The position numbers were made by a program, and so were the translations under genes. A stretch of DNA of 64,000 bases from Burkholderiales bacterium (GTDB lineage Bacteria; Pseudomonadota; Gammaproteobacteria; Burkholderiales; JAEUOS01): the NCBI GenBank assembly GCA_947473125.1, contig CANJDH010000016.1:1-64000 (forward strand), written 5' to 3'. Below the pieces are notes generated by a model that was given only the letters and a program-made list of their open reading frames with translations, made no database searches and had not been told where the DNA came from. Of this stretch, positions 1 through 64,000 are shown piece after piece; position 1 is the first letter of the stretch, and each line of letters begins with the position of its first letter.

Positions 1-1831
1 CGGCGCCCGCGAACCGGGCAAGCTCGGGCCGCGGCACCGCGGCACCCGCGCCCAGGCGCAGCGCGAGGATCTCGACCTCGCATTCCGGATTGGCGTGGCC
101 GAAGCGGCGCTGGTAGTGCGCATCAAAATCGGCGCGAAACTGCGCCGCTGCGCCGCGGCGCAGGTACGGTACGCGCACCGTGTGAGTCTGGCCGCGATAG
201 CGTGCGTCGAGCCAGTGCTCGAAGTGCAGGGGCACGTCGCCCAGTTCCTGCTGCATGGTGCTGCGCGAGGATGCCTCGAGTTCGTCGAATGCGGCTTCGA
301 TGTCGGCCAGCGCAGCATCGCTCAGACCGGTGAGCTGGGTGCGCGCCAGGTCGACGCGCGCCCCCGCAATGAGCATGCCCAAGGTCGAGAAATTACCGGG
401 ATGCGGCGGCACCACCACCCGCGGGATGCGCAGGCTGCGTGCCAGGATTGAGCCGAACAGCGGCCCGCCGCCGCCGAACACGAAGAGCGTGAACTCGCGT
501 GCATCAAGGCCGCGCTCGATGGTGATTTCCTTGATGGCCCCGGCCATCGTCGCCGTTGCGAGATCGAGGATGCCTTGCGCGGCAATGTCAGTGGCATCGG
601 GCCCGGCATAGCCTAGAGGCTCGGCAATCCGTTCGCGCACGGCCCGCGCCGCAGCGGCAATGTCCAGCGCGAGCTTGCCTTGCATGAACGTGTTCGATCC
701 GATCCGTCCCAGCACCAGGTTGGCATCAGTCACCGTCGGCTCGGTGCCACCGCGCCCGAACGCGACCGGACCCGGCTCCGAGCCGGCACTGCGCGGACCG
801 ACGCTCATGCGCCCGACCGCATCGACCGATGCGATCGAGCCGCCGCCGGCCCCGACCTCGACGATGTCGAGTACCGACGTCTTGAGCGGAAAGCCGCGTT
901 CGTACCCGCCAACGTAATAAATCGGCTGCACGTCAAACTGGCCGTCCTGCACCAGTGCGCACTTGGCTGTGGTGCCGCCCATATCAAACGCGATGAGCCG
1001 CGGCATGCCCAGCGCCTCGGCGTAGGCGGCCGCACCGATGCAGCCGCCGATCGGCCCGGATTCGACCAGCGCCACCGGCTGCTCGATGGCGCGCTGCACC
1101 GACAGCACACCGCCGTTCGACCCCATCATGTAGAAACTGCCGCCGAAGCCGCGTTCGCGTAAACGTTTGTCGAAATCGCCGATGTACGACTGCATGCGCG
1201 CGCCCACGTAGGCATTGGCCGACGCGGTCGAGGCGCGTTCGTATTCGAACCACTCGCGCGTCAGCGCCGTGCCGCACGTGACATATACCCCGGGCAGGCG
1301 CGCCGCCAGCAGCGCCACGGCGCGTTCCTCATGCGCCGGGTTGGCGTAGGCATTGAGAAACGACACGGCGACCGCCTCAACCTGCAGCCCCGCAAGCCGC
1401 TGCGCCAAGGCGTCGAGGCCGGACTCATCAAGGGGTATCAGCACCCGGCCCTTGGCATCCATGCGCTCGTCAATGTCGAATCGTAGCGAGCGCGGTACCA
1501 ATGGGGGATCGCGCCGGTAGTCCACCTTGAACGGCACCGGCCGGTTGCCACGCGCGATTTCGACCAGGTCACGAAAACCCCGCGTCGCGACCAGTGCGGT
1601 TCTGGCGCCGGTACGCTGCAGGAAGCTGTTGATGACGTGCGTGGTGCCGTGCTTGAAAAGCAGCGCCTGCGCGAGGTCGAGCCGGGTGTTCTCCAGGCCT
1701 TCAAGCACGCCATCCACCAGGTTGGTGTAGTTGGTCAGCGTCTTCCCATAAGATACTTCGCCGCTGGTCGCATCGTAGACCGCGACATCGGTAAAGGTGC
1801 CGCCGGTATCGGCGGCTACCATGTAACGCAT
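1..1831 (-). CDS. hyuA: Hydantoinase/oxoprolinase subunit A (partial, C-terminus beyond window)
   Basis: An open frame runs from an ATG at 1831 off the left edge; about 610 codons are visible. The N-terminus carries the family hallmark ADTGGTFTD, an actin/HSP70-like ATP-binding loop of HyuA/5-oxoprolinase subunits, and the last visible residues match the end of the family's core. With a usual length near 690 residues, roughly 80 are probably missing. Members hydrolyse hydantoins, 5-oxoproline or related cyclic amides (or carboxylate ketones) with ATP, normally together with a HyuB subunit, which would lie to the left. The class II aldolase and cytochrome c upstream are on the same strand with short gaps, so a catabolic operon is likely. 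The substrate cannot be told from the sequence. Confidence 0.85.
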   Translation of the reverse strand, partial: MRYMVAADTGGTFTDVAVYDATSGEVSYGKTLTNYTNLVDGVLEGLENTRLDLAQALLFKHGTTHVINSFLQRTGARTALVATRGFRDLVEIARGNRPVPFKVDYRRDPPLVPRSLRFDIDERMDAKGRVLIPLDESGLDALAQRLAGLQVEAVAVSFLNAYANPAHEERAVALLAARLPGVYVTCGTALTREWFEYERASTASANAYVGARMQSYIGDFDKRLRERGFGGSFYMMGSNGGVLSVQRAIEQPVALVESGPIGGCIGAAAYAEALGMPRLIAFDMGGTTAKCALVQDGQFDVQPIYYVGGYERGFPLKTSVLDIVEVGAGGGSIASVDAVGRMSVGPRSAGSEPGPVAFGRGGTEPTVTDANLVLGRIGSNTFMQGKLALDIAAAARAVRERIAEPLGYAGPDATDIAAQGILDLATATMAGAIKEITIERGLDAREFTLFVFGGGGPLFGSILARSLRIPRVVVPPHPGNFSTLGMLIAGARVDLARTQLTGLSDAALADIEAAFDELEASSRSTMQQELGDVPLHFEHWLDARYRGQTHTVRVPYLRRGAAAQFRADFDAHYQRRFGHANPECEVEILALRLGAGAAVPRPELARFAGA

Positions 1832-1881
1832 GATTCTGGCTCCTTCGCGGCTTCGACCGCTGCGGTTTGCGCGGTATTGGC

Positions 1882-2589
1882 TCAGTGGCCGAGCGCCTTC
1901 TTCTTCCACATCAGCCACGGCCGCTCGAGCACGCCGCGGTTGGTGGCTTCGGCGAGCGCCGCCTCTTCCTCGTCGAGGTAGGTGACCGTGCCGCCCAGGC
2001 CGATGGCGCGCTGCTGCATCGACGCGTTGAGCTCGGTGTAGATCGCGCGGTAAATCACCTCGGGCACCGAGCCTCCCACCGCGACGAAACCGTGGCCGCG
2101 CATCAGGGCCACGCCGCGCGCGCCCAGCGTCGCCGCGAGTGCGGCGCCCTGCGCGGCATTGCGCACCAGCATGTCGGTGCAGCCAAAGTGGTCGCGAATG
2201 TCGAACACCTCGGTCTCGCCACGCAGGAAGCCGCTCATGTGGTAAATCGGCCGCAGCTTGATCGACGATGCCGCGAACGGGATGACCGAGGGCGAATGGC
2301 TGTGCACCACCGCCATCACGTCGGGCCGCGCCTTGTAGATCTCGCCGTGGATGAAGCGCTCCAGATAGGGCCGGCGCGCATCGCCGTTCTGCACGTTGCT
2401 GTCGAGGTCGTAGAGCATCACGTCGTCAGCTGTGACCAACTCCGGCGCCAGCGAACGCGACAGGAAGTAGCGCCCCGGCTCGGACGGATGGCGCGCGCTC
2501 ACATGGCCGAAGCCGTCGAGCACGCCCTGTTGCGCAAGGATGCGGTTGCCCGCCACCACGTCTTCGATCAGGGCCGCAACATCAGTCAT
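1882..2589 (-). CDS. Class II aldolase/adducin family protein
   Basis: A 235-residue cytoplasmic protein with the class II (zinc-dependent) aldolase fold. The metal site is visible as His96-x-His98 (in VVHSHSP) and His166 (in MRGHGF), with Glu83 as a likely acid/base residue. Family members cleave sugar phosphates (fuculose-1-P, ribulose-5-P epimerisation) or act as decarboxylases/aldolases on small hydroxyacids; length and motifs do not decide among these. It lies 50 nt upstream of hyuA and 11 nt downstream of the diheme cytochrome on the same strand, so the three are probably co-transcribed. The true substrate is unknown. Confidence 0.85.
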   Translation of the reverse strand: MTDVAALIEDVVAGNRILAQQGVLDGFGHVSARHPSEPGRYFLSRSLAPELVTADDVMLYDLDSNVQNGDARRPYLERFIHGEIYKARPDVMAVVHSHSPSVIPFAASSIKLRPIYHMSGFLRGETEVFDIRDHFGCTDMLVRNAAQGAALAATLGARGVALMRGHGFVAVGGSVPEVIYRAIYTELNASMQQRAIGLGGTVTYLDEEEAALAEATNRGVLERPWLMWKKKALGH

Positions 2590-2600
2590 GCAATCTTCCT

Positions 2601-3461
2601 TTACTTGGGAGGCAGCGAGCGCAGGTACGCGACGATCGCGTCCAGGTCGGCCGGTTTGATCTTCGCGTAGTACGGCACTGCCATCGGCGGCTTGAGCTTC
2701 GAGCCGTCGGGGCGCACGCCGGTGGTGATCACCTTCTTGAGATCGGCATCAGAGTAGCGCGCCAGACCCGTAGGCGTGATGTTGGTCGAGACACTGGTGC
2801 CCCACGGGCCGTGAAAGGAGATGCCGCCCATGCCAAGCTTGCCTTCGAAATCCGGTGCGCCGTTGGCGCCGGGTGCGGAGTGGCACTCAATGCAATGGCC
2901 GGCAGGCCCGGCAAGGTAGCGGCCATAGGCAAGCTTGTCCTTTTGCGACACGTCGGCAACCTTGCCGACCGGCGGCCCGTAGGTCGGCGGCAGGGGCATG
3001 CGGTACTCCGACTTGGCAACCTGGTTCTTCACCGGCTTGGCGGCGCGCAGGTAGGCAACGATCGCCTTGACGTCGTTGTCCGACATGCTGCGATACAGCG
3101 CAATCGGCATCGGCGGCCCGATGATGCTGCCCCTGGGATCACCAGCCGGGCGCTTGCCCTCGCGGATCGCGGCAATGATCTGGGCATCGCTCCACTTGCC
3201 GATACCGGTTTCCTTGTCCATGGTGATGTTCGAGGTATAGGCCGTGAATGGCTTGTCCTCGATCTTGAGCCCGCCCGCCAGTTCCATGCCGGGCAACGGC
3301 CCGTTCGGCCCCTGCGGCGTGTGACAGTTGCCGCAGGCCACCACCGACTGCATCAGGTAGCGGCCGCGCTCGAGGCGCGATTCAGCTTGCGCCGAGGCGG
3401 CGGCCATGGCCCCAAGAACCAGTCCCAGTGCGGCCCGCAGGCCGAAGCTAGATAGATTCAC
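2601..3461 (-). CDS. Diheme c-type cytochrome, periplasmic
   Basis: A 286-residue exported electron carrier with two class I cytochrome c domains. Heme sites are CGNCH (Cys43/Cys46/His47) and CIECH (Cys190/Cys193/His194), each followed by a Met-containing stretch that can supply the sixth ligand. The N-terminus is a typical Sec signal peptide ending in AQA. I chose the GTG at 3461 because a strong GGGGGGAG ribosome site sits 8 nt before it; an in-frame ATG at 3491 would put ten odd residues before the signal peptide. Such subunits often pass electrons from membrane or periplasmic dehydrogenases (alcohol, aldehyde, nicotinate-type) to the oxidase. No partner dehydrogenase is visible in the window. 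Confidence 0.9.
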   Translation of the reverse strand: MNLSSFGLRAALGLVLGAMAAASAQAESRLERGRYLMQSVVACGNCHTPQGPNGPLPGMELAGGLKIEDKPFTAYTSNITMDKETGIGKWSDAQIIAAIREGKRPAGDPRGSIIGPPMPIALYRSMSDNDVKAIVAYLRAAKPVKNQVAKSEYRMPLPPTYGPPVGKVADVSQKDKLAYGRYLAGPAGHCIECHSAPGANGAPDFEGKLGMGGISFHGPWGTSVSTNITPTGLARYSDADLKKVITTGVRPDGSKLKPPMAVPYYAKIKPADLDAIVAYLRSLPPK

Positions 3462-3492
3462 GTGTTGTCTCCCCCCGAAGAATGTTTGCATT

Positions 3493-3508
3493 GCAGCCGG
3501 CCGGCTGC
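3493..3508. repeat. 16-nt perfect palindrome upstream of cytochrome c gene
   Basis: GCAGCCGGCCGGCTGC is a perfect inverted repeat centred about 40 nt upstream of the GTG start of the cytochrome gene. On the minus strand it is preceded by ATGGTGG, resembling the head of REP-type repeats. It could be a regulator site, a leader hairpin or an isolated REP-like element; nothing seen here decides between these. Confidence 0.45.
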
Positions 3509-3613
3509 CACCATTAAATCAATCCCCGCGACCGCGCCGTTGATTTTGCCCGAATCCGGCACGAGCGGGCATCCATCCGGCGACGGCAACGCCCCCAGCC
3601 CCCGTGGCTCCGA

Positions 3614-4594
3614 TCAGTCGAGCGAAAGGTTGGCATCGCGTGCGACGGCGCGCCAGTTCTCGAAATCTTTTTTCACGTAGGCGTCAAAGGTTTTGGCGTC
3701 GGTTTCGATCATCTCGACACCAAGTGCGGCGAAGCGCTCGCGCACCGCCGGTTGCGCCAGCACCCGCGCCAGCGCCGCACCGAGCTTGTCGAGCACCGGG
3801 CGCGGCGTGCCGGCCGGCGCAAACAGGCCGGTGAAGGTGGAGACGTCGTAATCGGTGAGACCCAGCTCGGCCAGGGTCGGCACATCGGGCATCAGGGCTG
3901 AACGCTTTTTCGTGGTCACTGCCAGCGCGCGGACCCGCCCCTCCTTGATGTGCTGCATCGACGCCGTCAACTGGTCCATCATGGTCTCGACCTGGCCGCC
4001 CACCACGTCAATCAACGCCGGGCCGGAGCCCTTGTACGGTACGTGCAGCAGCTTTAGGCCGCTTTGCTTCATCAACAGTTCGATCGCCAGGTGGTTCGAC
4101 GTACCGGTACCGGCCGATGCCACCGACACCCTGCCCGGCCGCGCCTGTGCCTGCGCGGCGAACTCGCGATAGCTGGCGACCGGCGTGCGTGCCGAGGCCG
4201 TCAGCACGATCGGCACCGCCTGGATCGGCCCGACCGTGGCCAGGTCGCGCGTCGGGTCATACGGCGGATTCCTGGTGGTCGCGGGCGCCACCGAGATAGT
4301 GCTCGAAGAACCCAGCACCAGTGTGTATCCATCCGCGGGCCCCTTGATCACCTGCGCGGTCGCCACCATGCCGCCGCCGCCCGGCCGATTCTCTACCACC
4401 ACCTGCTGCCCGAGGATGTCGGACAGTGGCTGTGCGATGGTGCGCGCGGTGATATCTACGTTGCCACCCGGCGCAAACGGCACGACGATGCGGATCAGCC
4501 GCGACGGAAACTCCTGCGCGATCGCAGCAGTAGATGGCAACAAGGCGCCCGCAACAAGCATCGCGCCGCCCACGCATTTGTATATCGCCTTCAT
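3614..4594 (-). CDS. Bug/TctC-type extracytoplasmic substrate-binding protein
   Basis: A 326-residue periplasmic receptor of the tripartite tricarboxylate transporter (TTT) family. The start at 4594 (MKAIYK) has an AGGAG site 8 nt upstream; an ATG 15 nt further out lacks proper spacing. A signal peptide ends at AIA-QEFP. Family hallmarks follow: PFAPGGNVD near residue 45, ENRPGGGG and ADGYTL. Bug proteins bind small organic acids or amides, but no TctA/TctB partner is nearby, so this is one of the orphan receptors typical of Burkholderiales. Ligand unknown. It is followed on the same strand by the cytochrome/aldolase/HyuA genes after a 150-nt gap. Confidence 0.9.
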   Translation of the reverse strand: MKAIYKCVGGAMLVAGALLPSTAAIAQEFPSRLIRIVVPFAPGGNVDITARTIAQPLSDILGQQVVVENRPGGGGMVATAQVIKGPADGYTLVLGSSSTISVAPATTRNPPYDPTRDLATVGPIQAVPIVLTASARTPVASYREFAAQAQARPGRVSVASAGTGTSNHLAIELLMKQSGLKLLHVPYKGSGPALIDVVGGQVETMMDQLTASMQHIKEGRVRALAVTTKKRSALMPDVPTLAELGLTDYDVSTFTGLFAPAGTPRPVLDKLGAALARVLAQPAVRERFAALGVEMIETDAKTFDAYVKKDFENWRAVARDANLSLD

Positions 4595-4648
4595 TGTGTG
4601 TCTCCTCATGCTCCGGTTTTATTGTGATGGGGCGTCAACCCGACTTGC

Positions 4649-5641
4649 TCAGTCCGACGTGAGCCTGGATTCTTTCACTAGCCGCACCCAGAATTTCGCA
4701 TCCTCCACAAGGAACGCGGCGAACTCCTCGGGCGACTTAGACATCGCCGTCTCGGTGCCCTCGCGCGCGAACGCCTTGGCGACCTCCGGCAATTGCACCG
4801 CAGCGATCGCGGCCTCATGGATGCGCTTGATGATCGCGGGCGGCGTGCCGACGGGCACGAAAATGCCATACCAGAACGACATTTCGTAATCAGGCAATCC
4901 CGCCTCCACCATGCCTGGCAGGTCCGGCACCAGCGGTGAGCGGTTGCGCGCGGTGATGCCCAGTGCCTTGAGGCGTCCGGCTTGGACCAGCGGCAACACC
5001 GACGGCGGCGTACCGAAGGTCATTTGGGTATCGCCTGCCACTACCGACTGCACCGCCGGGCCGCCGCCCTTGAAGGGCACGTGCACCATGTCGACGCCGG
5101 CCAGACGCGCAAACAGCACACCCGACAGATGCGGCGCCGAGCCGTTGCCCGACGACGCGAAATTGAATTTGCCCGGCGCCTTCCTTACCGCGGCAACCAG
5201 TTCGCGCATGTTGTTGACACCAAGGTTGGTGTTAACGGCGATCACCAGAGGTGATGACGACACCTTGGTAACCGGCGCAAGGTCGCGCGCGCTATAGCCG
5301 AGCTTGGGGTTGACCGCCGGATTGACCGAGATGCTGCTCGGGCTGGCGATGAGCAGGGTATAGCCGTCAGCCGGCGCCTTGGAGACGTGCTCCGCCGCGA
5401 TCGACGAGCCGGCGCCCGCACGGTTTTCCACCAGCACTGGCTGCCCCAGTGCGCGTCCCATCGGTTCGGCCAACACGCGCGCCACATAATCGGCAGCGCC
5501 GCCGGGCGCGAAACCGATCACCAGACGAATCGGTTTACCCGGATACGGAGCCTGCGCAACAGCGAGAAATGAAGCACAGGCGAACGTCAGCGCCGCGACG
5601 GCTTGCGGCACTTTCAGGAGGAACCAGGGTCGGTTTTTCAT
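4649..5641 (-). CDS. Bug/TctC-type extracytoplasmic substrate-binding protein
   Basis: A second 330-residue TTT receptor, 54 nt upstream of the previous one and on the same strand. The start at 5641 (MKNRPWF) opens a signal peptide ending AVAQAPYPG; the frame stays open upstream, but that part is not protein-like. Motifs GFAPGGAADYVAR, ENRAGAGS and ADGYTL are present, with the usual two-domain venus-flytrap length. The two neighbouring Bug genes may be an old tandem duplication, though they have diverged clearly in sequence. Ligand unknown. Confidence 0.9.
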   Translation of the reverse strand: MKNRPWFLLKVPQAVAALTFACASFLAVAQAPYPGKPIRLVIGFAPGGAADYVARVLAEPMGRALGQPVLVENRAGAGSSIAAEHVSKAPADGYTLLIASPSSISVNPAVNPKLGYSARDLAPVTKVSSSPLVIAVNTNLGVNNMRELVAAVRKAPGKFNFASSGNGSAPHLSGVLFARLAGVDMVHVPFKGGGPAVQSVVAGDTQMTFGTPPSVLPLVQAGRLKALGITARNRSPLVPDLPGMVEAGLPDYEMSFWYGIFVPVGTPPAIIKRIHEAAIAAVQLPEVAKAFAREGTETAMSKSPEEFAAFLVEDAKFWVRLVKESRLTSD

Positions 5642-5741
5642 GGCCGGCGAAGTGTGCCACCAAATGCAATCGCGCGCCGCCGGCACAAGGACGGGGCGCG
5701 CGAGGCAATGCGCCGGTCGGCGGGTTTTTCCCGCCGCAAGC

Positions 5742-6695
5742 CTACTCCTGCTGAATACCTGCGAGCACCCAGCTGGCACGGGCCGAAGCCGGCTTTTCGA
5801 GGTTCCACACCTCGGTGAAGGGCTCGGCGGGTCCGCCGACGGTCTCGCGGATCATGCCCGACAGACGTACGCTGGCCAGCGTTTTCTCGCCCTGCTCTTC
5901 GACTCCCAGCAATTCGGCGTTGAGCGACACCACGTCGGTCTGGTTGTGCGCGTCACCGCGCGCCACCAGGTCAAGCTTGACTTCGGCATACATCTCGGGG
6001 GTGGTGAAGGTGCGGATATCGCTTTCATTGCGCGTATCCCAAGCCGCTTGCAGGCGCACGAAATACATCTTGGCAATATGCAGGAAGTCCTCGGTATCGA
6101 ACCCGGCCGGAATCGTCCAGGTACCGCCGCCAGCCACTGCCGGAGCCAAGCCAGCGCCAGCCGCTACGATGCCACCGGCTAAAGGAGCTGCGGGGGTAAA
6201 GGCATTGCTGTCGGACGGAGCGTTGCTGTTGAATGCCGCGCCCGGCGCAGCCCCTGCGAAGGCCGGTTGCCCGAAGTTTGCGCCAGTCGCCGGCGCATTC
6301 TTGTTTTTCCACATGCGCCAGAGGAACAGGGCACCCAGGGCCAGCGCACCGATCAGCAGGAACGAACCGAGCATCTCGCCCATCGCCGCGCCCATGCCGA
6401 AGTGCGACAACAGCGCAGCGATGCCGAGGCCCGCGGCGATGCCGGCCAGTGGGCCGAGCCATTTGTTGCGTGCCGGAGCCGGTGCCGCTGCGGGAGCGGC
6501 GGGGGTCGCCGGTGCCGCTTTCGGGGCTTCCTTGGGGGCGGCCGGGGCCTGCTTCTGGGTCACGTTGGATGACTGCTTGCCGACCGACTTGCCGCCGCCC
6601 ATGCGCGCTGCATCGGCGACTTGGGGCGCCAGCGTGACGCCGGCAAATGCGACGAACGCCAAGCCAAGCAATCCGCGTTTCAGGGTCAATTTCAT
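5742..6695 (-). CDS. Tim44-like domain membrane protein
   Basis: A 317-residue exported protein. It has a signal peptide ending near VADA, a low-complexity Ala/Pro/Lys linker (about residues 45-80), two hydrophobic segments (about 83-102 and 108-128) and a C-terminal Tim44-like domain (about residues 195-315) with the motif DTEDFLHIAKMYFVRLQ. Tim44-like domains are lipid- and protein-interaction modules; bacterial members are inner-membrane or periplasmic proteins of uncertain role. It stands alone between a Bug receptor and a methyltransferase on the same strand, with about 100 nt on each side. Confidence 0.85.
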   Translation of the reverse strand: MKLTLKRGLLGLAFVAFAGVTLAPQVADAARMGGGKSVGKQSSNVTQKQAPAAPKEAPKAAPATPAAPAAAPAPARNKWLGPLAGIAAGLGIAALLSHFGMGAAMGEMLGSFLLIGALALGALFLWRMWKNKNAPATGANFGQPAFAGAAPGAAFNSNAPSDSNAFTPAAPLAGGIVAAGAGLAPAVAGGGTWTIPAGFDTEDFLHIAKMYFVRLQAAWDTRNESDIRTFTTPEMYAEVKLDLVARGDAHNQTDVVSLNAELLGVEEQGEKTLASVRLSGMIRETVGGPAEPFTEVWNLEKPASARASWVLAGIQQE

Positions 6696-6803
6696 GTGTG
6701 TCGTCTCCGGTATGTCTGGTTATGTTTGCACTACGTGGGGCGAGCTTACCTGCATTGCAAGGGTTGCGCGCGTGCCGCGAGCCCAAATCGGCCAAAATTT
6801 CCA

Positions 6804-7649
6804 CTATTTTCGTTTCCGTGCGATGAAACGCGCCCCGCCGAGAACCCCTTGTTCGTATAGGGATACAAAAAAAGCATAGGCATCATCGTATTTGCGATAT
6901 CCGGCTTCGCCGAACTTCGCCACGGTCGAGGGTTTCATGCTGCGGTACATCGCGTGGCGTTGCTGCAAAATGCCGGTCCATTCGCGGCCAAGGTCGGTGC
7001 AACGCTCGATGGTGCAGCCATTGGCTTCAAGCAGCGCCGCATAGCCTTCGATGCTTTCGATCTGGGTAAAGGTCATGCCGTCGAACAGGCGCTGCGCCAC
7101 CTCCTGCGTCAGCGGCGCGGCGCGCATGATGTCGGTAAAGGCCACCACGCCGTGCGGTTTGACCACGCGCGCCACTTGCGCCACCAGGCGCGGCTTGTCG
7201 GGAATGTGCGCCCACGCCTCCTGGGCCATCACCACATCAAAGCTGGCATCGGCAAACGGCATCTCGAGCGCATTGCCGTGGTGAAACCCCACAAGCTTGT
7301 CAAGGTGCACCATGCGCGTCAGGCGTGTGGCGCCGGCACAACGACTCTCGGTGAGGTCGACGCCGGTGACGTGGCAGCCGATGCTGTGCGGAAGGTAGCG
7401 CGCCGGGCCGCCCATGCCACTGCAGACGTCGAGCACATTGTGGCGGTTGGTAATGCCGGCTTCGCGCATCAGGCTTTCGAGCGCCGCGATGCCGCCGTAG
7501 TGGTCCTGGTCAAATGCCTTGAGGTCGTTCTCGGTGGCGCGCGCTGGGTCGATGCCCTTGTCCTCGAGGGCTTTGAGAATCTGCTCTTCGTTGATCGGAT
7601 GGTTCTGGTAGAACCGGGTGACGTTGTCGAGTTCTCGCTGGTGAGCCAT
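6804..7649 (-). CDS. Class I SAM-dependent methyltransferase
   Basis: A 281-residue cytoplasmic methyltransferase. Motif I is LDVCSGMGGPARYL, followed by the acidic residue of TGVDLTE, then GNALEMPFADASFD and the post-motif AWAHIPDK, a pattern of UbiE-like and sarcosine/dimethylglycine-type N-methyltransferases. The ATG at 7649 begins a helix-rich region (VTRFYQNHPINEEQILKALE) seen in several small-molecule methyltransferases; the longer upstream open frame has no protein character. It is divergent from the GntR gene with a 250-nt gap between them. Substrate unknown. Confidence 0.8.
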   Translation of the reverse strand: MAHQRELDNVTRFYQNHPINEEQILKALEDKGIDPARATENDLKAFDQDHYGGIAALESLMREAGITNRHNVLDVCSGMGGPARYLPHSIGCHVTGVDLTESRCAGATRLTRMVHLDKLVGFHHGNALEMPFADASFDVVMAQEAWAHIPDKPRLVAQVARVVKPHGVVAFTDIMRAAPLTQEVAQRLFDGMTFTQIESIEGYAALLEANGCTIERCTDLGREWTGILQQRHAMYRSMKPSTVAKFGEAGYRKYDDAYAFFVSLYEQGVLGGARFIARKRK

Positions 7650-7813
7650 AAGGGCGCGTATCTCCGGGTTCACGATATGCCAAGTTACTGGAGGCAGGCA
7701 AACATGTAGCGTACTTTGGGGAGGGCAAGTCGGCCAAGCGAATCGCGCCCCACCCGGCAATGGTATCGGCGTGGGCACGACGCCGCAATCCGGCCCGCAC
7801 GGCCGCCCGGCCC

Positions 7814-7852
7814 TTGACCCGTGAACCGGAACTCTGTACATTGTACTTATAA
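7814..7852 (+). promoter_or_regulatory. Putative gntR promoter with overlapping operator palindrome
   Basis: TTGACC (7814-7819) and TACATT (7837-7842) with a 17-nt spacer form a plausible sigma-70 promoter 60 nt before the GntR gene. The perfect palindrome GTACA-T-TGTAC (7836-7846) overlaps the -10 box, as expected of an autorepressor operator for a GntR/HutC protein. A second -10-like TTATAA follows at 7847. The rest of the 7650-7901 gap shows nothing clear. Confidence 0.45.
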
Positions 7853-7901
7853 GCAGACAACTTTGTGACGGCAACAGAGCGCGCCACGTCAATGGCGCCA
7901 G

Positions 7902-8693
7902 ATGCAAATCATGATTCCCGCGATAGATCGAAATTCTCCGCTCCCCCTTTATGCGCAGGTCAAGCGCCGCCTGAAGGCGAAAATCCTGTCGTGGCCGAGC
8001 GAGAGCGACCGCTTCCACACGGAGCAGGCCCTCTGCAAGATTTATTCCGTCAGCCGCGCCACGATCCGTCAGGCTGTCGCTGAGCTGGAAGATGAGGGCC
8101 TACTCAAACGCCGGCAAGGCTCCGGCACCCATGTCAACCGGGGCAAGATCGACGAATCGTTCTCTCCGTTGATGAATTTCTCCGACCAGTGGGCGCAGAG
8201 TGGCCGCTCCCTCAAGGTCGAGCTGCTGCAGCTCGAGCGTGCTGCGGCTTGCCCGGCAATGTTTGCCGAGACGCTCGGTCTGCAACCCGGCGAAAAGGTG
8301 CTGCGCCTCGAACGCTTCCGCCTGTCAGGATCAATGCGCATCGTATGGGATCAACGATTCATGCCGCTGTGGGTCGCCGATGGCATCCCGCGCCGCGAAC
8401 TGTCGCGGGTTTCGCTTCTTGATGCCCTGGCCAAAAGAATTGAATTTGATCGCGGCGAGAGCCAGATTGAAGCCGGACTGGCTGGCGAGGAGCACGCGGA
8501 ACGCCTGGAAGTCCTGCCGCACGATCCCGTATTGATTCGGCATCTGAAGTATTTCGCCAGCGATGGCCGTGCGGTGCTTGCCGGGGTATCAGTGTATCGC
8601 GCCGATCAGGTCCGCTACACGCTCAGTGCACCGATGCAAAGGCCCGGTGCCAATTTAAAAACAGAGATCAGGTCGAGCAGCTTTTCGGTTTGA
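7902..8693 (+). CDS. GntR-family (HutC subfamily) transcriptional regulator
   Basis: A 263-residue regulator with an N-terminal winged helix-turn-helix (about residues 10-78; LPLYAQVKRRL, FHTEQALCKIYSVSRATIRQA, LKRRQGSGTHV) and a C-terminal UTRA ligand-binding domain (about 95-240). HutC-type proteins are usually repressors released by a substrate or intermediate of the pathway they control. It is the first gene of the co-directional cluster encoding a binding protein, diiron proteins and LivHMGF, which it most likely controls. An internal Met at codon 4 is an equally good start. Confidence 0.9.
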   Translation: MQIMIPAIDRNSPLPLYAQVKRRLKAKILSWPSESDRFHTEQALCKIYSVSRATIRQAVAELEDEGLLKRRQGSGTHVNRGKIDESFSPLMNFSDQWAQSGRSLKVELLQLERAAACPAMFAETLGLQPGEKVLRLERFRLSGSMRIVWDQRFMPLWVADGIPRRELSRVSLLDALAKRIEFDRGESQIEAGLAGEEHAERLEVLPHDPVLIRHLKYFASDGRAVLAGVSVYRADQVRYTLSAPMQRPGANLKTEIRSSSFSV

Positions 8694-8759
8694 GCAGTTG
8701 TCATCGGTTTCCCCCGTTCGTATTGCCCTTTTGCTTTCACACCTTCAGGAGACGACACC

Positions 8760-9926
8760 ATGAATCCCAGATTGCTTGCCCGCGCCGCACTTTCTACGGC
8801 GCTTGCCTTTGGTTTCGCGCTGCCCCCGGCCGCGGCGCAAACGCCCATCAAGATCGGTTCGATCCTGTCCGTCACCGGGCCCGCCGCTTTCTTGGGTGAA
8901 GACATGAAGGCCGGGATGGAGCTGGCAGTCGAAGAGATCAACGCCAAAGGCGGCGTGGCCGGGCGCAAGATTGACTGGATTTTCTACGATGCCGAAAGCC
9001 AGACGCAGAAGGGTCTCACGGCGACGCGCCGCCTGCTTGACCAGGACAAGGTCGACATGATCGTTGGCGGCGGCAACATGAGTGGCATGGCCATTGCCAT
9101 GCTCGGCCTGACGGAAAAAGCGGCGATCCCGTTCATGTCGACCGAAGGCGCCATGGACATCGTGACACCGATCGCCGAACGCCAGTGGACGTTCAAGAGC
9201 ACCGCAGACGACGAGCAGGTCATGGAACGCCTCGCCGACTATTTTGTCAAGAAGGGCATCAAGAAAATCGCGCTGCTGGGCGACTCGAGCGGCTTTGGTC
9301 AAAGCGCCGCAGGTCAACTCAAGAAAGTGGCGCCGCGCCGCGGCCTGGAAGTGATGTACGAGACCTTCAATCCCTCCGATACCGACATGACGCCGCAACT
9401 GGGCAAAATCAAGGAAGCCAACGTCCAAGCCATCGTGTGCTGGACGGTAACGCCCGCCGGTGTGGTGTTCCTGAAACAGGCGCAGCAACTCGGCCTCGAC
9501 AAGTTGACGCTGGTTCACAGCTACGGATTCGTCGACCAGCGATACATGCAACTGGCCGGTGATGCCGCGAAGAACCTGTTGCTCATTTCGGTCAAGTTTC
9601 CGGTCGGCGCCGACCTCCCCGACACCGACCCGCAAAAGGCCCGCATCGCTGCGCTGACGCGCGCCTTTGAGGCAAAGTTCAAGCGCAAACCGAACCAGTT
9701 CGCAGCGCAGACTTACGACGCGATTTATCTGGCCCGCGCCGCGATCGAAAAGGCCGGCGGTACCGATCGCGCCAAGGTGCGCGACGCGCTCGCCGGCATC
9801 AGCAGCTGGCCCGGCGTCGGCGGCATCTTCAATTTCAGCAAGGAACGACACTCCGGCTTGTCGAAAGACGACCTGGTGCTGGTGAACTATCGCGATGGCG
9901 CGTTCCGTCTGGCCGACTACAAATAG
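8760..9926 (+). CDS. ABC transporter periplasmic binding protein (Liv/HAAT family)
   Basis: A 388-residue type I periplasmic binding protein (Leu/Ile/Val-binding fold). It has a signal peptide ending AAA-QTP, then IKIGSILSVTGPAAFLG, EEINAKGGVAGRKI and a canonical two-lobe length. An AGGAGA site lies 7 nt before the ATG. It is the receptor for the LivHMGF genes that follow two genes later. Liv-family receptors in catabolic operons often bind aromatic acids, amides or urea rather than amino acids, so its ligand should not be assumed to be leucine. Confidence 0.9.
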   Translation: MNPRLLARAALSTALAFGFALPPAAAQTPIKIGSILSVTGPAAFLGEDMKAGMELAVEEINAKGGVAGRKIDWIFYDAESQTQKGLTATRRLLDQDKVDMIVGGGNMSGMAIAMLGLTEKAAIPFMSTEGAMDIVTPIAERQWTFKSTADDEQVMERLADYFVKKGIKKIALLGDSSGFGQSAAGQLKKVAPRRGLEVMYETFNPSDTDMTPQLGKIKEANVQAIVCWTVTPAGVVFLKQAQQLGLDKLTLVHSYGFVDQRYMQLAGDAAKNLLLISVKFPVGADLPDTDPQKARIAALTRAFEAKFKRKPNQFAAQTYDAIYLARAAIEKAGGTDRAKVRDALAGISSWPGVGGIFNFSKERHSGLSKDDLVLVNYRDGAFRLADYK

Positions 9927-9975
9927 GCCCGTTCCTCCATTCAATAATTGGTCACGCCCTGCCAAGGAGTGCTTT

Positions 9976-10914
9976 ATGTCCGCCGTCCTGTCCGTTACCA
10001 CACCCACCATCCTTGACGCACCGGAAGCGCGATTTCCGCTGCGTCTGGGCGTTGAAAACAAGCGCATCCGCGAGCTGTTCCACAATGCGACGCGCCAGCA
10101 GTGGGACCCGGCCACCGACATCGACTGGAATGCGGTCCACCCCGAGCAATACAGCGAGGAGCATCGCCGTGCAGCGCGCATGTACTGGAGTCGCCGTGCC
10201 TGGGGCGAATACGGCGCGATCTCCGAAAGCCCGGCACTGCAAATCCGCTTCTGCCAGGACAAGTGCGTGCCCGACATGGCCTTGTTCTTCACGATCCGCT
10301 CACAGGAGGAATCGCGCCATGCTGAGGTCTGCTATCGCATGGCCGAAGCGCTCGGCGGCTATTTTGAGGAACCCGCCGCCGCGGTCTTCCAGGGCTCGGT
10401 TGCCACGCACGGCATCCGAAAAATGGCGCTCGACCCGACAATTTCCCTCGAAGGCACGATCGCGGCACTGGTCTGTGCGGCCGAGGAGATCGCGTTTGAC
10501 GTGTTTCGGCATTTGATCGACATCACGGTCAACCCGGTGGCTCGCCAGGTCGCCAAAATGGTCTTGCGCGACGAAGTCCGCCATTGCGCCTTTGGCTGGG
10601 CATTCCTGGAGCAACGCATGCCTGAACTCAATCCCGCGCAGCGCGAAGGCGTGCGCCAGGCGGTGATCACAATGATCGAAAAGGTCGAGTTGAACGGCTA
10701 TCACAGCTCCTGGCTTGCGCCAGACAGCCCTTCGTCGCGGGGCGAAGTAGAGGTCGACCAGCTCACCTGGGAAGCGGGCCTCGGCGCGACCACCGAAGAA
10801 CTGGAAAAGCCGGTGTTCCTGAAATCGATCAGTGACATGCGCAAGCGAATGAAGGATGCGTGGAATCTCGATATTCCGCTGTTCACGCATTACAAATTTG
10901 CCGAACCGTTCTGA
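9976..10914 (+). CDS. Ferritin-like diiron protein, likely oxygenase (copy A, complete metal site)
   Basis: A 312-residue helical protein with the four-helix E / ExxH / E / ExxH diiron pattern of ferritin-like oxygenases: Glu78 (WGEYG), Glu112-x-x-His115 (EESRH), Glu170/Glu171 (CAAEE) and Glu200-x-x-His203 (DEVRH). AAGGAG precedes the ATG at 9976 with good spacing. Such proteins include N-oxygenases, desaturases and oxidative-cleavage enzymes; I cannot assign a known subfamily. It sits between the binding protein and livH, with its paralogue 13 nt downstream, so it probably acts on the imported compound. Cytoplasmic, no signal peptide. Confidence 0.75.
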   Translation: MSAVLSVTTPTILDAPEARFPLRLGVENKRIRELFHNATRQQWDPATDIDWNAVHPEQYSEEHRRAARMYWSRRAWGEYGAISESPALQIRFCQDKCVPDMALFFTIRSQEESRHAEVCYRMAEALGGYFEEPAAAVFQGSVATHGIRKMALDPTISLEGTIAALVCAAEEIAFDVFRHLIDITVNPVARQVAKMVLRDEVRHCAFGWAFLEQRMPELNPAQREGVRQAVITMIEKVELNGYHSSWLAPDSPSSRGEVEVDQLTWEAGLGATTEELEKPVFLKSISDMRKRMKDAWNLDIPLFTHYKFAEPF

Positions 10915-10927
10915 GAGGGCTTGCATC

Positions 10928-11845
10928 ATGAACGCCGCCACGCAACCGACCCGAATTCAGGTAGAGCGTCGGTTTCCGCTCGACCTGCACAAAAGCGACG
11001 ACAACATCCGTCGACTGTACGAAACCGCCAAGCAGTCTTGCTGGAACCCCGAAACCGACTTGCCGTGGGAACAGAACCGACTCAATGCTGCCGACCAGGC
11101 AACGCGCACGGCGGCGGCCCGCGTCTGGAGCCGGCGGGCATGGGTGGAGTACACCGGCATGACCGAAACGCCGGCGCTGCTGATCCGCTTTTGCCTGGAG
11201 CTCAATCGCGAATCTGACCCGAAATACTTCCTGACGGTACGCAATACCGAGGAAGCGTGGCATGTCGAAACCTACCATCGCTATGCGCAGGCCTGTGGCG
11301 GCTATGTCGACTCGCCCGCCAACCCGTCCTGGGAGCCGGTATTCAATCGCACCATGTACCGCGACGCACTCAACGCCGAGGTATCGATCGATGCCTACGT
11401 GGTGGCCCATTGCGCATTCGTCGACGGCCTTGAATCTGCGCTCGCCAAGGCATGGCTGAGCCATGCCACCGAACCGCTCGCACACGCGGCCCTCAAACAA
11501 TGCGTTGCGGATTACGAGCGCCACGCCGCATTCGGCTGGATGTACGCTGAGCGACGGTGCGCAACCATGGATGGTGCCTTGCGCGAACGCGTGGTTGCGG
11601 CCTTGCAGCGCCACATCGAAGACGTCGAGTTTGCCGGATACCACTGTGTCGCCCTGGCCGTCGACATTGACGCCGGCGCGGAGATTACCGATCTGGACCT
11701 GGTATCGCAGGCCGGCCTTGGCGCCGTCTCTGCCGCCCAGGAGATTGCGATTTTCCGCGACTACGTCAGTTACAGCCGTGAACGCTTTGCCGCACTTGGC
11801 TTGTCGCTCCCGGCCATCACGCACGCGCAACTCGGCAGCTTTTAG
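10928..11845 (+). CDS. Ferritin-like protein, diverged paralogue (copy B, degenerate metal site)
   Basis: A 305-residue paralogue of the preceding protein; both share WxxRxAWxEY, PALxIRFC, the GGY after helix 2 and RHxAFGW. Glu74 and Glu109-x-x-His112 are kept. In the last helix the ExxH of copy A is DYERH, so the position of the ligand Glu is Tyr196 and a Glu is shifted by one (Glu197); in helix 3 Glu170/Glu171 are replaced by Val165/Asp166. It may be a non-catalytic or regulatory partner in a heterodimer. Its stop codon overlaps the GTG of livH by one base. Confidence 0.7.
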   Translation: MNAATQPTRIQVERRFPLDLHKSDDNIRRLYETAKQSCWNPETDLPWEQNRLNAADQATRTAAARVWSRRAWVEYTGMTETPALLIRFCLELNRESDPKYFLTVRNTEEAWHVETYHRYAQACGGYVDSPANPSWEPVFNRTMYRDALNAEVSIDAYVVAHCAFVDGLESALAKAWLSHATEPLAHAALKQCVADYERHAAFGWMYAERRCATMDGALRERVVAALQRHIEDVEFAGYHCVALAVDIDAGAEITDLDLVSQAGLGAVSAAQEIAIFRDYVSYSRERFAALGLSLPAITHAQLGSF

Positions 11846-12717
11846 TGGAGCAGGTTGCCAATCTGCTGTTGTCAGGCCTGTCTTCGGGTAGCGTGTACGC
11901 GCTGGTGGCACTCGGCTTCAACGTGATCTTCAAGAGCACGGGGGCGATCAACTTCGCGCAAGGCGAGTGGGTCATGATGGGTGGGATGGTGGCGGCCACC
12001 TCTTACGCGGCACACTGGCCGCTCGGCCTTGCAATCCTGTGCGCGGTGCTGGCGGTCGTGATGGTTGCCCTCCTGTCGGAACGGCTGATCCTGCGCCGCA
12101 TCAAAAAGCCCACAGCACTTGCGGTCACCCTGATGATGATTGCGATTGCCATTTGCAGCAAGAGCCTGGTCATGCTGCTGCTCGGCAAAAATCCCGCAAA
12201 CCTGCCCGGCTTTTCCGGAAGCGAGCCGGTGCTCTGGTTCAATCTGCGCATCCATCCCCAGACCTTCTGGATTGTCGGCATCACTTGCCTGGTGATGCTT
12301 GCCACACACTGGTTCTTTGAACGCACCGTGCTCGGTCGCGCCATGCGCGCCGTAGCGGCCCAGCCGGAGGCGGCCGCCCTGTGCGGCATTGAGCCGCGCA
12401 TGGCGATGGCGCTTTCGTTCGGGCTCGCCGCCGGTGTCGGGGCCCTTGCGGGGACCATCATTACACCGCTGACCCTCACCTCGTTCGACCACGGCACCGT
12501 ATTGGGCTTCAAAGGCTTTTCCGCCGCGATGCTGGGCGGTTTGGGCAGCCTGCCCGGCGCACTCATCGGCGGAGTGGCGCTGGGCACGCTCGAGGCACTG
12601 GCGGGAGGACTCATTTCATCCCACTTCAAGGACGCGGTGGCGTTTGTTGCACTGCTGCTAACCCTGTTCCTCCGCCCTACGGGCATTCTCGGTCGCGGTG
12701 CAGTTGAAAAAGTATGA
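11845..12717 (+). CDS. livH: ABC transporter permease, LivH type
   Basis: A 290-residue inner-membrane permease with about eight hydrophobic segments and the LivH signatures GLSSGSVYALVALGFNVIF and GAINFAQGEWVMMG. Translation starts at a GTG whose first base is the last base of the preceding stop codon. It pairs with LivM to form the channel; the start of livM overlaps its stop as ATGA. Confidence 0.93.
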   Translation: MEQVANLLLSGLSSGSVYALVALGFNVIFKSTGAINFAQGEWVMMGGMVAATSYAAHWPLGLAILCAVLAVVMVALLSERLILRRIKKPTALAVTLMMIAIAICSKSLVMLLLGKNPANLPGFSGSEPVLWFNLRIHPQTFWIVGITCLVMLATHWFFERTVLGRAMRAVAAQPEAAALCGIEPRMAMALSFGLAAGVGALAGTIITPLTLTSFDHGTVLGFKGFSAAMLGGLGSLPGALIGGVALGTLEALAGGLISSHFKDAVAFVALLLTLFLRPTGILGRGAVEKV

Positions 12718-13769
12718 AGCCGCAGCCCTTGCCCGCCGTTCCGGATTCCAAATTGGGTGGGACTGCCCCAAGCGCCGCGCGCGCCGCGAGGTTTTCGCCA
12801 TCTGCGCAGTCGCGCCAGCGCATCCGTTTCGTCGGCCTCGCGTGGCTGTTGTTCGCAGCCTGGCCCTTGGTGGCAGGCAATGATTACATCCTCAGCCTCG
12901 GCATTTTCTTCTTCATCAACCTGCTACTCATCGGCGGCCTCAACCTGGTTATGGGTTTCGGCGGGCAGATTTCGCTTTGCCAGGCCGGCTTTTATGGTCT
13001 GGGGGCTTACGTATCGGGCGTGCTGGCCGTCAAGTACGGGGTGCCGCCGCTGTTGGGGGTGCTCGTGGCCACGGCCGGTGCGGCGCTCTCCGCACTGTGC
13101 ATCGGCCTGCCGGCGCTGCGCCTGCGCGGCGACTATCTGGCGATGGCGACGCTCGGCTTCAACGCCATCTTGTCGGTCCTGTTCAGCGAGCTGGTATCGC
13201 TGACCGGCGGCCCGAACGGGCTGGCCAACATTCCGCCGGTCAGCCTGGCCGGCTTCAAACTGGATATCGCAAGCCGCTTTTTCTGGCTCGCGTGGGGCGT
13301 CTCGGGCCTGATGATGGTGATGCTGTCGCTGCTCTTGTCGAGCCGGGCCGGGCGCGCGCTGCGCGCCGTCGCCGGCAGTGAGATTGCCTCGGGCAGCATG
13401 GGCATCGATCCGTTTCGGTCCAAACTTGCCGCATTCATGTTTTCCGCCGCTTGCGCCGGCCTTGCAGGCGCGCTCTACGCGCACTTCAACCAGTACGCCT
13501 CACCGGAGACCTTCAGTTTTGCCACCTCGGTACTGCTGGTGGTCATGGTGGCGCTGGGCGGTTGGGGACGCTACTGGGGTCCGCTGTTCGGCGCCGTCGT
13601 ATTTACTGCGGTACCGGAACTGCTGCGCAAATTTCAGGATGCAGAACTGCTCGTATTCGGCGCGGGCATGATCGTCGTGCTGCTCTACCTGCCAACCGGC
13701 ATCGCCGGGTTCGGAACTTACCTGCAGGCGGGGCTTGCCCGATTGCGCGCCTCCCGGAGAGCGTCGTAA
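12714..13769 (+). CDS. livM: ABC transporter permease, LivM type
   Basis: A 351-residue inner-membrane permease with LivM motifs NLVMGFGGQISLCQAGFYG and GNDYILSLG, and about ten hydrophobic segments after a basic, Ala/Pro-rich N-terminal extension of some 40 residues. ATGA overlap with livH and a one-base overlap with livG point to translational coupling. No ATPase domain is fused to it, unlike some LivM proteins. Confidence 0.93.
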   Translation: MKPQPLPAVPDSKLGGTAPSAARAARFSPSAQSRQRIRFVGLAWLLFAAWPLVAGNDYILSLGIFFFINLLLIGGLNLVMGFGGQISLCQAGFYGLGAYVSGVLAVKYGVPPLLGVLVATAGAALSALCIGLPALRLRGDYLAMATLGFNAILSVLFSELVSLTGGPNGLANIPPVSLAGFKLDIASRFFWLAWGVSGLMMVMLSLLLSSRAGRALRAVAGSEIASGSMGIDPFRSKLAAFMFSAACAGLAGALYAHFNQYASPETFSFATSVLLVVMVALGGWGRYWGPLFGAVVFTAVPELLRKFQDAELLVFGAGMIVVLLYLPTGIAGFGTYLQAGLARLRASRRAS

Positions 13770-14533
13770 TGGCATCGCTCGAACTGGCCGGCGTAACGGT
13801 GACATTCGGCGGATTGCGCGCGGTTGACGCGCTCTCGTTCTCGGTCACCTCTGGCAGCATCAAGGGGATCATCGGTCCAAACGGGGCCGGCAAGACCACC
13901 TTGTTCAACGCCATTTCGGGCATCACCGCGCCCGAGAGCGGGCGCGTACTGCTTGGCGGACGCGATGTCACTGCCTTGAGGCCGTTCCAGCGCGCGGCCC
14001 TTGGGCTGTCGCGAACGTTTCAGAACCTGCAGATTTTCGGTGACATGAGCGTGCTTGAAAACGTCATGGTCGGCGCGCACCCGCGCTTGCATAGTGGATG
14101 GCTCGCGGGTTTGACGGGGCGCACCCGTGACGAAGATCAGCGAGCCGAGGAAGTCGCTTTTCAGAAGTTGAGCATGCTCGGTTTGGAGACGCGCGCGGCT
14201 GACCTTGCCGGCAGCCTCGGATTTGCCGATGCGAAATTGCTCGAAATTGCGCGCGCGCTCGCGTCCGAACCGCAGTTGTTGCTGCTCGATGAGCCGATCG
14301 CCGGCGTACCACCGGCTGACCAGGCGCGCATTGCAGACATCATCCGCGAGGTCAATGGCGCCGGCGTGACGATTGTGCTGGTAGAGCACAACATGCGCGT
14401 CGTCATGAACCTGTGCGCCGATATCCTGGTGATGAACTACGGTGCGCGCCTTGCCGAGGGCGAACCCGCCGTGGTGGCGCGTGACCCGGACGTGATTGCA
14501 GCCTATCTCGGGCCCGAGGCGCGACATGCTTGA
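13769..14533 (+). CDS. livG: ABC transporter ATP-binding protein, LivG type
   Basis: A 254-residue ATPase. Walker A is GPNGAGKTT and Walker B is LLLLDEP, and the Liv-type Q-loop region SRTFQNLQIF is present. The ABC signature, usually LSxGQ in this family, reads SLGFADAKLLEIARAL, so the conserved Ser-Gly-Gly of the C-loop is altered. The ATG at 13769 shares one base with the livM stop and has GGAG 9 nt upstream; the frame is open further upstream only as an artefact. It works with LivF as the second ATPase. Confidence 0.92.
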   Translation: MASLELAGVTVTFGGLRAVDALSFSVTSGSIKGIIGPNGAGKTTLFNAISGITAPESGRVLLGGRDVTALRPFQRAALGLSRTFQNLQIFGDMSVLENVMVGAHPRLHSGWLAGLTGRTRDEDQRAEEVAFQKLSMLGLETRAADLAGSLGFADAKLLEIARALASEPQLLLLDEPIAGVPPADQARIADIIREVNGAGVTIVLVEHNMRVVMNLCADILVMNYGARLAEGEPAVVARDPDVIAAYLGPEARHA

Positions 14534-15248
14534 ACTTGCGTCGCTACAGGCCGGCTACGGTGCGTCGAATGTATTGCACGGCCTTTCGTTGAGCGTGAAC
14601 CAAGGCGCGTTTTGTACGTTGATCGGCGCCAATGGCGCCGGCAAGTCGACCACCATGAAGGCAATCGCAGGCTTGCTCCGTCCGGTCCAGGGCAGCATCG
14701 AGTTTGAGGGTCAGCGCATCGACCATCTGCCGGCGGCACAGATCGTCACGCGCGGCATCGCGCTGGTGCCGGAAGGGCGGCGTGTATTCGGGCCAATGAC
14801 GGTGCGCGAGAATTTGCAGATGGGCGCCTTCACCAAGCTTTACCCGCGCTCAACGGCAGGCAACCGTCAGGTCGAGACGCGCCTCGAGTTCGTACTCGAA
14901 ACGTTTCCACGCCTGCGCGAGCGCCTGCCGCAGCAGGCAGCCACCCTGTCGGGGGGTGAACAGCAGATGTTGGCAATCGGGCGCGCGCTCATGAGCGCGC
15001 CGCGCCTGTTGCTGCTCGACGAGCCTTCGATGGGTCTGGCGCCACTGATCGTCCTGCAGGTTTTCGCCGTATTGCGTCAACTGCAGCGCAGCGGCCTGAC
15101 GGTGCTGGTATCCGAGCAGAATGCCAGCGTTGCGCTGGCCCATGCTGATCACGGCTATGTGATTGAAAGCGGCCGCATCGTCCTTGCCGACAGCGCCGCC
15201 CGCTTGCATGACAATGACAAGGTTCGGGAGGCTTATCTTGGAATCTGA
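14526..15248 (+). CDS. livF: ABC transporter ATP-binding protein, LivF type
   Basis: A 240-residue ATPase with canonical Walker A (GANGAGKST), signature LSGGEQQMLAIGRAL and Walker B LLLLDEPSMGLAP typical of LivF. The ATG at 14526 lies inside livG (8-nt overlap). All parts of a HAAT-type importer are present: binding protein, LivH, LivM, LivG and LivF. The canonical signature here contrasts with the altered one in LivG, which could make the two ATP sites asymmetric. Confidence 0.93.
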   Translation: MLELASLQAGYGASNVLHGLSLSVNQGAFCTLIGANGAGKSTTMKAIAGLLRPVQGSIEFEGQRIDHLPAAQIVTRGIALVPEGRRVFGPMTVRENLQMGAFTKLYPRSTAGNRQVETRLEFVLETFPRLRERLPQQAATLSGGEQQMLAIGRALMSAPRLLLLDEPSMGLAPLIVLQVFAVLRQLQRSGLTVLVSEQNASVALAHADHGYVIESGRIVLADSAARLHDNDKVREAYLGI

Positions 15249-16116
15249 ATTGCGCGCCAACAACGGCAGCCCCCCTTCGGTTGATCCAGCCATGGAAGGC
15301 GAGTACAACCTGCGCATCCGCCATCCGGAGCGCGATGCTGTGTACCAGCGTTTCAGCGTCGACAGCGCTGCCTTGCGCCTTAGCCATCCCGGCTTCAGGG
15401 AGTTGCGCTACGGTGATTCGCCGAACAGCGTGATCGACTATTTTCCGGTGGCGACACCAGCGCTATCGCCGTTGTTCCTGTTCCTGCACGGCGGCTACTG
15501 GCGTGCGCTCGATCGCAGCATCTTTTCATTCCTGGCGCGCCCCTGGTTGATGCGCGGTGTCCATGTTGCCCTGCCCGGATACGATCTCGCGCCGGCCAAC
15601 AGCGTGAGAGAAATCGCCAAGCAGGCAAGACGCGCCATCGAATCGCTGCTGCGCGACGCTGCCGTACTGGGGATTGACACGACACGCATCGTCATCGGCG
15701 GGCATTCGGCCGGGGCGCACCTGGGAGCGCTGGTCATGAGCGAAGTGACGGACTGGTCTGCCGCCGGTTTTATCGGCGTCAGCGGCATTTACGACCTGGA
15801 ACCACTGCTGGCTACCAGCGTCAACCTGGACATCCGTCTCGATGCCGCCGAAGCGCGCACGTTGAGCCCGCAATGGCGCCGTGCCGACCCGCGGCCGCAC
15901 TATTTGTGTGCGGTTGGCGGAGCGGAAACCGACGGATTTCGGGAACAATCCGGCAACTACGCTTCCATGCTGCGCGCGCGCGGCTGTGCCGCGCAGTACC
16001 TAGAAGCACCGGCACGGACCCATTTTGATGTTCTCGATGACCTCGCAGATGCCGATGCGGCGCTGTTCCGGGGCGCCTTTGCCCTGCTTTCCGTCCCACA
16101 AGGAACCCTCCCATGA
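15238..16116 (+). CDS. Alpha/beta hydrolase, kynurenine-formamidase-like
   Basis: A 292-residue cytoplasmic serine hydrolase. The oxyanion motif HGGYW near residue 85 and the nucleophile elbow GHSAG are those of the N-formylkynurenine formamidase/aryl-formamidase group; the late THFD would supply the catalytic His. I chose a TTG at 15238 because GGGAGG lies 6 nt upstream and it overlaps livF; the ATG at 15292 (MEGEYN) fits family N-termini and is a real alternative. In this operon it probably cleaves an amide, formamide or ester made from the imported compound. Substrate not determinable. Confidence 0.8.
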   Translation: MESELRANNGSPPSVDPAMEGEYNLRIRHPERDAVYQRFSVDSAALRLSHPGFRELRYGDSPNSVIDYFPVATPALSPLFLFLHGGYWRALDRSIFSFLARPWLMRGVHVALPGYDLAPANSVREIAKQARRAIESLLRDAAVLGIDTTRIVIGGHSAGAHLGALVMSEVTDWSAAGFIGVSGIYDLEPLLATSVNLDIRLDAAEARTLSPQWRRADPRPHYLCAVGGAETDGFREQSGNYASMLRARGCAAQYLEAPARTHFDVLDDLADADAALFRGAFALLSVPQGTLP

Positions 16117-16505
16117 CCACAATGCAAACCCACAACCCCAGCACCATTGCGGCGCCGCTAGGCGCGTACTCAAACGGGATTTCCGCGCCCGGTGCCGGCC
16201 GCTGGCTCTACATTGCTGGCCAGATCGGCGTCCGACCCGACGGCAGCATTGCCACCGGCTTTGTCGACCAGGCAGAAACGGCGTGGGCCAATCTCGTCGC
16301 TATCCTGGCCGATGCCGGCATGACCGCACAACACCTCGTCAAGGTCACGCATTATCTGGTTCGCGCCGATGACCTCAAGGACTACAACCCGATCCGCAGC
16401 CGTCATCTGGACGGCGCACGACCAGCGTCCACGTTGATCATTGCCCAGGCCCTGGCGCGGCCGGATTGGCTGTTTGAAGTGGAAGCCGTCGCCTGGCGCG
16501 GTTGA
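16113..16505 (+). CDS. ridA: RidA/YjgF-family enamine/imine deaminase
   Basis: A 130-residue Rid-superfamily protein. The arginine needed for imine hydrolysis is present in GARPASTLI, and the pocket regions SNGIS and YIAGQIG are intact, so activity is likely. RidA proteins form trimers that hydrolyse reactive imines/enamines to ketones and ammonia. It overlaps the preceding hydrolase by ATGA and the following esterase by TGATG. Its place in the operon suggests that an imine intermediate arises in this pathway. Confidence 0.9.
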   Translation: MTTMQTHNPSTIAAPLGAYSNGISAPGAGRWLYIAGQIGVRPDGSIATGFVDQAETAWANLVAILADAGMTAQHLVKVTHYLVRADDLKDYNPIRSRHLDGARPASTLIIAQALARPDWLFEVEAVAWRG

Positions 16506-17431
16506 TGCCGGTGCTTGACCCGGCCATGCAGGTGGTGATGGAACGCATCGCCGCGCGGCGCGCCGGACTGCCGAATCGTTATGCGCTGGCCTTTCCGGAA
16601 GCGCGCTCCCAGTTGCTCTTCGAGCGAGAGCCGTGGCTGGCGGACGGCCCCGCCTGCGTCTGCGCCGACCGCGACACGGTGCATGCCGGCCGGCACTTTT
16701 CCATGCGCGTGGTGATCCCAGAGCGTATCCGTGGCGAATGGCTCCTGGTATACCTGCACGGCGGCGGGTGGTGTGTCGGTTCCTCTGTCACGCACGACAA
16801 CATTGTCCGGCACCTCGCGACGCTACTGGGCTGCGAGGCCTGGTCGGTGGATTATGCGCTCGCCCCTGAGGCCCCTTTTCCGGCCGGCCTGCTCGATTGC
16901 ATTGCTGCCATCGAGCAGGCCGCACAACGGCATCCGGCACAGCGCATCGTTGTCGCCGGCGACTCCGCGGGAGCCCACCTCGCCCTGGCAGCGGCACTGC
17001 ACCTGCGCGACCAAGCCAGGCCGTTGATCGACGCCTTGCTGCTTTTTTACGGTGTTTACACCGACGACTGCGACGATGTCAGCATGCGCAGCTATGCAGA
17101 TGGGCGTTACGGATTGTCGCTCCAGGCGCATCAGCGCTACCTGGACGCCTGCTTTGGCCCCACCGGCGGCCGCGACCGTGCCTTGGCATTCGCGTTGCAC
17201 CACCAGGTCGATCTGCAGCGCCTGCCCAGAATCTGGCTCACTGCCGCCGAGCTCGATATCCTGCGCGACCAATCACATGCCTTGTCGACAAAACTTCAGG
17301 CGGCTCAAGTAGCGGTTGAGGTCGACGAAGTGCCCGGCGTGATTCACGGCTTTTTGTCGTACGGCCAGCTCCTGCCGCAGGCCGGCGAGGCGCTGGCTGC
17401 GGCGGCGCGCTGGGTGCACGCTACCGCCTGA
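16505..17431 (+). CDS. HSL-family alpha/beta hydrolase (esterase)
   Basis: A 308-residue cytoplasmic hydrolase of the hormone-sensitive-lipase family. The oxyanion motif HGGGW, nucleophile GDSAG, acid residue in AELDILRDQ and catalytic His in VIHGF form a complete triad. The ATG at 16505 overlaps the ridA stop. It is the last gene of the co-directional run and is convergent with the MFS gene, 17 nt away. Probably cleaves a carboxylester or small amide of the pathway. Confidence 0.88.
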   Translation: MPVLDPAMQVVMERIAARRAGLPNRYALAFPEARSQLLFEREPWLADGPACVCADRDTVHAGRHFSMRVVIPERIRGEWLLVYLHGGGWCVGSSVTHDNIVRHLATLLGCEAWSVDYALAPEAPFPAGLLDCIAAIEQAAQRHPAQRIVVAGDSAGAHLALAAALHLRDQARPLIDALLLFYGVYTDDCDDVSMRSYADGRYGLSLQAHQRYLDACFGPTGGRDRALAFALHHQVDLQRLPRIWLTAAELDILRDQSHALSTKLQAAQVAVEVDEVPGVIHGFLSYGQLLPQAGEALAAAARWVHATA

Positions 17432-17448
17432 CCAGCCGACACCTCGCG

Positions 17449-18684
17449 TCAAGCGCGGGAGCGGCGCGTACGCCGCCACAACCAGAACACGATGGCCAGG
17501 TTGAGCAGGTTCCAGGCACTGCCGTTAATAAAGGCGGCGTGGTACGACCCGGTAACGTCAAACACAGCGCCCGACAGCCAGCCCCCGAGCGCCATGCCGA
17601 CTAGTGAGAACATCATCACGATGCCAACGCGTGCCCCAACCTCGCCCGGCGGAAAATATTCGCGCACGATGATCGCGTACGCAGGCACGATACCGCCCTG
17701 GAACAACCCGAACATCGCGGACACCACGTAGAGGGACCACAGCGAATCGAACGGCAGGTACAACAGCAACGCGATGCCCTGCAGTGCCGAGCCGAGCAGC
17801 AGGGTGCGCATGCCGCCGATCCGGTCGCAAATGGCCCCCGAAACCAGCCGGCTCACTATGCCGCAGGCCAACATCAGCGAAAGCATCTGTGCGCCTTTTA
17901 CGGCGCCATAGCCAAGATCGCCACAGTAGGCCACGATGTGCACCTGGGGCATCGCCATTGCGGTACAGCAGGCAGTCGCTGCGACGCATAACAGCACTTG
18001 AGCTACACGCGGGCTCAAGCCGAAGGGACGCGCCGATCCCAGACCCGCCTCGGCGCCGGCGCCGGCTGCGACGCTGAGCGGCGGACGCCGGCGCAACAGG
18101 AACGCCAGCCCGAGCATGGTGCAGCCACAGAACAGCCCCAGGCCTACGTAGGCCTGGCGCCACCCAAAACGCTCCACCAGATGCTGCACGATCGGCGGCC
18201 AGATGGCCCCGGCAAGATAATTTCCGCTGGCGCAGACGGCCACGGCGAGCCCGCGCCAACGCACGAACCACAGGGAAGTATCTGCAATCAGCGGCGCAAA
18301 CGTAGCGGAGGTTCCGAGCAGTCCCAGCAGCACGCCGTGCGCAAACACAAAGATCCAGATATTGGGTGCGTGCGACGACAGCACAAACCCGGTGCCGATA
18401 CCCAAGGCCCCGATGCACAGCGGAACCGTTATGCCGAAGCGGTCCGCCAGCCAACCCATCAGGATGCCGCCCACCCCGCTGCCAAGCATCAGTGCCGTGT
18501 AGGGCAACGATGCATCGGCGCGCGCCACCTGAAATTCGGCCTGCACAGTCGGCAGTACAACCGCGACAACATACATTGCACAACCGGCGATAGTCATCAG
18601 CGCCAGCGTGACAACGAGGCGCAGCATCGCATACGGCGAGTCGATCAGATCCTGCGACGAAGCCCGGGAAGAATTGTCAGACAT
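17449..18684 (-). CDS. Major facilitator superfamily transporter
   Basis: A 411-residue inner-membrane protein with about twelve hydrophobic segments and the MFS loop signature GWLADRFG between segments 2 and 3. The start is MSDNSSRA at 18684, followed by a hydrophilic N-terminus of some 20 residues. The general pattern fits the organic-acid or oxalate/formate (OFA)-like and MHS-like branches, but I cannot assign the substrate. It is convergent with the GntR/Liv operon and may export or import a related compound. Confidence 0.85.
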   Translation of the reverse strand: MSDNSSRASSQDLIDSPYAMLRLVVTLALMTIAGCAMYVVAVVLPTVQAEFQVARADASLPYTALMLGSGVGGILMGWLADRFGITVPLCIGALGIGTGFVLSSHAPNIWIFVFAHGVLLGLLGTSATFAPLIADTSLWFVRWRGLAVAVCASGNYLAGAIWPPIVQHLVERFGWRQAYVGLGLFCGCTMLGLAFLLRRRPPLSVAAGAGAEAGLGSARPFGLSPRVAQVLLCVAATACCTAMAMPQVHIVAYCGDLGYGAVKGAQMLSLMLACGIVSRLVSGAICDRIGGMRTLLLGSALQGIALLLYLPFDSLWSLYVVSAMFGLFQGGIVPAYAIIVREYFPPGEVGARVGIVMMFSLVGMALGGWLSGAVFDVTGSYHAAFINGSAWNLLNLAIVFWLWRRTRRSRA

Positions 18685-18704
18685 CTGGATGCGCCGCAGA
18701 CTTC

Positions 18705-18738
18705 GCCTTGAAACCGTTGGTGGGAGCGGATCTCCCGG
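18705..18738 (+). repeat. Dispersed imperfect-palindromic repeat, copy 1
   Basis: Contains the core GAAACCGTTGGTGGGAGCGG followed by TCTCCC, so that GGGAG can pair with CTCCC. It lies 20 nt upstream of the MFS start. The same core recurs at 20711, 31136, 46073 and, inverted, at 32566. The rest of the 18685-18899 gap shows no clear signal. Confidence 0.6.
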
Positions 18739-18899
18739 CGATACTGCCGGAATGACGCCGCAGGTCAAACGGTGCCAGCCGATACGCTCACTGTATCGGC
18801 CAGGCTCGACCCGAACGGATTATGCCTATATTGCATCGCACAAACCACGTTGCCCCGTAAACCGACTCTGGCGCTTGGCGGCGCCCGGCAGTCGGGTCC

Positions 18900-20528
18900 T
18901 TACGCGAGCTTGAAGCGCGCCGTCGAATTCATCAGCCCTTTGACCAACTCGCCGAGCCTGCCGGCCGCATCACGGCTGTGTGAAATCGAAGCGCGATTCT
19001 GTTCAGCCGAGCCGGCGATTTTCTCGGTGTTGCGCGCAATCTGCTCGCTCACCTGCTTTTGTTCATGGGTGGCGTGGGTCAGCTCGCGCAGGCCGTCGGC
19101 CGCTTTCGCCGCTTGCTGCTGCAGGCGCTGCAGCGGCTCGACCAGTTCGCGGATCGACGCCACGCCGCCGGTGACGCAGGTCTTGACGGTTTCGAGCCGG
19201 CCGCCGGTGCTGGCCATGTTCTTCTGGATGCCTTCGATGGTGCGGCCGATCTCTTCGGTCGCATTCGAGGTGCGCTCTGCAAGCCGGCGCACTTCGTCGG
19301 CCACAACCGCGAAGCCGCGCCCCTGTTCGCCGGCACGTGCGGCCTCGATCGCGGCATTGAGCGCCAGCAGGTTGGTCTGGTCGGCGATGTCACGAATCAG
19401 GCGCACCACGGTGCCGATGTTGCCGGCCTGCTGCTGCAGCGTCGCCATCTGGCTACCGAATTCGGTGACGGCGGTTTCGATCTCGCTGATCTCGCGCGAT
19501 ACCGTCGCACCCTTGGCCAGGCCCTGGTCCGATACGCGCGAGGTCTCGGCCACGACATCGTTGGCGAGCACCGCGCTTTCCGACACCTGACCGATACTCA
19601 CGGTGAGCTGCTCGATGGCCGCAGCCGTGGCACTCACCGATTCGCTTTGCAGTTCGCTACTGTGCGAGAGTTCGTCGGCCGACGCCATCAGCTCGCTCGC
19701 CGATGACGATACCGCGGAGACATCCTGCTGGACCGCGCCAATCAGCTTTTTGAGGTCATCCTGCATCTGCGCAATCGCACGCAGCAGGGCGCCGAGTTCG
19801 TCGTTGCCGCTGACCGCGATCGCGGTGCGCAGGTCGCCGCTGGCCACGGTCTGCGCTGCGGTCAGGGCCAGTTTCAGGGGCCGCGTGATGCTGCGTGCCA
19901 ACAACACGCCCAGGATGGCGCTGACAAACAGGGCCGCGCCACCCAGCAGCAGCAGCCACTGCCGTGCGGCCGCGCTATCGGCCTGAATGCGGCCGTTGGC
20001 GAGGTCAATTTTTTTCTTTTCCATTTCCAGCAGGTTGCCCACCAGTTCGGTGTACCGATTCACCGCAGGGGTCACCGACTCCTCAAGTGCCTTGTCGGCT
20101 TCGGCGCGCTTGCCGGCCTCAAGCAACTTGAATACCTCCGTGCGCCGCGTGATGTAGTCGGCGCGCTGCTTGGCAATAGCCGCCATCAGTTGCTTGGCCT
20201 CGTCGTCGCGCGACCCCTCTTCAACCGTCTTTTGCAGGGTGTTGATCAGGGCGGTCTGGGCCTTGATCACCGGGTCAAAGTAAGCCTTGAGCGCCGGGTC
20301 GTTGCTCTTGATGACTGCCAGCGTGCGCGCCAGATTGAGGTTGATGCGGCCAGCCCATTCCTGGACTACGCGTTCCCGCGCGACCTGCACTTCAGCCAGA
20401 CGGCGAAATTCCGCGGCCGTGTCGCCCATGCTCCAAAGCGCGTAACCAACCGCGCCGGTTGCAAATATGAGCAGCAGCGAAATGCCGAACCCGAGGCGTT
20501 TGCCGATGGACAGATTGGAAAGTTTCAC
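18900..20528 (-). CDS. Methyl-accepting chemotaxis protein
   Basis: A 542-residue transmembrane chemoreceptor. The first membrane segment is at about residues 10-31, a four-helix-bundle periplasmic sensor domain follows to about 190, then a second membrane segment, a HAMP domain and a cytoplasmic signalling domain with the invariant hairpin tip ([21 protein letters not shown]). The GTG at 20528 has AGGAG 8 nt before it and starts directly before the first membrane segment; the ATG at 20621 would add an unrelated leader. No CheR-binding pentapeptide is seen at the C-terminus. The ligand is unknown; no other chemotaxis gene lies in the window. Confidence 0.93.
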
Positions 20529-20632
20529 GAGAGGATCTCCTGCGCAAAAATGATGACAATAGGCATAGCCTGGTGCGCCGAACACGGCTTTCCAGACACC
20601 CTCGCATCCTAAGGAGAACACCTCGGTTAGCA

Positions 20633-20659
20633 GGGCGCAAAAAGAGGCGTTTTTGCCCT
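20633..20659. other. Hairpin between MCP and MetE-like genes
   Basis: CAAAAA pairs with TTTTTG and is flanked by GGG and CCC arms, giving a stable stem around GAGGCG. It lies downstream of the MetE-like gene and upstream of the MCP start. It may act as a terminator-like structure, but the T-run is inside the stem. Confidence 0.35.
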
Positions 20660-20665
20660 GCTATT

Positions 20666-20745
20666 CCAGAAAGCCCCTGGCGGCGATTTTCCGGGTGCCC
20701 TCGGCGGAACCCCGGAAACCCCTGGTGGTAGCGGCTTTTCGGCCG
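20666..20745 (+). repeat. Dispersed imperfect-palindromic repeat, copies 2a and 2b
   Basis: Two related units stand in tandem: 20666-20694 (CCAGAAAGCCCCTGGCGGCGA then TTTTCCGG) and 20711-20745 (CCGGAAACCCCTGGTGGTAG then CGGCTTTTCGG). In the second, CCGGAAA can pair with TTTTCGG across the loop. Arm sequences differ from other copies while pairing is kept. They fill most of the gap between the MetE-like gene and the MCP. Confidence 0.55.
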
Positions 20746-20751
20746 CCGCCC

Positions 20752-21783
20752 TCAGGAAAGCTCGCGCCGGACGATGGCCGCACCCTCGGCCAGCGCCTTG
20801 AGCTTGCCGAACGCGGTAGCGCGCGGCAGGTACTTCATGCCGCAGTCGGGCGCGGGAATCATCCGGTCTGCACTGACGTGCTTCAAGCCGGCGCGAATCC
20901 GTTTGGCCACGTCTTCGGCCGATTCGATGTTCGGACTGCCCAGGTCGATCACGCCGAGCAGAATCTTCTTGTTCGACAGGTCTTTGAGCATGCCGAGGTC
21001 CAGCGCCGGCTGTGCGCACTCAATTGAAATCTGGTCTGCGGTGCTGTCGGCAAGCTGGGTCAGGAACGCATAGCCGGTCGGCTTCTGCCCCGGCACCACC
21101 GCCGCGTAGCCGAAGCACAGGTGCACCACCGTCGGGATCGTCACGCCCTGCAGGGCGCGGTTGATCGCCTTGACTGCAAAGCGGTTCGCTGCGACGGGGT
21201 CGTTGCGCAGCCAGGGCTCGTCGATCTGGATCACGTCGGCGCCGGCGGCCTGCAGGTCGAGCACTTCCTCGTTGACCGCGGCGGCGAACGCCATCGCCAT
21301 CTCGTCGACGCTGCCGTAATACTCGTCGTGCGCCTGCTGCGCCATGGTGAACGGGCCCGGCAGGGTGATCTTGATCTTGCGGTCGGTGCTGTCGGTATTC
21401 GCGCGCAGGAACTGCAGGTCGCGCACCTCGACCGCATGGCGCCGCTTGATCGGCGCGTGGACGCGCGGCACGCGAGTCTCGCGCCCGGCGGCATTCTTGA
21501 TGATCGCCGGGTTGTCGGCATCGACGCCTTCGAGCGCCGCGACAAAATAATTCGAATAGCTCTCGCGGCGCACTTCACCGTCGGTGATGATGTCGATGCC
21601 GGCGCGCTCCATGTCGCGGATCGCGAGAATGGTGGCGTCGTCCTGCGCCTCCCGGAGGCGCTCAGGGGGTATGCGCCACATCTCGTGCATGTTGACGCGC
21701 GGCACCACCTTGGACAGCATGGCGCGGTCGACCAGCCAGTCGGGCTGGGGGTAACTTCCTACTACGGTGGTGGGTAACAGCAT
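20752..21783 (-). CDS. MetE C-terminal-like (cobalamin-independent methionine synthase family) protein
   Basis: A 343-residue TIM-barrel protein matching only the catalytic C-terminal half of MetE: TTVVGSYPQP at the N-terminus, IDEPWLR, and candidate Zn ligands in VHLCFGY and APDCGM. Stand-alone short homologues transfer methyl groups to thiols in several pathways, including corrinoid-linked and catabolic ones, and need not make methionine. The ATG at 21783 fits the family start; the longer frame does not. It is divergent from the dienelactone hydrolase (143-nt gap). Confidence 0.85.
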   Translation of the reverse strand: MLLPTTVVGSYPQPDWLVDRAMLSKVVPRVNMHEMWRIPPERLREAQDDATILAIRDMERAGIDIITDGEVRRESYSNYFVAALEGVDADNPAIIKNAAGRETRVPRVHAPIKRRHAVEVRDLQFLRANTDSTDRKIKITLPGPFTMAQQAHDEYYGSVDEMAMAFAAAVNEEVLDLQAAGADVIQIDEPWLRNDPVAANRFAVKAINRALQGVTIPTVVHLCFGYAAVVPGQKPTGYAFLTQLADSTADQISIECAQPALDLGMLKDLSNKKILLGVIDLGSPNIESAEDVAKRIRAGLKHVSADRMIPAPDCGMKYLPRATAFGKLKALAEGAAIVRRELS

Positions 21784-21926
21784 GGGGGCTCGGTTCGAAA
21801 AAATCAGGCGTCGGAAAAAACCAGGCGCCATTTTGCCCTGTCCGCCCCCGGCCTGCTGTTCGCCCAGCCTTTACACTGTGTCTTTGCCGGATTCGGCAAC
21901 CCCTTTCCTCTCTCTTGCCCCTCGTC

Positions 21927-22628
21927 ATGATCAAACAAGACATCAAGATTCAATCCAGCGAAGGCTCCGCATTCGACTGCTATTTCGTGACGCCGTCACT
22001 CGAAAGTTCCGCGAAGGTGCCGGCGGTGGTGCTTGCCTCGGCGATCCACGGGGTCGACCAGGACTTGCGCGACATCGCCGATTCATTCGCGTCACGTGGC
22101 GTCATCGTGGCTGCACCGGATCTATTCTGGCGCACCGTGCCCGGTCCGCTCGCGCGCGACGATCCACGCTCGGGTCCGCGGGGCAAGCCGCGCCTGCCTG
22201 TCATCAAGACCGGCGAGCGCGACCTGGTGGACCTACTTCCGGTGCTGCGCCAACAGCCGCACTTCAACGGCCGCACCGCCGTGATCGGCTTTTGCTACGG
22301 CGGCCCTTATGGCGTCCTCGGCCCGGCGCGCCTCGGCTACGATGCCGGCATGTCGCTGCACGGCACCCAGATGCTCGACTACATCACCGAGCTGGACGGC
22401 GTGACGAAACCGGTGTGCATCATCTGGGGCGACCAGGACCACCTGGCGCCGGCGAACGTGCTCGACGCCTATCGCGCCTTGCCGGCGCGCATGCCCAACG
22501 TGGAGGTACATGTGCTGCCTGGCATCCTGCATGGCTACATGATGCGCGGCAGCACTACCGCGTTCGATGCGAAAGCCTACGATTTTTCGATGCAGCGCGC
22601 GCTTGCCATGCTGGACGGTTTGCGCTGA
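21927..22628 (+). CDS. Dienelactone hydrolase family protein
   Basis: A 233-residue alpha/beta hydrolase. The nucleophile is Cys123 in GFCYGG, the feature that separates dienelactone hydrolases from serine esterases. Asp in GDQDHLAP and His in LHGYM complete the triad. Members open 4-carboxymethylenebutenolide or related lactones in aromatic degradation. No other ortho-cleavage genes are nearby, so the substrate may differ. The ATG at 21927 is preferred over an upstream TTG. Confidence 0.88.
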   Translation: MIKQDIKIQSSEGSAFDCYFVTPSLESSAKVPAVVLASAIHGVDQDLRDIADSFASRGVIVAAPDLFWRTVPGPLARDDPRSGPRGKPRLPVIKTGERDLVDLLPVLRQQPHFNGRTAVIGFCYGGPYGVLGPARLGYDAGMSLHGTQMLDYITELDGVTKPVCIIWGDQDHLAPANVLDAYRALPARMPNVEVHVLPGILHGYMMRGSTTAFDAKAYDFSMQRALAMLDGLR

Positions 22629-22655
22629 GACTTATCCGCATCACGGGCGGCGTTG

Positions 22656-23612
22656 CTACCCCACCGCGCGCCGTACCGATTCCAGCGACGAAAGCTTGAG
22701 GCGCGCGCCCGATTTCATGTATTGCCCAGGCAGGTCGCGATGCATCACCTCCTGCACGCGCCGCGCCACTGCCGCAAGCTGGTCGAGGTTGATGCCGGTC
22801 TCGTAACCGCATTCGTGCAGCAGGTAGACCAGGTCTTCGGTGCAGATGTTGCCGGTGGCGCCGGGGGCGAACGGGCAGCCCCCAAGGCCGCCGAACGAAG
22901 ATTCGTATTCGCGGATGCCTAATTCCAGACCGTTCATCACGTTGGCGAGACCGATGCCGCGCGTGTTGTGAAAGTGCAGCGCGATCATCGCCTCGGGAAA
23001 CTGCTTGCGGATCGCCTCGACCGTGCGTGTCACCACCGGCGGCGTCGCCATGCCTGTGGTGTCGCCCAGGCTGATGTGGCGCGCACCACCGGCCATGTAC
23101 GCGCCGACGATCTTGAGCACGTTGTCGATTGACACCTCACCTTCGAACGGGCAGCCAAAGGCGGTCGCCACGGCGCCGCGCAGCGTGATGTTGTACTGCT
23201 TGGCGATCGGCGCGAACTCGGCGTAATCCAGCAACGCCGCGTCGATCGACTTGTTGAGGTTGGCCTGGCAATGCGTTTCGGACGCCGAGACGAAGCAGGC
23301 CATCATGTCCACCTTGGCAGCGGCCGCGCGCTCGGCGCCGCGCGCGTTCGGCACCAGACCAGTGAGGCGCACGCCGGGTTTGCGATGCACCAGTTCCATC
23401 ACCTTGGCGGCATCGGCCAGTTGCGGCACGGCGCGCGGCGAGACGAACGAGGTCGCCTCGAAGCTGGTGACACCGGCGTCGATCAAGGCGTTGATCAGTG
23501 CCGCCTTGACCTCGGTGGGGATGAATTCCTTCTCGGACTGGAAGCCGTCGCGGGTGCCGACTTCGGTGACGAGCACGAAGCGGTCTTGCGGGGAAGCGGG
23601 GGCATAGGACAT
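22656..23612 (-). CDS. Hydroxymethylglutaryl-CoA lyase-like enzyme
   Basis: A 318-residue DRE-TIM metallolyase. Signatures are EVGTRDGFQSE near the N-terminus, SLGDTTGMATP, the metal-binding HFHNTRG and the Cys loop GCPFAPGATGN characteristic of HMG-CoA lyase. It cleaves a 3-hydroxy-3-methylglutaryl-CoA-type thioester into acetyl-CoA and an acetoacetate-like product, as in leucine or isoprenoid breakdown. It is 40 nt downstream of a family III CoA-transferase, which could make the CoA ester. The start at 23612 (MSYAP) is preferred over an upstream extension of non-protein character. Confidence 0.88.
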   Translation of the reverse strand: MSYAPASPQDRFVLVTEVGTRDGFQSEKEFIPTEVKAALINALIDAGVTSFEATSFVSPRAVPQLADAAKVMELVHRKPGVRLTGLVPNARGAERAAAAKVDMMACFVSASETHCQANLNKSIDAALLDYAEFAPIAKQYNITLRGAVATAFGCPFEGEVSIDNVLKIVGAYMAGGARHISLGDTTGMATPPVVTRTVEAIRKQFPEAMIALHFHNTRGIGLANVMNGLELGIREYESSFGGLGGCPFAPGATGNICTEDLVYLLHECGYETGINLDQLAAVARRVQEVMHRDLPGQYMKSGARLKLSSLESVRRAVG

Positions 23613-23652
23613 GGCATGGTTCCTTGAATACTGTGACGGTCGAGTCTGACGA

Positions 23653-24831
23653 TTAGATGATTTTAGCGGCGCGCAGCGCGGCAATCTGCACGGCGCTGCG
23701 GCCGAGCTCGCAGAGGATCGCCTCGGTATCGCCACCGAGCAGCGGCGGCGGGCGATGCACCTGGCACGGCGCATCGGAAAACTTGATCGGGAAACCGAGC
23801 ACATCGAGCGGCCCGTGCTGCGGGTGTTCGATGGTGAGGCGCATCTGTTGGTGCTGCGTCTGCGGGTCGCTAAAGGCTTGTTCGAGGTTGAGCACCCGGC
23901 CGCAGGGCACGCCGGCGGCGTTGAGCTTGTCTATCCAGTGCGCCACCGTTTGCGTGCGGGTACGCGCGTTGATTTCGCCGTTGATCGCGCTGCGCCGCTC
24001 GTAACGCGCCGCATTGCTCTGAAAATCCGGATGTTGCTTGAGGTGCGCCAGGTCAAGCGCGTCGAGCAGCTTGAAATAGAAGCTGTCGTTCGACGGCGCG
24101 ATCGCCACCTGCCCGTCCGAGGCCTCGAACAAGCCGTAGGGCGAGGCGATAGCGTGGTCATTACCGGTGCGCAAGGGCTGCCTGCCGGTGGCGAAAAAAT
24201 TGGCGGCCATGAAGGCGAGCATGCTGGTCATGCTGTCGGTGAGTGAGGTGGCAACCTCCTCGCCCTGCCCGGTGCGCGCGCGCCGCACCAGTGCTGCCAT
24301 GATGCCCATCGCCGCGTAGGCCCCCGCGATCAGGTCCGACACCGGCGGCCCGGCGCGTTGCGGCGGGCCGTCCTCAAAACCGTTGACGCTCATGAAGCCG
24401 CTCATCGCCTGCGCGATGAAGTCGAACGAAGGCCGGTCCTTGTACGGCCCGTCGAGGCCGAAACCGGTGACGTGGCAGCTGATGATGTCGGGCTTCAATG
24501 AGATCAACGCATCGCGACCGAAGCCCATCTTGTCCATCACGCCAGGGCGGTAGTTGTTGACCACCACGTCGGCCCGGCGAATCATGTCGCGCAGCACCTC
24601 CTTGCCGGCGTCACTGCGCAAGTCCAGGGTGAGCGAGCGCTTGTTGCGGTTGAAGGTGGCGAAATACAGCGAATAACCGTTGACCAGCTCGCCCTGCTGG
24701 CGCACCGGGTCGCCTTCATCCGGGTCTTCGATCTTGATCACGTCCGCGCCCATGTCGGCGAGGAACATCGAGCAAAACGGCCCGGATAGAATGCGCGTCA
24801 GGTCGACGACGCGGATGCCCTCGAGCTGCAT
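23653..24831 (-). CDS. CaiB/BaiF family III CoA-transferase
   Basis: A 392-residue CoA-transferase. It begins MQLEGIRVVDLTRILSGPF and contains GADVIKIE, YSLYFATFNRNKRSLTLD and the catalytic aspartate in PPVSDLIAG. These enzymes move CoA between carboxylic acids via an aspartyl-CoA thioester. It starts 4 nt after the stop of the upstream Bug gene and precedes the HMG-CoA lyase-like gene, so uptake, CoA activation and cleavage are probably coupled. Acid partner unknown. Confidence 0.9.
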   Translation of the reverse strand: MQLEGIRVVDLTRILSGPFCSMFLADMGADVIKIEDPDEGDPVRQQGELVNGYSLYFATFNRNKRSLTLDLRSDAGKEVLRDMIRRADVVVNNYRPGVMDKMGFGRDALISLKPDIISCHVTGFGLDGPYKDRPSFDFIAQAMSGFMSVNGFEDGPPQRAGPPVSDLIAGAYAAMGIMAALVRRARTGQGEEVATSLTDSMTSMLAFMAANFFATGRQPLRTGNDHAIASPYGLFEASDGQVAIAPSNDSFYFKLLDALDLAHLKQHPDFQSNAARYERRSAINGEINARTRTQTVAHWIDKLNAAGVPCGRVLNLEQAFSDPQTQHQQMRLTIEHPQHGPLDVLGFPIKFSDAPCQVHRPPPLLGGDTEAILCELGRSAVQIAALRAAKII

Positions 24832-24835
24832 CGGC

Positions 24836-25828
24836 TTATTCAAGCTTGACACCGGATTCCCTGACGATCCTGCCCCAGCGCGCGTAGTCGGTGCGCACGA
24901 ACGCGGCGAATTCTTCGGGGGTGCCGCCCACGGCGGTGGCGCCGCCATTGGCGATTTTTTCCTTTACATCGGGCATTTGCAGCACCTGGTTCACCGCGGC
25001 GTTGAGGCGCGCGATGATCGCCGGCGGCGTGCCGACCGGGGCGAACAAGCCGAGCCAGATGCCCGCATCGACTCCCTTGATGCCGGCTTCAGCCAAGGTG
25101 GGCGTATCGGGCAGCATCGCCGATCGCTTCGATGTGGTCACTGCCAGCGGAGTCAGCTTCCCGCCACGCACCAGTCCGAGCACCGAAGGCACCGACATGA
25201 TCGCCACATCGACCGAGCCACCCATCACGTCGGCCAGGCCCGGGGTCGCACCTTTGTAGGGTACCTGCAGCAGCTTGATCGCCGCCGCCGACTTGAAGGT
25301 TTCGCCGAACAGGTGACCCATGCTGCCGTTGCCCGCCGTGCCCCAGCTGATGCCGGCCGGCATCTTGCCCTTGGCCACCAGATCCGCCACAGTGCCCAGC
25401 TTGTTTTGCGTGGTCGGCGTCTGCACGTTGCTGACAATTGCGAGAGCCGCTTCGGAAACCTGCACGATCGGCGCAAAGCTCTTCACCGTGTCATAGCCAG
25501 CGTTGGCGTAGAGATAGGGCCCGAGCATCATATTGTCCGACTGGCCCATCACGATGGTGTAGCCATCCGGCGCCGACTTGGCCGCTTCGGCGATGGCGAG
25601 GTTCCCCGACGCCCCCGGCTTGTTTTCGAGCACCACGTTCCACTTGAGCACTTCAGAGAGCTTGCCGCCGACCACGCGCGAGACGAAGTCGGTGCCGCCA
25701 CCGGGCGGGAACGGGATCAACAGGCGGATCGGCTTGGCCGGAAACTCCTGCGCCAGCGCGGTGGGGGCAGCATGAAGGATTACTGCGCCAAGAATGGCTA
25801 CCAGAGCGGCTTTCAGCGGTGCTGTCAT
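24836..25828 (-). CDS. Bug/TctC-type extracytoplasmic substrate-binding protein
   Basis: A 330-residue TTT receptor with a signal peptide ending ALA-QEFP and motifs PFPPGGGTDFVSR, ENKPGASG and PDGYTI. The ATG at 25828 has AGGAG 7 nt before it. It sits 11 nt downstream of the ferredoxin gene and 4 nt upstream of the CoA-transferase in a tight minus-strand operon. This is the Bug protein of the window with the best catabolic context, so it probably binds the organic acid processed by the neighbouring enzymes. No TctAB is encoded with it. Confidence 0.9.
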   Translation of the reverse strand: MTAPLKAALVAILGAVILHAAPTALAQEFPAKPIRLLIPFPPGGGTDFVSRVVGGKLSEVLKWNVVLENKPGASGNLAIAEAAKSAPDGYTIVMGQSDNMMLGPYLYANAGYDTVKSFAPIVQVSEAALAIVSNVQTPTTQNKLGTVADLVAKGKMPAGISWGTAGNGSMGHLFGETFKSAAAIKLLQVPYKGATPGLADVMGGSVDVAIMSVPSVLGLVRGGKLTPLAVTTSKRSAMLPDTPTLAEAGIKGVDAGIWLGLFAPVGTPPAIIARLNAAVNQVLQMPDVKEKIANGGATAVGGTPEEFAAFVRTDYARWGRIVRESGVKLE

Positions 25829-25839
25829 GATGTCTCCTG

Positions 25840-26052
25840 TTATGGTTTTGGGTCGAGCTCGATGCTTATCGCCTGCGACGGGCACAGCTTCACCGCCTTT
25901 TGCAAATACGTCAACCGCTCGTCCGGGGCGGTCGAGGCGAGCAGCACCACAATGCCGTCGCTGTCACGCTGGTCGAACACCTCGGGCACGGTGCGCACGC
26001 ACTGCCCGGCCCCGACGCACACCTGCGGGTTGACGCGGATACGAATCACCAC
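25840..26052 (-). CDS. 3Fe-4S ferredoxin, P450 redox partner
   Basis: A 70-residue ferredoxin. The cluster ligands are Cys12, Cys18 and Cys57 (followed by Pro58); position 15, where a 4Fe-4S ferredoxin would have its second Cys, is Ala, so a [3Fe-4S] cluster is expected. Such small acidic ferredoxins donate electrons to bacterial P450s. Its start overlaps the end of the P450 gene by 7 nt. A ferredoxin reductase is not encoded nearby and must be supplied from elsewhere. Confidence 0.9.
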   Translation of the reverse strand: MVIRIRVNPQVCVGAGQCVRTVPEVFDQRDSDGIVVLLASTAPDERLTYLQKAVKLCPSQAISIELDPKP

Positions 26053-27263
26053 GCCACCGGCAGGTTATGCACGCCGTAGATCTGCATGTCGTGCTTGAAG
26101 CGGATTTCTTCGAGCGGCACCGCAAGGCGCAGGTTCGGCAGGCGCCGCAGGATCGCCGTGTAGACGATCTGCAATTCGTAGCGCGCCAGCATCTGCCCCA
26201 GGCACTGGTGGATGCCGAAGCCGAACGCCAGGTGCTGCGAAGCATCGCGCGTGATGTCGAGCGTGTCGGGTGCGTCAAACATGCGCTCGTCGCGGTTCGC
26301 CGAGGCCAGCGGCATGAATACGCCCTCGCCCTTCGGGATAGTCACGCCGCCGATCACCACATCTTCTTTCGCAACGCGGCGCGGCGAATACTGCACCGGC
26401 GAGACAAAGCGCAGCAGTTCCTCCACCGCCCCGTCGATCAGCGCCGGGTCGGCCGCCAGGCGCCGGCGCATGGCGTCGTTCTGCAGCAACAGCAGGGTGC
26501 CCATGCCGATCATGTTGGTAGTGGTGTCGTGGCCGGCGCGCAAGATCATCGCGCCGATCTCGGCAAAGTCGTCGCGCGACAACTTGCCGGGCCTGACATG
26601 CTCTTCGATGATGCGGCTGACCATGTCGTCGCCGGGCCGGGCTTCCTTGGTGTCGATCAGGCGCCGCACATAGGCGGCCAGTTCGCGCGCCTTGACTTCC
26701 GCTTCTTCGACCGACTGGGTCAGCCCGTGGCGCGCCACCGCGCAGCGGATAATGAATTCATGGTCTTCATAGGGCGAGCCGAACAGCGCCGACATCACCA
26801 GCGACGGAAACTTCACCGCCAGCATCGCCACCAGGTCGGCCGGCGGGCCGTGTGCTTCGATCTCGTCGAGCAGTTGCTCGGCGATGGCGCTGATCTGCGG
26901 TTTCAGGGCCAGCATGCGCCGCACCGAAAACTCGCGCGTGAACAGGCGCCGGTAGGCGTCGTGATCGGGATTGTCCATGCCGACAAAGGCGCGCTCGTTC
27001 TTGTCTACCGTGACGCGCGCCGGCGTGATTGCCGGAAAGTCCGGATCTGCCATCGCCCCGGAAAAACGCGTGTCGTCGGAGAGCACCTCGCGCACTTCGA
27101 CATGGCGCAACACCAGCCAGGCGCGCTTGCCGTTCCAGAGCGTCACCGGGCACACCGGCGCCGCGGCACGCGCGGCGGCGTATTGCGGCGGCGGGTGGAA
27201 CGGGCAGGTGCGCTGGAACGGAAAGGCCGGCGCCATGTCCGCCATGGGGATGTGGGAATCCAT
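26046..27263 (-). CDS. Cytochrome P450
   Basis: A 405-residue soluble bacterial P450. The oxygen-binding I-helix reads AGHDTT (243-248), the ExxR motif is EELLR (281-285), and the heme loop FGFGIHQCLG puts the thiolate ligand at Cys354. All catalytic motifs are intact. It monooxygenates an unknown, probably hydrophobic substrate using the adjacent 3Fe-4S ferredoxin. As first gene of an operon with ferredoxin, Bug receptor, CoA-transferase and HMG-CoA lyase-like enzyme it may start oxidation of a branched or isoprenoid compound. The start could also be Met7. Confidence 0.93.
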   Translation of the reverse strand: MDSHIPMADMAPAFPFQRTCPFHPPPQYAAARAAAPVCPVTLWNGKRAWLVLRHVEVREVLSDDTRFSGAMADPDFPAITPARVTVDKNERAFVGMDNPDHDAYRRLFTREFSVRRMLALKPQISAIAEQLLDEIEAHGPPADLVAMLAVKFPSLVMSALFGSPYEDHEFIIRCAVARHGLTQSVEEAEVKARELAAYVRRLIDTKEARPGDDMVSRIIEEHVRPGKLSRDDFAEIGAMILRAGHDTTTNMIGMGTLLLLQNDAMRRRLAADPALIDGAVEELLRFVSPVQYSPRRVAKEDVVIGGVTIPKGEGVFMPLASANRDERMFDAPDTLDITRDASQHLAFGFGIHQCLGQMLARYELQIVYTAILRRLPNLRLAVPLEEIRFKHDMQIYGVHNLPVAW

Positions 27264-27287
27264 CGATCGATTTTATGGGAAGCGCCG

Positions 27288-28961
27288 CTACTCGAACGCC
27301 TTGTAAGGGCCGTCCGCGTAAACCACGCGCCCGCCCACCAAGGTAAGCAGCGAGTGGATGGCGCTGATTTCGTCGGCCGGCACCGACAGGTAATCACGGG
27401 AGAGCACGGCGAGGTCGGCGAGTTTTCCGAGCTCGAGCGAACCGCGCCGCGCCTCGTCATGCGCAAACCAGGCGCTGCCGCTGGTGTACATGCGCAGCGC
27501 TTCGATGCGCGTCGGCGTTTCTTCGGGGCCGCGCAAGGCCACGCCGCCGGCCGATTTGCCGTCGAGCATCCAGCGCAGCGCGACGAACGGGTTGTAGTTG
27601 GCAACGCGGTGCGCGTCGGTACCGGCGCCGATGGTCACGCCGACCTTGAGCGCGGTGCGCATCGGCGGCATGCGCGAAAGTGCCGCTGCGCCGCGCGCCT
27701 TGAGCGAACGTTCGCCGTCGTAATACATCGCGTCCTGCATCGCCCAGCCGACGCCCAGCGCCTTCATGCGCGCAAACGTGGCCTCGCTGCCATCGTTGAG
27801 GTGCGCGATCGACCAACGCAGCTTGCCTATCGGGATCTCGCGGTTGACGCGCTCGAACACATCGAGCAAATGGCCTACCGAGGCGTCGCTGTGCCAGTGC
27901 TGCGTCACGGTCATGCCGCGTTCCGCGGCCCAGCGCGCCGCCTGATAGAACTGCTCCTTGTCGGCCTCGGTAGGTTTGTCGTTGTTGTACATGCCGAAGG
28001 TGACGCGCTCGCCGATGCCGTTGAATTTGAGCATGTCGTCGCCGAAGCCCATGGGCAGCAATTGCGTGAGCTCCCTGAACTCCTCCAGTTCCTTGCCGCG
28101 CTTTTGCGAGAAATAAGCGTAAGCCATGCGCACCGTGAGCTGCCGGTCGCGCCACACCTGGAACAGCGGCGCGTATTCTGCCGGCGACATGTTGAAGCCG
28201 CCCGGGTCCACCAGGCCAGTGAGGCCGAGCCGATTCAATTCGCGGAAGAATTTTTTCGTACCCTCAACCTTTTGTTCGAAGCCCGGCAGAGGCAGCTTGT
28301 CGAACAGCGGCACGATGCCGCCGGCAATCGCGCCGGTGGGCTTGCCTTCGGCATCGCGTTCGAACTTGCCGCCGCCGGGCAGGTCGGTTTCGGCATTCAG
28401 GTTAAGTGCCTTGTAGGCGGCGGGCGTGAGCATTGCCCAGCCGTACATCCACTGCACGTAGACCGGGTGGTCGGGCGCAGCCGCGACCAGCTCGGCCTGG
28501 GTCGGGCGGCGCCGCTCCTTGAACTGCTCTTCAGTCCAGCCGCCGGCGACGATCAGCCATTGCCCCGGCTTGGCGGTACGTGCCGCTTCGCGCAGCCGCC
28601 CCAGCGCTTCTTCGAGCGAGGTGGTGCCGAACCAGTGCACCTCGGTGGTGTAGCTCAGCGCCGCGCGAATCGAATGCATGTGTGAATCGATCAGGCCCGG
28701 GATCACGGTGCGCCCGGCGAGGTCGACGACGCGCGTCTGTTTGCCGGCAAGGCGCCCAACCGCCGCCGAGCTACCGAGCGCGACGATGCGCCCGTCGCGA
28801 ATCGCCAGCGCCTGGTGCGTGCTACCTTGCGCGTCGGCGCTGACAATCTTGCCCTTGATGAGGATGGTGTCGGGCGCCTGTGCGAGCGCGGCGCCGCTCA
28901 AGGCGACACCGCAGGCGCCAATGGCGACGGACAACAAGGCACGGCGAAACAGACTGAACAA
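27288..28961 (-). CDS. Exported amidohydrolase (YtcJ-like amidohydrolase 3 family)
   Basis: A 557-residue metal-dependent hydrolase with a signal peptide (RRALLSVAIGACGVALSG...LAQAP), so it is probably periplasmic. The metal-binding GLIDSHMHS lies at about residues 90-98 after the typical beta-sandwich start ILIKGKIVSAD; further ligands are in QHWHSDAS, IAHLND and IGAGTDAHR. The family cleaves C-N bonds of amides and cyclic imides. It is 24 nt upstream of the P450 gene on the same strand and may belong to that operon. Confidence 0.85.
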   Translation of the reverse strand: MFSLFRRALLSVAIGACGVALSGAALAQAPDTILIKGKIVSADAQGSTHQALAIRDGRIVALGSSAAVGRLAGKQTRVVDLAGRTVIPGLIDSHMHSIRAALSYTTEVHWFGTTSLEEALGRLREAARTAKPGQWLIVAGGWTEEQFKERRRPTQAELVAAAPDHPVYVQWMYGWAMLTPAAYKALNLNAETDLPGGGKFERDAEGKPTGAIAGGIVPLFDKLPLPGFEQKVEGTKKFFRELNRLGLTGLVDPGGFNMSPAEYAPLFQVWRDRQLTVRMAYAYFSQKRGKELEEFRELTQLLPMGFGDDMLKFNGIGERVTFGMYNNDKPTEADKEQFYQAARWAAERGMTVTQHWHSDASVGHLLDVFERVNREIPIGKLRWSIAHLNDGSEATFARMKALGVGWAMQDAMYYDGERSLKARGAAALSRMPPMRTALKVGVTIGAGTDAHRVANYNPFVALRWMLDGKSAGGVALRGPEETPTRIEALRMYTSGSAWFAHDEARRGSLELGKLADLAVLSRDYLSVPADEISAIHSLLTLVGGRVVYADGPYKAFE

Positions 28962-29022
28962 GGCGGAACTCCTTTAGATAGACAAGCAGCGCGGCAAGGC
29001 CGAGCACGGATTCTAGATCGGC

Positions 29023-29463
29023 CTAGCGCAGCTCGCGCCGCGGGCTTGAGATGGCGATGAATATCTCGCGCAGGAACATCACCAGCCCGCCGATGAATGC
29101 CATCATCGCCATTGCAAACAACGCGGCGATGTATTTGGACAGGTTCGCCGCGATGAACGCATCGAGAAAGGCGACGATGATCAGCAAGCCGACAAACAAT
29201 GCGCAAAACACCTCGAAGGTCATCGCGAAGTAGATCAGCTTGAGGCGGCGCGCAAGTCGGTCGCTTTCGGCCTGCGCGCGCGGCAGTTCCTCGACGCTGA
29301 ACGGCTCCTTGCGGTCTTCATAGTGGCGCATCCGGTCGACCACGCGCGCCAGGCGATTGGCAAGCACGCCGACGATCGCCGCCACCGCATTGAGCAGGAA
29401 CACCGGCGCGATCGCCAGCTGAATCACATGCGTGATGTCGGTGATGTTGAGCTGGGGGAACAT
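29023..29463 (-). CDS. DUF2721 family membrane protein
   Basis: A 146-residue inner-membrane protein with three hydrophobic segments (about 13-37, 78-102, 112-135). The N-terminal ITDITHVIQLAIAPVFLL and a basic segment with LARVVDRMR match DUF2721 proteins of unknown function. It lies between the amidohydrolase and the DHDPS-family gene on the same strand with small gaps. No function is proposed. Confidence 0.8.
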   Translation of the reverse strand: MFPQLNITDITHVIQLAIAPVFLLNAVAAIVGVLANRLARVVDRMRHYEDRKEPFSVEELPRAQAESDRLARRLKLIYFAMTFEVFCALFVGLLIIVAFLDAFIAANLSKYIAALFAMAMMAFIGGLVMFLREIFIAISSPRRELR

Positions 29464-29481
29464 GACGCCTCCGATACTGTG

Positions 29482-30411
29482 CTACTTGCCCCAGCGCAAC
29501 GCGATCGGGTCCAGTTCCCTCACCAGTTCCAGCAGCCCGGCCCGCGTCGCCGGGTGCAGCGCCTCGAGCGGGTGCCGAACCGCGTCGCTCCTGATGACGC
29601 CGCCTTCCATCATCACGGTTTTGCAGGCGCGCAGGCCGCACTGGCGGTTCTCAAAATTGATCAGCGGCAGGAGACGCGCATACAGTGCCGCCGCTTCGAC
29701 GCGCTTGCCGGCAAGGAAATTGACCACCACCGGCTTGACCAGGTCGGAAACCATCGCGCTGGTCATGGTGCCGGTGGCGCCGGCGTCCAGGTCGGCCATC
29801 AGGGTGATGCCTTCCTCGCCATCGAAGGGCCCGGCGATCGACGCACCGCCGGCCGCGACCAGCGCGCGCAACTTGGCCGCGGCGTTCGGCACCTCGATCT
29901 TGAAGTAGCGCACCTGCGGCACTTCCTTGGCGAGGCGCACCAGCAGCGGCACGGAGAGGTTGGTGCCGGAGAGCGGCGCGTCCTGCACCATGATCGGCAC
30001 CGGGGCCGCCGCCGCGATCGCCGCGAAGTGTTCGACGATGCCCTTCTCGTCGGCGCGCAGCGAGGCGCCGTGGTAGGGCGGCATCAGCATCAGCATCTTT
30101 GCGCCGGCGACCACCGCGCGTTGGGCGCGCGCCGCAGCGATGCGCGTCGAGTAGTGGCTGCAGGTGACGATCACCGGCACCCGGCCGGCCACTTGGGCAA
30201 GGCACAGGTCGAGCAGGGTGTCGCGCTCTTCGTCGGTGAGCAGGAACTGCTCGGAATAGTTGGCAAGGATGCAGATGCCGTCGACGCCCTGGTCGATCAT
30301 GCAGTCGAGCACGCGGCGCATGCCGGGCAGGTCGAGGTCGCCGTTGGCGGCGAACGGCGTCGGGGCGATCGGGTAAATGCCGGTCCAGGGTTTGTCGGCG
30401 AAGGCGGGCAT
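29482..30411 (-). CDS. Dihydrodipicolinate synthase (DapA/NAL) family protein
   Basis: A 309-residue class I aldolase of the N-acetylneuraminate lyase family. The Schiff-base lysine is Lys171 in YFKIEVPN; an aromatic residue is present in MPPYHG. The G-x-[ST] carbonyl-binding signature of genuine DapA is not clear (ANYSEQF here), so it is probably a catabolic lyase or dehydratase of a sugar acid or aromatic aldehyde, not a lysine enzyme. The ATG at 30411 (MPAFADK) is chosen because the upstream part is unlike the family. Confidence 0.85.
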   Translation of the reverse strand: MPAFADKPWTGIYPIAPTPFAANGDLDLPGMRRVLDCMIDQGVDGICILANYSEQFLLTDEERDTLLDLCLAQVAGRVPVIVTCSHYSTRIAAARAQRAVVAGAKMLMLMPPYHGASLRADEKGIVEHFAAIAAAAPVPIMVQDAPLSGTNLSVPLLVRLAKEVPQVRYFKIEVPNAAAKLRALVAAGGASIAGPFDGEEGITLMADLDAGATGTMTSAMVSDLVKPVVVNFLAGKRVEAAALYARLLPLINFENRQCGLRACKTVMMEGGVIRSDAVRHPLEALHPATRAGLLELVRELDPIALRWGK

Positions 30412-30425
30412 AGGCTTGTCTCGGG

Positions 30426-31181
30426 TTATTTTTTTCTGAACAGGATCACATGTTGCCACGGCAGGCCGTTTGCCGTGCGCTCCCACTCCAATGCATGGCG
30501 CGCCGCCTCGCGCCTGACCTGCGCCTCGCTCATCTTGTGCAGCGCCTTGATCGGCACGTTCGGGTCTTCGGCGCGGTATTCGACAAAGGCCACGCGCCCG
30601 CCGGGCTTGAGTGCGCGCACGATGCTGGCCAGCACCTCGTAGGGGAATTCGAGCTCGTGGTAGACATCGACCATCAGCGCGAGGTCGAGCGATGCCGGCG
30701 CCAGCTTCACGTCGATAGTGGAGCCGAGCACCGGCTTGAGATGCCCCAGGCCGGGACGCTGCGCCTGCGCTTCCAGCATGCGAACCATCTCGGGCTGTAC
30801 GTCTACCGCATACACGATGCCACCGGTACCGACAGCCGCAGCAATGCGCCGCGCGAAATACCCGGAGCCCGCACCCACATCGGCCACCACCATGCCCGGT
30901 TGCAGCGCCAGTATCGGCAGCAGAAGGTCAGTGCGTTCCTCACGTTCACGCTCCTCACGCTCGAGCCAGGACGCGCCCTGCCAGCCCATGACATGCGAAA
31001 TTTCGCGCCCCATGTAGAACTTGCCGATACCGTCGGCGCTGGCGGGGCGGCGCTGGTAGAGCGATTCCTGCGCCCACGCAGGTGCGAACACCACGAAGCA
31101 CGCGGCGCTTAGGAAGCGACGACGCAGGGCCAGTGGCTGAAAACCGTTGGTGGAAGCGCTTTTCAGGCTCTTATACCCCAA
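30426..31181 (-). CDS. SAM-dependent methyltransferase with N-terminal signal peptide
   Basis: A protein of about 251 residues. Residues 36-251 are a class I methyltransferase (VADVGAGSGYFARRIA, YAVDVQPEM, LALMVDVYHELEFP). Before it comes a basic, hydrophobic signal-like segment (LALRRRFLSAACFVVFAPAWAQ), suggesting export, which is odd for an enzyme using cytoplasmic SAM. The only start upstream of this segment is a TTG at 31181 next to the hepT stop, and codons in between read through repeat copy 3. The start is therefore uncertain. Function unknown. Confidence 0.7.
   Translation of the reverse strand: MGYKSLKSASTNGFQPLALRRRFLSAACFVVFAPAWAQESLYQRRPASADGIGKFYMGREISHVMGWQGASWLEREEREREERTDLLLPILALQPGMVVADVGAGSGYFARRIAAAVGTGGIVYAVDVQPEMVRMLEAQAQRPGLGHLKPVLGSTIDVKLAPASLDLALMVDVYHELEFPYEVLASIVRALKPGGRVAFVEYRAEDPNVPIKALHKMSEAQVRREAARHALEWERTANGLPWQHVILFRKK
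31136..31168 (+). repeat. Dispersed imperfect-palindromic repeat, copy 3
   Basis: CTGAAAA and TTTTCAG form a 7-bp stem around the loop CCGTTGGTGGAAGCGC. The core matches copies at 18705, 46073 and others. This copy lies inside the apparent N-terminal coding region of the exported methyltransferase. Confidence 0.65.
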
Positions 31182-31526
31182 TCAACTTCCAACAGCCGGC
31201 AAACGCACCAACAAATCCGGCAGCGCCGATAGCACCGTCTCCCAGACAATTTCAAGATCGGTATCGAAGTATCCGTGGGCGATGCGGTTCCGCATCCCGC
31301 GCATGCTCTGCCACGGTACATCGGGATGGCTTTGAGTGAATCCGGGATGATCCTGCATCAGTTTGGCGGCCGCTTCGCCGATGATGACCAGATTCATGAT
31401 CACCGCTTGCTGGGTGCGGGTGTCGGTAAGAAAGTCTTCTCTGCGCATTCCCTCAACGTACGAAACAGCGAGGCGCGCCGATTGCGCCATATGCCCGAGC
31501 AATTCAGCCCGGCGCTCGTCGCTCAT
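31182..31526 (-). CDS. hepT: HepT-type toxin (DUF86/HEPN ribonuclease)
   Basis: A 114-residue HEPN-domain protein with the catalytic RX4HXY motif at Arg79-NRIA-His84-Gly-Tyr86. HepT toxins cleave RNA and are silenced by adenylylation of the motif Tyr by the partner MntA. The start overlaps the mntA stop as ATGA, the usual gene order. The last codon is directly followed by the methyltransferase start. Confidence 0.9.
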   Translation of the reverse strand: MSDERRAELLGHMAQSARLAVSYVEGMRREDFLTDTRTQQAVIMNLVIIGEAAAKLMQDHPGFTQSHPDVPWQSMRGMRNRIAHGYFDTDLEIVWETVLSALPDLLVRLPAVGS

Positions 31527-31813
31527 ACCGGGACAGCTTCGTTCAGCACCCGCTCGCGAAACCTCGCCGGCAGATCCCCCGGCGTCAGCAAGTCCACGCG
31601 CACCCCGAGCAGCTCCTCCAGCGCCACCTGCAACCCGCCGAGGTCAAACAGTGTGGCGCCCGGCAATGCATCAACGAGAAGGTCAAGGTCACTGCCTTCC
31701 TTGTCATCACCACGCCGGGCCGAACCAAAGACGCGCACATTCCGCGCCTTGGACCTGGCGGTCAATGCGAGAACTTCATTGCGCTTGAGCGCAAGAATTT
31801 GGGAAGGCTGCAT
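31523..31813 (-). CDS. mntA: MntA-type antitoxin (minimal nucleotidyltransferase)
   Basis: A 96-residue minimal nucleotidyltransferase with the signature GSX10DXD (Gly30-Ser31 to Asp42-Leu-Asp44), which binds metal and ATP. By family knowledge it transfers AMP to the HepT toxin. All signature residues are intact, so the pair looks functional. A good promoter lies 30 nt upstream. Confidence 0.9.
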   Translation of the reverse strand: MQPSQILALKRNEVLALTARSKARNVRVFGSARRGDDKEGSDLDLLVDALPGATLFDLGGLQVALEELLGVRVDLLTPGDLPARFRERVLNEAVPV

Positions 31814-31842
31814 GGCACGACTTGGTTGAATCCAGTGCTTCT

Positions 31843-31871
31843 ATTCTACTTTGCAATATAGTCGAGGTAAA
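31843..31871 (-). promoter_or_regulatory. Sigma-70 promoter of mntA-hepT
   Basis: On the minus strand TTTACC (-35, 31866-31871) and TAGAAT (-10, 31843-31848) are separated by exactly 17 nt; the -10 matches the consensus at five of six positions. The start codon of mntA is 30 nt downstream. Confidence 0.6.
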
Positions 31872-31930
31872 CGAGCCACAACCCTTGGTAATGGGAGAAG
31901 ATCTCAGGTCAATGGCCGAGAGCGAACGCC

Positions 31931-32436
31931 CTACTTCACCCGCTTGTAAAAATTCGAAGCCGACCCGCGCCCACCGGCCACATTGGGGTTGGTGTTCTGG
32001 AATTCATCGGCGGTCAGGCGGTCGTGGTACGTGTCTGCGCCTCGCCTTCCCAGTTGGGAAACGAACTGGACACGATCTGGAAGGTGACGGTCTTCTTGTC
32101 TTCATCGACGCTGTTGGTGCCGAACACCGACAGGCTGCGCTTCATGATGGCCGCGTATTCCTCGGGCGTGCCGGTGAGGCGGTTGTTGGAAGCGATCTTC
32201 GGCACATCGCTCGCGACATGGATCTGCGTGAAGCGGCCGTCGGGTGTGAATACGAGAATGCCATTCGGCTTCTCGCCGAAAGGGAAGGACTTCGCGCCGT
32301 CCGGGGCCTTGACTTCGGCGACGATGAAATCCCCGGTGCCGAGGATCTGGTCTTTGAGCAGCTTTGATGGCTGGGTACTTGCGGCGCCACACGCGAGCAA
32401 CACGTAAGCACACAAAGTGTACGCAGACATCGGCAT
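31931..32436 (-). pseudogene. Lipocalin-like lipoprotein, frameshifted near its 3' end
   Basis: The main frame encodes a lipoprotein signal with lipobox LLAC, then a lipocalin-like domain (PFGEKPNGILVFTPDGRFTQ, TFQIVSSSFPNWEGEAQ). It stops early at 32014 after TRTTTA. In another frame the sequence continues directly with RLTADEFQNTNPNVAGG...FYKRVK and a stop at 31931, the ending expected of this family. One base appears lost near 32018-32026, either a real mutation or a sequencing error. The start is uncertain: ATGs at 32436 and 32430 fit the signal peptide, but the frame is open to 32580. Confidence 0.7.
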
Positions 32437-32565
32437 CAATCTTTGCAGCAACGCGATCTTTTTTCTCCAGACGACAAGGTGTATGCCAACGACCCACCGC
32501 AGGGCAAGGTCTTTTCGCATGGTGCGCAAGGACGGCCGCGACCACCAGAGGAGAACGTGCCGAAG

Positions 32566-32595
32566 AATAGCCCCCACCAACGGTTTGAAGCCGCC
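32566..32595 (-). repeat. Dispersed repeat, copy 4 (inverted, without clear hairpin)
   Basis: Read on the minus strand this is TTCAAACCGTTGGTGGGGGC, sharing AAACCGTTGGTGG with copies 1 and 3. The arms do not pair well here. It lies in the gap between the lipocalin-like pseudogene and the Cys-rich small protein. Confidence 0.5.
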
Positions 32596-32651
32596 ATCTG
32601 CAGACAGGGGATGTCGTGTATCCTGACCCGCTTACCCGAGGAGGATTGACC

Positions 32652-32786
32652 ATGACACTTTGCCCAATCGCAATCGTTGCCGGCTGCAAGAAATGCCCGG
32701 CCTTTTCGGTGTGCCCCCTGAAATCCGTGATCGGCGATGCGCCGCCAGCCGACGACAAGAAGGCCGACGACGAGAAAAAGAAGTAA
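32652..32786 (+). CDS. Small Cys-rich protein, 44 aa, unknown function
   Basis: A short gene with a very strong ribosome site (GAGGAGG, 7 nt before the ATG). The product has four cysteines in CPIAIVAGCKKCPAFSVCP (C-x7-C-x2-C-x5-C, three of the Cys next to Pro), followed by a flexible tail rich in Asp and Lys (ADDKKADDEKKK). The spacing suggests a metal or Fe-S site. There is no signal peptide. It precedes the yaiI gene by 29 nt on the same strand. I do not recognise a named family; similar short proteins probably exist in related betaproteobacteria, but I cannot verify that here. Confidence 0.75.
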   Translation: MTLCPIAIVAGCKKCPAFSVCPLKSVIGDAPPADDKKADDEKKK

Positions 32787-32815
32787 CTCCGTACTGACGC
32801 ACGCGGCGGCGCAAC

Positions 32816-33280
32816 TTGCACATCTGGGTTGACGCCGACGCCTGCCCGGGCGCGATCAAGGAAATCCTGTATCGCGCCGCCGAGCGCCTGCAGATCGGCA
32901 TGACGCTGGTGGCCAACCAGCCGCTGCGTGCTCCCCCTTCAAAGTACATTCGCACCCTGCAGGTGATGCCGGGCTTCGACGTGGCCGACCAGCGCATCGT
33001 CGCCGAGGTGGCGCCCGGCGACCTGGTGATTACCGCCGACATTCCGCTCGCGGCCGACGTGCTGGCGCGCGAAGCCCACGCGCTCAATCCGCGCGGCGAG
33101 TTGTACAGCGAGCACAACATTGCACAGGCGCTCTCCTTGCGCGATTTTCTCGACCAGTTGCGCTCGACCGGGGTCGAAACCGGCGGGCCGGCGCCGTTCA
33201 GCGCCGCCGACACGCGCGCGTTTGCGCGCGAGCTGGATCGTTTTTTGATGCGGCAGCAGGCGGCACCCAAACCCGACTGA
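32816..33280 (+). CDS. YaiI/YqxD family protein (UPF0178)
   Basis: A 154-residue protein matching UPF0178: [16 protein letters not shown] at the N-terminus, [13 protein letters not shown], and ALNPRGELY. The fold is PIN/NYN-like, and the clustered aspartates near the N-terminus suggest a metal-dependent nuclease, but the activity is not established. It begins at a TTG (32816); no ATG is available without losing the conserved DADACP. Confidence 0.88.
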
Positions 33281-33419
33281 TGCAGTCTGCGAGCGGGTGG
33301 TACATTTACCGTGCCGCAGTGGATTCGGGCATGTGGCTTGCTTGGCTTTGTACAGCCTGTTTCGCAAAGGCGGCGCCGCCCCGTGGCGTTCCCCACCACC
33401 CAAACACATGGAGTCATTC

Positions 33420-34418
33420 ATGCATTGCTCCCGCCGTTTCGCCCTGGCCCGCATCGTGGCCGCAGGTTCCGCCGCCCTGAGCCTGACTCGGGCCCTGCCC
33501 GGGCTCGCACAAGCGCAGGCCTGGCCACGCCAGCCGATCAGGATGGTGGTGACGTTTCCGCCGGGCGGGTCTTCCGACATCGTCGCGCGCGTGCTTGCGC
33601 CCCTGCTGGGCGAGAAGCTCGGGCAGTCGATCATCATCGACAATCGCCCCGGCGCCGGCGCCACACTCGGCGCGAAGGCGGTCGCCGATGCGCCTGCCGA
33701 TGGTTACACCCTGATGCTGTCGAACACCACGCCGATCAGCATTTCGCCGTTCATGCTCGACAAGATGACCTACGACCCGGTAAAAAACTTCACGCACATC
33801 TTCTACATCGGCGCCGTACCCAACGTGTTTGCGGTGCACCCCTCGGTACCGGTGAAAAACATGGCCGAGTTCAGCGCCTGGCTGAAATCGCAGAAAGACC
33901 CGGTGCCGTTCGGCAGCGGCGGTGTCGGCTCGATCGGCCACATCGTCGGCGAGATCTACAAAAACAATAGTGGCACGCAACTCGTGCACGTGCCCTACAA
34001 GGGCTCGAGCCCGATGCACAACGACCTGCTCGGCGGCACCATCAAGGTCGCGGTGGACAGCCTGCCGCAAAACATCCCCTACATGAAGAGCGGGCAGTTG
34101 CGCCTGCTCGCGGTGACCTCGCGCGAGCGCATGGCCACCGTGCCGGACATCCCGACGGTATTCGAAGCCGGCTTCCCCAACCTGGTGGCGGAGAATTTCC
34201 TGGGCATATCGGCCCCGGCCGGCGTGCCGCGCGAGGTGGTCGAGAAGATCCACACCGCCATGGCGGAAATCATCAAGCGCCCCGACGTGCTGCGCAAGCT
34301 CGATGACCTGGGCATTTCGCCGCGCGTCATGTCGCCGGCGGAGTTCACCGGCTTCGTCGCGAACCAGGTGAACGCCTGGGCCCCGGCAGTGAAATCTTCG
34401 GGAGCCAGGCTCAATTGA
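33420..34418 (+). CDS. Bug/TctC-type extracytoplasmic substrate-binding protein
   Basis: A 332-residue TTT receptor. The ATG at 33420 has GGAG 6 nt upstream. A long basic, Ala-rich signal peptide ends near AQAQAWP; motifs TFPPGGSSDIVAR, DNRPGAGA and ADGYTL follow. Its stop overlaps the TTG start of a BMP-like gene (TTGA), so the two proteins are translationally coupled. Ligand unknown. Confidence 0.9.
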   Translation: MHCSRRFALARIVAAGSAALSLTRALPGLAQAQAWPRQPIRMVVTFPPGGSSDIVARVLAPLLGEKLGQSIIIDNRPGAGATLGAKAVADAPADGYTLMLSNTTPISISPFMLDKMTYDPVKNFTHIFYIGAVPNVFAVHPSVPVKNMAEFSAWLKSQKDPVPFGSGGVGSIGHIVGEIYKNNSGTQLVHVPYKGSSPMHNDLLGGTIKVAVDSLPQNIPYMKSGQLRLLAVTSRERMATVPDIPTVFEAGFPNLVAENFLGISAPAGVPREVVEKIHTAMAEIIKRPDVLRKLDDLGISPRVMSPAEFTGFVANQVNAWAPAVKSSGARLN

Positions 34419-35359
34419 CCTCGACCACGCCTAACCCGGCAGCGCCTGCGCCGCGCATCGCCGTGGTGCTGTTCGGCCCGGAGGGGCGCGGCGGTTTCAA
34501 CCAGGCCGGCCTGGCCGGTGCGCAGCGGGCGCGCGGGCTGCTCCCCAGCTTGGCGGTGCATTGGTGCGAGCCGGCGGCGCCCGAGGCGCGTGCCGCCTAC
34601 CTGCGCGGCTTGTGCGAGACGGGGATCGAGCTCATCGTAGCGCATGGCGGCCAAGGCGATGCGCCGGTCGCTATCGAGGCGCCGCAGTTCGCCGCTACCC
34701 GCTTCGCCATCACACAGGGCGATTACCTCGCACCCAACGTGGCCTGCTACGAGGTGCTGCAGGAGCAATCCGCGTTTCTCGCCGGGGTGCTCGCGGCGGC
34801 CACCACCAAAACCGGCGTGGTGGCGCACATGTCGGGCGAAAAGGTGCGCCCGGGCCTGCGGGGCCGCGCCGCCTTTGCCGACGGCGTGCGCCGGCGAAAC
34901 CCCGGGGTGCGCCTGGTCACCACGTTTTGCGGCAACCAGCACGATGCAGAGCTCGCCTACCGCGTGGTCATGGCCGAAGCCGATGCCGGGGCCGACGTGC
35001 TATTCGCCATGATCGACGGCGGGCGCGATGGCGCGATCCGCGCCTGCCGCGAGCGCGGCGTGGCGCAGATCGGCAATGTGTTCGACTGGACGCAGCGCGA
35101 GCCCGACGTGTTCATTGCCTCGGCGATCGCCGATTCGGGGCACTGCATCGAGCTTGCCGTGCGCGATTTTCTGGCCGGCAGGCTCGCCTGCGGCGCCAAG
35201 AAGGTGGTCGGGCTGGAGGCCAACGAGCATGTGCGCCTGGCACTGCACCCGAAGGTGGATGCGGCGACGCGCGCGTTGCTCGAATCGTTCCGCGCCCAGC
35301 TGGCGGCGGGCACGCTCGAGCCGGCAAGCGCCTACGACGGCCCTGAACTGGTAATGTAG
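34415..35359 (+). CDS. BMP/PnrA-like periplasmic-binding-fold protein without signal peptide
   Basis: A 314-residue protein of the basic membrane protein/PnrA (Med) binding-protein fold: IAVVLFGPEGRGGFNQAG, ELIVAHGGQGD, AGVLAAATTKTGVVA, FAMIDGGRDGAI. Normal members are lipoproteins or exported; this one starts with a TTG and a Pro/Ala/Thr-rich stretch with no hydrophobic segment or lipobox, so it looks cytoplasmic. Coupled to the Bug gene upstream. It may be a cytoplasmic sensor or enzyme derived from a binding protein. Confidence 0.75.
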   Translation: MTSTTPNPAAPAPRIAVVLFGPEGRGGFNQAGLAGAQRARGLLPSLAVHWCEPAAPEARAAYLRGLCETGIELIVAHGGQGDAPVAIEAPQFAATRFAITQGDYLAPNVACYEVLQEQSAFLAGVLAAATTKTGVVAHMSGEKVRPGLRGRAAFADGVRRRNPGVRLVTTFCGNQHDAELAYRVVMAEADAGADVLFAMIDGGRDGAIRACRERGVAQIGNVFDWTQREPDVFIASAIADSGHCIELAVRDFLAGRLACGAKKVVGLEANEHVRLALHPKVDAATRALLESFRAQLAAGTLEPASAYDGPELVM

Positions 35360-35421
35360 CGCCGCTGCCGCAACTGTCGGCGCTCGCCGCGGGTGCGGGC
35401 CACCCGCTACGTAACGACGCC

Positions 35422-36054
35422 ATGACTCTCACCCAAGCCGAACTCGACCGCATCGCCCAGGAAACCCTCGCGCATTACGACGCGCGCGCCGACGACTTCT
35501 GGGCCGGCACGCGCGACCACGACGTGCGCCAGAACCGCGGCGCGCTGCTCGAACACATGGCCGGCCCGGCACCGTTCAAGATCCTGGATTTCGGCTGCGG
35601 GCCGGGGCGCGACCTCAAGGCATTTGCCGAGTACGGCCACGAAGTGACCGGCATCGACGGCTCGGCGCGCTTTGCGCAAATGGCGCGCGAGTACAGCGGC
35701 TGCACGGTCTGGGAGCAGGATTTCCTCAAGCTTGATCTGCCGCCGCAGCATTTTGACGGCGTGTTCGCCAATGCCTCGTTATTCCATGTGCCGGGCCAGG
35801 AGCTGCCGCGCGTGCTGCGCGCGCTGCACGACACGCTCAAGCCGGGCGGCGTGCTGTTTTCGTCGAACCCGCGCGGCGACAACTCCGAAGGCTGGAATCG
35901 CGGCCGCTACGGCGCGTACCATGACATTGACGCTTGGCGTATCCACGTGGGCGGCGCCGGGTTCACCGAGTTGACCCACTACTACCGCCCGCCGGGCCTG
36001 CCGCTCGAACAGCAGCCGTGGCTGGCGAGCGTCTGGCGCAAGCCGAAAAACTAG
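35422..36054 (+). CDS. Class I SAM-dependent methyltransferase
   Basis: A 210-residue cytoplasmic methyltransferase: motif I ILDFGCGPGRDLKAF, acidic residue in TGIDGSA, then FDGVFANASLFHVP and LKPGGVLFSSNPRG. It resembles tellurite-resistance TehB-like and small-molecule methyltransferases, but the substrate is not evident. It follows the BMP-like gene by 62 nt on the same strand. Confidence 0.85.
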   Translation: MTLTQAELDRIAQETLAHYDARADDFWAGTRDHDVRQNRGALLEHMAGPAPFKILDFGCGPGRDLKAFAEYGHEVTGIDGSARFAQMAREYSGCTVWEQDFLKLDLPPQHFDGVFANASLFHVPGQELPRVLRALHDTLKPGGVLFSSNPRGDNSEGWNRGRYGAYHDIDAWRIHVGGAGFTELTHYYRPPGLPLEQQPWLASVWRKPKN

Positions 36055-36114
36055 GCAGGGTTTTCCGGCATGATCAGCCTTCGCCACGCGCCCGCCGGGC
36101 GCACAATTGAGTCA

Positions 36115-36657
36115 ATGAAGGAGTCCATGAAGGAGCACATGAAACGCGCGCTCTGGATCGCATCGGCATGCGCTGCGCTGGTCGCCGGCGGCTGCGGCAC
36201 CGGCGGCACCGGCGGCACCGGCGGTACCCAGCCGGATGCGCCGGATGCGCCGGTGCAGGATGCATCGAGCATCGCGCGGCCGCCACTGACGCGTACGCCG
36301 GGTGATTCGGCGGCACGCAGCCTGAACGACTACAAGGTCGAGATCGCCAACTGGCTGTACCAGGGCAATGCCAACCAGATTTTCAGCGGCACGCCGCCGC
36401 ATGAATTGCGTTCGGTGATCGTGCTCAATATCGTGCTCGATGCAAGCGGCAAGGTCAAAAGCGTGGTGGTGTTTCGCGACAACAGCGACCCCGACACACG
36501 CAACGCGGCGGTGGCCAGCGTGCATCGCGGTGCGCCCTACCCGCGCCCGGCACGCGCCCTGCTGCGCGGCGGCCAGGTGCAATTCACCGAGACCTGGCTG
36601 TTTCGCGACGACGCGCAGTTTCAGTTGCGCACCCTCGCCGAGGCTTACCAGAAATAG
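36115..36657 (+). CDS. Lipoprotein with TonB C-terminal-like domain
   Basis: A 180-residue (or 172-residue) lipoprotein: signal with lipobox AGGC, then a Gly-Thr-Gly repeat coded by a tandem GGCACCGGC stretch (about 36196-36225), a Pro/Asp-rich linker and a C-terminal domain with VIVLNIVLDASGKVKSVVV and a conserved AxPYPRP, as in TonB C-terminal domains. Three in-frame ATGs (36115, 36127, 36139), two with GGAG just upstream, make the exact start uncertain; the signal peptide begins at the third. Probably periplasmic, attached to a membrane; role unknown. Confidence 0.7.
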   Translation: MKESMKEHMKRALWIASACAALVAGGCGTGGTGGTGGTQPDAPDAPVQDASSIARPPLTRTPGDSAARSLNDYKVEIANWLYQGNANQIFSGTPPHELRSVIVLNIVLDASGKVKSVVVFRDNSDPDTRNAAVASVHRGAPYPRPARALLRGGQVQFTETWLFRDDAQFQLRTLAEAYQK

Positions 36658-36664
36658 CCGGCCA

Positions 36665-36718
36665 CAAAAAAGGCATCGGCCCGAAACCCCTGTCTGCCAA
36701 GGGTTCCAGGGCGATGCC
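36665..36718 (-). terminator. Rho-independent terminator with repeat-like hairpin (copy 5)
   Basis: On the minus strand GGCATCG and CGATGCC enclose an inner AACCC/GGGTT stem and are followed by TTTTTT, a proper terminator for the Bug gene at 36736. The inner part GGAACCCTTGG resembles the core of the dispersed repeat. On the plus strand it lies just after the TonB-like lipoprotein. Confidence 0.65.
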
Positions 36719-36735
36719 CGACTGACGGCGGCGGT

Positions 36736-37701
36736 TTACTGCGGCTTGATACCGGCGCCGCGAATCACCTTGCCGTAGGCGTCGAACTCTTCGCGCACAA
36801 ATTTTGCGAACTGGTCGGACGACATGTCGAGCACATCGTTGCCGCCGGCCACCAGCTTCTGGCGCACGTCGGGTAGCGCCAGCGCCTTGCGCACATCGGC
36901 GGAGATTTTGGCGACCACATCCGGCGGCGTCCCGGCTGGGGCGAAGATGCCGAACCAGAGGGGTGAATCGGCATTGGGAACGCCGGCTTCGCCGGTGGTC
37001 GGCAGGTCAGGCAGCACGGGGCTGCGTTTCGAGCTGCTGACCGCGAGGGCGCGGATCTTGCCGCCCGACAAAGCGCCCATGGTGGCCGAAATCGGCGACC
37101 AGTAGGCATCGACCGAATTGGCCAGCAGGGCGGACAGCACTTCCGGCGTACCCTTGAACGGGATGTGCGTGACCTTGATGCCGGCGGCGGCCACGAATTT
37201 TTCAAGGTTGAGGTGCGTGCCGCTGCCGTTGCCGGCCGAAGCGAAATTGATCTTGCCCGGGTTGGCGCGGGCGGCGTTGACCAGGTCCATGACGTTCTTG
37301 AACGGCGAGCCAGCCGGCACCACCAGCACATTGGGCTGGATCGCCAGCGGCACGACGTCGATGAAGTCCTTCAGCGTGTCGTAGGGCAAGGCCGCGTACA
37401 TCCACGGCGTCACCACGTGCGCTCCCGAGTCGATCAGAAGCGTGTAGCCGTCGGCCGGGGCTTTGGCCACCGCGTTGGCGGCAATCGAGCCGCCCGCCCC
37501 GCCGCGGTTTTCCACCACGATAGGCTGGCCCCAGGCGTCGGACACTTTCTGCATCACGATGCGGCCGACGATGTCGGTCGAGCTGCCCGGCGTGAACGAG
37601 ATGATCGCCTTGACCGGCTTGTTCGGGTACTGCGCGTGGCCGACGCCGGCAAGGCCGAGCAGCGACAGGGCCAGTGCGACACGGGTGAAGGATTTATGCA
37701 T
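36736..37701 (-). CDS. Bug/TctC-type extracytoplasmic substrate-binding protein
   Basis: A 321-residue TTT receptor with a signal peptide ending GHA-QYPN and motifs SFTPGSSTDIVGR, ENRGGAGG and ADGYTL. The ATG at 37701 has GGAG 6 nt upstream. It is a single-gene unit: divergent from doxX and ended by the terminator at 36665. No TctAB is adjacent. Ligand unknown. Confidence 0.9.
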   Translation of the reverse strand: MHKSFTRVALALSLLGLAGVGHAQYPNKPVKAIISFTPGSSTDIVGRIVMQKVSDAWGQPIVVENRGGAGGSIAANAVAKAPADGYTLLIDSGAHVVTPWMYAALPYDTLKDFIDVVPLAIQPNVLVVPAGSPFKNVMDLVNAARANPGKINFASAGNGSGTHLNLEKFVAAAGIKVTHIPFKGTPEVLSALLANSVDAYWSPISATMGALSGGKIRALAVSSSKRSPVLPDLPTTGEAGVPNADSPLWFGIFAPAGTPPDVVAKISADVRKALALPDVRQKLVAGGNDVLDMSSDQFAKFVREEFDAYGKVIRGAGIKPQ

Positions 37702-37893
37702 GAACATCTCCGGGTTGGGTGGCATTCGCCATCGTTTTATCGGGGCGCAATTATGGCATTGTTGGCCGCGTTGGCAACTGGTTCGCACTGCGCACAACCA
37801 TGCGAAACACATGAGCACGACATGAGCACCACACGAGCGCCAACGCCACGGTCCATAAGCTAAGATGGCCTCCCTTGAACAAGGTTCCCGGCG

Positions 37894-38301
37894 ATGACAA
37901 CTCCATTCCAAAGCGATGCACTGGGCAAGCTGATCCTGCGGCTCGCGCTCGGCGTGCTGATGCTGTTCCATGGCATCTCTAAATTGGTCAACCCGGTCGG
38001 CGCGATCAACTACGTGAGCAGCCAGCTCGCGGCAGCGGGCTTGCCGACCTTCCTCGCCTACGGCGTGTTTGCCGGTGAAGTGATCGCACCGCTGCTGATC
38101 ATCCTCGGCATCTACTCGCGCATTGGGGCTCTGATGGTGGTAGTCAACATGATGTTCGCGGTGATGCTGGCGCACGGCGCGCAGCTGTTCATGTTGTCCA
38201 AGTCCGGCGGCTGGGCGCTGGAGCTGCAGGCGTTTTATTTGTTTACCGGGCTGGCACTATGCTTCATGGGCAGCGGCAGGATGGCTGTCAAGCCGGACTA
38301 G
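37894..38301 (+). CDS. DoxX family membrane protein
   Basis: A 135-residue inner-membrane protein with four hydrophobic segments and the DoxX start LGKLILRLALGVLMLFHGISKL. DoxX proteins are quinone- or thiosulfate-related in archaea but mostly uncharacterised in bacteria, where some affect oxidative stress. The 192-nt gap to the divergent Bug gene contains short direct repeats of ACATGAGCAC (37809 and 37820). Confidence 0.87.
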   Translation: MTTPFQSDALGKLILRLALGVLMLFHGISKLVNPVGAINYVSSQLAAAGLPTFLAYGVFAGEVIAPLLIILGIYSRIGALMVVVNMMFAVMLAHGAQLFMLSKSGGWALELQAFYLFTGLALCFMGSGRMAVKPD

Positions 38302-38315
38302 CGTCGCCAGGTTGG

Positions 38316-38368
38316 GTGCTAGCGGCGACGCTCGGTGCTAGCGGCGACGCTCGTTGCTAGCGGCGCTC
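38316..38368. repeat. Tandem 19-nt repeat at the doxX/cdh convergent junction
   Basis: Two perfect copies of GTGCTAGCGGCGACGCTCG (38316-38334 and 38335-38353) are followed by a partial third (TTGCTAGCGGCG). The array lies just downstream of doxX and its last part encodes the final residues of the cdh gene on the other strand. Confidence 0.8.
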
Positions 38369-39073
38369 TTGGGTATATCTGGACTCCGGATTGATTTCGG
38401 GATTCGCATCACCGGCTTCGACCAGCAGGCGAAACGTTCCGGCGCTCTTGTGGACCAGGATGCCGTAGTTGCGGCATGCGATGTCGCGCCCGATATCAGC
38501 GACCCGTTCCCACACGTTTGAAAGACCGGGCAACTCGACGGTTGGCGGCAACGCGACGCCATTGCGGCGCACGATATGGATGTGCAATTGGTTTTGCGAG
38601 CGGTTGCCGGGCGGGTTGGCCACCAGCGCGATCTCGTCTTCAGTCAGGCCCTTGGCCAGCGCCGCGTCCCAGGCCAGCTGCCAGAGGCCGTTCTGCTCCG
38701 GTGCGGCTGCGAGCTGTGCGTCTTCGACGCCGACCACGCGCGCGAGCGGAATCGCCAGGCCGTGCACGAAACGCGGGTCGTTGACGGCACCGGCCTGCTC
38801 GCACATCTTGAGGTCGCGAATCACCACGAAGCGCTGGTCGGCCGAGCGTGCCCACACATGGGTGGTGCTGCGGCAGGTGCGCCCGAGATCTTCGGTGGCA
38901 ATCAGGTTGCTGCATGCCGGGTTGCGCAGGCACGGCAACAGGCGCGTGAGGTTGTCGCGCTGGCGCTCGGTAACGCGTTGCAGGGCCTCGCACTGTGGAT
39001 CAACGGCGCCGGCGGTGTTGACCAGCAGCGCGCACAGCGACGCGGCGAGGACGAAGCGCACCGTGTGCAGCAT
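38357..39073 (-). CDS. cdh: CDP-diacylglycerol diphosphatase (CDP-diglyceride hydrolase)
   Basis: A 238-residue exported or membrane-anchored enzyme with an N-terminal signal segment ending NTAGA. The catalytic signature SQNQLHIHIV, with the histidine pair, is diagnostic of Cdh, which hydrolyses CDP-diacylglycerol to CMP and phosphatidate at the inner membrane. Cys pairs near the N-terminus may form disulfides. The C-terminus runs into the tandem repeat at 38316, so its last residues may be recently altered. Confidence 0.88.
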   Translation of the reverse strand: MLHTVRFVLAASLCALLVNTAGAVDPQCEALQRVTERQRDNLTRLLPCLRNPACSNLIATEDLGRTCRSTTHVWARSADQRFVVIRDLKMCEQAGAVNDPRFVHGLAIPLARVVGVEDAQLAAAPEQNGLWQLAWDAALAKGLTEDEIALVANPPGNRSQNQLHIHIVRRNGVALPPTVELPGLSNVWERVADIGRDIACRNYGILVHKSAGTFRLLVEAGDANPEINPESRYTQERR

Positions 39074-39096
39074 CGGTTAAGCAGCCGGATTTGGGC

Positions 39097-39516
39097 TCAG
39101 CGCGAGATTTTCTTGGCCAGACAGTCGACGCAAATCCAGCGCCGGTGGCGCCCATCGCGGCTGGTCTTGTAGCTGCCTTTCTGGGTCGGCTTGCGTGTCT
39201 GGCAACTCGAGCAAAAACGCTTGTCTTCCAGCGACGGCACGACCACCTGCACCACCGGCGGCACGACAGCAACCGCCGCCGGCTTGGGCACTGCTTTGAC
39301 CACCGGCTTGGGGGCAGGCATCGCGGCCGCCTTGGCCACCACTTGCGCCGAGAACATCGTGAAGACATTTGCCACCGGCTTGCCCGAGACCTTCCTGACC
39401 GCCTTCGCCGCAGGTTTCACCGCGCGCTTCACGGGGGCCCGGGCCGCGGATTTCGCGGCGGGCTTCACAGCGGATTTGGCGGCGTGCTTTTTGGCGGGCA
39501 GCTTGGTAATCGGCAT
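39097..39516 (-). CDS. Histone H1-like basic protein with C-terminal zinc ribbon
   Basis: A 139-residue protein in two parts. Residues 1-94 are Lys/Ala/Pro-rich with repeated AAK, KPA and AVK units, like bacterial H1-type (AlgP/HctB) DNA-binding tails. Residues 100-139 hold two CxxC pairs (Cys102/105, Cys129/132) forming a zinc ribbon with basic residues between. The combination suggests a nucleic-acid-binding, perhaps nucleoid or RNA-associated, protein. The ATG at 39516 is chosen because upstream codons are unlike this composition. Confidence 0.7.
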   Translation of the reverse strand: MPITKLPAKKHAAKSAVKPAAKSAARAPVKRAVKPAAKAVRKVSGKPVANVFTMFSAQVVAKAAAMPAPKPVVKAVPKPAAVAVVPPVVQVVVPSLEDKRFCSSCQTRKPTQKGSYKTSRDGRHRRWICVDCLAKKISR

Positions 39517-39700
39517 GATTCTGGGGCGAGGGGAGTCAGGTAGGTTGGAATCCGGCCCGTTCTGCCCGAGGTTCGGTGCGCGCAAACCACACCCGACACA
39601 CCCCGGAGAAATTGGGCAACCCCACATTTTAATCCAGACAGACGAAAATGGGCATCCCGGCGAGCCGGTCCCTGCAACGCACGGGGAACGCCGACCCGCC

Positions 39701-40762
39701 TCAGTTGCTGCCTTTGGTTTCGCCGGGTGGGCCGGGCACGACGCGGATCGCGGTGGATCCCTTGAGCTCCAGTGGTGCCCGCCCGAGGCGCCGCAGAATG
39801 GACATGCGGGTGTCGCGTACTTCGGCCGCAAACGCACCGGCGCGGGCAAACACTGGTTCGATCAGCGCCAGCGCTTCTTCGTCGCGCCCCTGGTCCGACA
39901 GGGTCTGCGCCAGGTTGTTGACTACCACCACCGCCTCGGGGTGTCGTGCCGCGGCATGGCGCAAGGCGGCTTCGGTACCGGCCAGGTCGCCGGCTGCATA
40001 GTGTCGGTTGGCCAGGCCGATGCTTGCCGTGAGATTGTCCGGCCAGCGGGCCAGAAAGCCCGCATACGCGCCGCGCGCCGCATCCGGCGGGCCGACGCGC
40101 TCCATCGCGACGATCGCCTCAAGGTACGCCACCTCGGCCGCGCTGACCGGCACTCGGCCCGGCGGCATGGTCACCATCGCCCAATAGTCGCTTTCCTTCC
40201 AGGTGTATTCGAATACCGCGAACGGGATCACAAGACGCTCCTTGACTCCGGAGCGCAGCAGCAATTCCCCCTTGTCGCGGTCGAAACCGACCACCACCGC
40301 GTAATGCCAGATCGGCACCGGCCAGACGCCGTAGTCTTGCAGCACGATGACCGGCGTACCGGCGGCGACCTCGCGCAGCATGTCTTCGAACTTTGGCGCC
40401 AGTTTGTAGGAGACCAGGCCGAAACCGCGGGTTGCCGCCAGCATTTCAACCTGCAGGCTACCCTGGCGCGCCGGCAGATAGACCTTGGGCACCAGATCGT
40501 CCGGCTTGACCGGCACCTTGAAATGGGCCAGCGACGTGGCCAGCGCGGCCGGGCCGCACTGAAAGTCATCCTGCGGAAAAAACGGCGCGTCAGTGATCTC
40601 GACGCGCTCCGGCAATTGCGCCGGCCAGGCAGTGCGCAGCTCTTCAGTCTGGGGAATTACCAGCGCGCAGCCGGGCAAGCCGACCAAAGCGGCTGCCAGA
40701 AAAAAAACGCCCGCTATTCGGCGGGCGCTTTCTCGGCAAAAGCCGTCCTGCAAAAACGACAT
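39701..40762 (-). CDS. PA2778-family C39-like cysteine peptidase lipoprotein with TPR
   Basis: A 353-residue lipoprotein (lipobox LPGC, Cys32). The papain-like C39 domain has its Cys in DDFQCGPAAL (Cys69) and its His in PIWHYAVVVGF; the C-terminal half (about 210-325) forms TPR-like helices. In the family known from Pseudomonas PA2778 it is always paired with a PA2779 protein, as here, where the start overlaps the stop of that gene (ATGA-like). It is probably a periplasmic peptidase for an unknown small substrate. Confidence 0.88.
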   Translation of the reverse strand: MSFLQDGFCRESARRIAGVFFLAAALVGLPGCALVIPQTEELRTAWPAQLPERVEITDAPFFPQDDFQCGPAALATSLAHFKVPVKPDDLVPKVYLPARQGSLQVEMLAATRGFGLVSYKLAPKFEDMLREVAAGTPVIVLQDYGVWPVPIWHYAVVVGFDRDKGELLLRSGVKERLVIPFAVFEYTWKESDYWAMVTMPPGRVPVSAAEVAYLEAIVAMERVGPPDAARGAYAGFLARWPDNLTASIGLANRHYAAGDLAGTEAALRHAAARHPEAVVVVNNLAQTLSDQGRDEEALALIEPVFARAGAFAAEVRDTRMSILRRLGRAPLELKGSTAIRVVPGPPGETKGSN

Positions 40763-41124
40763 TACTTCCAGTTGTACCAGATGATGATGCCAATGATGAT
40801 GACGGCGGCCCAGGCCCAGCCGCTGCTGCGGGCGGCACCGGCGGGTGCGCTGTCGAGCTGGTTGGCGAGCGAACGCACTTCGGAGTCGGTCATGGCCATG
40901 ACGCGGTCACCGGCAGACTTGGGGTCGATGCCGCGGGCGGCGAGCTGCTCCTGCACTTCGGCACGCGACACCACGGCCAGTACGGCAGCGCGGTCGGCTT
41001 GGGCACTGGTAACGGCAGCGGCGCGATCGGTACCGATCATGCCAGCCTGGGCAGCCGAAAACGGCATCGTGATCAACGACACCACCAGCAAACGGCAAAT
41101 CATTTTGAAGAAAACGGATTTCAT
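40762..41124 (-). CDS. PA2779-family small membrane protein
   Basis: A 120-residue protein with a cleavable signal (ending AAQAG), a central region with DRAAV and QLAARGIDP, and a C-terminal membrane helix ending in IIWYNWK. This is the PA2779 pattern. GAGGAG precedes the ATG at 41124. It overlaps the PA2778-like gene and may be the substrate or partner of that peptidase. The 361-nt stretch 41125-41485 upstream shows an AT-rich patch near 41222-41265 that may hold its promoter, but no clear boxes. Confidence 0.88.
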   Translation of the reverse strand: MKSVFFKMICRLLVVSLITMPFSAAQAGMIGTDRAAAVTSAQADRAAVLAVVSRAEVQEQLAARGIDPKSAGDRVMAMTDSEVRSLANQLDSAPAGAARSSGWAWAAVIIIGIIIWYNWK

Positions 41125-41485
41125 GGGCAGCTCCTCGTGGGTAAAGGGTCGGTACGTTTCGACGTGAGGACACGACATCGTGACGGCTTGAGTGCGTGCC
41201 CTAGTTTTGCGTCGAAACGAGTATGGCATATTTTTCGGGCTGCACGCCAATATTGTGCTGCCGCGCCGCAACATAGGCCCTGGGTGGTGCGGACATTTTG
41301 GCGCATGGCGTTTGCGCCCTGGCCCGCTTCACCCGGCGTTTGCCCTCGCTCGGCGGCCCGACGGTTCGCCTCGAGCCCACGGCCCCGGGCTCACGTTTTG
41401 CGCCATGCTGCCGTTAGCTAAGGCTCAAGCCGAGCGCGCTGCTTTCCGGGTCGCGCCGTTCACCACAAGTTGCCAGGAGAACCGC

Positions 41486-41680
41486 ATGATGTACTCCGCT
41501 CCCGCCCGCGCCGCCAACCTGCTCGACCAGCGCTTTGTCCAGCAGGGAGAGCAGCGCTTCGAATTGAAGTGCTCGCTGATGCTGGCCGAGCACGGCGTCT
41601 ACCTGGCGGACCTCGCCCCCGAAACCTTCCAGCACATTTGCCACCACCTGCGCAGCGAAGCCATGCAGGAGCCGACCTGA
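41486..41680 (+). CDS. Small protein, 64 aa, unknown function
   Basis: A short gene with a good AGGAG site 7 nt before ATG-ATG and a strong terminator 48 nt after its stop, which supports a real transcription unit. The product is an acidic/neutral alpha-helical type (RFELKCSLMLAEHGVYLADL, ETFQHICHHL) with two Cys and two His near the C-terminus. I do not recognise a family. Confidence 0.55.
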   Translation: MMYSAPARAANLLDQRFVQQGEQRFELKCSLMLAEHGVYLADLAPETFQHICHHLRSEAMQEPT

Positions 41681-41727
41681 GCGCAGCGCACCTACCCTCC
41701 TCTGGACCGGAACGTACCCCGGTCATT

Positions 41728-41760
41728 GGGCGGCGGGCCTGACGGCCTGCCGCCCTTTTT
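41728..41760 (+). terminator. Rho-independent terminator
   Basis: GGGCGGCGGGCC and GGCCTGCCGCCC form a long GC-rich stem with a TGAC loop, followed by TTTTT. It ends transcription of the 64-residue protein gene and lies directly beside the stop of the convergent MocA-like gene. Confidence 0.85.
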
Positions 41761-42343
41761 ACGTCGGCGGATCCAGATCTTGCGGAGTGTCGATGTCACG
41801 CAGCACGCCGGGGTCGTCCACCTCGACCAGTGTCACCAGGGCGGCGTCGCGCTTGATGATGGCGCGTGCGCCGGCATCACCTTGCAGCGCGAGCAATTGG
41901 TCGCGGTACGCAGCGCCAAGGCCGACCGGGTGGCCGCGCTCGCCGCGATACGCGGGGGCCACCAGGCATGCCCCCCCGGCAAGCGCCCGTGCAACCCTGC
42001 CGACGGTGTGCGGCGCAATAAACGGCATGTCGGCGAGGCCGATGATGAAGCCGGGGGTGTCTGCAGGCAGCGCCGCCACGACATCGGCCAGAGTTCCGCC
42101 CATCCCTTCGGCGGCGCGCGGAGATTCGACAACCCGAATCCCCGGTTGCCCGAAAAGCGTTGGCAGACAAGGGCTTCCAGGCCTCACCGCGACAACAACC
42201 GCTCCCAGAGCGGATTTCATCGCCAGGGCGCTTTTGAGAACCATCGGCACCCCGTCGATCGGATGCATCAGCTTGAACCCGCCAAAGCGGCTCGACGAGC
42301 CGGCCGCAAGGAGGATGCCGCAATAAACGGGGTCAGACCCCAT
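41759..42343 (-). CDS. MocA/MobA-like molybdenum cofactor nucleotidyltransferase
   Basis: A 194-residue nucleotidyltransferase. The family signature is LAAGSSSRFGGFKLM at residues 12-26, and LADMPFI holds the metal-binding Asp. MocA-type proteins add CMP to molybdopterin, making the cytosine dinucleotide cofactor used by xanthine-dehydrogenase-family enzymes; MobA adds GMP. The pairing with XdhC 3 nt upstream favours MocA. Confidence 0.85.
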   Translation of the reverse strand: MGSDPVYCGILLAAGSSSRFGGFKLMHPIDGVPMVLKSALAMKSALGAVVVAVRPGSPCLPTLFGQPGIRVVESPRAAEGMGGTLADVVAALPADTPGFIIGLADMPFIAPHTVGRVARALAGGACLVAPAYRGERGHPVGLGAAYRDQLLALQGDAGARAIIKRDAALVTLVEVDDPGVLRDIDTPQDLDPPT

Positions 42344-42346
42344 TTA

Positions 42347-43339
42347 TCAGGTGGCGCAAGACTCGAAGTTGCCGGTGGCCTTGTCGGATACCTTGGCGAG
42401 CGGAAACTTGTTCTTGACTGCGGTGACTTCGGCAAGTATCGAGATCGCGATCTCGGGCGGGGTGCGGCTACCGATGCGCAGGCCGATCGGGCCGTGCAGG
42501 CGATCGATCTCGGCATCGGACAAGTCGAATTCCTTCAATCGCTCTTTACGTTTCGCGGTGTTGACGCGGCTGCCCAGCGCACCGACGTAGAATGCCGGCG
42601 ATTTCAAGGCTTCCATCAGCGCCATGTCATCAAGCTTGGGGTCGTGCGTGACGGCGACCACGGCGCTATGGGCATCCAGGTTGAGCTCGAGCACGACATC
42701 ATCGGGCATGCCGGTGACAAGTTCGACATTGGGCACGTTCCAGTCGGCGCGGTATTCCTCGCGCGGGTCGCAGACGATCACCAGGTAGTCAAGTGCCTGC
42801 GCCATTTCGGCAAGATAGCGCGACAGCTGCCCGGCGCCGATGATCAGCATGCGCCACAGCGGACCGTAGATCACCTTGAGGGTCACGCCGTCGAACGCAG
42901 TCTTGTCTGCGCGCGACGCGCCGGATATGGTGACCGCACCGGTCTGGATGTTGATGGTACGAAGCGCAAGTTCATGCCGTTCGGCGCGCGCCAGGATGTC
43001 TTCAACCCATTGCGTGTCGGTGATCGGCTCCTGCACCAGTTTCAGGGCGCCGCCGCAGGGCAGGCCGAAACGCGCGGCTTCTTCGGTGGTGACGCCGTAG
43101 GACACCATCTGCGGCTTGTCGAGCAGCGGCGCGTTGCGGCAGCGCTCGATCAGGTCGTCTTCGACACACCCGCCGGAGACCGAGCCCACGATCTGGCCGT
43201 CGCTGCGGATCGCCAGCAAGGCACCGGGCGGGCGCGGCGCGCTACCCCAGGTTTCGACCACCGTGACGAGATTGACCGTCTGCCCGGCTTTGCGCCACGC
43301 AAGGACGGATTTCAATACATTGAGATCGACACTGTCCAT
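42347..43339 (-). CDS. xdhC: XdhC/CoxI family Mo-enzyme maturation protein
   Basis: A 330-residue protein with the XdhC N-terminal domain (VVETWGSAPRPPGALLAI, SVSGGCVEDDL) and a Rossmann-type C-terminal domain (MLIIGAGQLSRYLAEMA, VAVTHDPKLDD). XdhC binds molybdenum cofactor, promotes its sulfuration and inserts it into xanthine dehydrogenase-type enzymes. It forms an operon with the MocA-like gene, but no Mo hydroxylase subunit is present in the window. Confidence 0.9.
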   Translation of the reverse strand: MDSVDLNVLKSVLAWRKAGQTVNLVTVVETWGSAPRPPGALLAIRSDGQIVGSVSGGCVEDDLIERCRNAPLLDKPQMVSYGVTTEEAARFGLPCGGALKLVQEPITDTQWVEDILARAERHELALRTINIQTGAVTISGASRADKTAFDGVTLKVIYGPLWRMLIIGAGQLSRYLAEMAQALDYLVIVCDPREEYRADWNVPNVELVTGMPDDVVLELNLDAHSAVVAVTHDPKLDDMALMEALKSPAFYVGALGSRVNTAKRKERLKEFDLSDAEIDRLHGPIGLRIGSRTPPEIAISILAEVTAVKNKFPLAKVSDKATGNFESCAT

Positions 43340-43429
43340 GACCCGATTCCGAAAAGCTATAGTGGCGTCATTTTACGCCTCACCTTGAGGCGCGAAAGCG
43401 CCCTTCCACCGGCCACCGGCAACATCCCC

Positions 43430-45010
43430 ATGACATTCGATGCCCTGATCATCGGCGGCGGCCACAACGGCCTCACCTGCGCCTGCTACCTCGCCCGCAA
43501 GGGCTGGAAAGTGCTGGTGCTCGAGGCACGCCACCTGGTCGGCGGCGCGGCCGTGACCGAAGAGTTTCACCCCGGGTTTCGCAATTCGGTCGCCAGTTAC
43601 ACAGTCAGCCTGCTCAACCCGCAGGTGATTGCCGACCTGCACCTGGCCGGGCATGGCCTGCGCATCGTGCACCGACCAATGTCCAATTTCGTGCTACTCG
43701 AAAATGGCTATGCCCTCCGCGTCGGCCCGAACCTTGAAGACACGGTGCGCGAAGTCGCACGTTTTTCCCAAAGGGACGCCCAAGCCCTGCCGCGCTATTA
43801 CGCCATGCTCGACGTGCTGGCTGACGAACTGCGCAAGTGGATTCTGCAGGCGCCGCCCGACCCGAACCGCGGCCTCGGCGGCATCATCGACACGCTCAAG
43901 GCCAGCCTCGCCCTGCGCAAATTGCCGCTTGAGGCGCAGCGCGACCTGATCGAACTGTTCGGCCGCAGTGCCGGCGAGATGCTCGACGACTGGTTCGAGA
44001 CCGATGTGCTCAAAGCCGCTCTCGGATTCGACTCGATCGTCGGCGCCTACGCCTCACCCTACGCGCCCGGCTCCGCCTACGTGCAATTGCATCACTGCTT
44101 TGGCGAGGTCAACGGCAAGAAAGGCGCGTGGGGCCACGCCATCGGCGGCATGGGCGCGATCACGCAGGCGATGGCGAAGGAATGCGCACGCCTCGGCGTG
44201 ACGATTCGCCTCAATGCCAAGGTCGCACGCGTCATCACGCGCGCTGGCCGCGCCACCGGTGTTGCGCTTGACGGCGGGGAGGAAATCCACGCGCGCACGG
44301 TCGCCGCCAACATCGGTCCCAAACTGCTGTTCAATCAACTCGTCGAAGCAAGCGATCTGCCTGACGCATTTCGCACGCGCATGCAGCGCTTCAAGACCGG
44401 CTCGGGGGTGCTGCGCATGAACGTCGCGCTCTCCGAGTTGCCTGACTTTTGCGGCCTCGGCACGCAGCAACAGCCGCACCACGGCGCCGGCATCATCCTT
44501 GCGCCGTCACTGGATTACATGCACCGCGCCTACGAGGACGCGCGTACCACCGGCATGTCCACACAGCCCGTAGTCGAGGTATTGATTCCGAGCACGCTCG
44601 ACGACTCGCTAGCGCCACCAGGCCAGCACGTAGCCAGCCTGTTCTGCCAAAGCTTCGCGCCGCAGTTGCCCGAGGGCGAAAACTGGGACGATGCACGCGA
44701 CCGCGCGGCCGATCTCGTCATCGACACCGTCACCCGCTTCGCGCCCAACTTCAGGCGCAGCGTGATCGCACGCCAGGTGTTGACGCCGCTCGACCTTGAA
44801 CGCACCTTCGGCCTGACCGACGGCGACATTTTCCACGGCAGGCTGTCGCCGGAGCAATTGTTCGCCAGCCGACCGACGCTGGGCTACGCCGACTACCACA
44901 CGCCGATCAAGGGCCTGTACCTGTGTGGCGCCGGCGCGCATCCGGGCGGTGGCGTGACCGGCGCACCGGGTCACAACGCCGCGCAGGTGATGCTGCAGGA
45001 TCGACAGTAG
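43430..45010 (+). CDS. FAD-dependent oxidoreductase, phytoene-desaturase-like
   Basis: A 526-residue flavoprotein with the dinucleotide-binding GGGHNGL at residues 8-14, VLVLEARHLVGGAAVTEEF and the C-terminal FAD signature GLYLCGAGAHPGGGVTGAPG. This is the CrtI/retinol-saturase-like branch (pyridine nucleotide-disulphide oxidoreductase domain protein 2 type). No carotenoid gene is nearby, so the substrate is open. The start at 43430 (MTFDALIIGGG) is certain from the fold; the frame is accidentally open far upstream, opposite the XdhC and MocA-like genes. Confidence 0.9.
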   Translation: MTFDALIIGGGHNGLTCACYLARKGWKVLVLEARHLVGGAAVTEEFHPGFRNSVASYTVSLLNPQVIADLHLAGHGLRIVHRPMSNFVLLENGYALRVGPNLEDTVREVARFSQRDAQALPRYYAMLDVLADELRKWILQAPPDPNRGLGGIIDTLKASLALRKLPLEAQRDLIELFGRSAGEMLDDWFETDVLKAALGFDSIVGAYASPYAPGSAYVQLHHCFGEVNGKKGAWGHAIGGMGAITQAMAKECARLGVTIRLNAKVARVITRAGRATGVALDGGEEIHARTVAANIGPKLLFNQLVEASDLPDAFRTRMQRFKTGSGVLRMNVALSELPDFCGLGTQQQPHHGAGIILAPSLDYMHRAYEDARTTGMSTQPVVEVLIPSTLDDSLAPPGQHVASLFCQSFAPQLPEGENWDDARDRAADLVIDTVTRFAPNFRRSVIARQVLTPLDLERTFGLTDGDIFHGRLSPEQLFASRPTLGYADYHTPIKGLYLCGAGAHPGGGVTGAPGHNAAQVMLQDRQ

Positions 45011-45045
45011 ACTGGCGCCTCTTCCCATCACGACGGAACACCATC

Positions 45046-46071
45046 ATGGCCCTCATCAACCATCAGGTACGCCTCGCCGCCCGCCCGGTCGGCAACCCGA
45101 AACGCTCTGACTGGAACTTCACCGAAGAGCCGGTTGGCGATCCCGGCCCCGGCGGTGTGCTCGTAAAGGTACTGCAACTCTCGCTCGACCCGGCGATGCG
45201 CGGCTGGATGAACGAAGGCAAGAGCTACATCCCGCCGGTCGGCATCGGCGAGGTGATGCGTGCCGGCGGCGTCGGCAAGGTGGTCGCTTCGAGCCATGCG
45301 ACGTTCAAGCCGGGCGATTACGTCGGCGGCGGGTTCGACGTACAGGAGTACTGCCTGCTCGACGAGGGCCAGGCCAAGCGCGCGGGCCTGCACAAGATCG
45401 ATTTGCGCATGGGCTCGCTGTCCCAATGGCTCAACGCGCTCGGCATGCCGGGCATGACGGCCTACTTCGGCCTGCTCGAAACCGGGCAGCCAAAGGCCGG
45501 CGAAACCGTGGTGGTCTCGGGCGCCGCAGGCGCGGTCGGCCAGACCGTGGGGCAGGTGGCAAAGATCAAGGGCTGCCGCGTAGTCGGCATCGCCGGCGGG
45601 CCGGACAAGTGCGAGTTCGTCGTCAAGGAACTCGGCTTCGACGCGTGCATCGACTACAAATCGGGCAGCGTCAAGGACGGGCTCAAACAGCACTGCCCGA
45701 ACGGCGTCGACGTGTACTTCGACAATGTCGGCGGCGAGATCCTCGACACGGTGCTCACACGCATCAACCGCAAGGCGCGCATCGTGATTTGCGGCGCGAT
45801 CTCGCAGTACAACAACACCACGCCGGTGAAGGGCCCGTCGAATTATTTGTCGCTGCTGGTCAATCGCGCGCGCATGGAGGGCATCGTGGTGTTTGACTGG
45901 GCGGATCGCTACCCGGAAGGCGTGAAGCAGATTGCGCAATGGATACGTGAGGGCAAGTTCAAATCACGCGAAGACATCGTTGACGGCCTCAACACCTTTC
46001 CTGAAACCCTCAATATGCTGTTCGAGGGCAGGAATTTCGGCAAGCTGGTATTGAAAGTCGCTGACGAATGA
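45046..46071 (+). CDS. NADP-dependent MDR oxidoreductase (CurA/leukotriene-B4-dehydrogenase-like)
   Basis: A 341-residue zinc-free medium-chain reductase. It contains LSLDPAMRGWMNE, GMPGMTAYFGLLE, the nucleotide-binding SGAAGAVGQTVGQVAK and YFDNVGGEILD, all typical of curcumin/alkenal double-bond reductases. It reduces alpha,beta-unsaturated carbonyls with NADPH. It is 35 nt downstream of the flavoprotein on the same strand and is followed by repeat copy 6 and a bidirectional terminator. Confidence 0.92.
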   Translation: MALINHQVRLAARPVGNPKRSDWNFTEEPVGDPGPGGVLVKVLQLSLDPAMRGWMNEGKSYIPPVGIGEVMRAGGVGKVVASSHATFKPGDYVGGGFDVQEYCLLDEGQAKRAGLHKIDLRMGSLSQWLNALGMPGMTAYFGLLETGQPKAGETVVVSGAAGAVGQTVGQVAKIKGCRVVGIAGGPDKCEFVVKELGFDACIDYKSGSVKDGLKQHCPNGVDVYFDNVGGEILDTVLTRINRKARIVICGAISQYNNTTPVKGPSNYLSLLVNRARMEGIVVFDWADRYPEGVKQIAQWIREGKFKSREDIVDGLNTFPETLNMLFEGRNFGKLVLKVADE

Positions 46072-46072
46072 T

Positions 46073-46107
46073 GGCCTGAAACCCTTGGTGGAAGCGGTTT
46101 ACAGGCC
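46073..46107 (+). repeat. Dispersed imperfect-palindromic repeat, copy 6 (best hairpin)
   Basis: GGCCTG-AAACC and GGTTT-A-CAGGCC form an 11-bp stem with one bulge around the loop CTTGGTGGAAGC. It begins two bases after the stop of the MDR reductase and is followed by a terminator. It serves as the reference copy of the family. Confidence 0.7.
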
Positions 46108-46119
46108 GATTCCCGATGC

Positions 46120-46147
46120 AAAAGGGCCGCATTGCGGCCCTTTTTTT
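46120..46147. terminator. Bidirectional rho-independent terminator
   Basis: AAAAGGGCCGC and GCGGCCCTTTT pair around an ATT loop, with runs of A and T on both sides. It lies between the convergent MDR reductase and formyltransferase-like genes and can serve both. Confidence 0.88.
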
Positions 46148-46167
46148 GTTTCGCTTTCGTGTGCTTT

Positions 46168-47088
46168 TCAGGTACCGAGAATCGTCCCGACCGGAATTCC
46201 CAGGACATCGCCGTTGGCCTTCTTGCCGTCGCCCAGCTTCGCCTTGGACACATGGATGCGGCCGCTCTGCGAGCTGATCACGATCTTGCCGTCGGCACAC
46301 GCGACAACTTCGCCGATCTTGCCCTTGACGGCGCCGAAGGTGGCCACTTTCTCCAGCTTCGCTTCGTAGATCCACAACTTCACGCCGTTGAACGTGGTCC
46401 AGGCACCCGGCGCCGGGGCACAGCCGCGGATCAGGTTGTAGACCATGGTCGAGTGGCTGGCCCAGTTGATCTTCGACTCGGCATCGCGGCACCAGCCCTC
46501 ATAGGTGGCTTGCGATTCGTCCTGCGCGGTTTCGGTGTGCTTGCCGGCCATCACCAGGTCGGCGGCTTCAAGCATGGCGTCCACGCCCATCGGGAACAGG
46601 CGGTCGAAATAGATGCTGCCGAGTGTATCGTCCGGCCCGATCGGCGCTTTCTTCTGAAGAATGACGGCCCCTTCGTCGAGCCCGTCGCTTGGGCGAAAAA
46701 TAGTCAGGCCGGTTTCGGTTTCGCCGCAGATGATCGGCCAGGAAATAGACGACGGGCCGCGATACTTGGGCAATAGCGACGGGTGGTACTGGATCGTGCC
46801 ATTTTTCGGGATGTTGACGAATTCCTGCGGTGCGAACTGCAGCACGTAGGCCATGATGCCGATATCGGCGTCGGCGGCTTTCATCGCAGCGACCGCCTCA
46901 GGGGCCTTGAGTGACTTGAACTGGTGCAGCGGCAGCCCTTTTTCCTGTGCGGTGACGCGCAGTGCATCGGGGCGGGCTCCCTCTTTTTCAGGGGCGCAAA
47001 ATACCGCGGCAACCTCGTCACCGCGCGCAAGTAGTCTTTCGAGGACTGCCTTGCCGAAATCCTGTTGGCCGATGATGGCTACTTTCAC
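46168..47088 (-). CDS. 10-formyltetrahydrofolate hydrolase-like formyltransferase
   Basis: A 306-residue protein with a formyltransferase domain (residues 1-205) and its C-terminal OB-like domain. The motif YHPSLLPKYRG (His102) and Asp138 in DGLDEG match the hydrolase half of 10-formyl-THF dehydrogenase (ALDH1L1), which has an aromatic-His pair where methionyl-tRNA formyltransferase has Asn-x-His. Here the Asn position is Gln100. It lacks the aldehyde dehydrogenase half. It probably releases or transfers the formyl group of 10-formyl-THF. It is 32 nt downstream of frc on the same strand. Confidence 0.85.
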   Translation of the reverse strand: MKVAIIGQQDFGKAVLERLLARGDEVAAVFCAPEKEGARPDALRVTAQEKGLPLHQFKSLKAPEAVAAMKAADADIGIMAYVLQFAPQEFVNIPKNGTIQYHPSLLPKYRGPSSISWPIICGETETGLTIFRPSDGLDEGAVILQKKAPIGPDDTLGSIYFDRLFPMGVDAMLEAADLVMAGKHTETAQDESQATYEGWCRDAESKINWASHSTMVYNLIRGCAPAPGAWTTFNGVKLWIYEAKLEKVATFGAVKGKIGEVVACADGKIVISSQSGRIHVSKAKLGDGKKANGDVLGIPVGTILGT

Positions 47089-47120
47089 GATGCCTCCGCT
47101 GTCTTGTGGTTACAGGAGCG

Positions 47121-48392
47121 CTACGCCGTTTTCTTGGGTGGCGAGGTGAACGCCCCCGCCGTCTTGAGTGCCGCCACTTTGGCCGCATCGTAACCCAACA
47201 CGTCCTTCAAGACCTCGTCGGTGTGCTCTCCGAGCAGGGGTGAGCGTTCGATTTTCGCCGGAGAGGCCGACAGCTTGATCGGCATGCCCACGTTCCACCA
47301 CTTGCCGCGTTGCGGGTGGTCGAGCTCGACATACATGTCGCGGCCGCGCACGTGCTCGTCGGTTGCCAGGTCCTGGGTGGACATGATCGGCCCACAGGGC
47401 ACGTCGAGCGGATTGAGGATCGCCATGAACTCGCGCTTGGTGTAGCCGGAGGCGAATTTGTTGATCAAGGTCCACATCAGCTGCTGGTTCTTGCGGCGTT
47501 CGCTGATGGTGGCGAACTGCGGGGCGGTATCAAGGTCTGGAAATTCCACGTCGGGCCCGATGCGCCTGGCCAGGGCCGCCCACACCGCCTCCTGCACCAC
47601 CACATAGATCCAGTCGTTGGCCCCGTGCGGCTTGCAGTGGATTGCATTCCCCAACTGGCCGCCGCCCGAGTCGTTGCCGGCGCGCGGTACCTCGTGCATG
47701 CCTTTGTAGGTTGGCACCGAGTATTCGGGTAGTGCGCCATGGGTCAGGCGCTGATGGTCGCGAAACTTGACGCGACACAGGTTCATGACGCCGTCCATCA
47801 TCGCCACTTCGACGTACTGGCCCTCGCCGGTGCGGTTCGCCTGATGCAGGGCCGCCAGCAGGCCGATGGCGAGATGCAGGCCGGTGCCGGAATCGCCGAT
47901 CTGCGCACCCGTCACGAACGGCGCGCCATCCGGGACGCCGGTGGTGCTCATCGAGCCGCCCATGGCCTGCGCCACGTTTTCGTAGGCCTTGAACTCGGCA
48001 TAGGGCCCGGAGGAGCCGAAACCCTTGATCGACCCCATCACGATCTTTGGATTGATTTGGTGAATCTTCTCCCATGTGAAACCGAGGCGGTCAAGCACGC
48101 CGGGACCAAAGTTTTCCATCACGATGTCGCACTCCTTGAGGAGGTCGACAAACACGGTTTTGCCCTCGGCCGATTTCATGTTCACCGTAATCGAACGCTT
48201 GTTGCAGTTGAGCATGGTGAAGTACAGGCTGTCGGCTCCCGGAACGTCGCGCAGCTGGCCGCGCGTGGCGTCGCCGGTCGGGGGTTCGAACTTGATGACG
48301 TCGGCACCCATCCAGGCGAGCAGCTGCGAACAGGTTGGACCCGCCTGGACGTGGGTCATGTCGAGAATACGAACGCCTTTGAGTGCTTCCAT
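47121..48392 (-). CDS. frc: Formyl-CoA:oxalate CoA-transferase
   Basis: A 423-residue family III CoA-transferase closely following E. coli Frc throughout: VQAGPTCSQLLAWMGADVIK, QLRDVPGADSLYFTMLN, SIKGFGSSGPYAEFKAYEN, catalytic Asp167 in QIGDSGTG, the glycine loop GNDSGGGQ and MNLCRVKFRDHQRL. Frc moves CoA from formyl-CoA to oxalate, feeding oxalyl-CoA decarboxylase, whose gene is not in the window. The start at 48392 (MEALKG) fits the family; upstream codons do not. A formyltransferase-like gene follows, and a Crp/Fnr gene is divergent. Confidence 0.88.
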   Translation of the reverse strand: MEALKGVRILDMTHVQAGPTCSQLLAWMGADVIKFEPPTGDATRGQLRDVPGADSLYFTMLNCNKRSITVNMKSAEGKTVFVDLLKECDIVMENFGPGVLDRLGFTWEKIHQINPKIVMGSIKGFGSSGPYAEFKAYENVAQAMGGSMSTTGVPDGAPFVTGAQIGDSGTGLHLAIGLLAALHQANRTGEGQYVEVAMMDGVMNLCRVKFRDHQRLTHGALPEYSVPTYKGMHEVPRAGNDSGGGQLGNAIHCKPHGANDWIYVVVQEAVWAALARRIGPDVEFPDLDTAPQFATISERRKNQQLMWTLINKFASGYTKREFMAILNPLDVPCGPIMSTQDLATDEHVRGRDMYVELDHPQRGKWWNVGMPIKLSASPAKIERSPLLGEHTDEVLKDVLGYDAAKVAALKTAGAFTSPPKKTA

Positions 48393-48602
48393 GGAATGTG
48401 CCTGAAAGTGATGGAGAATGACGCCGAGCGCGGCGGTACCAGCGAATTTTACTGCGGCGCATGCTCCTCTGGCGCCCTGCGGACGCGGCGCCCCCGTATG
48501 CCTCGCCACTCCTTGGCGCTCGCGAGGCTTCCTGGCGCGCCCGCTCCGGGGCTCGCCCCCCCCGAGGCAGGTCAGTCGATCATGCGCGAGGAGGGGCTCC
48601 CG

Positions 48603-48608
48603 TATAAT
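48603..48608 (+). promoter_or_regulatory. -10 box of the crp/fnr-like gene
   Basis: A perfect TATAAT lies 29 nt before the start codon of the Crp/Fnr regulator. No good -35 is seen 17 nt upstream, so the promoter may need an activator. It is in the 244-nt divergent region with frc; nothing else in that stretch is clear. Confidence 0.5.
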
Positions 48609-48636
48609 CCCGCTGGTTTCCGCCTTGGCAGCACCC

Positions 48637-49239
48637 ATGACCAGCATCGCCGCACACCCGCAACGCAATACGATCCGCATCCAGCTGCGGCAGAACATCG
48701 TGCTCAAGAAGCTGGAAGCGAAATACTGGGACGAACTCGAGCCCAAGATTGAAATTGTGGACTACGCCAAAGGGGCGATGCTCGTCACCCAGGGTTCGGA
48801 GGCGATGGAGCAGTTTTTCATCCTTGAGGGCATCCTCAAGCGGGTGGTCGGCAATTCGGAAGGCAAGGAGATGATCCTGCGGCTCGCGGCCGAATCCGAC
48901 ATGGACACCAGTTATGCCGCGTGGCGCCTCAATACGCCGACGCCGTACAGCATCGTCGCCCTCACCAATGCACGTGTCGCCAAGATCCCGATGGAAACCT
49001 GGGTCGAGTTCCTCGAGCAGCACCATGAGGCCAAGAACGTATTCGAATACGAAGTCATGAGCCTGATGTCGGAGGTCATGGCGCACACCATTACCCTGCA
49101 CCTGCTCGATGCGCCTGGACGGCTGGCGCGCTTCGCGCGCAAACACGCGGACCTGATGGAGCGGATTCCGAAAAAGGAACTCGCCGCTTACCTCAACATC
49201 ACGCCGGAAACCCTGAGCCGGGTCAAGCCACGCGACTGA
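48637..49239 (+). CDS. Crp/Fnr-family transcriptional regulator
   Basis: A 200-residue regulator: cyclic-nucleotide-type effector domain (about residues 25-115, KGAMLVTQGSEAMEQFFILEG), dimer helix, and a short C-terminal helix-turn-helix (IPKKELAAYLNITPETLSRVK) ending right after the recognition helix. The N-terminal Cys cluster of FNR is absent, so it does not sense oxygen by an Fe-S cluster. It is divergent from frc and upstream of the convergent tctA, and may control oxalate/formate genes. Confidence 0.87.
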   Translation: MTSIAAHPQRNTIRIQLRQNIVLKKLEAKYWDELEPKIEIVDYAKGAMLVTQGSEAMEQFFILEGILKRVVGNSEGKEMILRLAAESDMDTSYAAWRLNTPTPYSIVALTNARVAKIPMETWVEFLEQHHEAKNVFEYEVMSLMSEVMAHTITLHLLDAPGRLARFARKHADLMERIPKKELAAYLNITPETLSRVKPRD

Positions 49240-49338
49240 GTTCGCGGGCGCGTTTGCGGCGCTCTGCAAGACCTGCCGACGGGACCCTGACAAGCGCGCT
49301 TGCAGGGGCCCAGTCTAGCGGCGACCGTGACGTGGCCC

Positions 49339-50847
49339 CTACTTGGGTTTGACCTTGGCCCACACTGCCGTGGTGACCGGCAGGAACAGCAGGATCAGCG
49401 CCAGAGCGGTGATGGTGCCGACCAGACCATTGTCGAAGAAGATGCCCATGTCGCCTTGCGAGCCCTTGATGGCGTTGCGGAAATTTTCCTCAGCGCGATC
49501 ACCCAAGACCAGCGCCAGCACCAGCGGCGCGAGCGGGTAGTTCAGTTTGCTGAAAACGTATCCGACCACGCCGAAGATCAGCATCATCCAGACATCAAGC
49601 ATGGAACTGTGGACGGTGTAGGCACCGATTGCGCAAATGACGATGATCACCGGGCCCATGATGGAAAAGGGCACGCGCAGGATCATGGCGAACCATGGCA
49701 CCGTGGTGAGCACCACGATCAAGCCCACGAGGTTGCCCAGATACATCGAGGCAATCAAGCCCCAGACAAAATCCTTCTGCTCGACAAATAGCAGGGGGCC
49801 GGGTTGCAGACCCCAGATCAACAGCGCCCCGAGCAGCACGGCGGCGGTGGGCGAACCCGGCACGCCCAGGGTCAGCATCGGGATCAGGGCGCTGGTGCCG
49901 GCGGCATGTGCCGCAGTCTCGGGGGCAACCACGCCTTCGATTTCGCCGTTGCGGAAGTTCTTGCCATTCTTGGAAAACCGCTGCGCCAGCCCATAGCTCA
50001 TGAACGACGCCGGGGTCGCACCACCGGGCACAATGCCCATCATGCAACCGACCACCGAGCTGCGAATCGTGGTGACCCAGTACTTCGGCAACTCTTTCCA
50101 GGTCTCCCAGACGACACGCATGTTGAGCTTGCCTTCGGCGCCCTTGATCGCCAGGCCCTCCTCCATGGTCTTGAGAATTTCGCCGATGCCGAACAGGCCG
50201 ATCACCGCGATCAGGAAATCAAAGCCCTTGAGCATCTCGGTGATGCCGAAGGTTAGGCGCATCGTGCCGGTGACGGTATCGGTGCCGACCGCCGCCAAGG
50301 CAAACCCCAGCATCATCGCCACAATGGTCTTGAACGGATTGCCCTTGGACATGCCGATGAACGCAGCGAAGGTGAGGAAATACACCGCGAAATACTCGGC
50401 CGGACCGAACTTGAGCGCGAACTTGGCAATCACCGGTGAGACAAAGGTGATCAACAACACACCAACCGCGGCGCCGATGAATGAAGACGTGAACGCCGCC
50501 GTCAGCGCCTGGCCGGTCTTGCCCTGCTGCGACATCGGGTAGCCGTCGAAGGTGGTCGCCACCGACCACGGCTCGCCCGGGATGTTGAACAGGATCGACG
50601 CAATCGCGCCGCCGAACAGCGCGCCCCAGTAGATGCACGAGAGCAGGATGATCGCCGACACCTGACCGCCAGGCTGTTGCGCCATGCCGAATGTCAAGGG
50701 CACCAGGATGGCAATCGCATTGGCGCCACCCAGCCCCGGGAGGACACCGACCAGCACCCCGAGAATGATGCCGGCAAACATGAGCGCGATATTGAACCAG
50801 GTCAGGGCGATCGCGAAGCCGCCCATCAGGGACTGAAGCTCTTCCAT
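49339..50847 (-). CDS. tctA: Tripartite tricarboxylate transporter large permease TctA
   Basis: A 502-residue inner-membrane protein with about twelve hydrophobic segments. Hallmarks include GVLVGVLPGLGGANAIAILVP and the second repeat with GIVPGGATPASFMSYG. It forms the channel with TctB (3 nt upstream) and receives substrate from TctC. This is the only complete TctABC set in the window and could also serve the orphan Bug proteins. Confidence 0.95.
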   Translation of the reverse strand: MEELQSLMGGFAIALTWFNIALMFAGIILGVLVGVLPGLGGANAIAILVPLTFGMAQQPGGQVSAIILLSCIYWGALFGGAIASILFNIPGEPWSVATTFDGYPMSQQGKTGQALTAAFTSSFIGAAVGVLLITFVSPVIAKFALKFGPAEYFAVYFLTFAAFIGMSKGNPFKTIVAMMLGFALAAVGTDTVTGTMRLTFGITEMLKGFDFLIAVIGLFGIGEILKTMEEGLAIKGAEGKLNMRVVWETWKELPKYWVTTIRSSVVGCMMGIVPGGATPASFMSYGLAQRFSKNGKNFRNGEIEGVVAPETAAHAAGTSALIPMLTLGVPGSPTAAVLLGALLIWGLQPGPLLFVEQKDFVWGLIASMYLGNLVGLIVVLTTVPWFAMILRVPFSIMGPVIIVICAIGAYTVHSSMLDVWMMLIFGVVGYVFSKLNYPLAPLVLALVLGDRAEENFRNAIKGSQGDMGIFFDNGLVGTITALALILLFLPVTTAVWAKVKPK

Positions 50848-50849
50848 GT

Positions 50850-51359
50850 TCAGTTCAGCCCAAGCAGTGCTTCAAGCGGGCCCTTGACCAGCGGCACCTT
50901 GAACCACAGGTCGAAGACGACGAAGAAGGCGATGGTGGTCCCCAGGGAAACGCCCGCGACCTTGGGCCAGGAATACTTGCCGATCCAGCGCATGAAGAAA
51001 GCGATATAAACCGCACCCGCCACATACAGGCCCAGGAAACCGATCAACCCGACGAACAGCACCATCGGCACCAGCGCCCGCATCACGTCCTTCAACTGCG
51101 CTGTCGACACGAAGCTTCCGGCCTTGCGGTTGAGCGAAGCGAGCACCGCGTTGACCACCGAGCCGATGCAGATGATCAGCCCGATATAAAACGGGAAGTA
51201 TCCCGCTTTCGGCCCTTCGTCACCCCAGCCAATGCCGAGCCGCAGGCTGTCGGAAATCACCAGTGCGCCGAGCGCAAAGGTGACGGCGGCAACGATGATT
51301 TCCATCGAACGGTTCGAAACCGCACTGGGGGATTCGTGCTGCGGATCCATGTCGGACAT
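50850..51359 (-). CDS. tctB: Tripartite tricarboxylate transporter small permease TctB
   Basis: A 169-residue membrane protein with four hydrophobic segments, GPKAGYFPFYIGLIICIGS being a typical TctB stretch. It lies between tctC (74 nt upstream) and tctA (2-nt gap). Confidence 0.92.
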   Translation of the reverse strand: MSDMDPQHESPSAVSNRSMEIIVAAVTFALGALVISDSLRLGIGWGDEGPKAGYFPFYIGLIICIGSVVNAVLASLNRKAGSFVSTAQLKDVMRALVPMVLFVGLIGFLGLYVAGAVYIAFFMRWIGKYSWPKVAGVSLGTTIAFFVVFDLWFKVPLVKGPLEALLGLN

Positions 51360-51433
51360 GTTTTACGGCGCCTTCGGTTCAAAAAGGAGGGGCGGGCGGG
51401 TGGCACGCCACCCGCGCAGTTGCTTCTTGCTGC

Positions 51434-52447
51434 TTACTTGGCGATGAAGCCGGCGTCACGCATCAGAAACAGGTGACGCGCCTCTTCCTTGGCCACCCAG
51501 TCGGCATACTCCTTGCCAACCAGCGCCGTGGTGTTGAAGGCGCCTTTCTCGATGAATTCCTTCCAGTCCGGCGTTTCGCGGACCTTCTTCATCAGGTCGA
51601 CGTAGTACTGGACCTGGTCGGCCGTGACGCCGCCCGGCATGAAAATGCCGCGCAGCATCACGTAATCGATATCCATGCCCTTTTCCTTGCAAGTGGGAAT
51701 GTCACCCCAAGCCATGTCCTTGGTAATTTTGGTCTTGTAGGGCATGCGCTTGGCATCGAACACACACAGCGGGCGCAGCGAACCGGAGCGCCATTGCGCC
51801 ACGGCCTCGATCGGGTTGTTGACAGTGGAATCGACGTGCTTGCCGACCAGTTGCACCGCCACTTCGCCGCCACCCTTGTAGGAAATGTAGTTCCACTTGG
51901 CGCCGGTCGCCTTCTCCAGCGCCACCGTGATGATCTGGTCTTCCTGCTTGGAGCCGGTGCCGCCCATCTTCATCTTGCCGCCCGCAGCCTTGACCGCCGC
52001 GACCAGATCCTTGGGTTCCTTATAGGGGGTATCGGCATTGACCCAGAGAACAAACTGATCGAGCGCCATCATCGACACCGGCGTCAAATCACGCCAGTTG
52101 AAGGGAACCCCAACCGCGAGCGGCGTGGTGAACAGGTTGGAGAGCGTGATGATGATCTTGTGCGGATCGCCCTTCGCGCCCTTGGCGTCGAGAAAACCTT
52201 CCGCGCCGGCACCACCGCCCTTGTTGACCACCACCATCGGCTGCTTCATCAGCTTGTGCTTGGCGATGATGGCCTGCGTGATGCGCGCCATTTGATCGGC
52301 ACCGCCGCCGGTACCTGCCGGCACGATGAATTCGACTGTTTTGGTCGGCTCCCAGGCGGCTTGGGCCAGCTGGCTTGTCAGTGCGCCGATACACATGGCG
52401 GCTCCTGCGAGGATGCCAAATCGGTGCTTCGATTGCATAGCTTTCAT
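51434..52447 (-). CDS. tctC: Tripartite tricarboxylate transporter receptor TctC
   Basis: A 337-residue periplasmic receptor. The ATG at 52447 has AAAGGAG 6 nt before it. The signal peptide ends LAQA; VEFIVPAGTGGGADQMAR, VVNKGGGAGAEGF and PYKEPKDLVAAVKAAGG follow. It belongs to a more diverged TctC branch than the five orphan Bug proteins and is co-encoded with TctB and TctA. The location among frc, fhs and formate dehydrogenase suggests a small carboxylate ligand. Confidence 0.92.
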   Translation of the reverse strand: MKAMQSKHRFGILAGAAMCIGALTSQLAQAAWEPTKTVEFIVPAGTGGGADQMARITQAIIAKHKLMKQPMVVVNKGGGAGAEGFLDAKGAKGDPHKIIITLSNLFTTPLAVGVPFNWRDLTPVSMMALDQFVLWVNADTPYKEPKDLVAAVKAAGGKMKMGGTGSKQEDQIITVALEKATGAKWNYISYKGGGEVAVQLVGKHVDSTVNNPIEAVAQWRSGSLRPLCVFDAKRMPYKTKITKDMAWGDIPTCKEKGMDIDYVMLRGIFMPGGVTADQVQYYVDLMKKVRETPDWKEFIEKGAFNTTALVGKEYADWVAKEEARHLFLMRDAGFIAK

Positions 52448-52539
52448 CTTGTCTCCTTTCAACATCGTGCCCTGTGACACTACGTTGCGTTGTTTACCCC
52501 CACCTATTGACTATGGCGGAGTGTTGATCCAAAAACGTT

Positions 52540-54216
52540 CTAGAACAGGCCCACCACCTTGCCGTTGTCGTCAAGGTCAATCACTTCGGCCGACGGCACC
52601 TTGGGCAAGCCGGGCATGGTCATGATGTCACCGCACACCATCACCACGAATTCAGCACCGGCCGCGAGGCGGACTTCACGCACGTTGACGATGTGCCCTG
52701 ACGGGGCGCCGCGCAAGGTGGCGTCGGTTGAAAACGACATCTGCGTTTTTGCCACGCACACCGGGTAATGGCCATAGCCCTCATCCTGCAATTTCTTGAT
52801 CTGTGCCCGTATCTTGGTGTCGGCCGAAATGTCGGCTGCGCCGTAAATCTTGGTCGCGATCTTCTTCATCTTGTCCCACAACGGATCGGCGTCTTCGTAA
52901 ACGAAGCGAAAATCGTTCTTGCCTTCGCACAGCTCGATGACCTTCTTGGCCACTTCCGCGGCGCCTTTGCCGCCGTCGGCCCAATGCTTGGCCAGAATCA
53001 CCGGCGCGCCGAGTTTGGCGAGCTTGTCGCGCAGCAGCGCGTGCTCCTTGTCGGTATCGTGGATGAAATGGTTGACCGACACCACGCAAGGCATGCCGTA
53101 ATGCTCGGTGACGTTGTGCACGTGGCGCTCAAGGTTGGCGATGCCCTTTTCAAGCGCGTCGAGGTTCTCGGCATTGAGGGCCTTGAGGTCGGCGCCGCCG
53201 TGATACTTGAGCGCACGCACCGTCGCCACCACCACCACCGCCGAAGGACGCAAGCCGGTCTTGCGGCATTTGATGTCGATGAATTTCTCTGCTCCCAGGT
53301 CGGCACCGAAACCGGCTTCAGTCACAACGTAGTCAGCCAGCTTGAGTGCCGTTTGGGTGGCAATTACCGAGTTGCAACCGTGCGCGATGTTGGCAAACGG
53401 CCCGCCGTGGATGAAAGCCGGGTTGTTTTCCAGCGTCTGCACCAGGTTGGGGGCAAGCGCATCCTTGAGCAGAACTGTCATCGCCCCATGCACCTTGAGG
53501 TCACTGGCGCGGATCGGCTTTTGATCCCTGGTGTAGGCCACCACAATGCTGCCGAGGCGCTTCTTGAGGTCTTTGAGCGACACTGCCAGGCAGAAAATGG
53601 CCATGACCTCGGACGCCACGACGATGTCAAAACCATCTTGCCGCGGATAGCCGTTGGCGGTACCGCCGAGCCCGATGGTGATATCGCGCAGGGCGCGGTC
53701 GTTCATGTCGACCACGCGCTTCCACTGGATGCGGCGAATGTCGATGCCAAGCTCGTTGCCGTGGCTGATGTGGTTGTCGATGGCGGCGGCAAGCAGGTTG
53801 TTGGCCAGCGCGATCGCGGAGAAATCACCCGTGAAATGCAGGTTGATGTCTTCCATCGGCACCACCTGGGCGTAACCGCCGCCCGCCGCGCCGCCCTTGA
53901 CGCCAAACACCGGCCCGAGAGACGGCTCGCGCAGCGCGATGATCGCCTTCTTGCCGAGGTAATTGAGCGCATCACCCAGCCCGACCGTGGTGGTGGTCTT
54001 GCCCTCCCCGGCCGGGGTCGGGTTGATCGCCGTGACCAGGATCAGCTTGCCGTTGGGTCTATCCTTCAGCGTCTCGATATAGTCGAGCGACAGCTTGGCT
54101 TTGTAATGCCCGTAGGGCACCAGATGGTCGTCGCTGATGCCGAGCTTCTGCTTGGCCACGTGCGCAATGCGCTGCATGGTCGCAGCCTGGGCGATCTCGA
54201 TATCGGACTTTGGCAT
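52540..54216 (-). CDS. fhs: Formate-tetrahydrofolate ligase
   Basis: A 558-residue cytoplasmic enzyme (10-formyl-THF synthetase). The ATP-binding loop is [15 protein letters not shown], followed by [19 protein letters not shown] and [11 protein letters not shown], all invariant in Fhs. It joins formate to tetrahydrofolate with ATP. It is a single-gene unit with its own leader (54217-54478), which carries many TTGAC/TTGAT half-sites shared with the formate dehydrogenase leader. Confidence 0.97.
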
Positions 54217-54242
54217 ACCCTCTCAACTCTCGTGACTGGGTT

Positions 54243-54390
54243 TTGACTCAGGGGTTGATCACATTGCGGCTACGCATACCTGCTGACAATGCAAATGGTA
54301 CACCCGCAATGTTGAGTCACGCGCCGATGATCAACCTTGATGGAAGTCAAGTAGCCTAAGGCCAATCTCCCGATTCTTGACGCGCGTCAA
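54243..54390. promoter_or_regulatory. Cluster of TTGAC/TTGAT half-sites upstream of fhs
   Basis: The leader contains TTGACTCAGG (54243-54252), its inverse core TGAGTCA (54313-54319), ATCAA-CC-TTGAT (54330-54341), TTGATGGAAGTCAA (54337-54350) and a perfect palindrome TTGACGCGCGTCAA (54377-54390). The first element also occurs upstream of the formate dehydrogenase operon. This is the kind of pattern expected for a dimeric activator such as a LysR-type protein; the regulator is not identified. Confidence 0.5.
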
Positions 54391-54478
54391 CCGCGTCGTG
54401 TGCGGGGAACGCCAGGACCGTTGCCTGGCGCCTTCCTCAACCCCAAGCGCCCGCTGGCACCCGCGGGCACGAACGATG

Positions 54479-57352
54479 TTAGGCAATGGCAGCCAAGGCG
54501 CTCTTGCCGCCGCCGTAGCTCGACAAGGGCGTGAGTGTGCCCCCCTTGGCAATGCGCACCGCACAGTACTTGAATTCAGGAATCTTGCCGACCGGGTCAA
54601 GTGCCGGATTGGTCAGCATGTTGGCCGCCGCCTCGTAGTACGCAAACGGGATGAATACCGCCCCGACCGGCGTGGATTCGTCGGCACGCGCTGCGAGAGA
54701 CACCCGGCCGCGGCGCGATTCGACCGTGACCACGTCGCCCGGCTTGAGGTGCATTTTCGCCAGATCGAGCGGATGCAGCGCGGCCGTGGCGAACGGTTCG
54801 ATACGGTCCAGCACCGTGGCACGACGCGTCATGGAGCCGGTATGCCAGTGCTCCAGTTGCCGACCCGTAATGAGGACAAACGGGAATTCGCGATCCGGCC
54901 GCTCATTGGCCGGGATGATGTCGGCCGGCACCAGCTTGGCGCGGCCGGTTTCACGCGGGAAATTTTTCGTGAACACCACCGGAGTGCCGGGATCGCCCTC
55001 CTGCTCGCAAGGATAGGTGACGCTCGACTCGGCCACCAGCCGTTCCCAGGTGATGCCGGCAATTGACGGCATGGCACGGCGCATCTCGTCGAACACCTGC
55101 GCCACACCGCTCTCTTCGCCCTGATAGTTCCATCCGCAGCCCATGCGATGCGCGATTTGCTGGATGATCCACAAGTCCTGCTTCGCATCCCCCGGCGCAT
55201 CGAGCGCACGCCGCCCGAGTTGCACCATGCGGTCGGTGTTGGTGACGGTACCGGTTTTCTCCGGCCATGCCGAAGCGGGCAACACGACGTCGGCAAGATA
55301 CGCCGTTTCCGTCATGAAAATATCCTGCACGACCAGACATTCGAGTGATGCCATTGCCTCGCGCGCATGCTGCAGGTCGGGGTCCGACATCGCCGGGTTT
55401 TCCCCTTCGACATACATGCCGCGAATTTTTTGCGGGTCGGTGTCGGGGGCCAGCGCCTTGTGCATGATCTCCACCACCGTCAGGCCGGGCTTTGTGTCGA
55501 GCGGCCTGCCCCAGAGTTTCTCGAAACGGGCGTGCGCCTTGGCGTTATCGACACGCTGGTAATCCGGAAACATCATCGGAATCAAGCCGGCGTCGGACGC
55601 ACCCTGTACGTTGTTCTGGCCGCGCAGTGGGTGCAGGCCGGTACCGGGCCGGCCGATCTGGCCGGTGATCATGGAGAGCGCGATCAGGCAACGCGCATTG
55701 TCGGTGCCGTGCACATGCTGCGACACGCCCATGCCCCACAGAATCATGGACCCCTTGGAGGTAGCGTACGCGCGCGCCACTTCGCGTATGGTCTCGGCCG
55801 GTATGCCGCAGACCGGTTCCATCGCTTCGGGGCTGTAGCCCTTGACGTTGTCACGAATCGCCTCATAACCGCTGGTGCGCTCGGCAATGAACTTCTTGTC
55901 GACCAGGCCTTCGGCGACGATCACGTGCATGATCGCGTTGAGCAGCGCCACGTCGGTGTCGGCCTTGAACTGCAGGTAGCGCCACGCCAGCCGATGCAGA
56001 TCGTTCTTGCGCGGGTCGGCGACGATCAGCTTGGTGCCGTTCCTGACGGCATTCTTCATCCAGGTGGCCGCCACCGGATGGTTCGAGGTCGGGTTGGCGC
56101 CGATCACCAGCACCACTTCGGCATTGATCACGTCGGACACCTGGTTCGATACCGCCCCCGAGCCGATACCTTCGAGCAGCGCGGCGACCGACGACGCATG
56201 GCACAAGCGCGTGCAATGGTCGACATTGTTGCTGCCGAAGCCGGTGCGCACCAGTTTCTGGAACAGGTAGGCCTCTTCATTGGTGCCCTTGGCCGACCCG
56301 AACCCGGCGAGTGCCTGCTTGCCACGGATGTCGCGGATAGCCCGGAGCTTGCCGGCGGCGTAGTCAAGCGCTTCGTCCCAGGTCGCCTCCCGGAATATGT
56401 CGGACAGCTTGCCCGGGTCCATCACAAAGTCGCCGCTCTTGGGCGCGCCCTCGCGCCGGATCAGCGGTTTGGTCAGGCGCTGCTTGTGGTGCACATAGTC
56501 AAAGCCATAGCGCCCCTTCACGCACAACCTGCCGTGGTTGGCCGGGCCGTCACGTCCCTCCACATGGAGGATCTTGTTGTCCTTGATGTTGTAGGTGAGC
56601 TGGCAGCCGACGCCGCAATACGGACACACCGAGTCGACCTTCTTGTCGATCACCGACATGCCGACGTTGCGCGCCGGCATCAGGGCCCCGGTCGGGCAGG
56701 CCTGCACGCATTCGCCGCAGGCGACGCAGGTGGATTCGCCCATCGGGTCGTCGAGGTCAAACACGATCTTCGAGTGGTCACCGCGCATCGCGTAGCCGAT
56801 CACATCATTGACCTGGCTCTCGCGACAGGCGCGCACACAGCGCGTGCACTGGATGCAGGCATCGAGGTTGACGGCGATGGCGGGATGGGAAAGGTCGGCC
56901 ATCGAGGAATTGGCGCGAGACCCGAGCGAGCCATCAGGCTTGCGAGCCTTGGTCACCAACGGTTTCCGGGCCTTTACCTGCATCTTTTGGGCCCACATAT
57001 CGAGCTCGGAGTCGGGCCTGAACTGCTGGTCGGGCATGTCCGACAACAACAGCTCGAGCACCATTTTTTGCGACTTCTCGGCGCGCTCCGAGTTGCTCGT
57101 CACGTCCATGCCCGATGTGGCGGCACGGCAGCACGACGGCGCCAGGACGCGTTCGCCCTTGACCTCAACGACGCACGCGCGGCAGTTACCGTCGGCGCGC
57201 AGGCCCTCCTTGTAGCAAAGGTGCGGGATCGCCACGCCGGCGCGCGTGGCCGCGTTGAGAATCGATTCGCCGTCAAACGCCTCGACGGACTTGCCGTTGA
57301 GCGTGAATTCAATCACTTCCTGCGGAACTTCCAGTTTGTTCGGTGCGTTCAT
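54479..57352 (-). CDS. fdsA: NAD-dependent formate dehydrogenase, Mo/W alpha subunit (Fdh1A/FdsA type)
   Basis: A 957-residue soluble catalytic subunit. In order: plant-type [2Fe-2S] (Cys46, 57, 60, 74), two [4Fe-4S] sites (CIQCTRCVRAC at 166-176, CVACGECVQACP at 209-220), the [4Fe-4S] of the Mo domain (Cys243, 246, 250, 277) and the bis-MGD domain with the metal-ligand Cys384 next to His385 in CTRLCHAS. The ligand is Cys, not selenocysteine. It oxidises formate to CO2. The start is 2 nt after the beta-subunit stop. Whether the metal is Mo or W is not visible. Confidence 0.95.
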   Translation of the reverse strand: MNAPNKLEVPQEVIEFTLNGKSVEAFDGESILNAATRAGVAIPHLCYKEGLRADGNCRACVVEVKGERVLAPSCCRAATSGMDVTSNSERAEKSQKMVLELLLSDMPDQQFRPDSELDMWAQKMQVKARKPLVTKARKPDGSLGSRANSSMADLSHPAIAVNLDACIQCTRCVRACRESQVNDVIGYAMRGDHSKIVFDLDDPMGESTCVACGECVQACPTGALMPARNVGMSVIDKKVDSVCPYCGVGCQLTYNIKDNKILHVEGRDGPANHGRLCVKGRYGFDYVHHKQRLTKPLIRREGAPKSGDFVMDPGKLSDIFREATWDEALDYAAGKLRAIRDIRGKQALAGFGSAKGTNEEAYLFQKLVRTGFGSNNVDHCTRLCHASSVAALLEGIGSGAVSNQVSDVINAEVVLVIGANPTSNHPVAATWMKNAVRNGTKLIVADPRKNDLHRLAWRYLQFKADTDVALLNAIMHVIVAEGLVDKKFIAERTSGYEAIRDNVKGYSPEAMEPVCGIPAETIREVARAYATSKGSMILWGMGVSQHVHGTDNARCLIALSMITGQIGRPGTGLHPLRGQNNVQGASDAGLIPMMFPDYQRVDNAKAHARFEKLWGRPLDTKPGLTVVEIMHKALAPDTDPQKIRGMYVEGENPAMSDPDLQHAREAMASLECLVVQDIFMTETAYLADVVLPASAWPEKTGTVTNTDRMVQLGRRALDAPGDAKQDLWIIQQIAHRMGCGWNYQGEESGVAQVFDEMRRAMPSIAGITWERLVAESSVTYPCEQEGDPGTPVVFTKNFPRETGRAKLVPADIIPANERPDREFPFVLITGRQLEHWHTGSMTRRATVLDRIEPFATAALHPLDLAKMHLKPGDVVTVESRRGRVSLAARADESTPVGAVFIPFAYYEAAANMLTNPALDPVGKIPEFKYCAVRIAKGGTLTPLSSYGGGKSALAAIA

Positions 57353-57354
57353 GA

Positions 57355-59124
57355 TCAGACCTCGTGCGGGAAGTATTTGGCAATGCAGCGAATCGGGTTG
57401 GGTGCGGCCTGCCCGAGTCCGCAAATGGACGCATCACCCATCACCACGCTGAGGTCCTCGAGCGTCTCGTGGTCCCAGTGCTGCGCCTCCATCAATAGCG
57501 CCGCCTTGGCGGTGCCGACCCGGCAGGGCGTGCACTGCCCGCAGGACTCATGCTTGAAAAAATTCATCATGTTGCGTGCGGCATCGCGCGCCTTGTCGCG
57601 ATCCGACAGGATCATCACTGCAGCCGAGCCGATGAAGCAACCGTAGGGTTGCAGCGTGTCGAAATCAAGGGGCACGTCGCCGAGCGCTGCCGGCAGGATG
57701 CCGCCGGATGCACCGCCGGGCAGGTAGGCATAAAACGCATGGCCGGCTTGCATGCCGCCGCAGTATTCGTCAATCAGCTGGCGCACCGTGATGCCGGCCG
57801 GCGCCAGGTGCACGCCGGGCCGGTTGACCCGGCCGGATACGGAAAACGAGCGCAGCCCCTTGCGGCCGTTGCGCCCGAAGGACGCAAACCAATCGGGGCC
57901 GCGCTCCAGGATGTCGCGCACCCAATAAAGTGTTTCGAAGTTGTGTTCGAGCGTCGGGTAGCCAAACAGGCCCACCTGCGCCACGTAGGGCGGACGCAGG
58001 CGCGGCTCGCCGCGCTTGCCTTCGATCGACTCGATCATCGCCGACTCTTCGCCGCAAATGTAGGCCCCGGCGCCGCGCCGCAATTCGATGCTCGGCAAGG
58101 CACACGGCGGGTCCGCCTGCAACTTCGCCAGTTCCTTTTCGAGGATGGCGCGACAGCCGTGATATTCGTCGCGCAGGTAAATGTAGACGCTGCCCACGCC
58201 GACCGTCCACGCGGCGACGATCATGCCTTCGAGGAAACGGTGCGGATCGCGCTCGAGGTAGGTGCGATCCTTGAAGGTGCCCGGCTCCCCTTCGTCGATG
58301 TTGACGGCCATCACTTTCGGACCCGCCTCGGCACGCACAATGCGCCATTTGCGCCCGGTCGGGAAACCCGCACCGCCGAGCCCGCGCAAGCCCGAATGCT
58401 CCATTTTGGCGATCAACGCCTCGGCGTCGTGTCCGCCGGCAAGACAGCCTGCCGCAAGCGCATACCCGCCTGCCTTGCGGTAGGCGGCGTAGCCGGTGTA
58501 GCCGGGTGTGACGTCAAGCACCACACCCGGGCTCTTGCGCGCATCGACCATCAGCGCCGGGTCAAACAGGGTCTTGTCCTGCGCCTGGGGGTGGCGCACG
58601 TCTTTTTCGCGCACCAACCGCGCGATCTTTTCGCCGGTGGCACACGCCACTGCGTGTTGGCCGACTGCTGCAGCCGGGGCCTGCTCGCAACGGCCGATGC
58701 ACGGGGCTGGAATCACTCGTACATCCTTGCCGAGCAGGGTTGGCAGGCGTTTGAGCAAATCCTTGGCGCCGGCCATCTCGCAAGACAGCGAGTCGCAAAC
58801 CCGTACCGTGATCGCCGGCGGCGCCTCGCCGCCGGCCTTGACGATGTCGAAGTGGTGGTAAAAGGTCGCTACCTCGTAGACCTCGGTCATCGACAGCCTC
58901 ATCTCGCGCGCCAGCGCCACCAGATGCCGGTCGGCGAGGTGGCCGAACCCATCCTGCAGCTTGTGCAGGTGTTCGATCAGCAAGTCGCGACGGCGCGGCG
59001 CATCGCCCAGCAATTTGCGCACTTCGGCGATCGACTGCTCGTCGGCCTGGCGCCCTTTGGGCTGGGTTTTGAGTCGAATCTGGTGTTCGACTGCTTGCAG
59101 GGGAATCAGGTGTGAACTGCCCAT
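57355..59124 (-). CDS. fdsB: Formate dehydrogenase beta subunit, NuoE-NuoF fusion (Fdh1B type)
   Basis: A 589-residue diaphorase subunit. Residues about 25-180 are a NuoE/FdsG domain with [2Fe-2S] ligands Cys110, 115, 142 and 146; residues about 200-585 are a NuoF/FdsB domain with FMN/NAD loops (GLRGLGGAGFPTGRKW, GAGAYICGEESA) and [4Fe-4S] ligands in ESCGQCTPC and ICGLG. A fused NuoE-NuoF subunit is the arrangement of Methylobacterium Fdh1B, not of Cupriavidus Fds, where they are separate. It passes electrons from the alpha subunit to NAD+. Confidence 0.95.
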   Translation of the reverse strand: MGSSHLIPLQAVEHQIRLKTQPKGRQADEQSIAEVRKLLGDAPRRRDLLIEHLHKLQDGFGHLADRHLVALAREMRLSMTEVYEVATFYHHFDIVKAGGEAPPAITVRVCDSLSCEMAGAKDLLKRLPTLLGKDVRVIPAPCIGRCEQAPAAAVGQHAVACATGEKIARLVREKDVRHPQAQDKTLFDPALMVDARKSPGVVLDVTPGYTGYAAYRKAGGYALAAGCLAGGHDAEALIAKMEHSGLRGLGGAGFPTGRKWRIVRAEAGPKVMAVNIDEGEPGTFKDRTYLERDPHRFLEGMIVAAWTVGVGSVYIYLRDEYHGCRAILEKELAKLQADPPCALPSIELRRGAGAYICGEESAMIESIEGKRGEPRLRPPYVAQVGLFGYPTLEHNFETLYWVRDILERGPDWFASFGRNGRKGLRSFSVSGRVNRPGVHLAPAGITVRQLIDEYCGGMQAGHAFYAYLPGGASGGILPAALGDVPLDFDTLQPYGCFIGSAAVMILSDRDKARDAARNMMNFFKHESCGQCTPCRVGTAKAALLMEAQHWDHETLEDLSVVMGDASICGLGQAAPNPIRCIAKYFPHEV

Positions 59125-59223
59125 TGGTATGGTCTGCCGGTAGTTGCGTGAAGATCACATGCCGCTCGCCTACGGCGGACATGCGCCTTGAATCAGAAAT
59201 CGGTGCGAGGGTAGAAGCCGCGC

Positions 59224-59276
59224 GTCAATGCAGCATTGACTCAGGTCAAAACGGGCCCCGTGGAATTGACTTGGCT
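59224..59276. promoter_or_regulatory. Putative operator region upstream of formate dehydrogenase
   Basis: A perfect palindrome GTCAATGC-A-GCATTGAC (59224-59240) overlaps TTGACTCAGG (59236-59245), then GTCAAAAC and AATTGACTTGGCTCAA. It is 100-150 nt upstream of the dehydrogenase start, at the distance usual for an activator site. The 10-mer TTGACTCAGG is identical in the fhs leader. Confidence 0.55.
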
Positions 59277-59295
59277 CAAGACAATTAAGCGCGAT

Positions 59296-61884
59296 TCAAA
59301 ATTTGATGGGCGGAAACAGGTCGTCCAGCGGCGCTTCATCCTCAAGCGGCTGCGACTCGAATCCGCCGGAAATTTCGACGGTCTTGTCGAAATCTTCAGG
59401 GGGCTTCACCCGGGCACGTACGATGCCGGAGGCCATTGACGCGGCGCGCACCGGCGCACTTGCTGCGGAAACGGGGGGGTAAAGCTCCTCGGTGAATTTT
59501 CCGTCCTTGTCGCTGGAACGATCAAACCCCCCGGACAGGATCATGGTTTTGTCCGGGTCAAAATTGGCTACTGACGCAGGTGCAACCGGGGTTGGCGCGG
59601 CCGCCACCGGGAGCGCCATCAGCTCGGCGGCATCGAAGGCAACCGTCGCGGCGTAATCCGTGATGCCCGCAGCCTGCGCTTTCGCCGCCGCCGGGACGGT
59701 GCTGCGAACTGCAGGGGCCGCCGGCGCTTGGGGCAAGTCGAAATCGGATGCGTCGAACGGGTTGGTCCCGGCGTAGCTGGGCGCCATCTCCGAGGTCGCC
59801 ATTCCCGCCTGGTCAAGGTCAAACGCGGGCAGGTGGATCTCCGGCTCGGGAGCCACCTCCTCCATGGGCGGATCGAAGGCCGTCGTACCGGCGAAATCCG
59901 GCGCCATTTCCGATGTGGCCGAGCCCTGATGCACGTCAAAATCGGGCGCAAGTTCGGACGGCACGGCAACCGGAGCGGCATCCTGTGCGTCAGGCATGGC
60001 GCTGGTCGACATGAAATTGGGCGCCATTTCGCTGGTCGCAAACGCCGTGGTGGCGTTGAAACGGGGCGCCATTTCAGTGGTCAGCATGGCATCCTCACGC
60101 GGCTCGCCTGGGGTCTTTTCCTCGGCAGGTGCGGACAGTGCAGGCTCTTCGTCAGGAAGCAACGGCACGTCGGTGAATTCGGTGGTCTCGCTCGAGTTGA
60201 GGTGAAACGCCTGCGGCGCAGGGACCGGTGCGCGGCCCATTACCAGCTGCGCGATGGTTGCAGCGGCCGCCGCCGGCATGGGCTGCACCACCACCGTGGT
60301 GGGACGTGCCTGTGCCGGCGCGGCTGGCGTGACCGGCATCTGCGACACCGACGTTGCCGGGGCAGGACCTTCGGGCTCGGGTACGGCAGCCGCCACTGCG
60401 GCAAACGCGCCCCAGCCCAGCGAATTGGCCACCGGCACGGCTACTCCGGTCGCATCGTTGGCGACTTCGGGCACCTCTTCGTCGTCCGGTGCCGGATGGA
60501 TCGCCAGCGGGCTGACGCGCTTGGCCAGCAGCATCGCCGCGCGCATGTTCTTGAGCATGGCGTCGGTGGCCAGCCGGCGTATCTCGCCCGCCAGCTCCTC
60601 GGTGGCAAACGCAAATGCGGCCTGGTTGACCTCAAGAAAAACCACCCGCGTCAGGGCCGTCGCACTCAAGTCTCGCGTGGAGCCCTCGCTATCGAGCCAT
60701 TCCATCACGCCCAGCAGGTCGCCCCGCCCGGCCTTGTCGATGGCGTGCCGGCCTTTTTCGATTTCCAGCTCGCCTTCCAGGACAAAGCCGAATGATTTGC
60801 CCTCTTCCCCCTCGCGCATGAGCACGGTGGCAGGCGCCAGCTCGCGCCAGTGCGACAAGCGCAGCAACTCCCAAATATCGGTGTCATCCAGCTGGCCCAG
60901 AATCGGCAGGCCACGAATCGCCTTCCAGCGCACCTCATTGGGCACCACCTGGTCTTCCTCGAGGATCTGGTAACGCACCGCCGACAGGTCCTTGGCCATG
61001 TCGGAGCCGAGCCGGTAGCGCGAGTACAGGTCTTTCTCCATCGCCTTGGCGATGACCTTGTTGGTCAGTTCGGGAATGTCCGGATTGAGCTGGGTGACCG
61101 GCACCGCCTCCATATTGACGATCTTGTAGATCAGGGAGGCCGTGTTGGTGGCACGAAACGGCAGGCGCCCGGTCAACAACTGGTAGAACATCACGCCGAG
61201 CGAATACAGGTCGGTCTGGTGGTTCAGCGTGTAGCCCTTGATCTGCTCCGGGCTCATGTAGGAGGGCGAACCGAGGCCGTTGATGAAGGTCGAATCGACG
61301 TTGACGTTCTTCTTGATGTTGAGCGCAAGGCCGAAATCCATCACCTTGACTTCGTCGTCCTTCAGAAGCATCACGTTGGCGGGCTTGATGTCGCGGTTCA
61401 CGATGCCGCGCCGGTGCGCATAATCGAGCGCCATCGCCACCTTGAAAATGATGCCGACCGTGCGGTGCATCGGCAGCAGCTTGTCCATGGTGATGAACTG
61501 GTCCAGCGTATCGCCGTCGAGATACTCCATCACCAGGTAGGCGCGGTTTTCCTCGACCTTCCAGTCAAACACCCTGGTGATGTTGGGGTGGTCAAACTGG
61601 CTCGACACGGCAGCTTCGGTCGCAAACAGCTTGCGGAACCGGCGCGCCAGCTTGCTGCCGTCATCGGTAAAGTCCACCAGCTTGACGGCCACCCGCGCCG
61701 GTTTGAGAGCGTCGTCACTCCAGTTCAGGTTCGGAAACGGGTTTTCCGGGGTGGCTTCCTCGACGCTGGTGCGGCCTTCGACCATTTCTTCGGCCAGGTA
61801 CACGACCGAGGTCGCCCCGCGGCCGATTTCGCGTACCGCCCGGTATTTTCCAAACTCCGGAAGTGTGTCCTTGCCAGCGTCCAT
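59296..61884 (-). CDS. Ser/Thr protein kinase with cyclic-nucleotide-type domain and repeat-rich tail
   Basis: An 862-residue cytoplasmic kinase. Kinase domain (14-310): glycine loop GRGATSVVY, Lys68 in VAVK, DFG at 183-185, SPE at 211-213. The catalytic HRD reads NRD (Asn163, Asp165 kept), and about 38 extra residues lie between glycine loop and Lys68. A cyclic-nucleotide-binding-like domain follows (about 325-440), then an Ala/Pro-rich tail with five copies of a [TS]-SEMAP-xF unit (602-710) and a doubled C-terminal module (DKTMILSGGF 778-787; DKTVEISGGF 833-842), each followed by an acidic L[YF]PP[VI]. No membrane segment. It is upstream of formate dehydrogenase on the same strand. Confidence 0.9.
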   Translation of the reverse strand: MDAGKDTLPEFGKYRAVREIGRGATSVVYLAEEMVEGRTSVEEATPENPFPNLNWSDDALKPARVAVKLVDFTDDGSKLARRFRKLFATEAAVSSQFDHPNITRVFDWKVEENRAYLVMEYLDGDTLDQFITMDKLLPMHRTVGIIFKVAMALDYAHRRGIVNRDIKPANVMLLKDDEVKVMDFGLALNIKKNVNVDSTFINGLGSPSYMSPEQIKGYTLNHQTDLYSLGVMFYQLLTGRLPFRATNTASLIYKIVNMEAVPVTQLNPDIPELTNKVIAKAMEKDLYSRYRLGSDMAKDLSAVRYQILEEDQVVPNEVRWKAIRGLPILGQLDDTDIWELLRLSHWRELAPATVLMREGEEGKSFGFVLEGELEIEKGRHAIDKAGRGDLLGVMEWLDSEGSTRDLSATALTRVVFLEVNQAAFAFATEELAGEIRRLATDAMLKNMRAAMLLAKRVSPLAIHPAPDDEEVPEVANDATGVAVPVANSLGWGAFAAVAAAVPEPEGPAPATSVSQMPVTPAAPAQARPTTVVVQPMPAAAAATIAQLVMGRAPVPAPQAFHLNSSETTEFTDVPLLPDEEPALSAPAEEKTPGEPREDAMLTTEMAPRFNATTAFATSEMAPNFMSTSAMPDAQDAAPVAVPSELAPDFDVHQGSATSEMAPDFAGTTAFDPPMEEVAPEPEIHLPAFDLDQAGMATSEMAPSYAGTNPFDASDFDLPQAPAAPAVRSTVPAAAKAQAAGITDYAATVAFDAAELMALPVAAAPTPVAPASVANFDPDKTMILSGGFDRSSDKDGKFTEELYPPVSAASAPVRAASMASGIVRARVKPPEDFDKTVEISGGFESQPLEDEAPLDDLFPPIKF
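59755..60081 (-). repeat. Five SEMAP-type repeats in the kinase tail
   Basis: Codons 602-710 encode TTEMAPRFNATTAF, TSEMAPNFMSTSAM, PSELAPDFDVHQG, TSEMAPDFAGTTAF and TSEMAPSYAGTNPF, with uneven spacers. A decayed sixth copy may end in ATVAF at residue 750. The Thr residues and the shared SEMAP core look like protein-interaction or phospho-acceptor sites. Confidence 0.85.
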
Positions 61885-61922
61885 ACCGTGAAGTTAGCAC
61901 AAAGAGAAAGCTGGTTTAAGGG

Positions 61923-61953
61923 TTGCCACTTTTTGCCCGGGCTCGGCTATACT
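61923..61953 (+). promoter_or_regulatory. Putative promoter of the TRAP binding-protein gene
   Basis: TTGCCA (61923-61928) and TATACT (61948-61953) resemble sigma-70 boxes, but the spacer is 19 nt, longer than ideal. The start codon is 66 nt downstream. Confidence 0.4.
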
Positions 61954-62018
61954 AATTTGCATCAAGGGAGCGAAGACTCCCCTAGACAACTCACATTCCC
62001 CATCAGGAGACTTCGCAC

Positions 62019-63137
62019 ATGCAACGTCGAGATTTTATAAAACACGGTGGTATCGCCGGCGTCCTCGCGGCAGGCACGGCACCGGCATTCGCACAGGCCC
62101 CCACAACCTTCAACTGGCGCATGACCTCCAGCTTTCCAAAAAGCCTGGACACCCTGTACGGCGCCAACGAGCAGGTGGCCAAACGCGTCGCCGAACTGAC
62201 CAGCAACAAGTTTCAACTGCGCACCTTTGCCGCCGGCGAAATCGTGCCCGGACTGCAGGTGCTCGACGCGGTGCAAAATGCCACTGTCGAAGTCGGTCAG
62301 ACGGCGCTGTACTACTACTTCGGCAAGGATCCGGCGTTCGGCTTTGCCAGCTGCCTGCCGTTCGGCCTCAATACTCGCCAGCAGAATGCCTGGTGGTACT
62401 TCGGCGGCGGCGAGCAGCTGTATGCTGATTTCCTGAAAAAATACAACTGCGTCGGTTTCCCCGGCTACAACACCGGTTGCCAGATGGGCGGCTGGTATCG
62501 CAAGGAAATCAAATCGCTGGCCGACATCAAGAACCTGAAAATGCGCATCGGCGGCCCGGGCGGCGTGATTCTCGCCAAAATGGGCGCCACGCCGCAGCAG
62601 ATTGCCGGCGGCGACATTTATCCCGCTCTGGAGAAAGGCACGATCGATGCGGCAGAGTGGGTCGGGCCGCATGACGACGAAAAGCTCGGGTTCAACAAGG
62701 TCGCCAAGTTCTACTACGCCCCGGGCTGGTGGGAGTGCAATTCGATGGGCCACTTCATCGTCAACGACAAGGCCTGGGCTACCCTGCCCAAGGAATACCA
62801 GCACGCGTTCACCACGGCGTGCCACGAAGCCAACGTCGTGACGATGGCCAAGTACGACCACCTCAACCCAATCGCCCTGCGCAAGCTGGTCGCCGGTGGA
62901 GCACAACTGCGCGTGTTCCCGCGCGACGTGATGCTGGCAGCCTACAAGGCGGCCAATGAGCAATACGCGGAATGGTCCGAAAAATTCCCCGAGTTCAAGA
63001 AAATGTACGAGCCGTGGAACAAGTATCGCGGGGATCAGGCGCTGTGGGCGCGCGTCGCCGAAGGATCGTTCGACACCTTCATGGGGTCCCTCGGGTCCAG
63101 TGGGGGCGCTGCCAAGGGCCCGGCCAAAAAGGCCTGA
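62019..63137 (+). CDS. TRAP transporter substrate-binding protein (DctP/TakP-like)
   Basis: A 372-residue periplasmic receptor with a Tat-like signal (QRRDFIK, ending AFAQAP). The mature part begins FNWRMTSSFPKSLDTLYG, and contains GNxx-type ligand regions (GWYRKEIKSLADIKNLKMRIGG, AEWVGPHDDEKLG) typical of the TakP group that binds alpha-keto acids. The gene has AGGAG 9 nt before the ATG. It is convergent with a TRAP large permease and probably serves it. The C-terminus is a short Gly/Ala/Lys-rich tail. Confidence 0.9.
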   Translation: MQRRDFIKHGGIAGVLAAGTAPAFAQAPTTFNWRMTSSFPKSLDTLYGANEQVAKRVAELTSNKFQLRTFAAGEIVPGLQVLDAVQNATVEVGQTALYYYFGKDPAFGFASCLPFGLNTRQQNAWWYFGGGEQLYADFLKKYNCVGFPGYNTGCQMGGWYRKEIKSLADIKNLKMRIGGPGGVILAKMGATPQQIAGGDIYPALEKGTIDAAEWVGPHDDEKLGFNKVAKFYYAPGWWECNSMGHFIVNDKAWATLPKEYQHAFTTACHEANVVTMAKYDHLNPIALRKLVAGGAQLRVFPRDVMLAAYKAANEQYAEWSEKFPEFKKMYEPWNKYRGDQALWARVAEGSFDTFMGSLGSSGGAAKGPAKKA

Positions 63138-63160
63138 CCCTGTTACCGCAACACACCCTC

Positions 63161-63188
63161 AAAGCCCCGCTTCGGCGGGGCTTTTTTT
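63161..63188 (+). terminator. Rho-independent terminator
   Basis: AAAGCCCCGC and GCGGGGCTTT form a 10-bp stem with a TTCG tetraloop, followed by a T-run. It ends the TRAP binding-protein gene; the convergent permease ends 58 nt away. Confidence 0.92.
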
Positions 63189-63245
63189 GCCCCAAAAAAG
63201 AACACCGGGCATGGCCCGGCGTTTGTGGGGGAGGCGGTAACCGCG

Positions 63246-64000
63246 CTACTTCTTGCCGTCCCCCTTGAGCGCCTTCTCAATATCAGCTGCAGCCTTGTCC
63301 TCGACCGACTCGCCGGCAGCATCTTTGGGGGCATCCTTGGACTCATCCTTGCCGCCAAGCGCTTTCTGGAGGTCGCTGGTGGCATCGTCCTGCGACTTTT
63401 GCGCATCGACCTCGTCCTTGGCCGCATCACCGGAACCGGGCGCATTGTCGGACGGCAGCTCGATCTTCACCTTGTCAAGGTCCACGTTGAGATCCTTGTC
63501 GAGGAATACCGTCACCATCTTCGGCATCGCCACAACCATCGCCACCATGACCATCTGCAACAGCACAAACGGTACCGCGCCCCAGTAAATGTCGGAGCTC
63601 TTGACTTCCTTGGGCGCCACGCCGCGCATGTAGAACAGGGCAAAGCCGAACGGCGGGTGCATGAAGGACGTCTGCATGTTGACGCACAGGATCACGCCAA
63701 ACCAGATCAGCGCGGCGCTCTCGCCAACGATCGGCGCGAGCATTTTTTGCGCCACCGGCGCGAGCATCGGTACGATGATGAAGGCGATTTCGAAGAAGTC
63801 GAGGAAGAACGCAAGGAAGAACACAAACAGGTTGACCACCAGCAGGAAGCCCCAGGCGCCGCCGGGAAGCGACGAGAGCAGGTGTTCGACCCATTTGTTG
63901 CCGTCCACGCCCTGAAATACGATCGAGAAACAGGTTGAGCCGATCAGGATGAACGCCACCATCGCCGTGATGCGCGCGGTCTGTTGGTAGGCCTGGCGCA
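63246..64000 (-). CDS. dctM: TRAP transporter large permease DctM (partial, N-terminal part beyond window)
   Basis: The open frame enters from the right edge and stops at 63246; about 251 codons are visible. Membrane segments such as FLLVVNLFVFFLAFFLDFFEIAF and a loop with QTSFMHPPFGFALFYMRGV are characteristic of DctM C-terminal halves. After the last membrane segment a tail of about 85 residues, rich in Asp, Lys, Glu and Ala and containing DLQKALGGKDE and DIEKALKGD, is unusual for the family. It should work with a DctQ small permease and the TakP-like receptor. Confidence 0.88.
   Translation of the reverse strand, partial: RQAYQQTARITAMVAFILIGSTCFSIVFQGVDGNKWVEHLLSSLPGGAWGFLLVVNLFVFFLAFFLDFFEIAFIIVPMLAPVAQKMLAPIVGESAALIWFGVILCVNMQTSFMHPPFGFALFYMRGVAPKEVKSSDIYWGAVPFVLLQMVMVAMVVAMPKMVTVFLDKDLNVDLDKVKIELPSDNAPGSGDAAKDEVDAQKSQDDATSDLQKALGGKDESKDAPKDAAGESVEDKAAADIEKALKGDGKK

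Follow-up and report, generated by a model that had tools for sequence, protein, structure and literature searches.

FHA domains require phosphothreonine, with pTxx[I/L/V] a listed FHA-ligand motif (PMC8786283), and bacterial pairings of such domains with Ser/Thr kinases have been described. In the PpkA-Fha system of type VI secretion, known from Acidovorax citrulli and Pseudomonas aeruginosa, a kinase-dependent scaffold forms condensates; PpkA is described there as a membrane kinase that phosphorylates a threonine of Fha, with no mention of a cyclic-nucleotide-binding (cNMP) domain or a tail array (PMC12607579). Rv1747 of Mycobacterium tuberculosis, the partner of PknF, combines FHA domains with a disordered linker and undergoes kinase-driven phase separation that a phosphatase reverses (PMC9312465). 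GarA/OdhI, which works with PknB/PknG, is a kinase-controlled FHA protein acting as the regulator of a dehydrogenase of central metabolism (PMC9769921).

The kinase gene described here lies in a window (the whole stretch of DNA analysed, 64,000 nucleotides of contig CANJDH010000016.1) from an uncultured member of the Burkholderiales. Like PpkA-Fha, the system would pair a Hanks-type kinase with an FHA partner in a proteobacterium, but the gene stands among fds, fhs and TRAP genes and not in a type VI secretion cluster. In the Rv1747/PknF pair the FHA domains belong to the substrate, an ABC transporter, whereas here it is the kinase that carries the candidate sites, and separate proteins would have to read them. 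The GarA/OdhI switch, unlike the window kinase, is actinobacterial; its phospho-site lies within the FHA protein itself and not in an array carried by the kinase. We know of no link between GarA/OdhI and Fds, and to our knowledge neither PpkA-Fha nor Rv1747 combines a kinase, a cNMP domain and a tail array.

The encoded protein is, by sequence, a Hanks-type Ser/Thr kinase with predicted activity: besides the Pkinase match it has the catalytic Lys68 and Glu90, Asp165, the DFG Asp183 and the activation-loop Thr199, all invariant in the alignment with its orthologues, but HRD is replaced by NRD in this copy (Table 1). It is not of the PASTA/PknB type, since NF033483 scores 244.6 against a cut-off of 450 and covers the kinase part only, and the Pfam matches include no PASTA domain. 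The chain contains no FHA domain, and a Pfam search finds no domain match in the last 430 residues. Composition suggests that the tail is disordered; an AlphaFold2 model built on a four-sequence alignment (mean pLDDT 34.7) left the kinase domain unresolved as well and is uninformative on this point. The proposal of the sequence-only reading that a kinase, a cNMP domain and repeated acceptor-like threonines share one chain is borne out by Pfam and by the tail statistics given below.

Table 1 Features of the kinase gene and its fds neighbours (positions in the window)
Feature	Position	Strand	Basis or remark
Whole kinase gene	59296..61884	-	ORF, Pfam, orthologues; 862-aa Ser/Thr kinase, cNMP-binding domain, repeat tail
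Protein kinase domain	61015..61695	-	Pfam Pkinase aa 64-290, 7.6e-44; domain start ~aa 12
Catalytic loop NRD, aa 163-165	61390..61398	-	Alignment; HRD in orthologues
Cyclic-nucleotide-binding domain, aa 347-425	60610..60846	-	PF00027 cNMP_binding 3.2e-11; altered phosphate-binding cassette
A/P-rich acidic repeat tail, aa 461-862 (~400 aa)	59299..60504	-	15 Thr with hydrophobic +3
Repeat unit 1, TTEMAPRFN, aa 602-610	60055..60081	-	
Repeat unit 2, TSEMAPNF, aa 617-624	60013..60036	-	
Repeat unit 3, PSELAPDF, aa 642-649	59938..59961	-	Without Thr
Repeat unit 4, TSEMAPDF, aa 657-664	59893..59916	-	
Repeat unit 5, TSEMAPSY, aa 697-704	59773..59796	-	
DKT module 1, DKTMILSGGF, aa 778-787	59524..59553	-	
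Acidic EELYPPV after module 1, aa 799-805	59470..59490	-	
DKT module 2, DKTVEISGGF, aa 833-842	59359..59388	-	
Acidic DLFPPI (in DDLFPPI), C-terminus, aa 855-860	59305..59322	-	LFPP invariant in all four aligned proteins
Palindrome TTGAC-N4-GTCAA, between kinase and fds	59236..59249	.	FNR/CRP-type look; same in three other genomes
Fused fdsG-fdsB (NuoE/NuoF-like, one chain)	57355..59124	-	Linked neighbour; synteny
fdsA, formate dehydrogenase alpha	54479..57424	-	TIGR01591 764.9 bits; synteny

The tail contains two kinds of repeat. Five SEMAP-like units are present, as first counted (TEMAP 603, SEMAP 618, SELAP 643, SEMAP 658 and SEMAP 698), but exact SEMAP occurs in only three of them and the third has no preceding threonine. 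The duplicated C-terminal module noticed at the outset is also found, as DKT-x3-SGGF beginning at residues 778 and 833, each copy being followed by the acidic L[YF]PP[VI] stretch claimed for it. There are 10 identical 5-mer pairs, where 5000 shuffles give a mean of 0.6 and at most 8, and 6 identical 6-mer pairs, where the shuffle mean is 0.05. Across the 4.9-Mb genome as a whole, the only two occurrences of the DKT-SGGF DNA pattern are inside this gene. The copies diverge more at synonymous sites (dN/dS about 0.28-0.33 in the cores), so the repeat residues appear to be under protein-level selection and not the product of fresh slippage.

Three orthologues of 989, 891 and 943 residues, from the same family as the window genome, share the architecture at 56-59% overall identity. 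Absence of the repeats from orthologues had been named as grounds for abandoning the sequence-only reading; all three carry them, with SEMAP-type copy numbers across the four proteins of 5, 10, 4 and 6 and a spacing that is often 15 residues or a multiple of it. Kinases with the repeat tail span three genera of uncultured Betaproteobacteria/Burkholderiales, the window's included; a fourth genome of the family (84% complete) gave no match to the kinase, and a scan of the genome contigs found no relatives beyond the same three. Other relatives among 399 genomes of the order are 44-52% identical over the kinase and cNMP domains and have short tails at most. These tail-less homologues (G015, G062, G112, G262 and others) share both domains and lack the array, and are mostly 450-600 residues long; one has an 858-residue open frame whose extra length precedes the kinase. 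LDLELxP-like motifs close the tails of several of them, and two f12 homologues (L013, L015) carry a single SRT[MQ]VL site, from which the DKT module may have arisen. On these grounds the array seems to have expanded in the region separating the cNMP domain from the C-terminus.

SEMAP and DKT units represent two variants of a single motif, T-x-x-hydrophobic. What matters is not SEMAP itself but the preceding threonine and its hydrophobic +3 residue. Across the four tails, 59 of 123 threonines have F, I, L, M or V at +3 (permutations average 21% and stay at or below 35%), a pooled count inflated by duplicated units and by the relatedness of the only four proteins it draws on, as against 24 of 98 serines. 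Taken protein by protein, the effect is significant for threonine in all four (p 0.0002-0.006) and for serine in none. It persists when the SEMAP-type and DKT units are masked (29/72 versus a 20% base; binomial p=7e-5), and among offsets -4 to +6 only +3 is high, all others being at or below 25%. Conservation follows the same rule: 8 of 28 tail threonines but 0 of 26 tail serines of the window protein are invariant (approximately p=0.003, one-sided, by hand from the counts), and seven of the eight invariant threonines have a hydrophobic +3 residue.

These observations bear on the proposal that the tail has no role and is just a passive, low-complexity linker that repeat duplication has lengthened. 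Its A/P-rich composition, its variable length and copy number and the existence of tail-less homologues would suit such a linker, but a threonine-specific rule with invariant threonines, synonymous divergence between copies whose residues are conserved, and retention of the tail in three genera make the proposal very improbable.

We instead favour, at about an even chance, a kinase whose autophosphorylated, multivalent tail serves as a scaffold for docking FHA proteins. The Hanks-type kinase, or a sister kinase, would phosphorylate threonines in the long tail, turning it into a string of some 10-15 phosphothreonine docking sites of the form T-x-x-hydrophobic; stand-alone FHA-domain proteins would bind these sites, how far the scaffold is occupied would follow from the activities of kinase and phosphatase, and the kinase would receive its regulatory input through the cNMP domain. 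I, L or V, the residues of the published motif, stand at +3 of 29% of the tail threonines against a base of 14% (serines, 16%), so that the tails show the threonine-specific I/L/V preference of FHA ligands and contain candidate sites. Methionine is enriched too, and a caveat to this assignment is that the +3 residue is often Met or Phe, outside the published class; in the window copy I, L or V occupies 5 of 15 sites and M or F the remainder.

The +3 preference could also reflect the choice of substrate by the kinase. Under that explanation the tail serves as a sink for autophosphorylation or as an autoregulatory region, the +3 rule is the kinase's own substrate consensus, and multi-site phosphorylation tunes activity without FHA partners. 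The same threonine data fit, and for mycobacterial Ser/Thr kinases flanking acidic residues are described as favourable (PMC6030727, citing Prisic 2010). We nevertheless think this rather unlikely, because the long tails of sister kinases in the genome do not follow the +3 rule and because a close match to the site, DFEKTMVL, sits in an FHA protein. No Thr +3 effect is seen in the tails of two further kinases from the window genome, and the rule does not extend to all kinase tails there, since T-x-I-R repeats occur in L043 and L046 scores 0/46. The L046 kinase (L046:8212-11088, + strand) has two DADATLV repeats and no Thr +3 hydrophobic site at all, a different acceptor dialect.

The docking scaffold calls for readers elsewhere in the genome. 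The notion of a self-contained scaffold is unlikely to hold; because the kinase chain has no FHA domain, FHA readers must be separate proteins, and the window genome (G000, 4.9 Mb, betaproteobacterial) encodes seven FHA proteins. It also has about 23 protein-kinase-like matches; besides the gene described here, three more kinase-cNMP genes are present, and part of another lies where a contig ends. One FHA protein belongs to a cluster with a CHASE2-kinase and a PP2C-like phosphatase, the latter assigned by eye (L038:7488-11992, - strand, contig C77), and directly after its FHA domain carries DFEKTMVLRPG, which closely resembles the DKT module. The orthologue genomes keep this site (L097-L099), and two other families have it as DFEKTMVIRPG and DFEKTMIIRPG. 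The early remark that DKT-type threonines resemble FHA-binding sites accordingly gains from three sides: the Thr-specific +3 rule, the published pTxx[I/L/V] motif and this near-match.

A broader acidic-T pattern, [DE]x[DE][KAR]T[MVTFLEIQY][ILV], occurs in 6 of 26 kinase/FHA proteins versus 0 of 714 sampled others in the window genome (p=1e-9), a post hoc figure, the pattern having been designed on the genome in which it was first counted. Kept fixed and applied to two to three other genomes, it matches 3 of 43 kinase/FHA proteins versus 1 of 313 background proteins (p=0.006), and these matches fall in 3 of 18 FHA proteins and 0 of 25 kinases. A DKT-only marker, D[KR]T[MV]x[LI], was too weak to keep (2/26 versus 1/714).

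Nucleotide cyclase-FHA fusions account for three of the seven FHA proteins; by eye, they have the metal-binding Asp, the Lys and the Asn/Arg of adenylyl cyclases. They invite an extension of the docking scaffold into a closed loop, in which the phosphorylated tail recruits cyclase-FHA fusions that make cAMP beside the kinase's own cNMP domain. Each orthologue genome has one or two such fusions, and among the 399 genomes of the order they occur in 12 of 15 with the kinase family versus 54 of 384 without it (by genus 6/8 versus 26/156, p=0.0008, with shared ancestry uncontrolled). In three families a cyclase-FHA gene and a kinase gene are adjacent (L043 in G000, G008 C1 and G013 C19). The co-occurrence, however, also fits shared ancestry and generally signal-rich genomes, and it is common to the tail-less homologues; a direct link between the window kinase and a cyclase-FHA fusion is absent; and the cNMP domain of the window copy is itself altered. 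Its cassette reads LGVMEWL...RDLSAT where the orthologues have the canonical [VI]GE...R[ST]A, so that the glutamate is lost and RSA has become RDL. Because of this loss the window domain may not bind cyclic nucleotide, and a cNMP input is doubtful for this member. The loop is, in our estimation, quite unlikely. The cassette differences, like NRD in the catalytic loop of a kinase that keeps its catalytic Asp, Lys and DFG, may be a genuine change or an assembly error. At L043, on contig C44 of G000, a kinase (L043:6835-10014, + strand) with five D[PI]DAT[EMLF]I repeats is convergent to a cyclase-FHA gene (L043:10108-11094, - strand) 94 bases away, and the G008 C1 and G013 C19 neighbourhoods are similar.

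As the sequence-only reading had it, the kinase gene precedes fds and shares its strand; fdsGB starts at 59124 and fdsA comes next. The order kinase-fdsGB-fdsA-fhs is kept in four genomes from three genera of one family, among them G004, although its upstream neighbour differs. The linkage to formate dehydrogenase, for which the reading proposed a neighbourhood survey, holds within this family but not beyond it: of five tail-less homologues checked in other families, none lies beside fds. A single kinase-fds operon was not accepted because a conserved palindrome lies between them, which argues for separate transcription of fds. The linkage is real; co-regulation is putative and unproven, because the link is limited to one family and fds has its own palindrome. 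Compatible with the docking scaffold would be a kinase that specifically controls formate dehydrogenase, phosphorylating Fds or an FHA adaptor that binds it, much as GarA/OdhI acts on 2-oxoglutarate dehydrogenase. The gene order in four genomes, retained in G004 next to a different upstream neighbour, speaks for it; yet the linkage is absent in other families, the palindrome ahead of fds is conserved, and gene order in close relatives persists by descent, and we regard such control as unlikely. A literature search, which covered few subscription journals, found no paper joining a cNMP domain, a Ser/Thr kinase and formate dehydrogenase in betaproteobacteria.

The FHA systems compared here use one or few sites, whereas the tail of the window kinase itself offers 10-15 candidates; if the docking scaffold is correct, it would be multivalent and switched by the kinase. 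The rule behind it (Thr, not Ser, with a hydrophobic residue at +3) is a simple one for finding further such tails, and it allows the FHA-fused adenylyl cyclases of Burkholderiales and the cNMP-kinases of that order to be considered together in a single testable scheme. Should the closed loop also prove true, these bacteria would have a self-amplifying circuit that joins phosphothreonine scaffolding to cyclic-nucleotide signalling, encoded beside formate metabolism.
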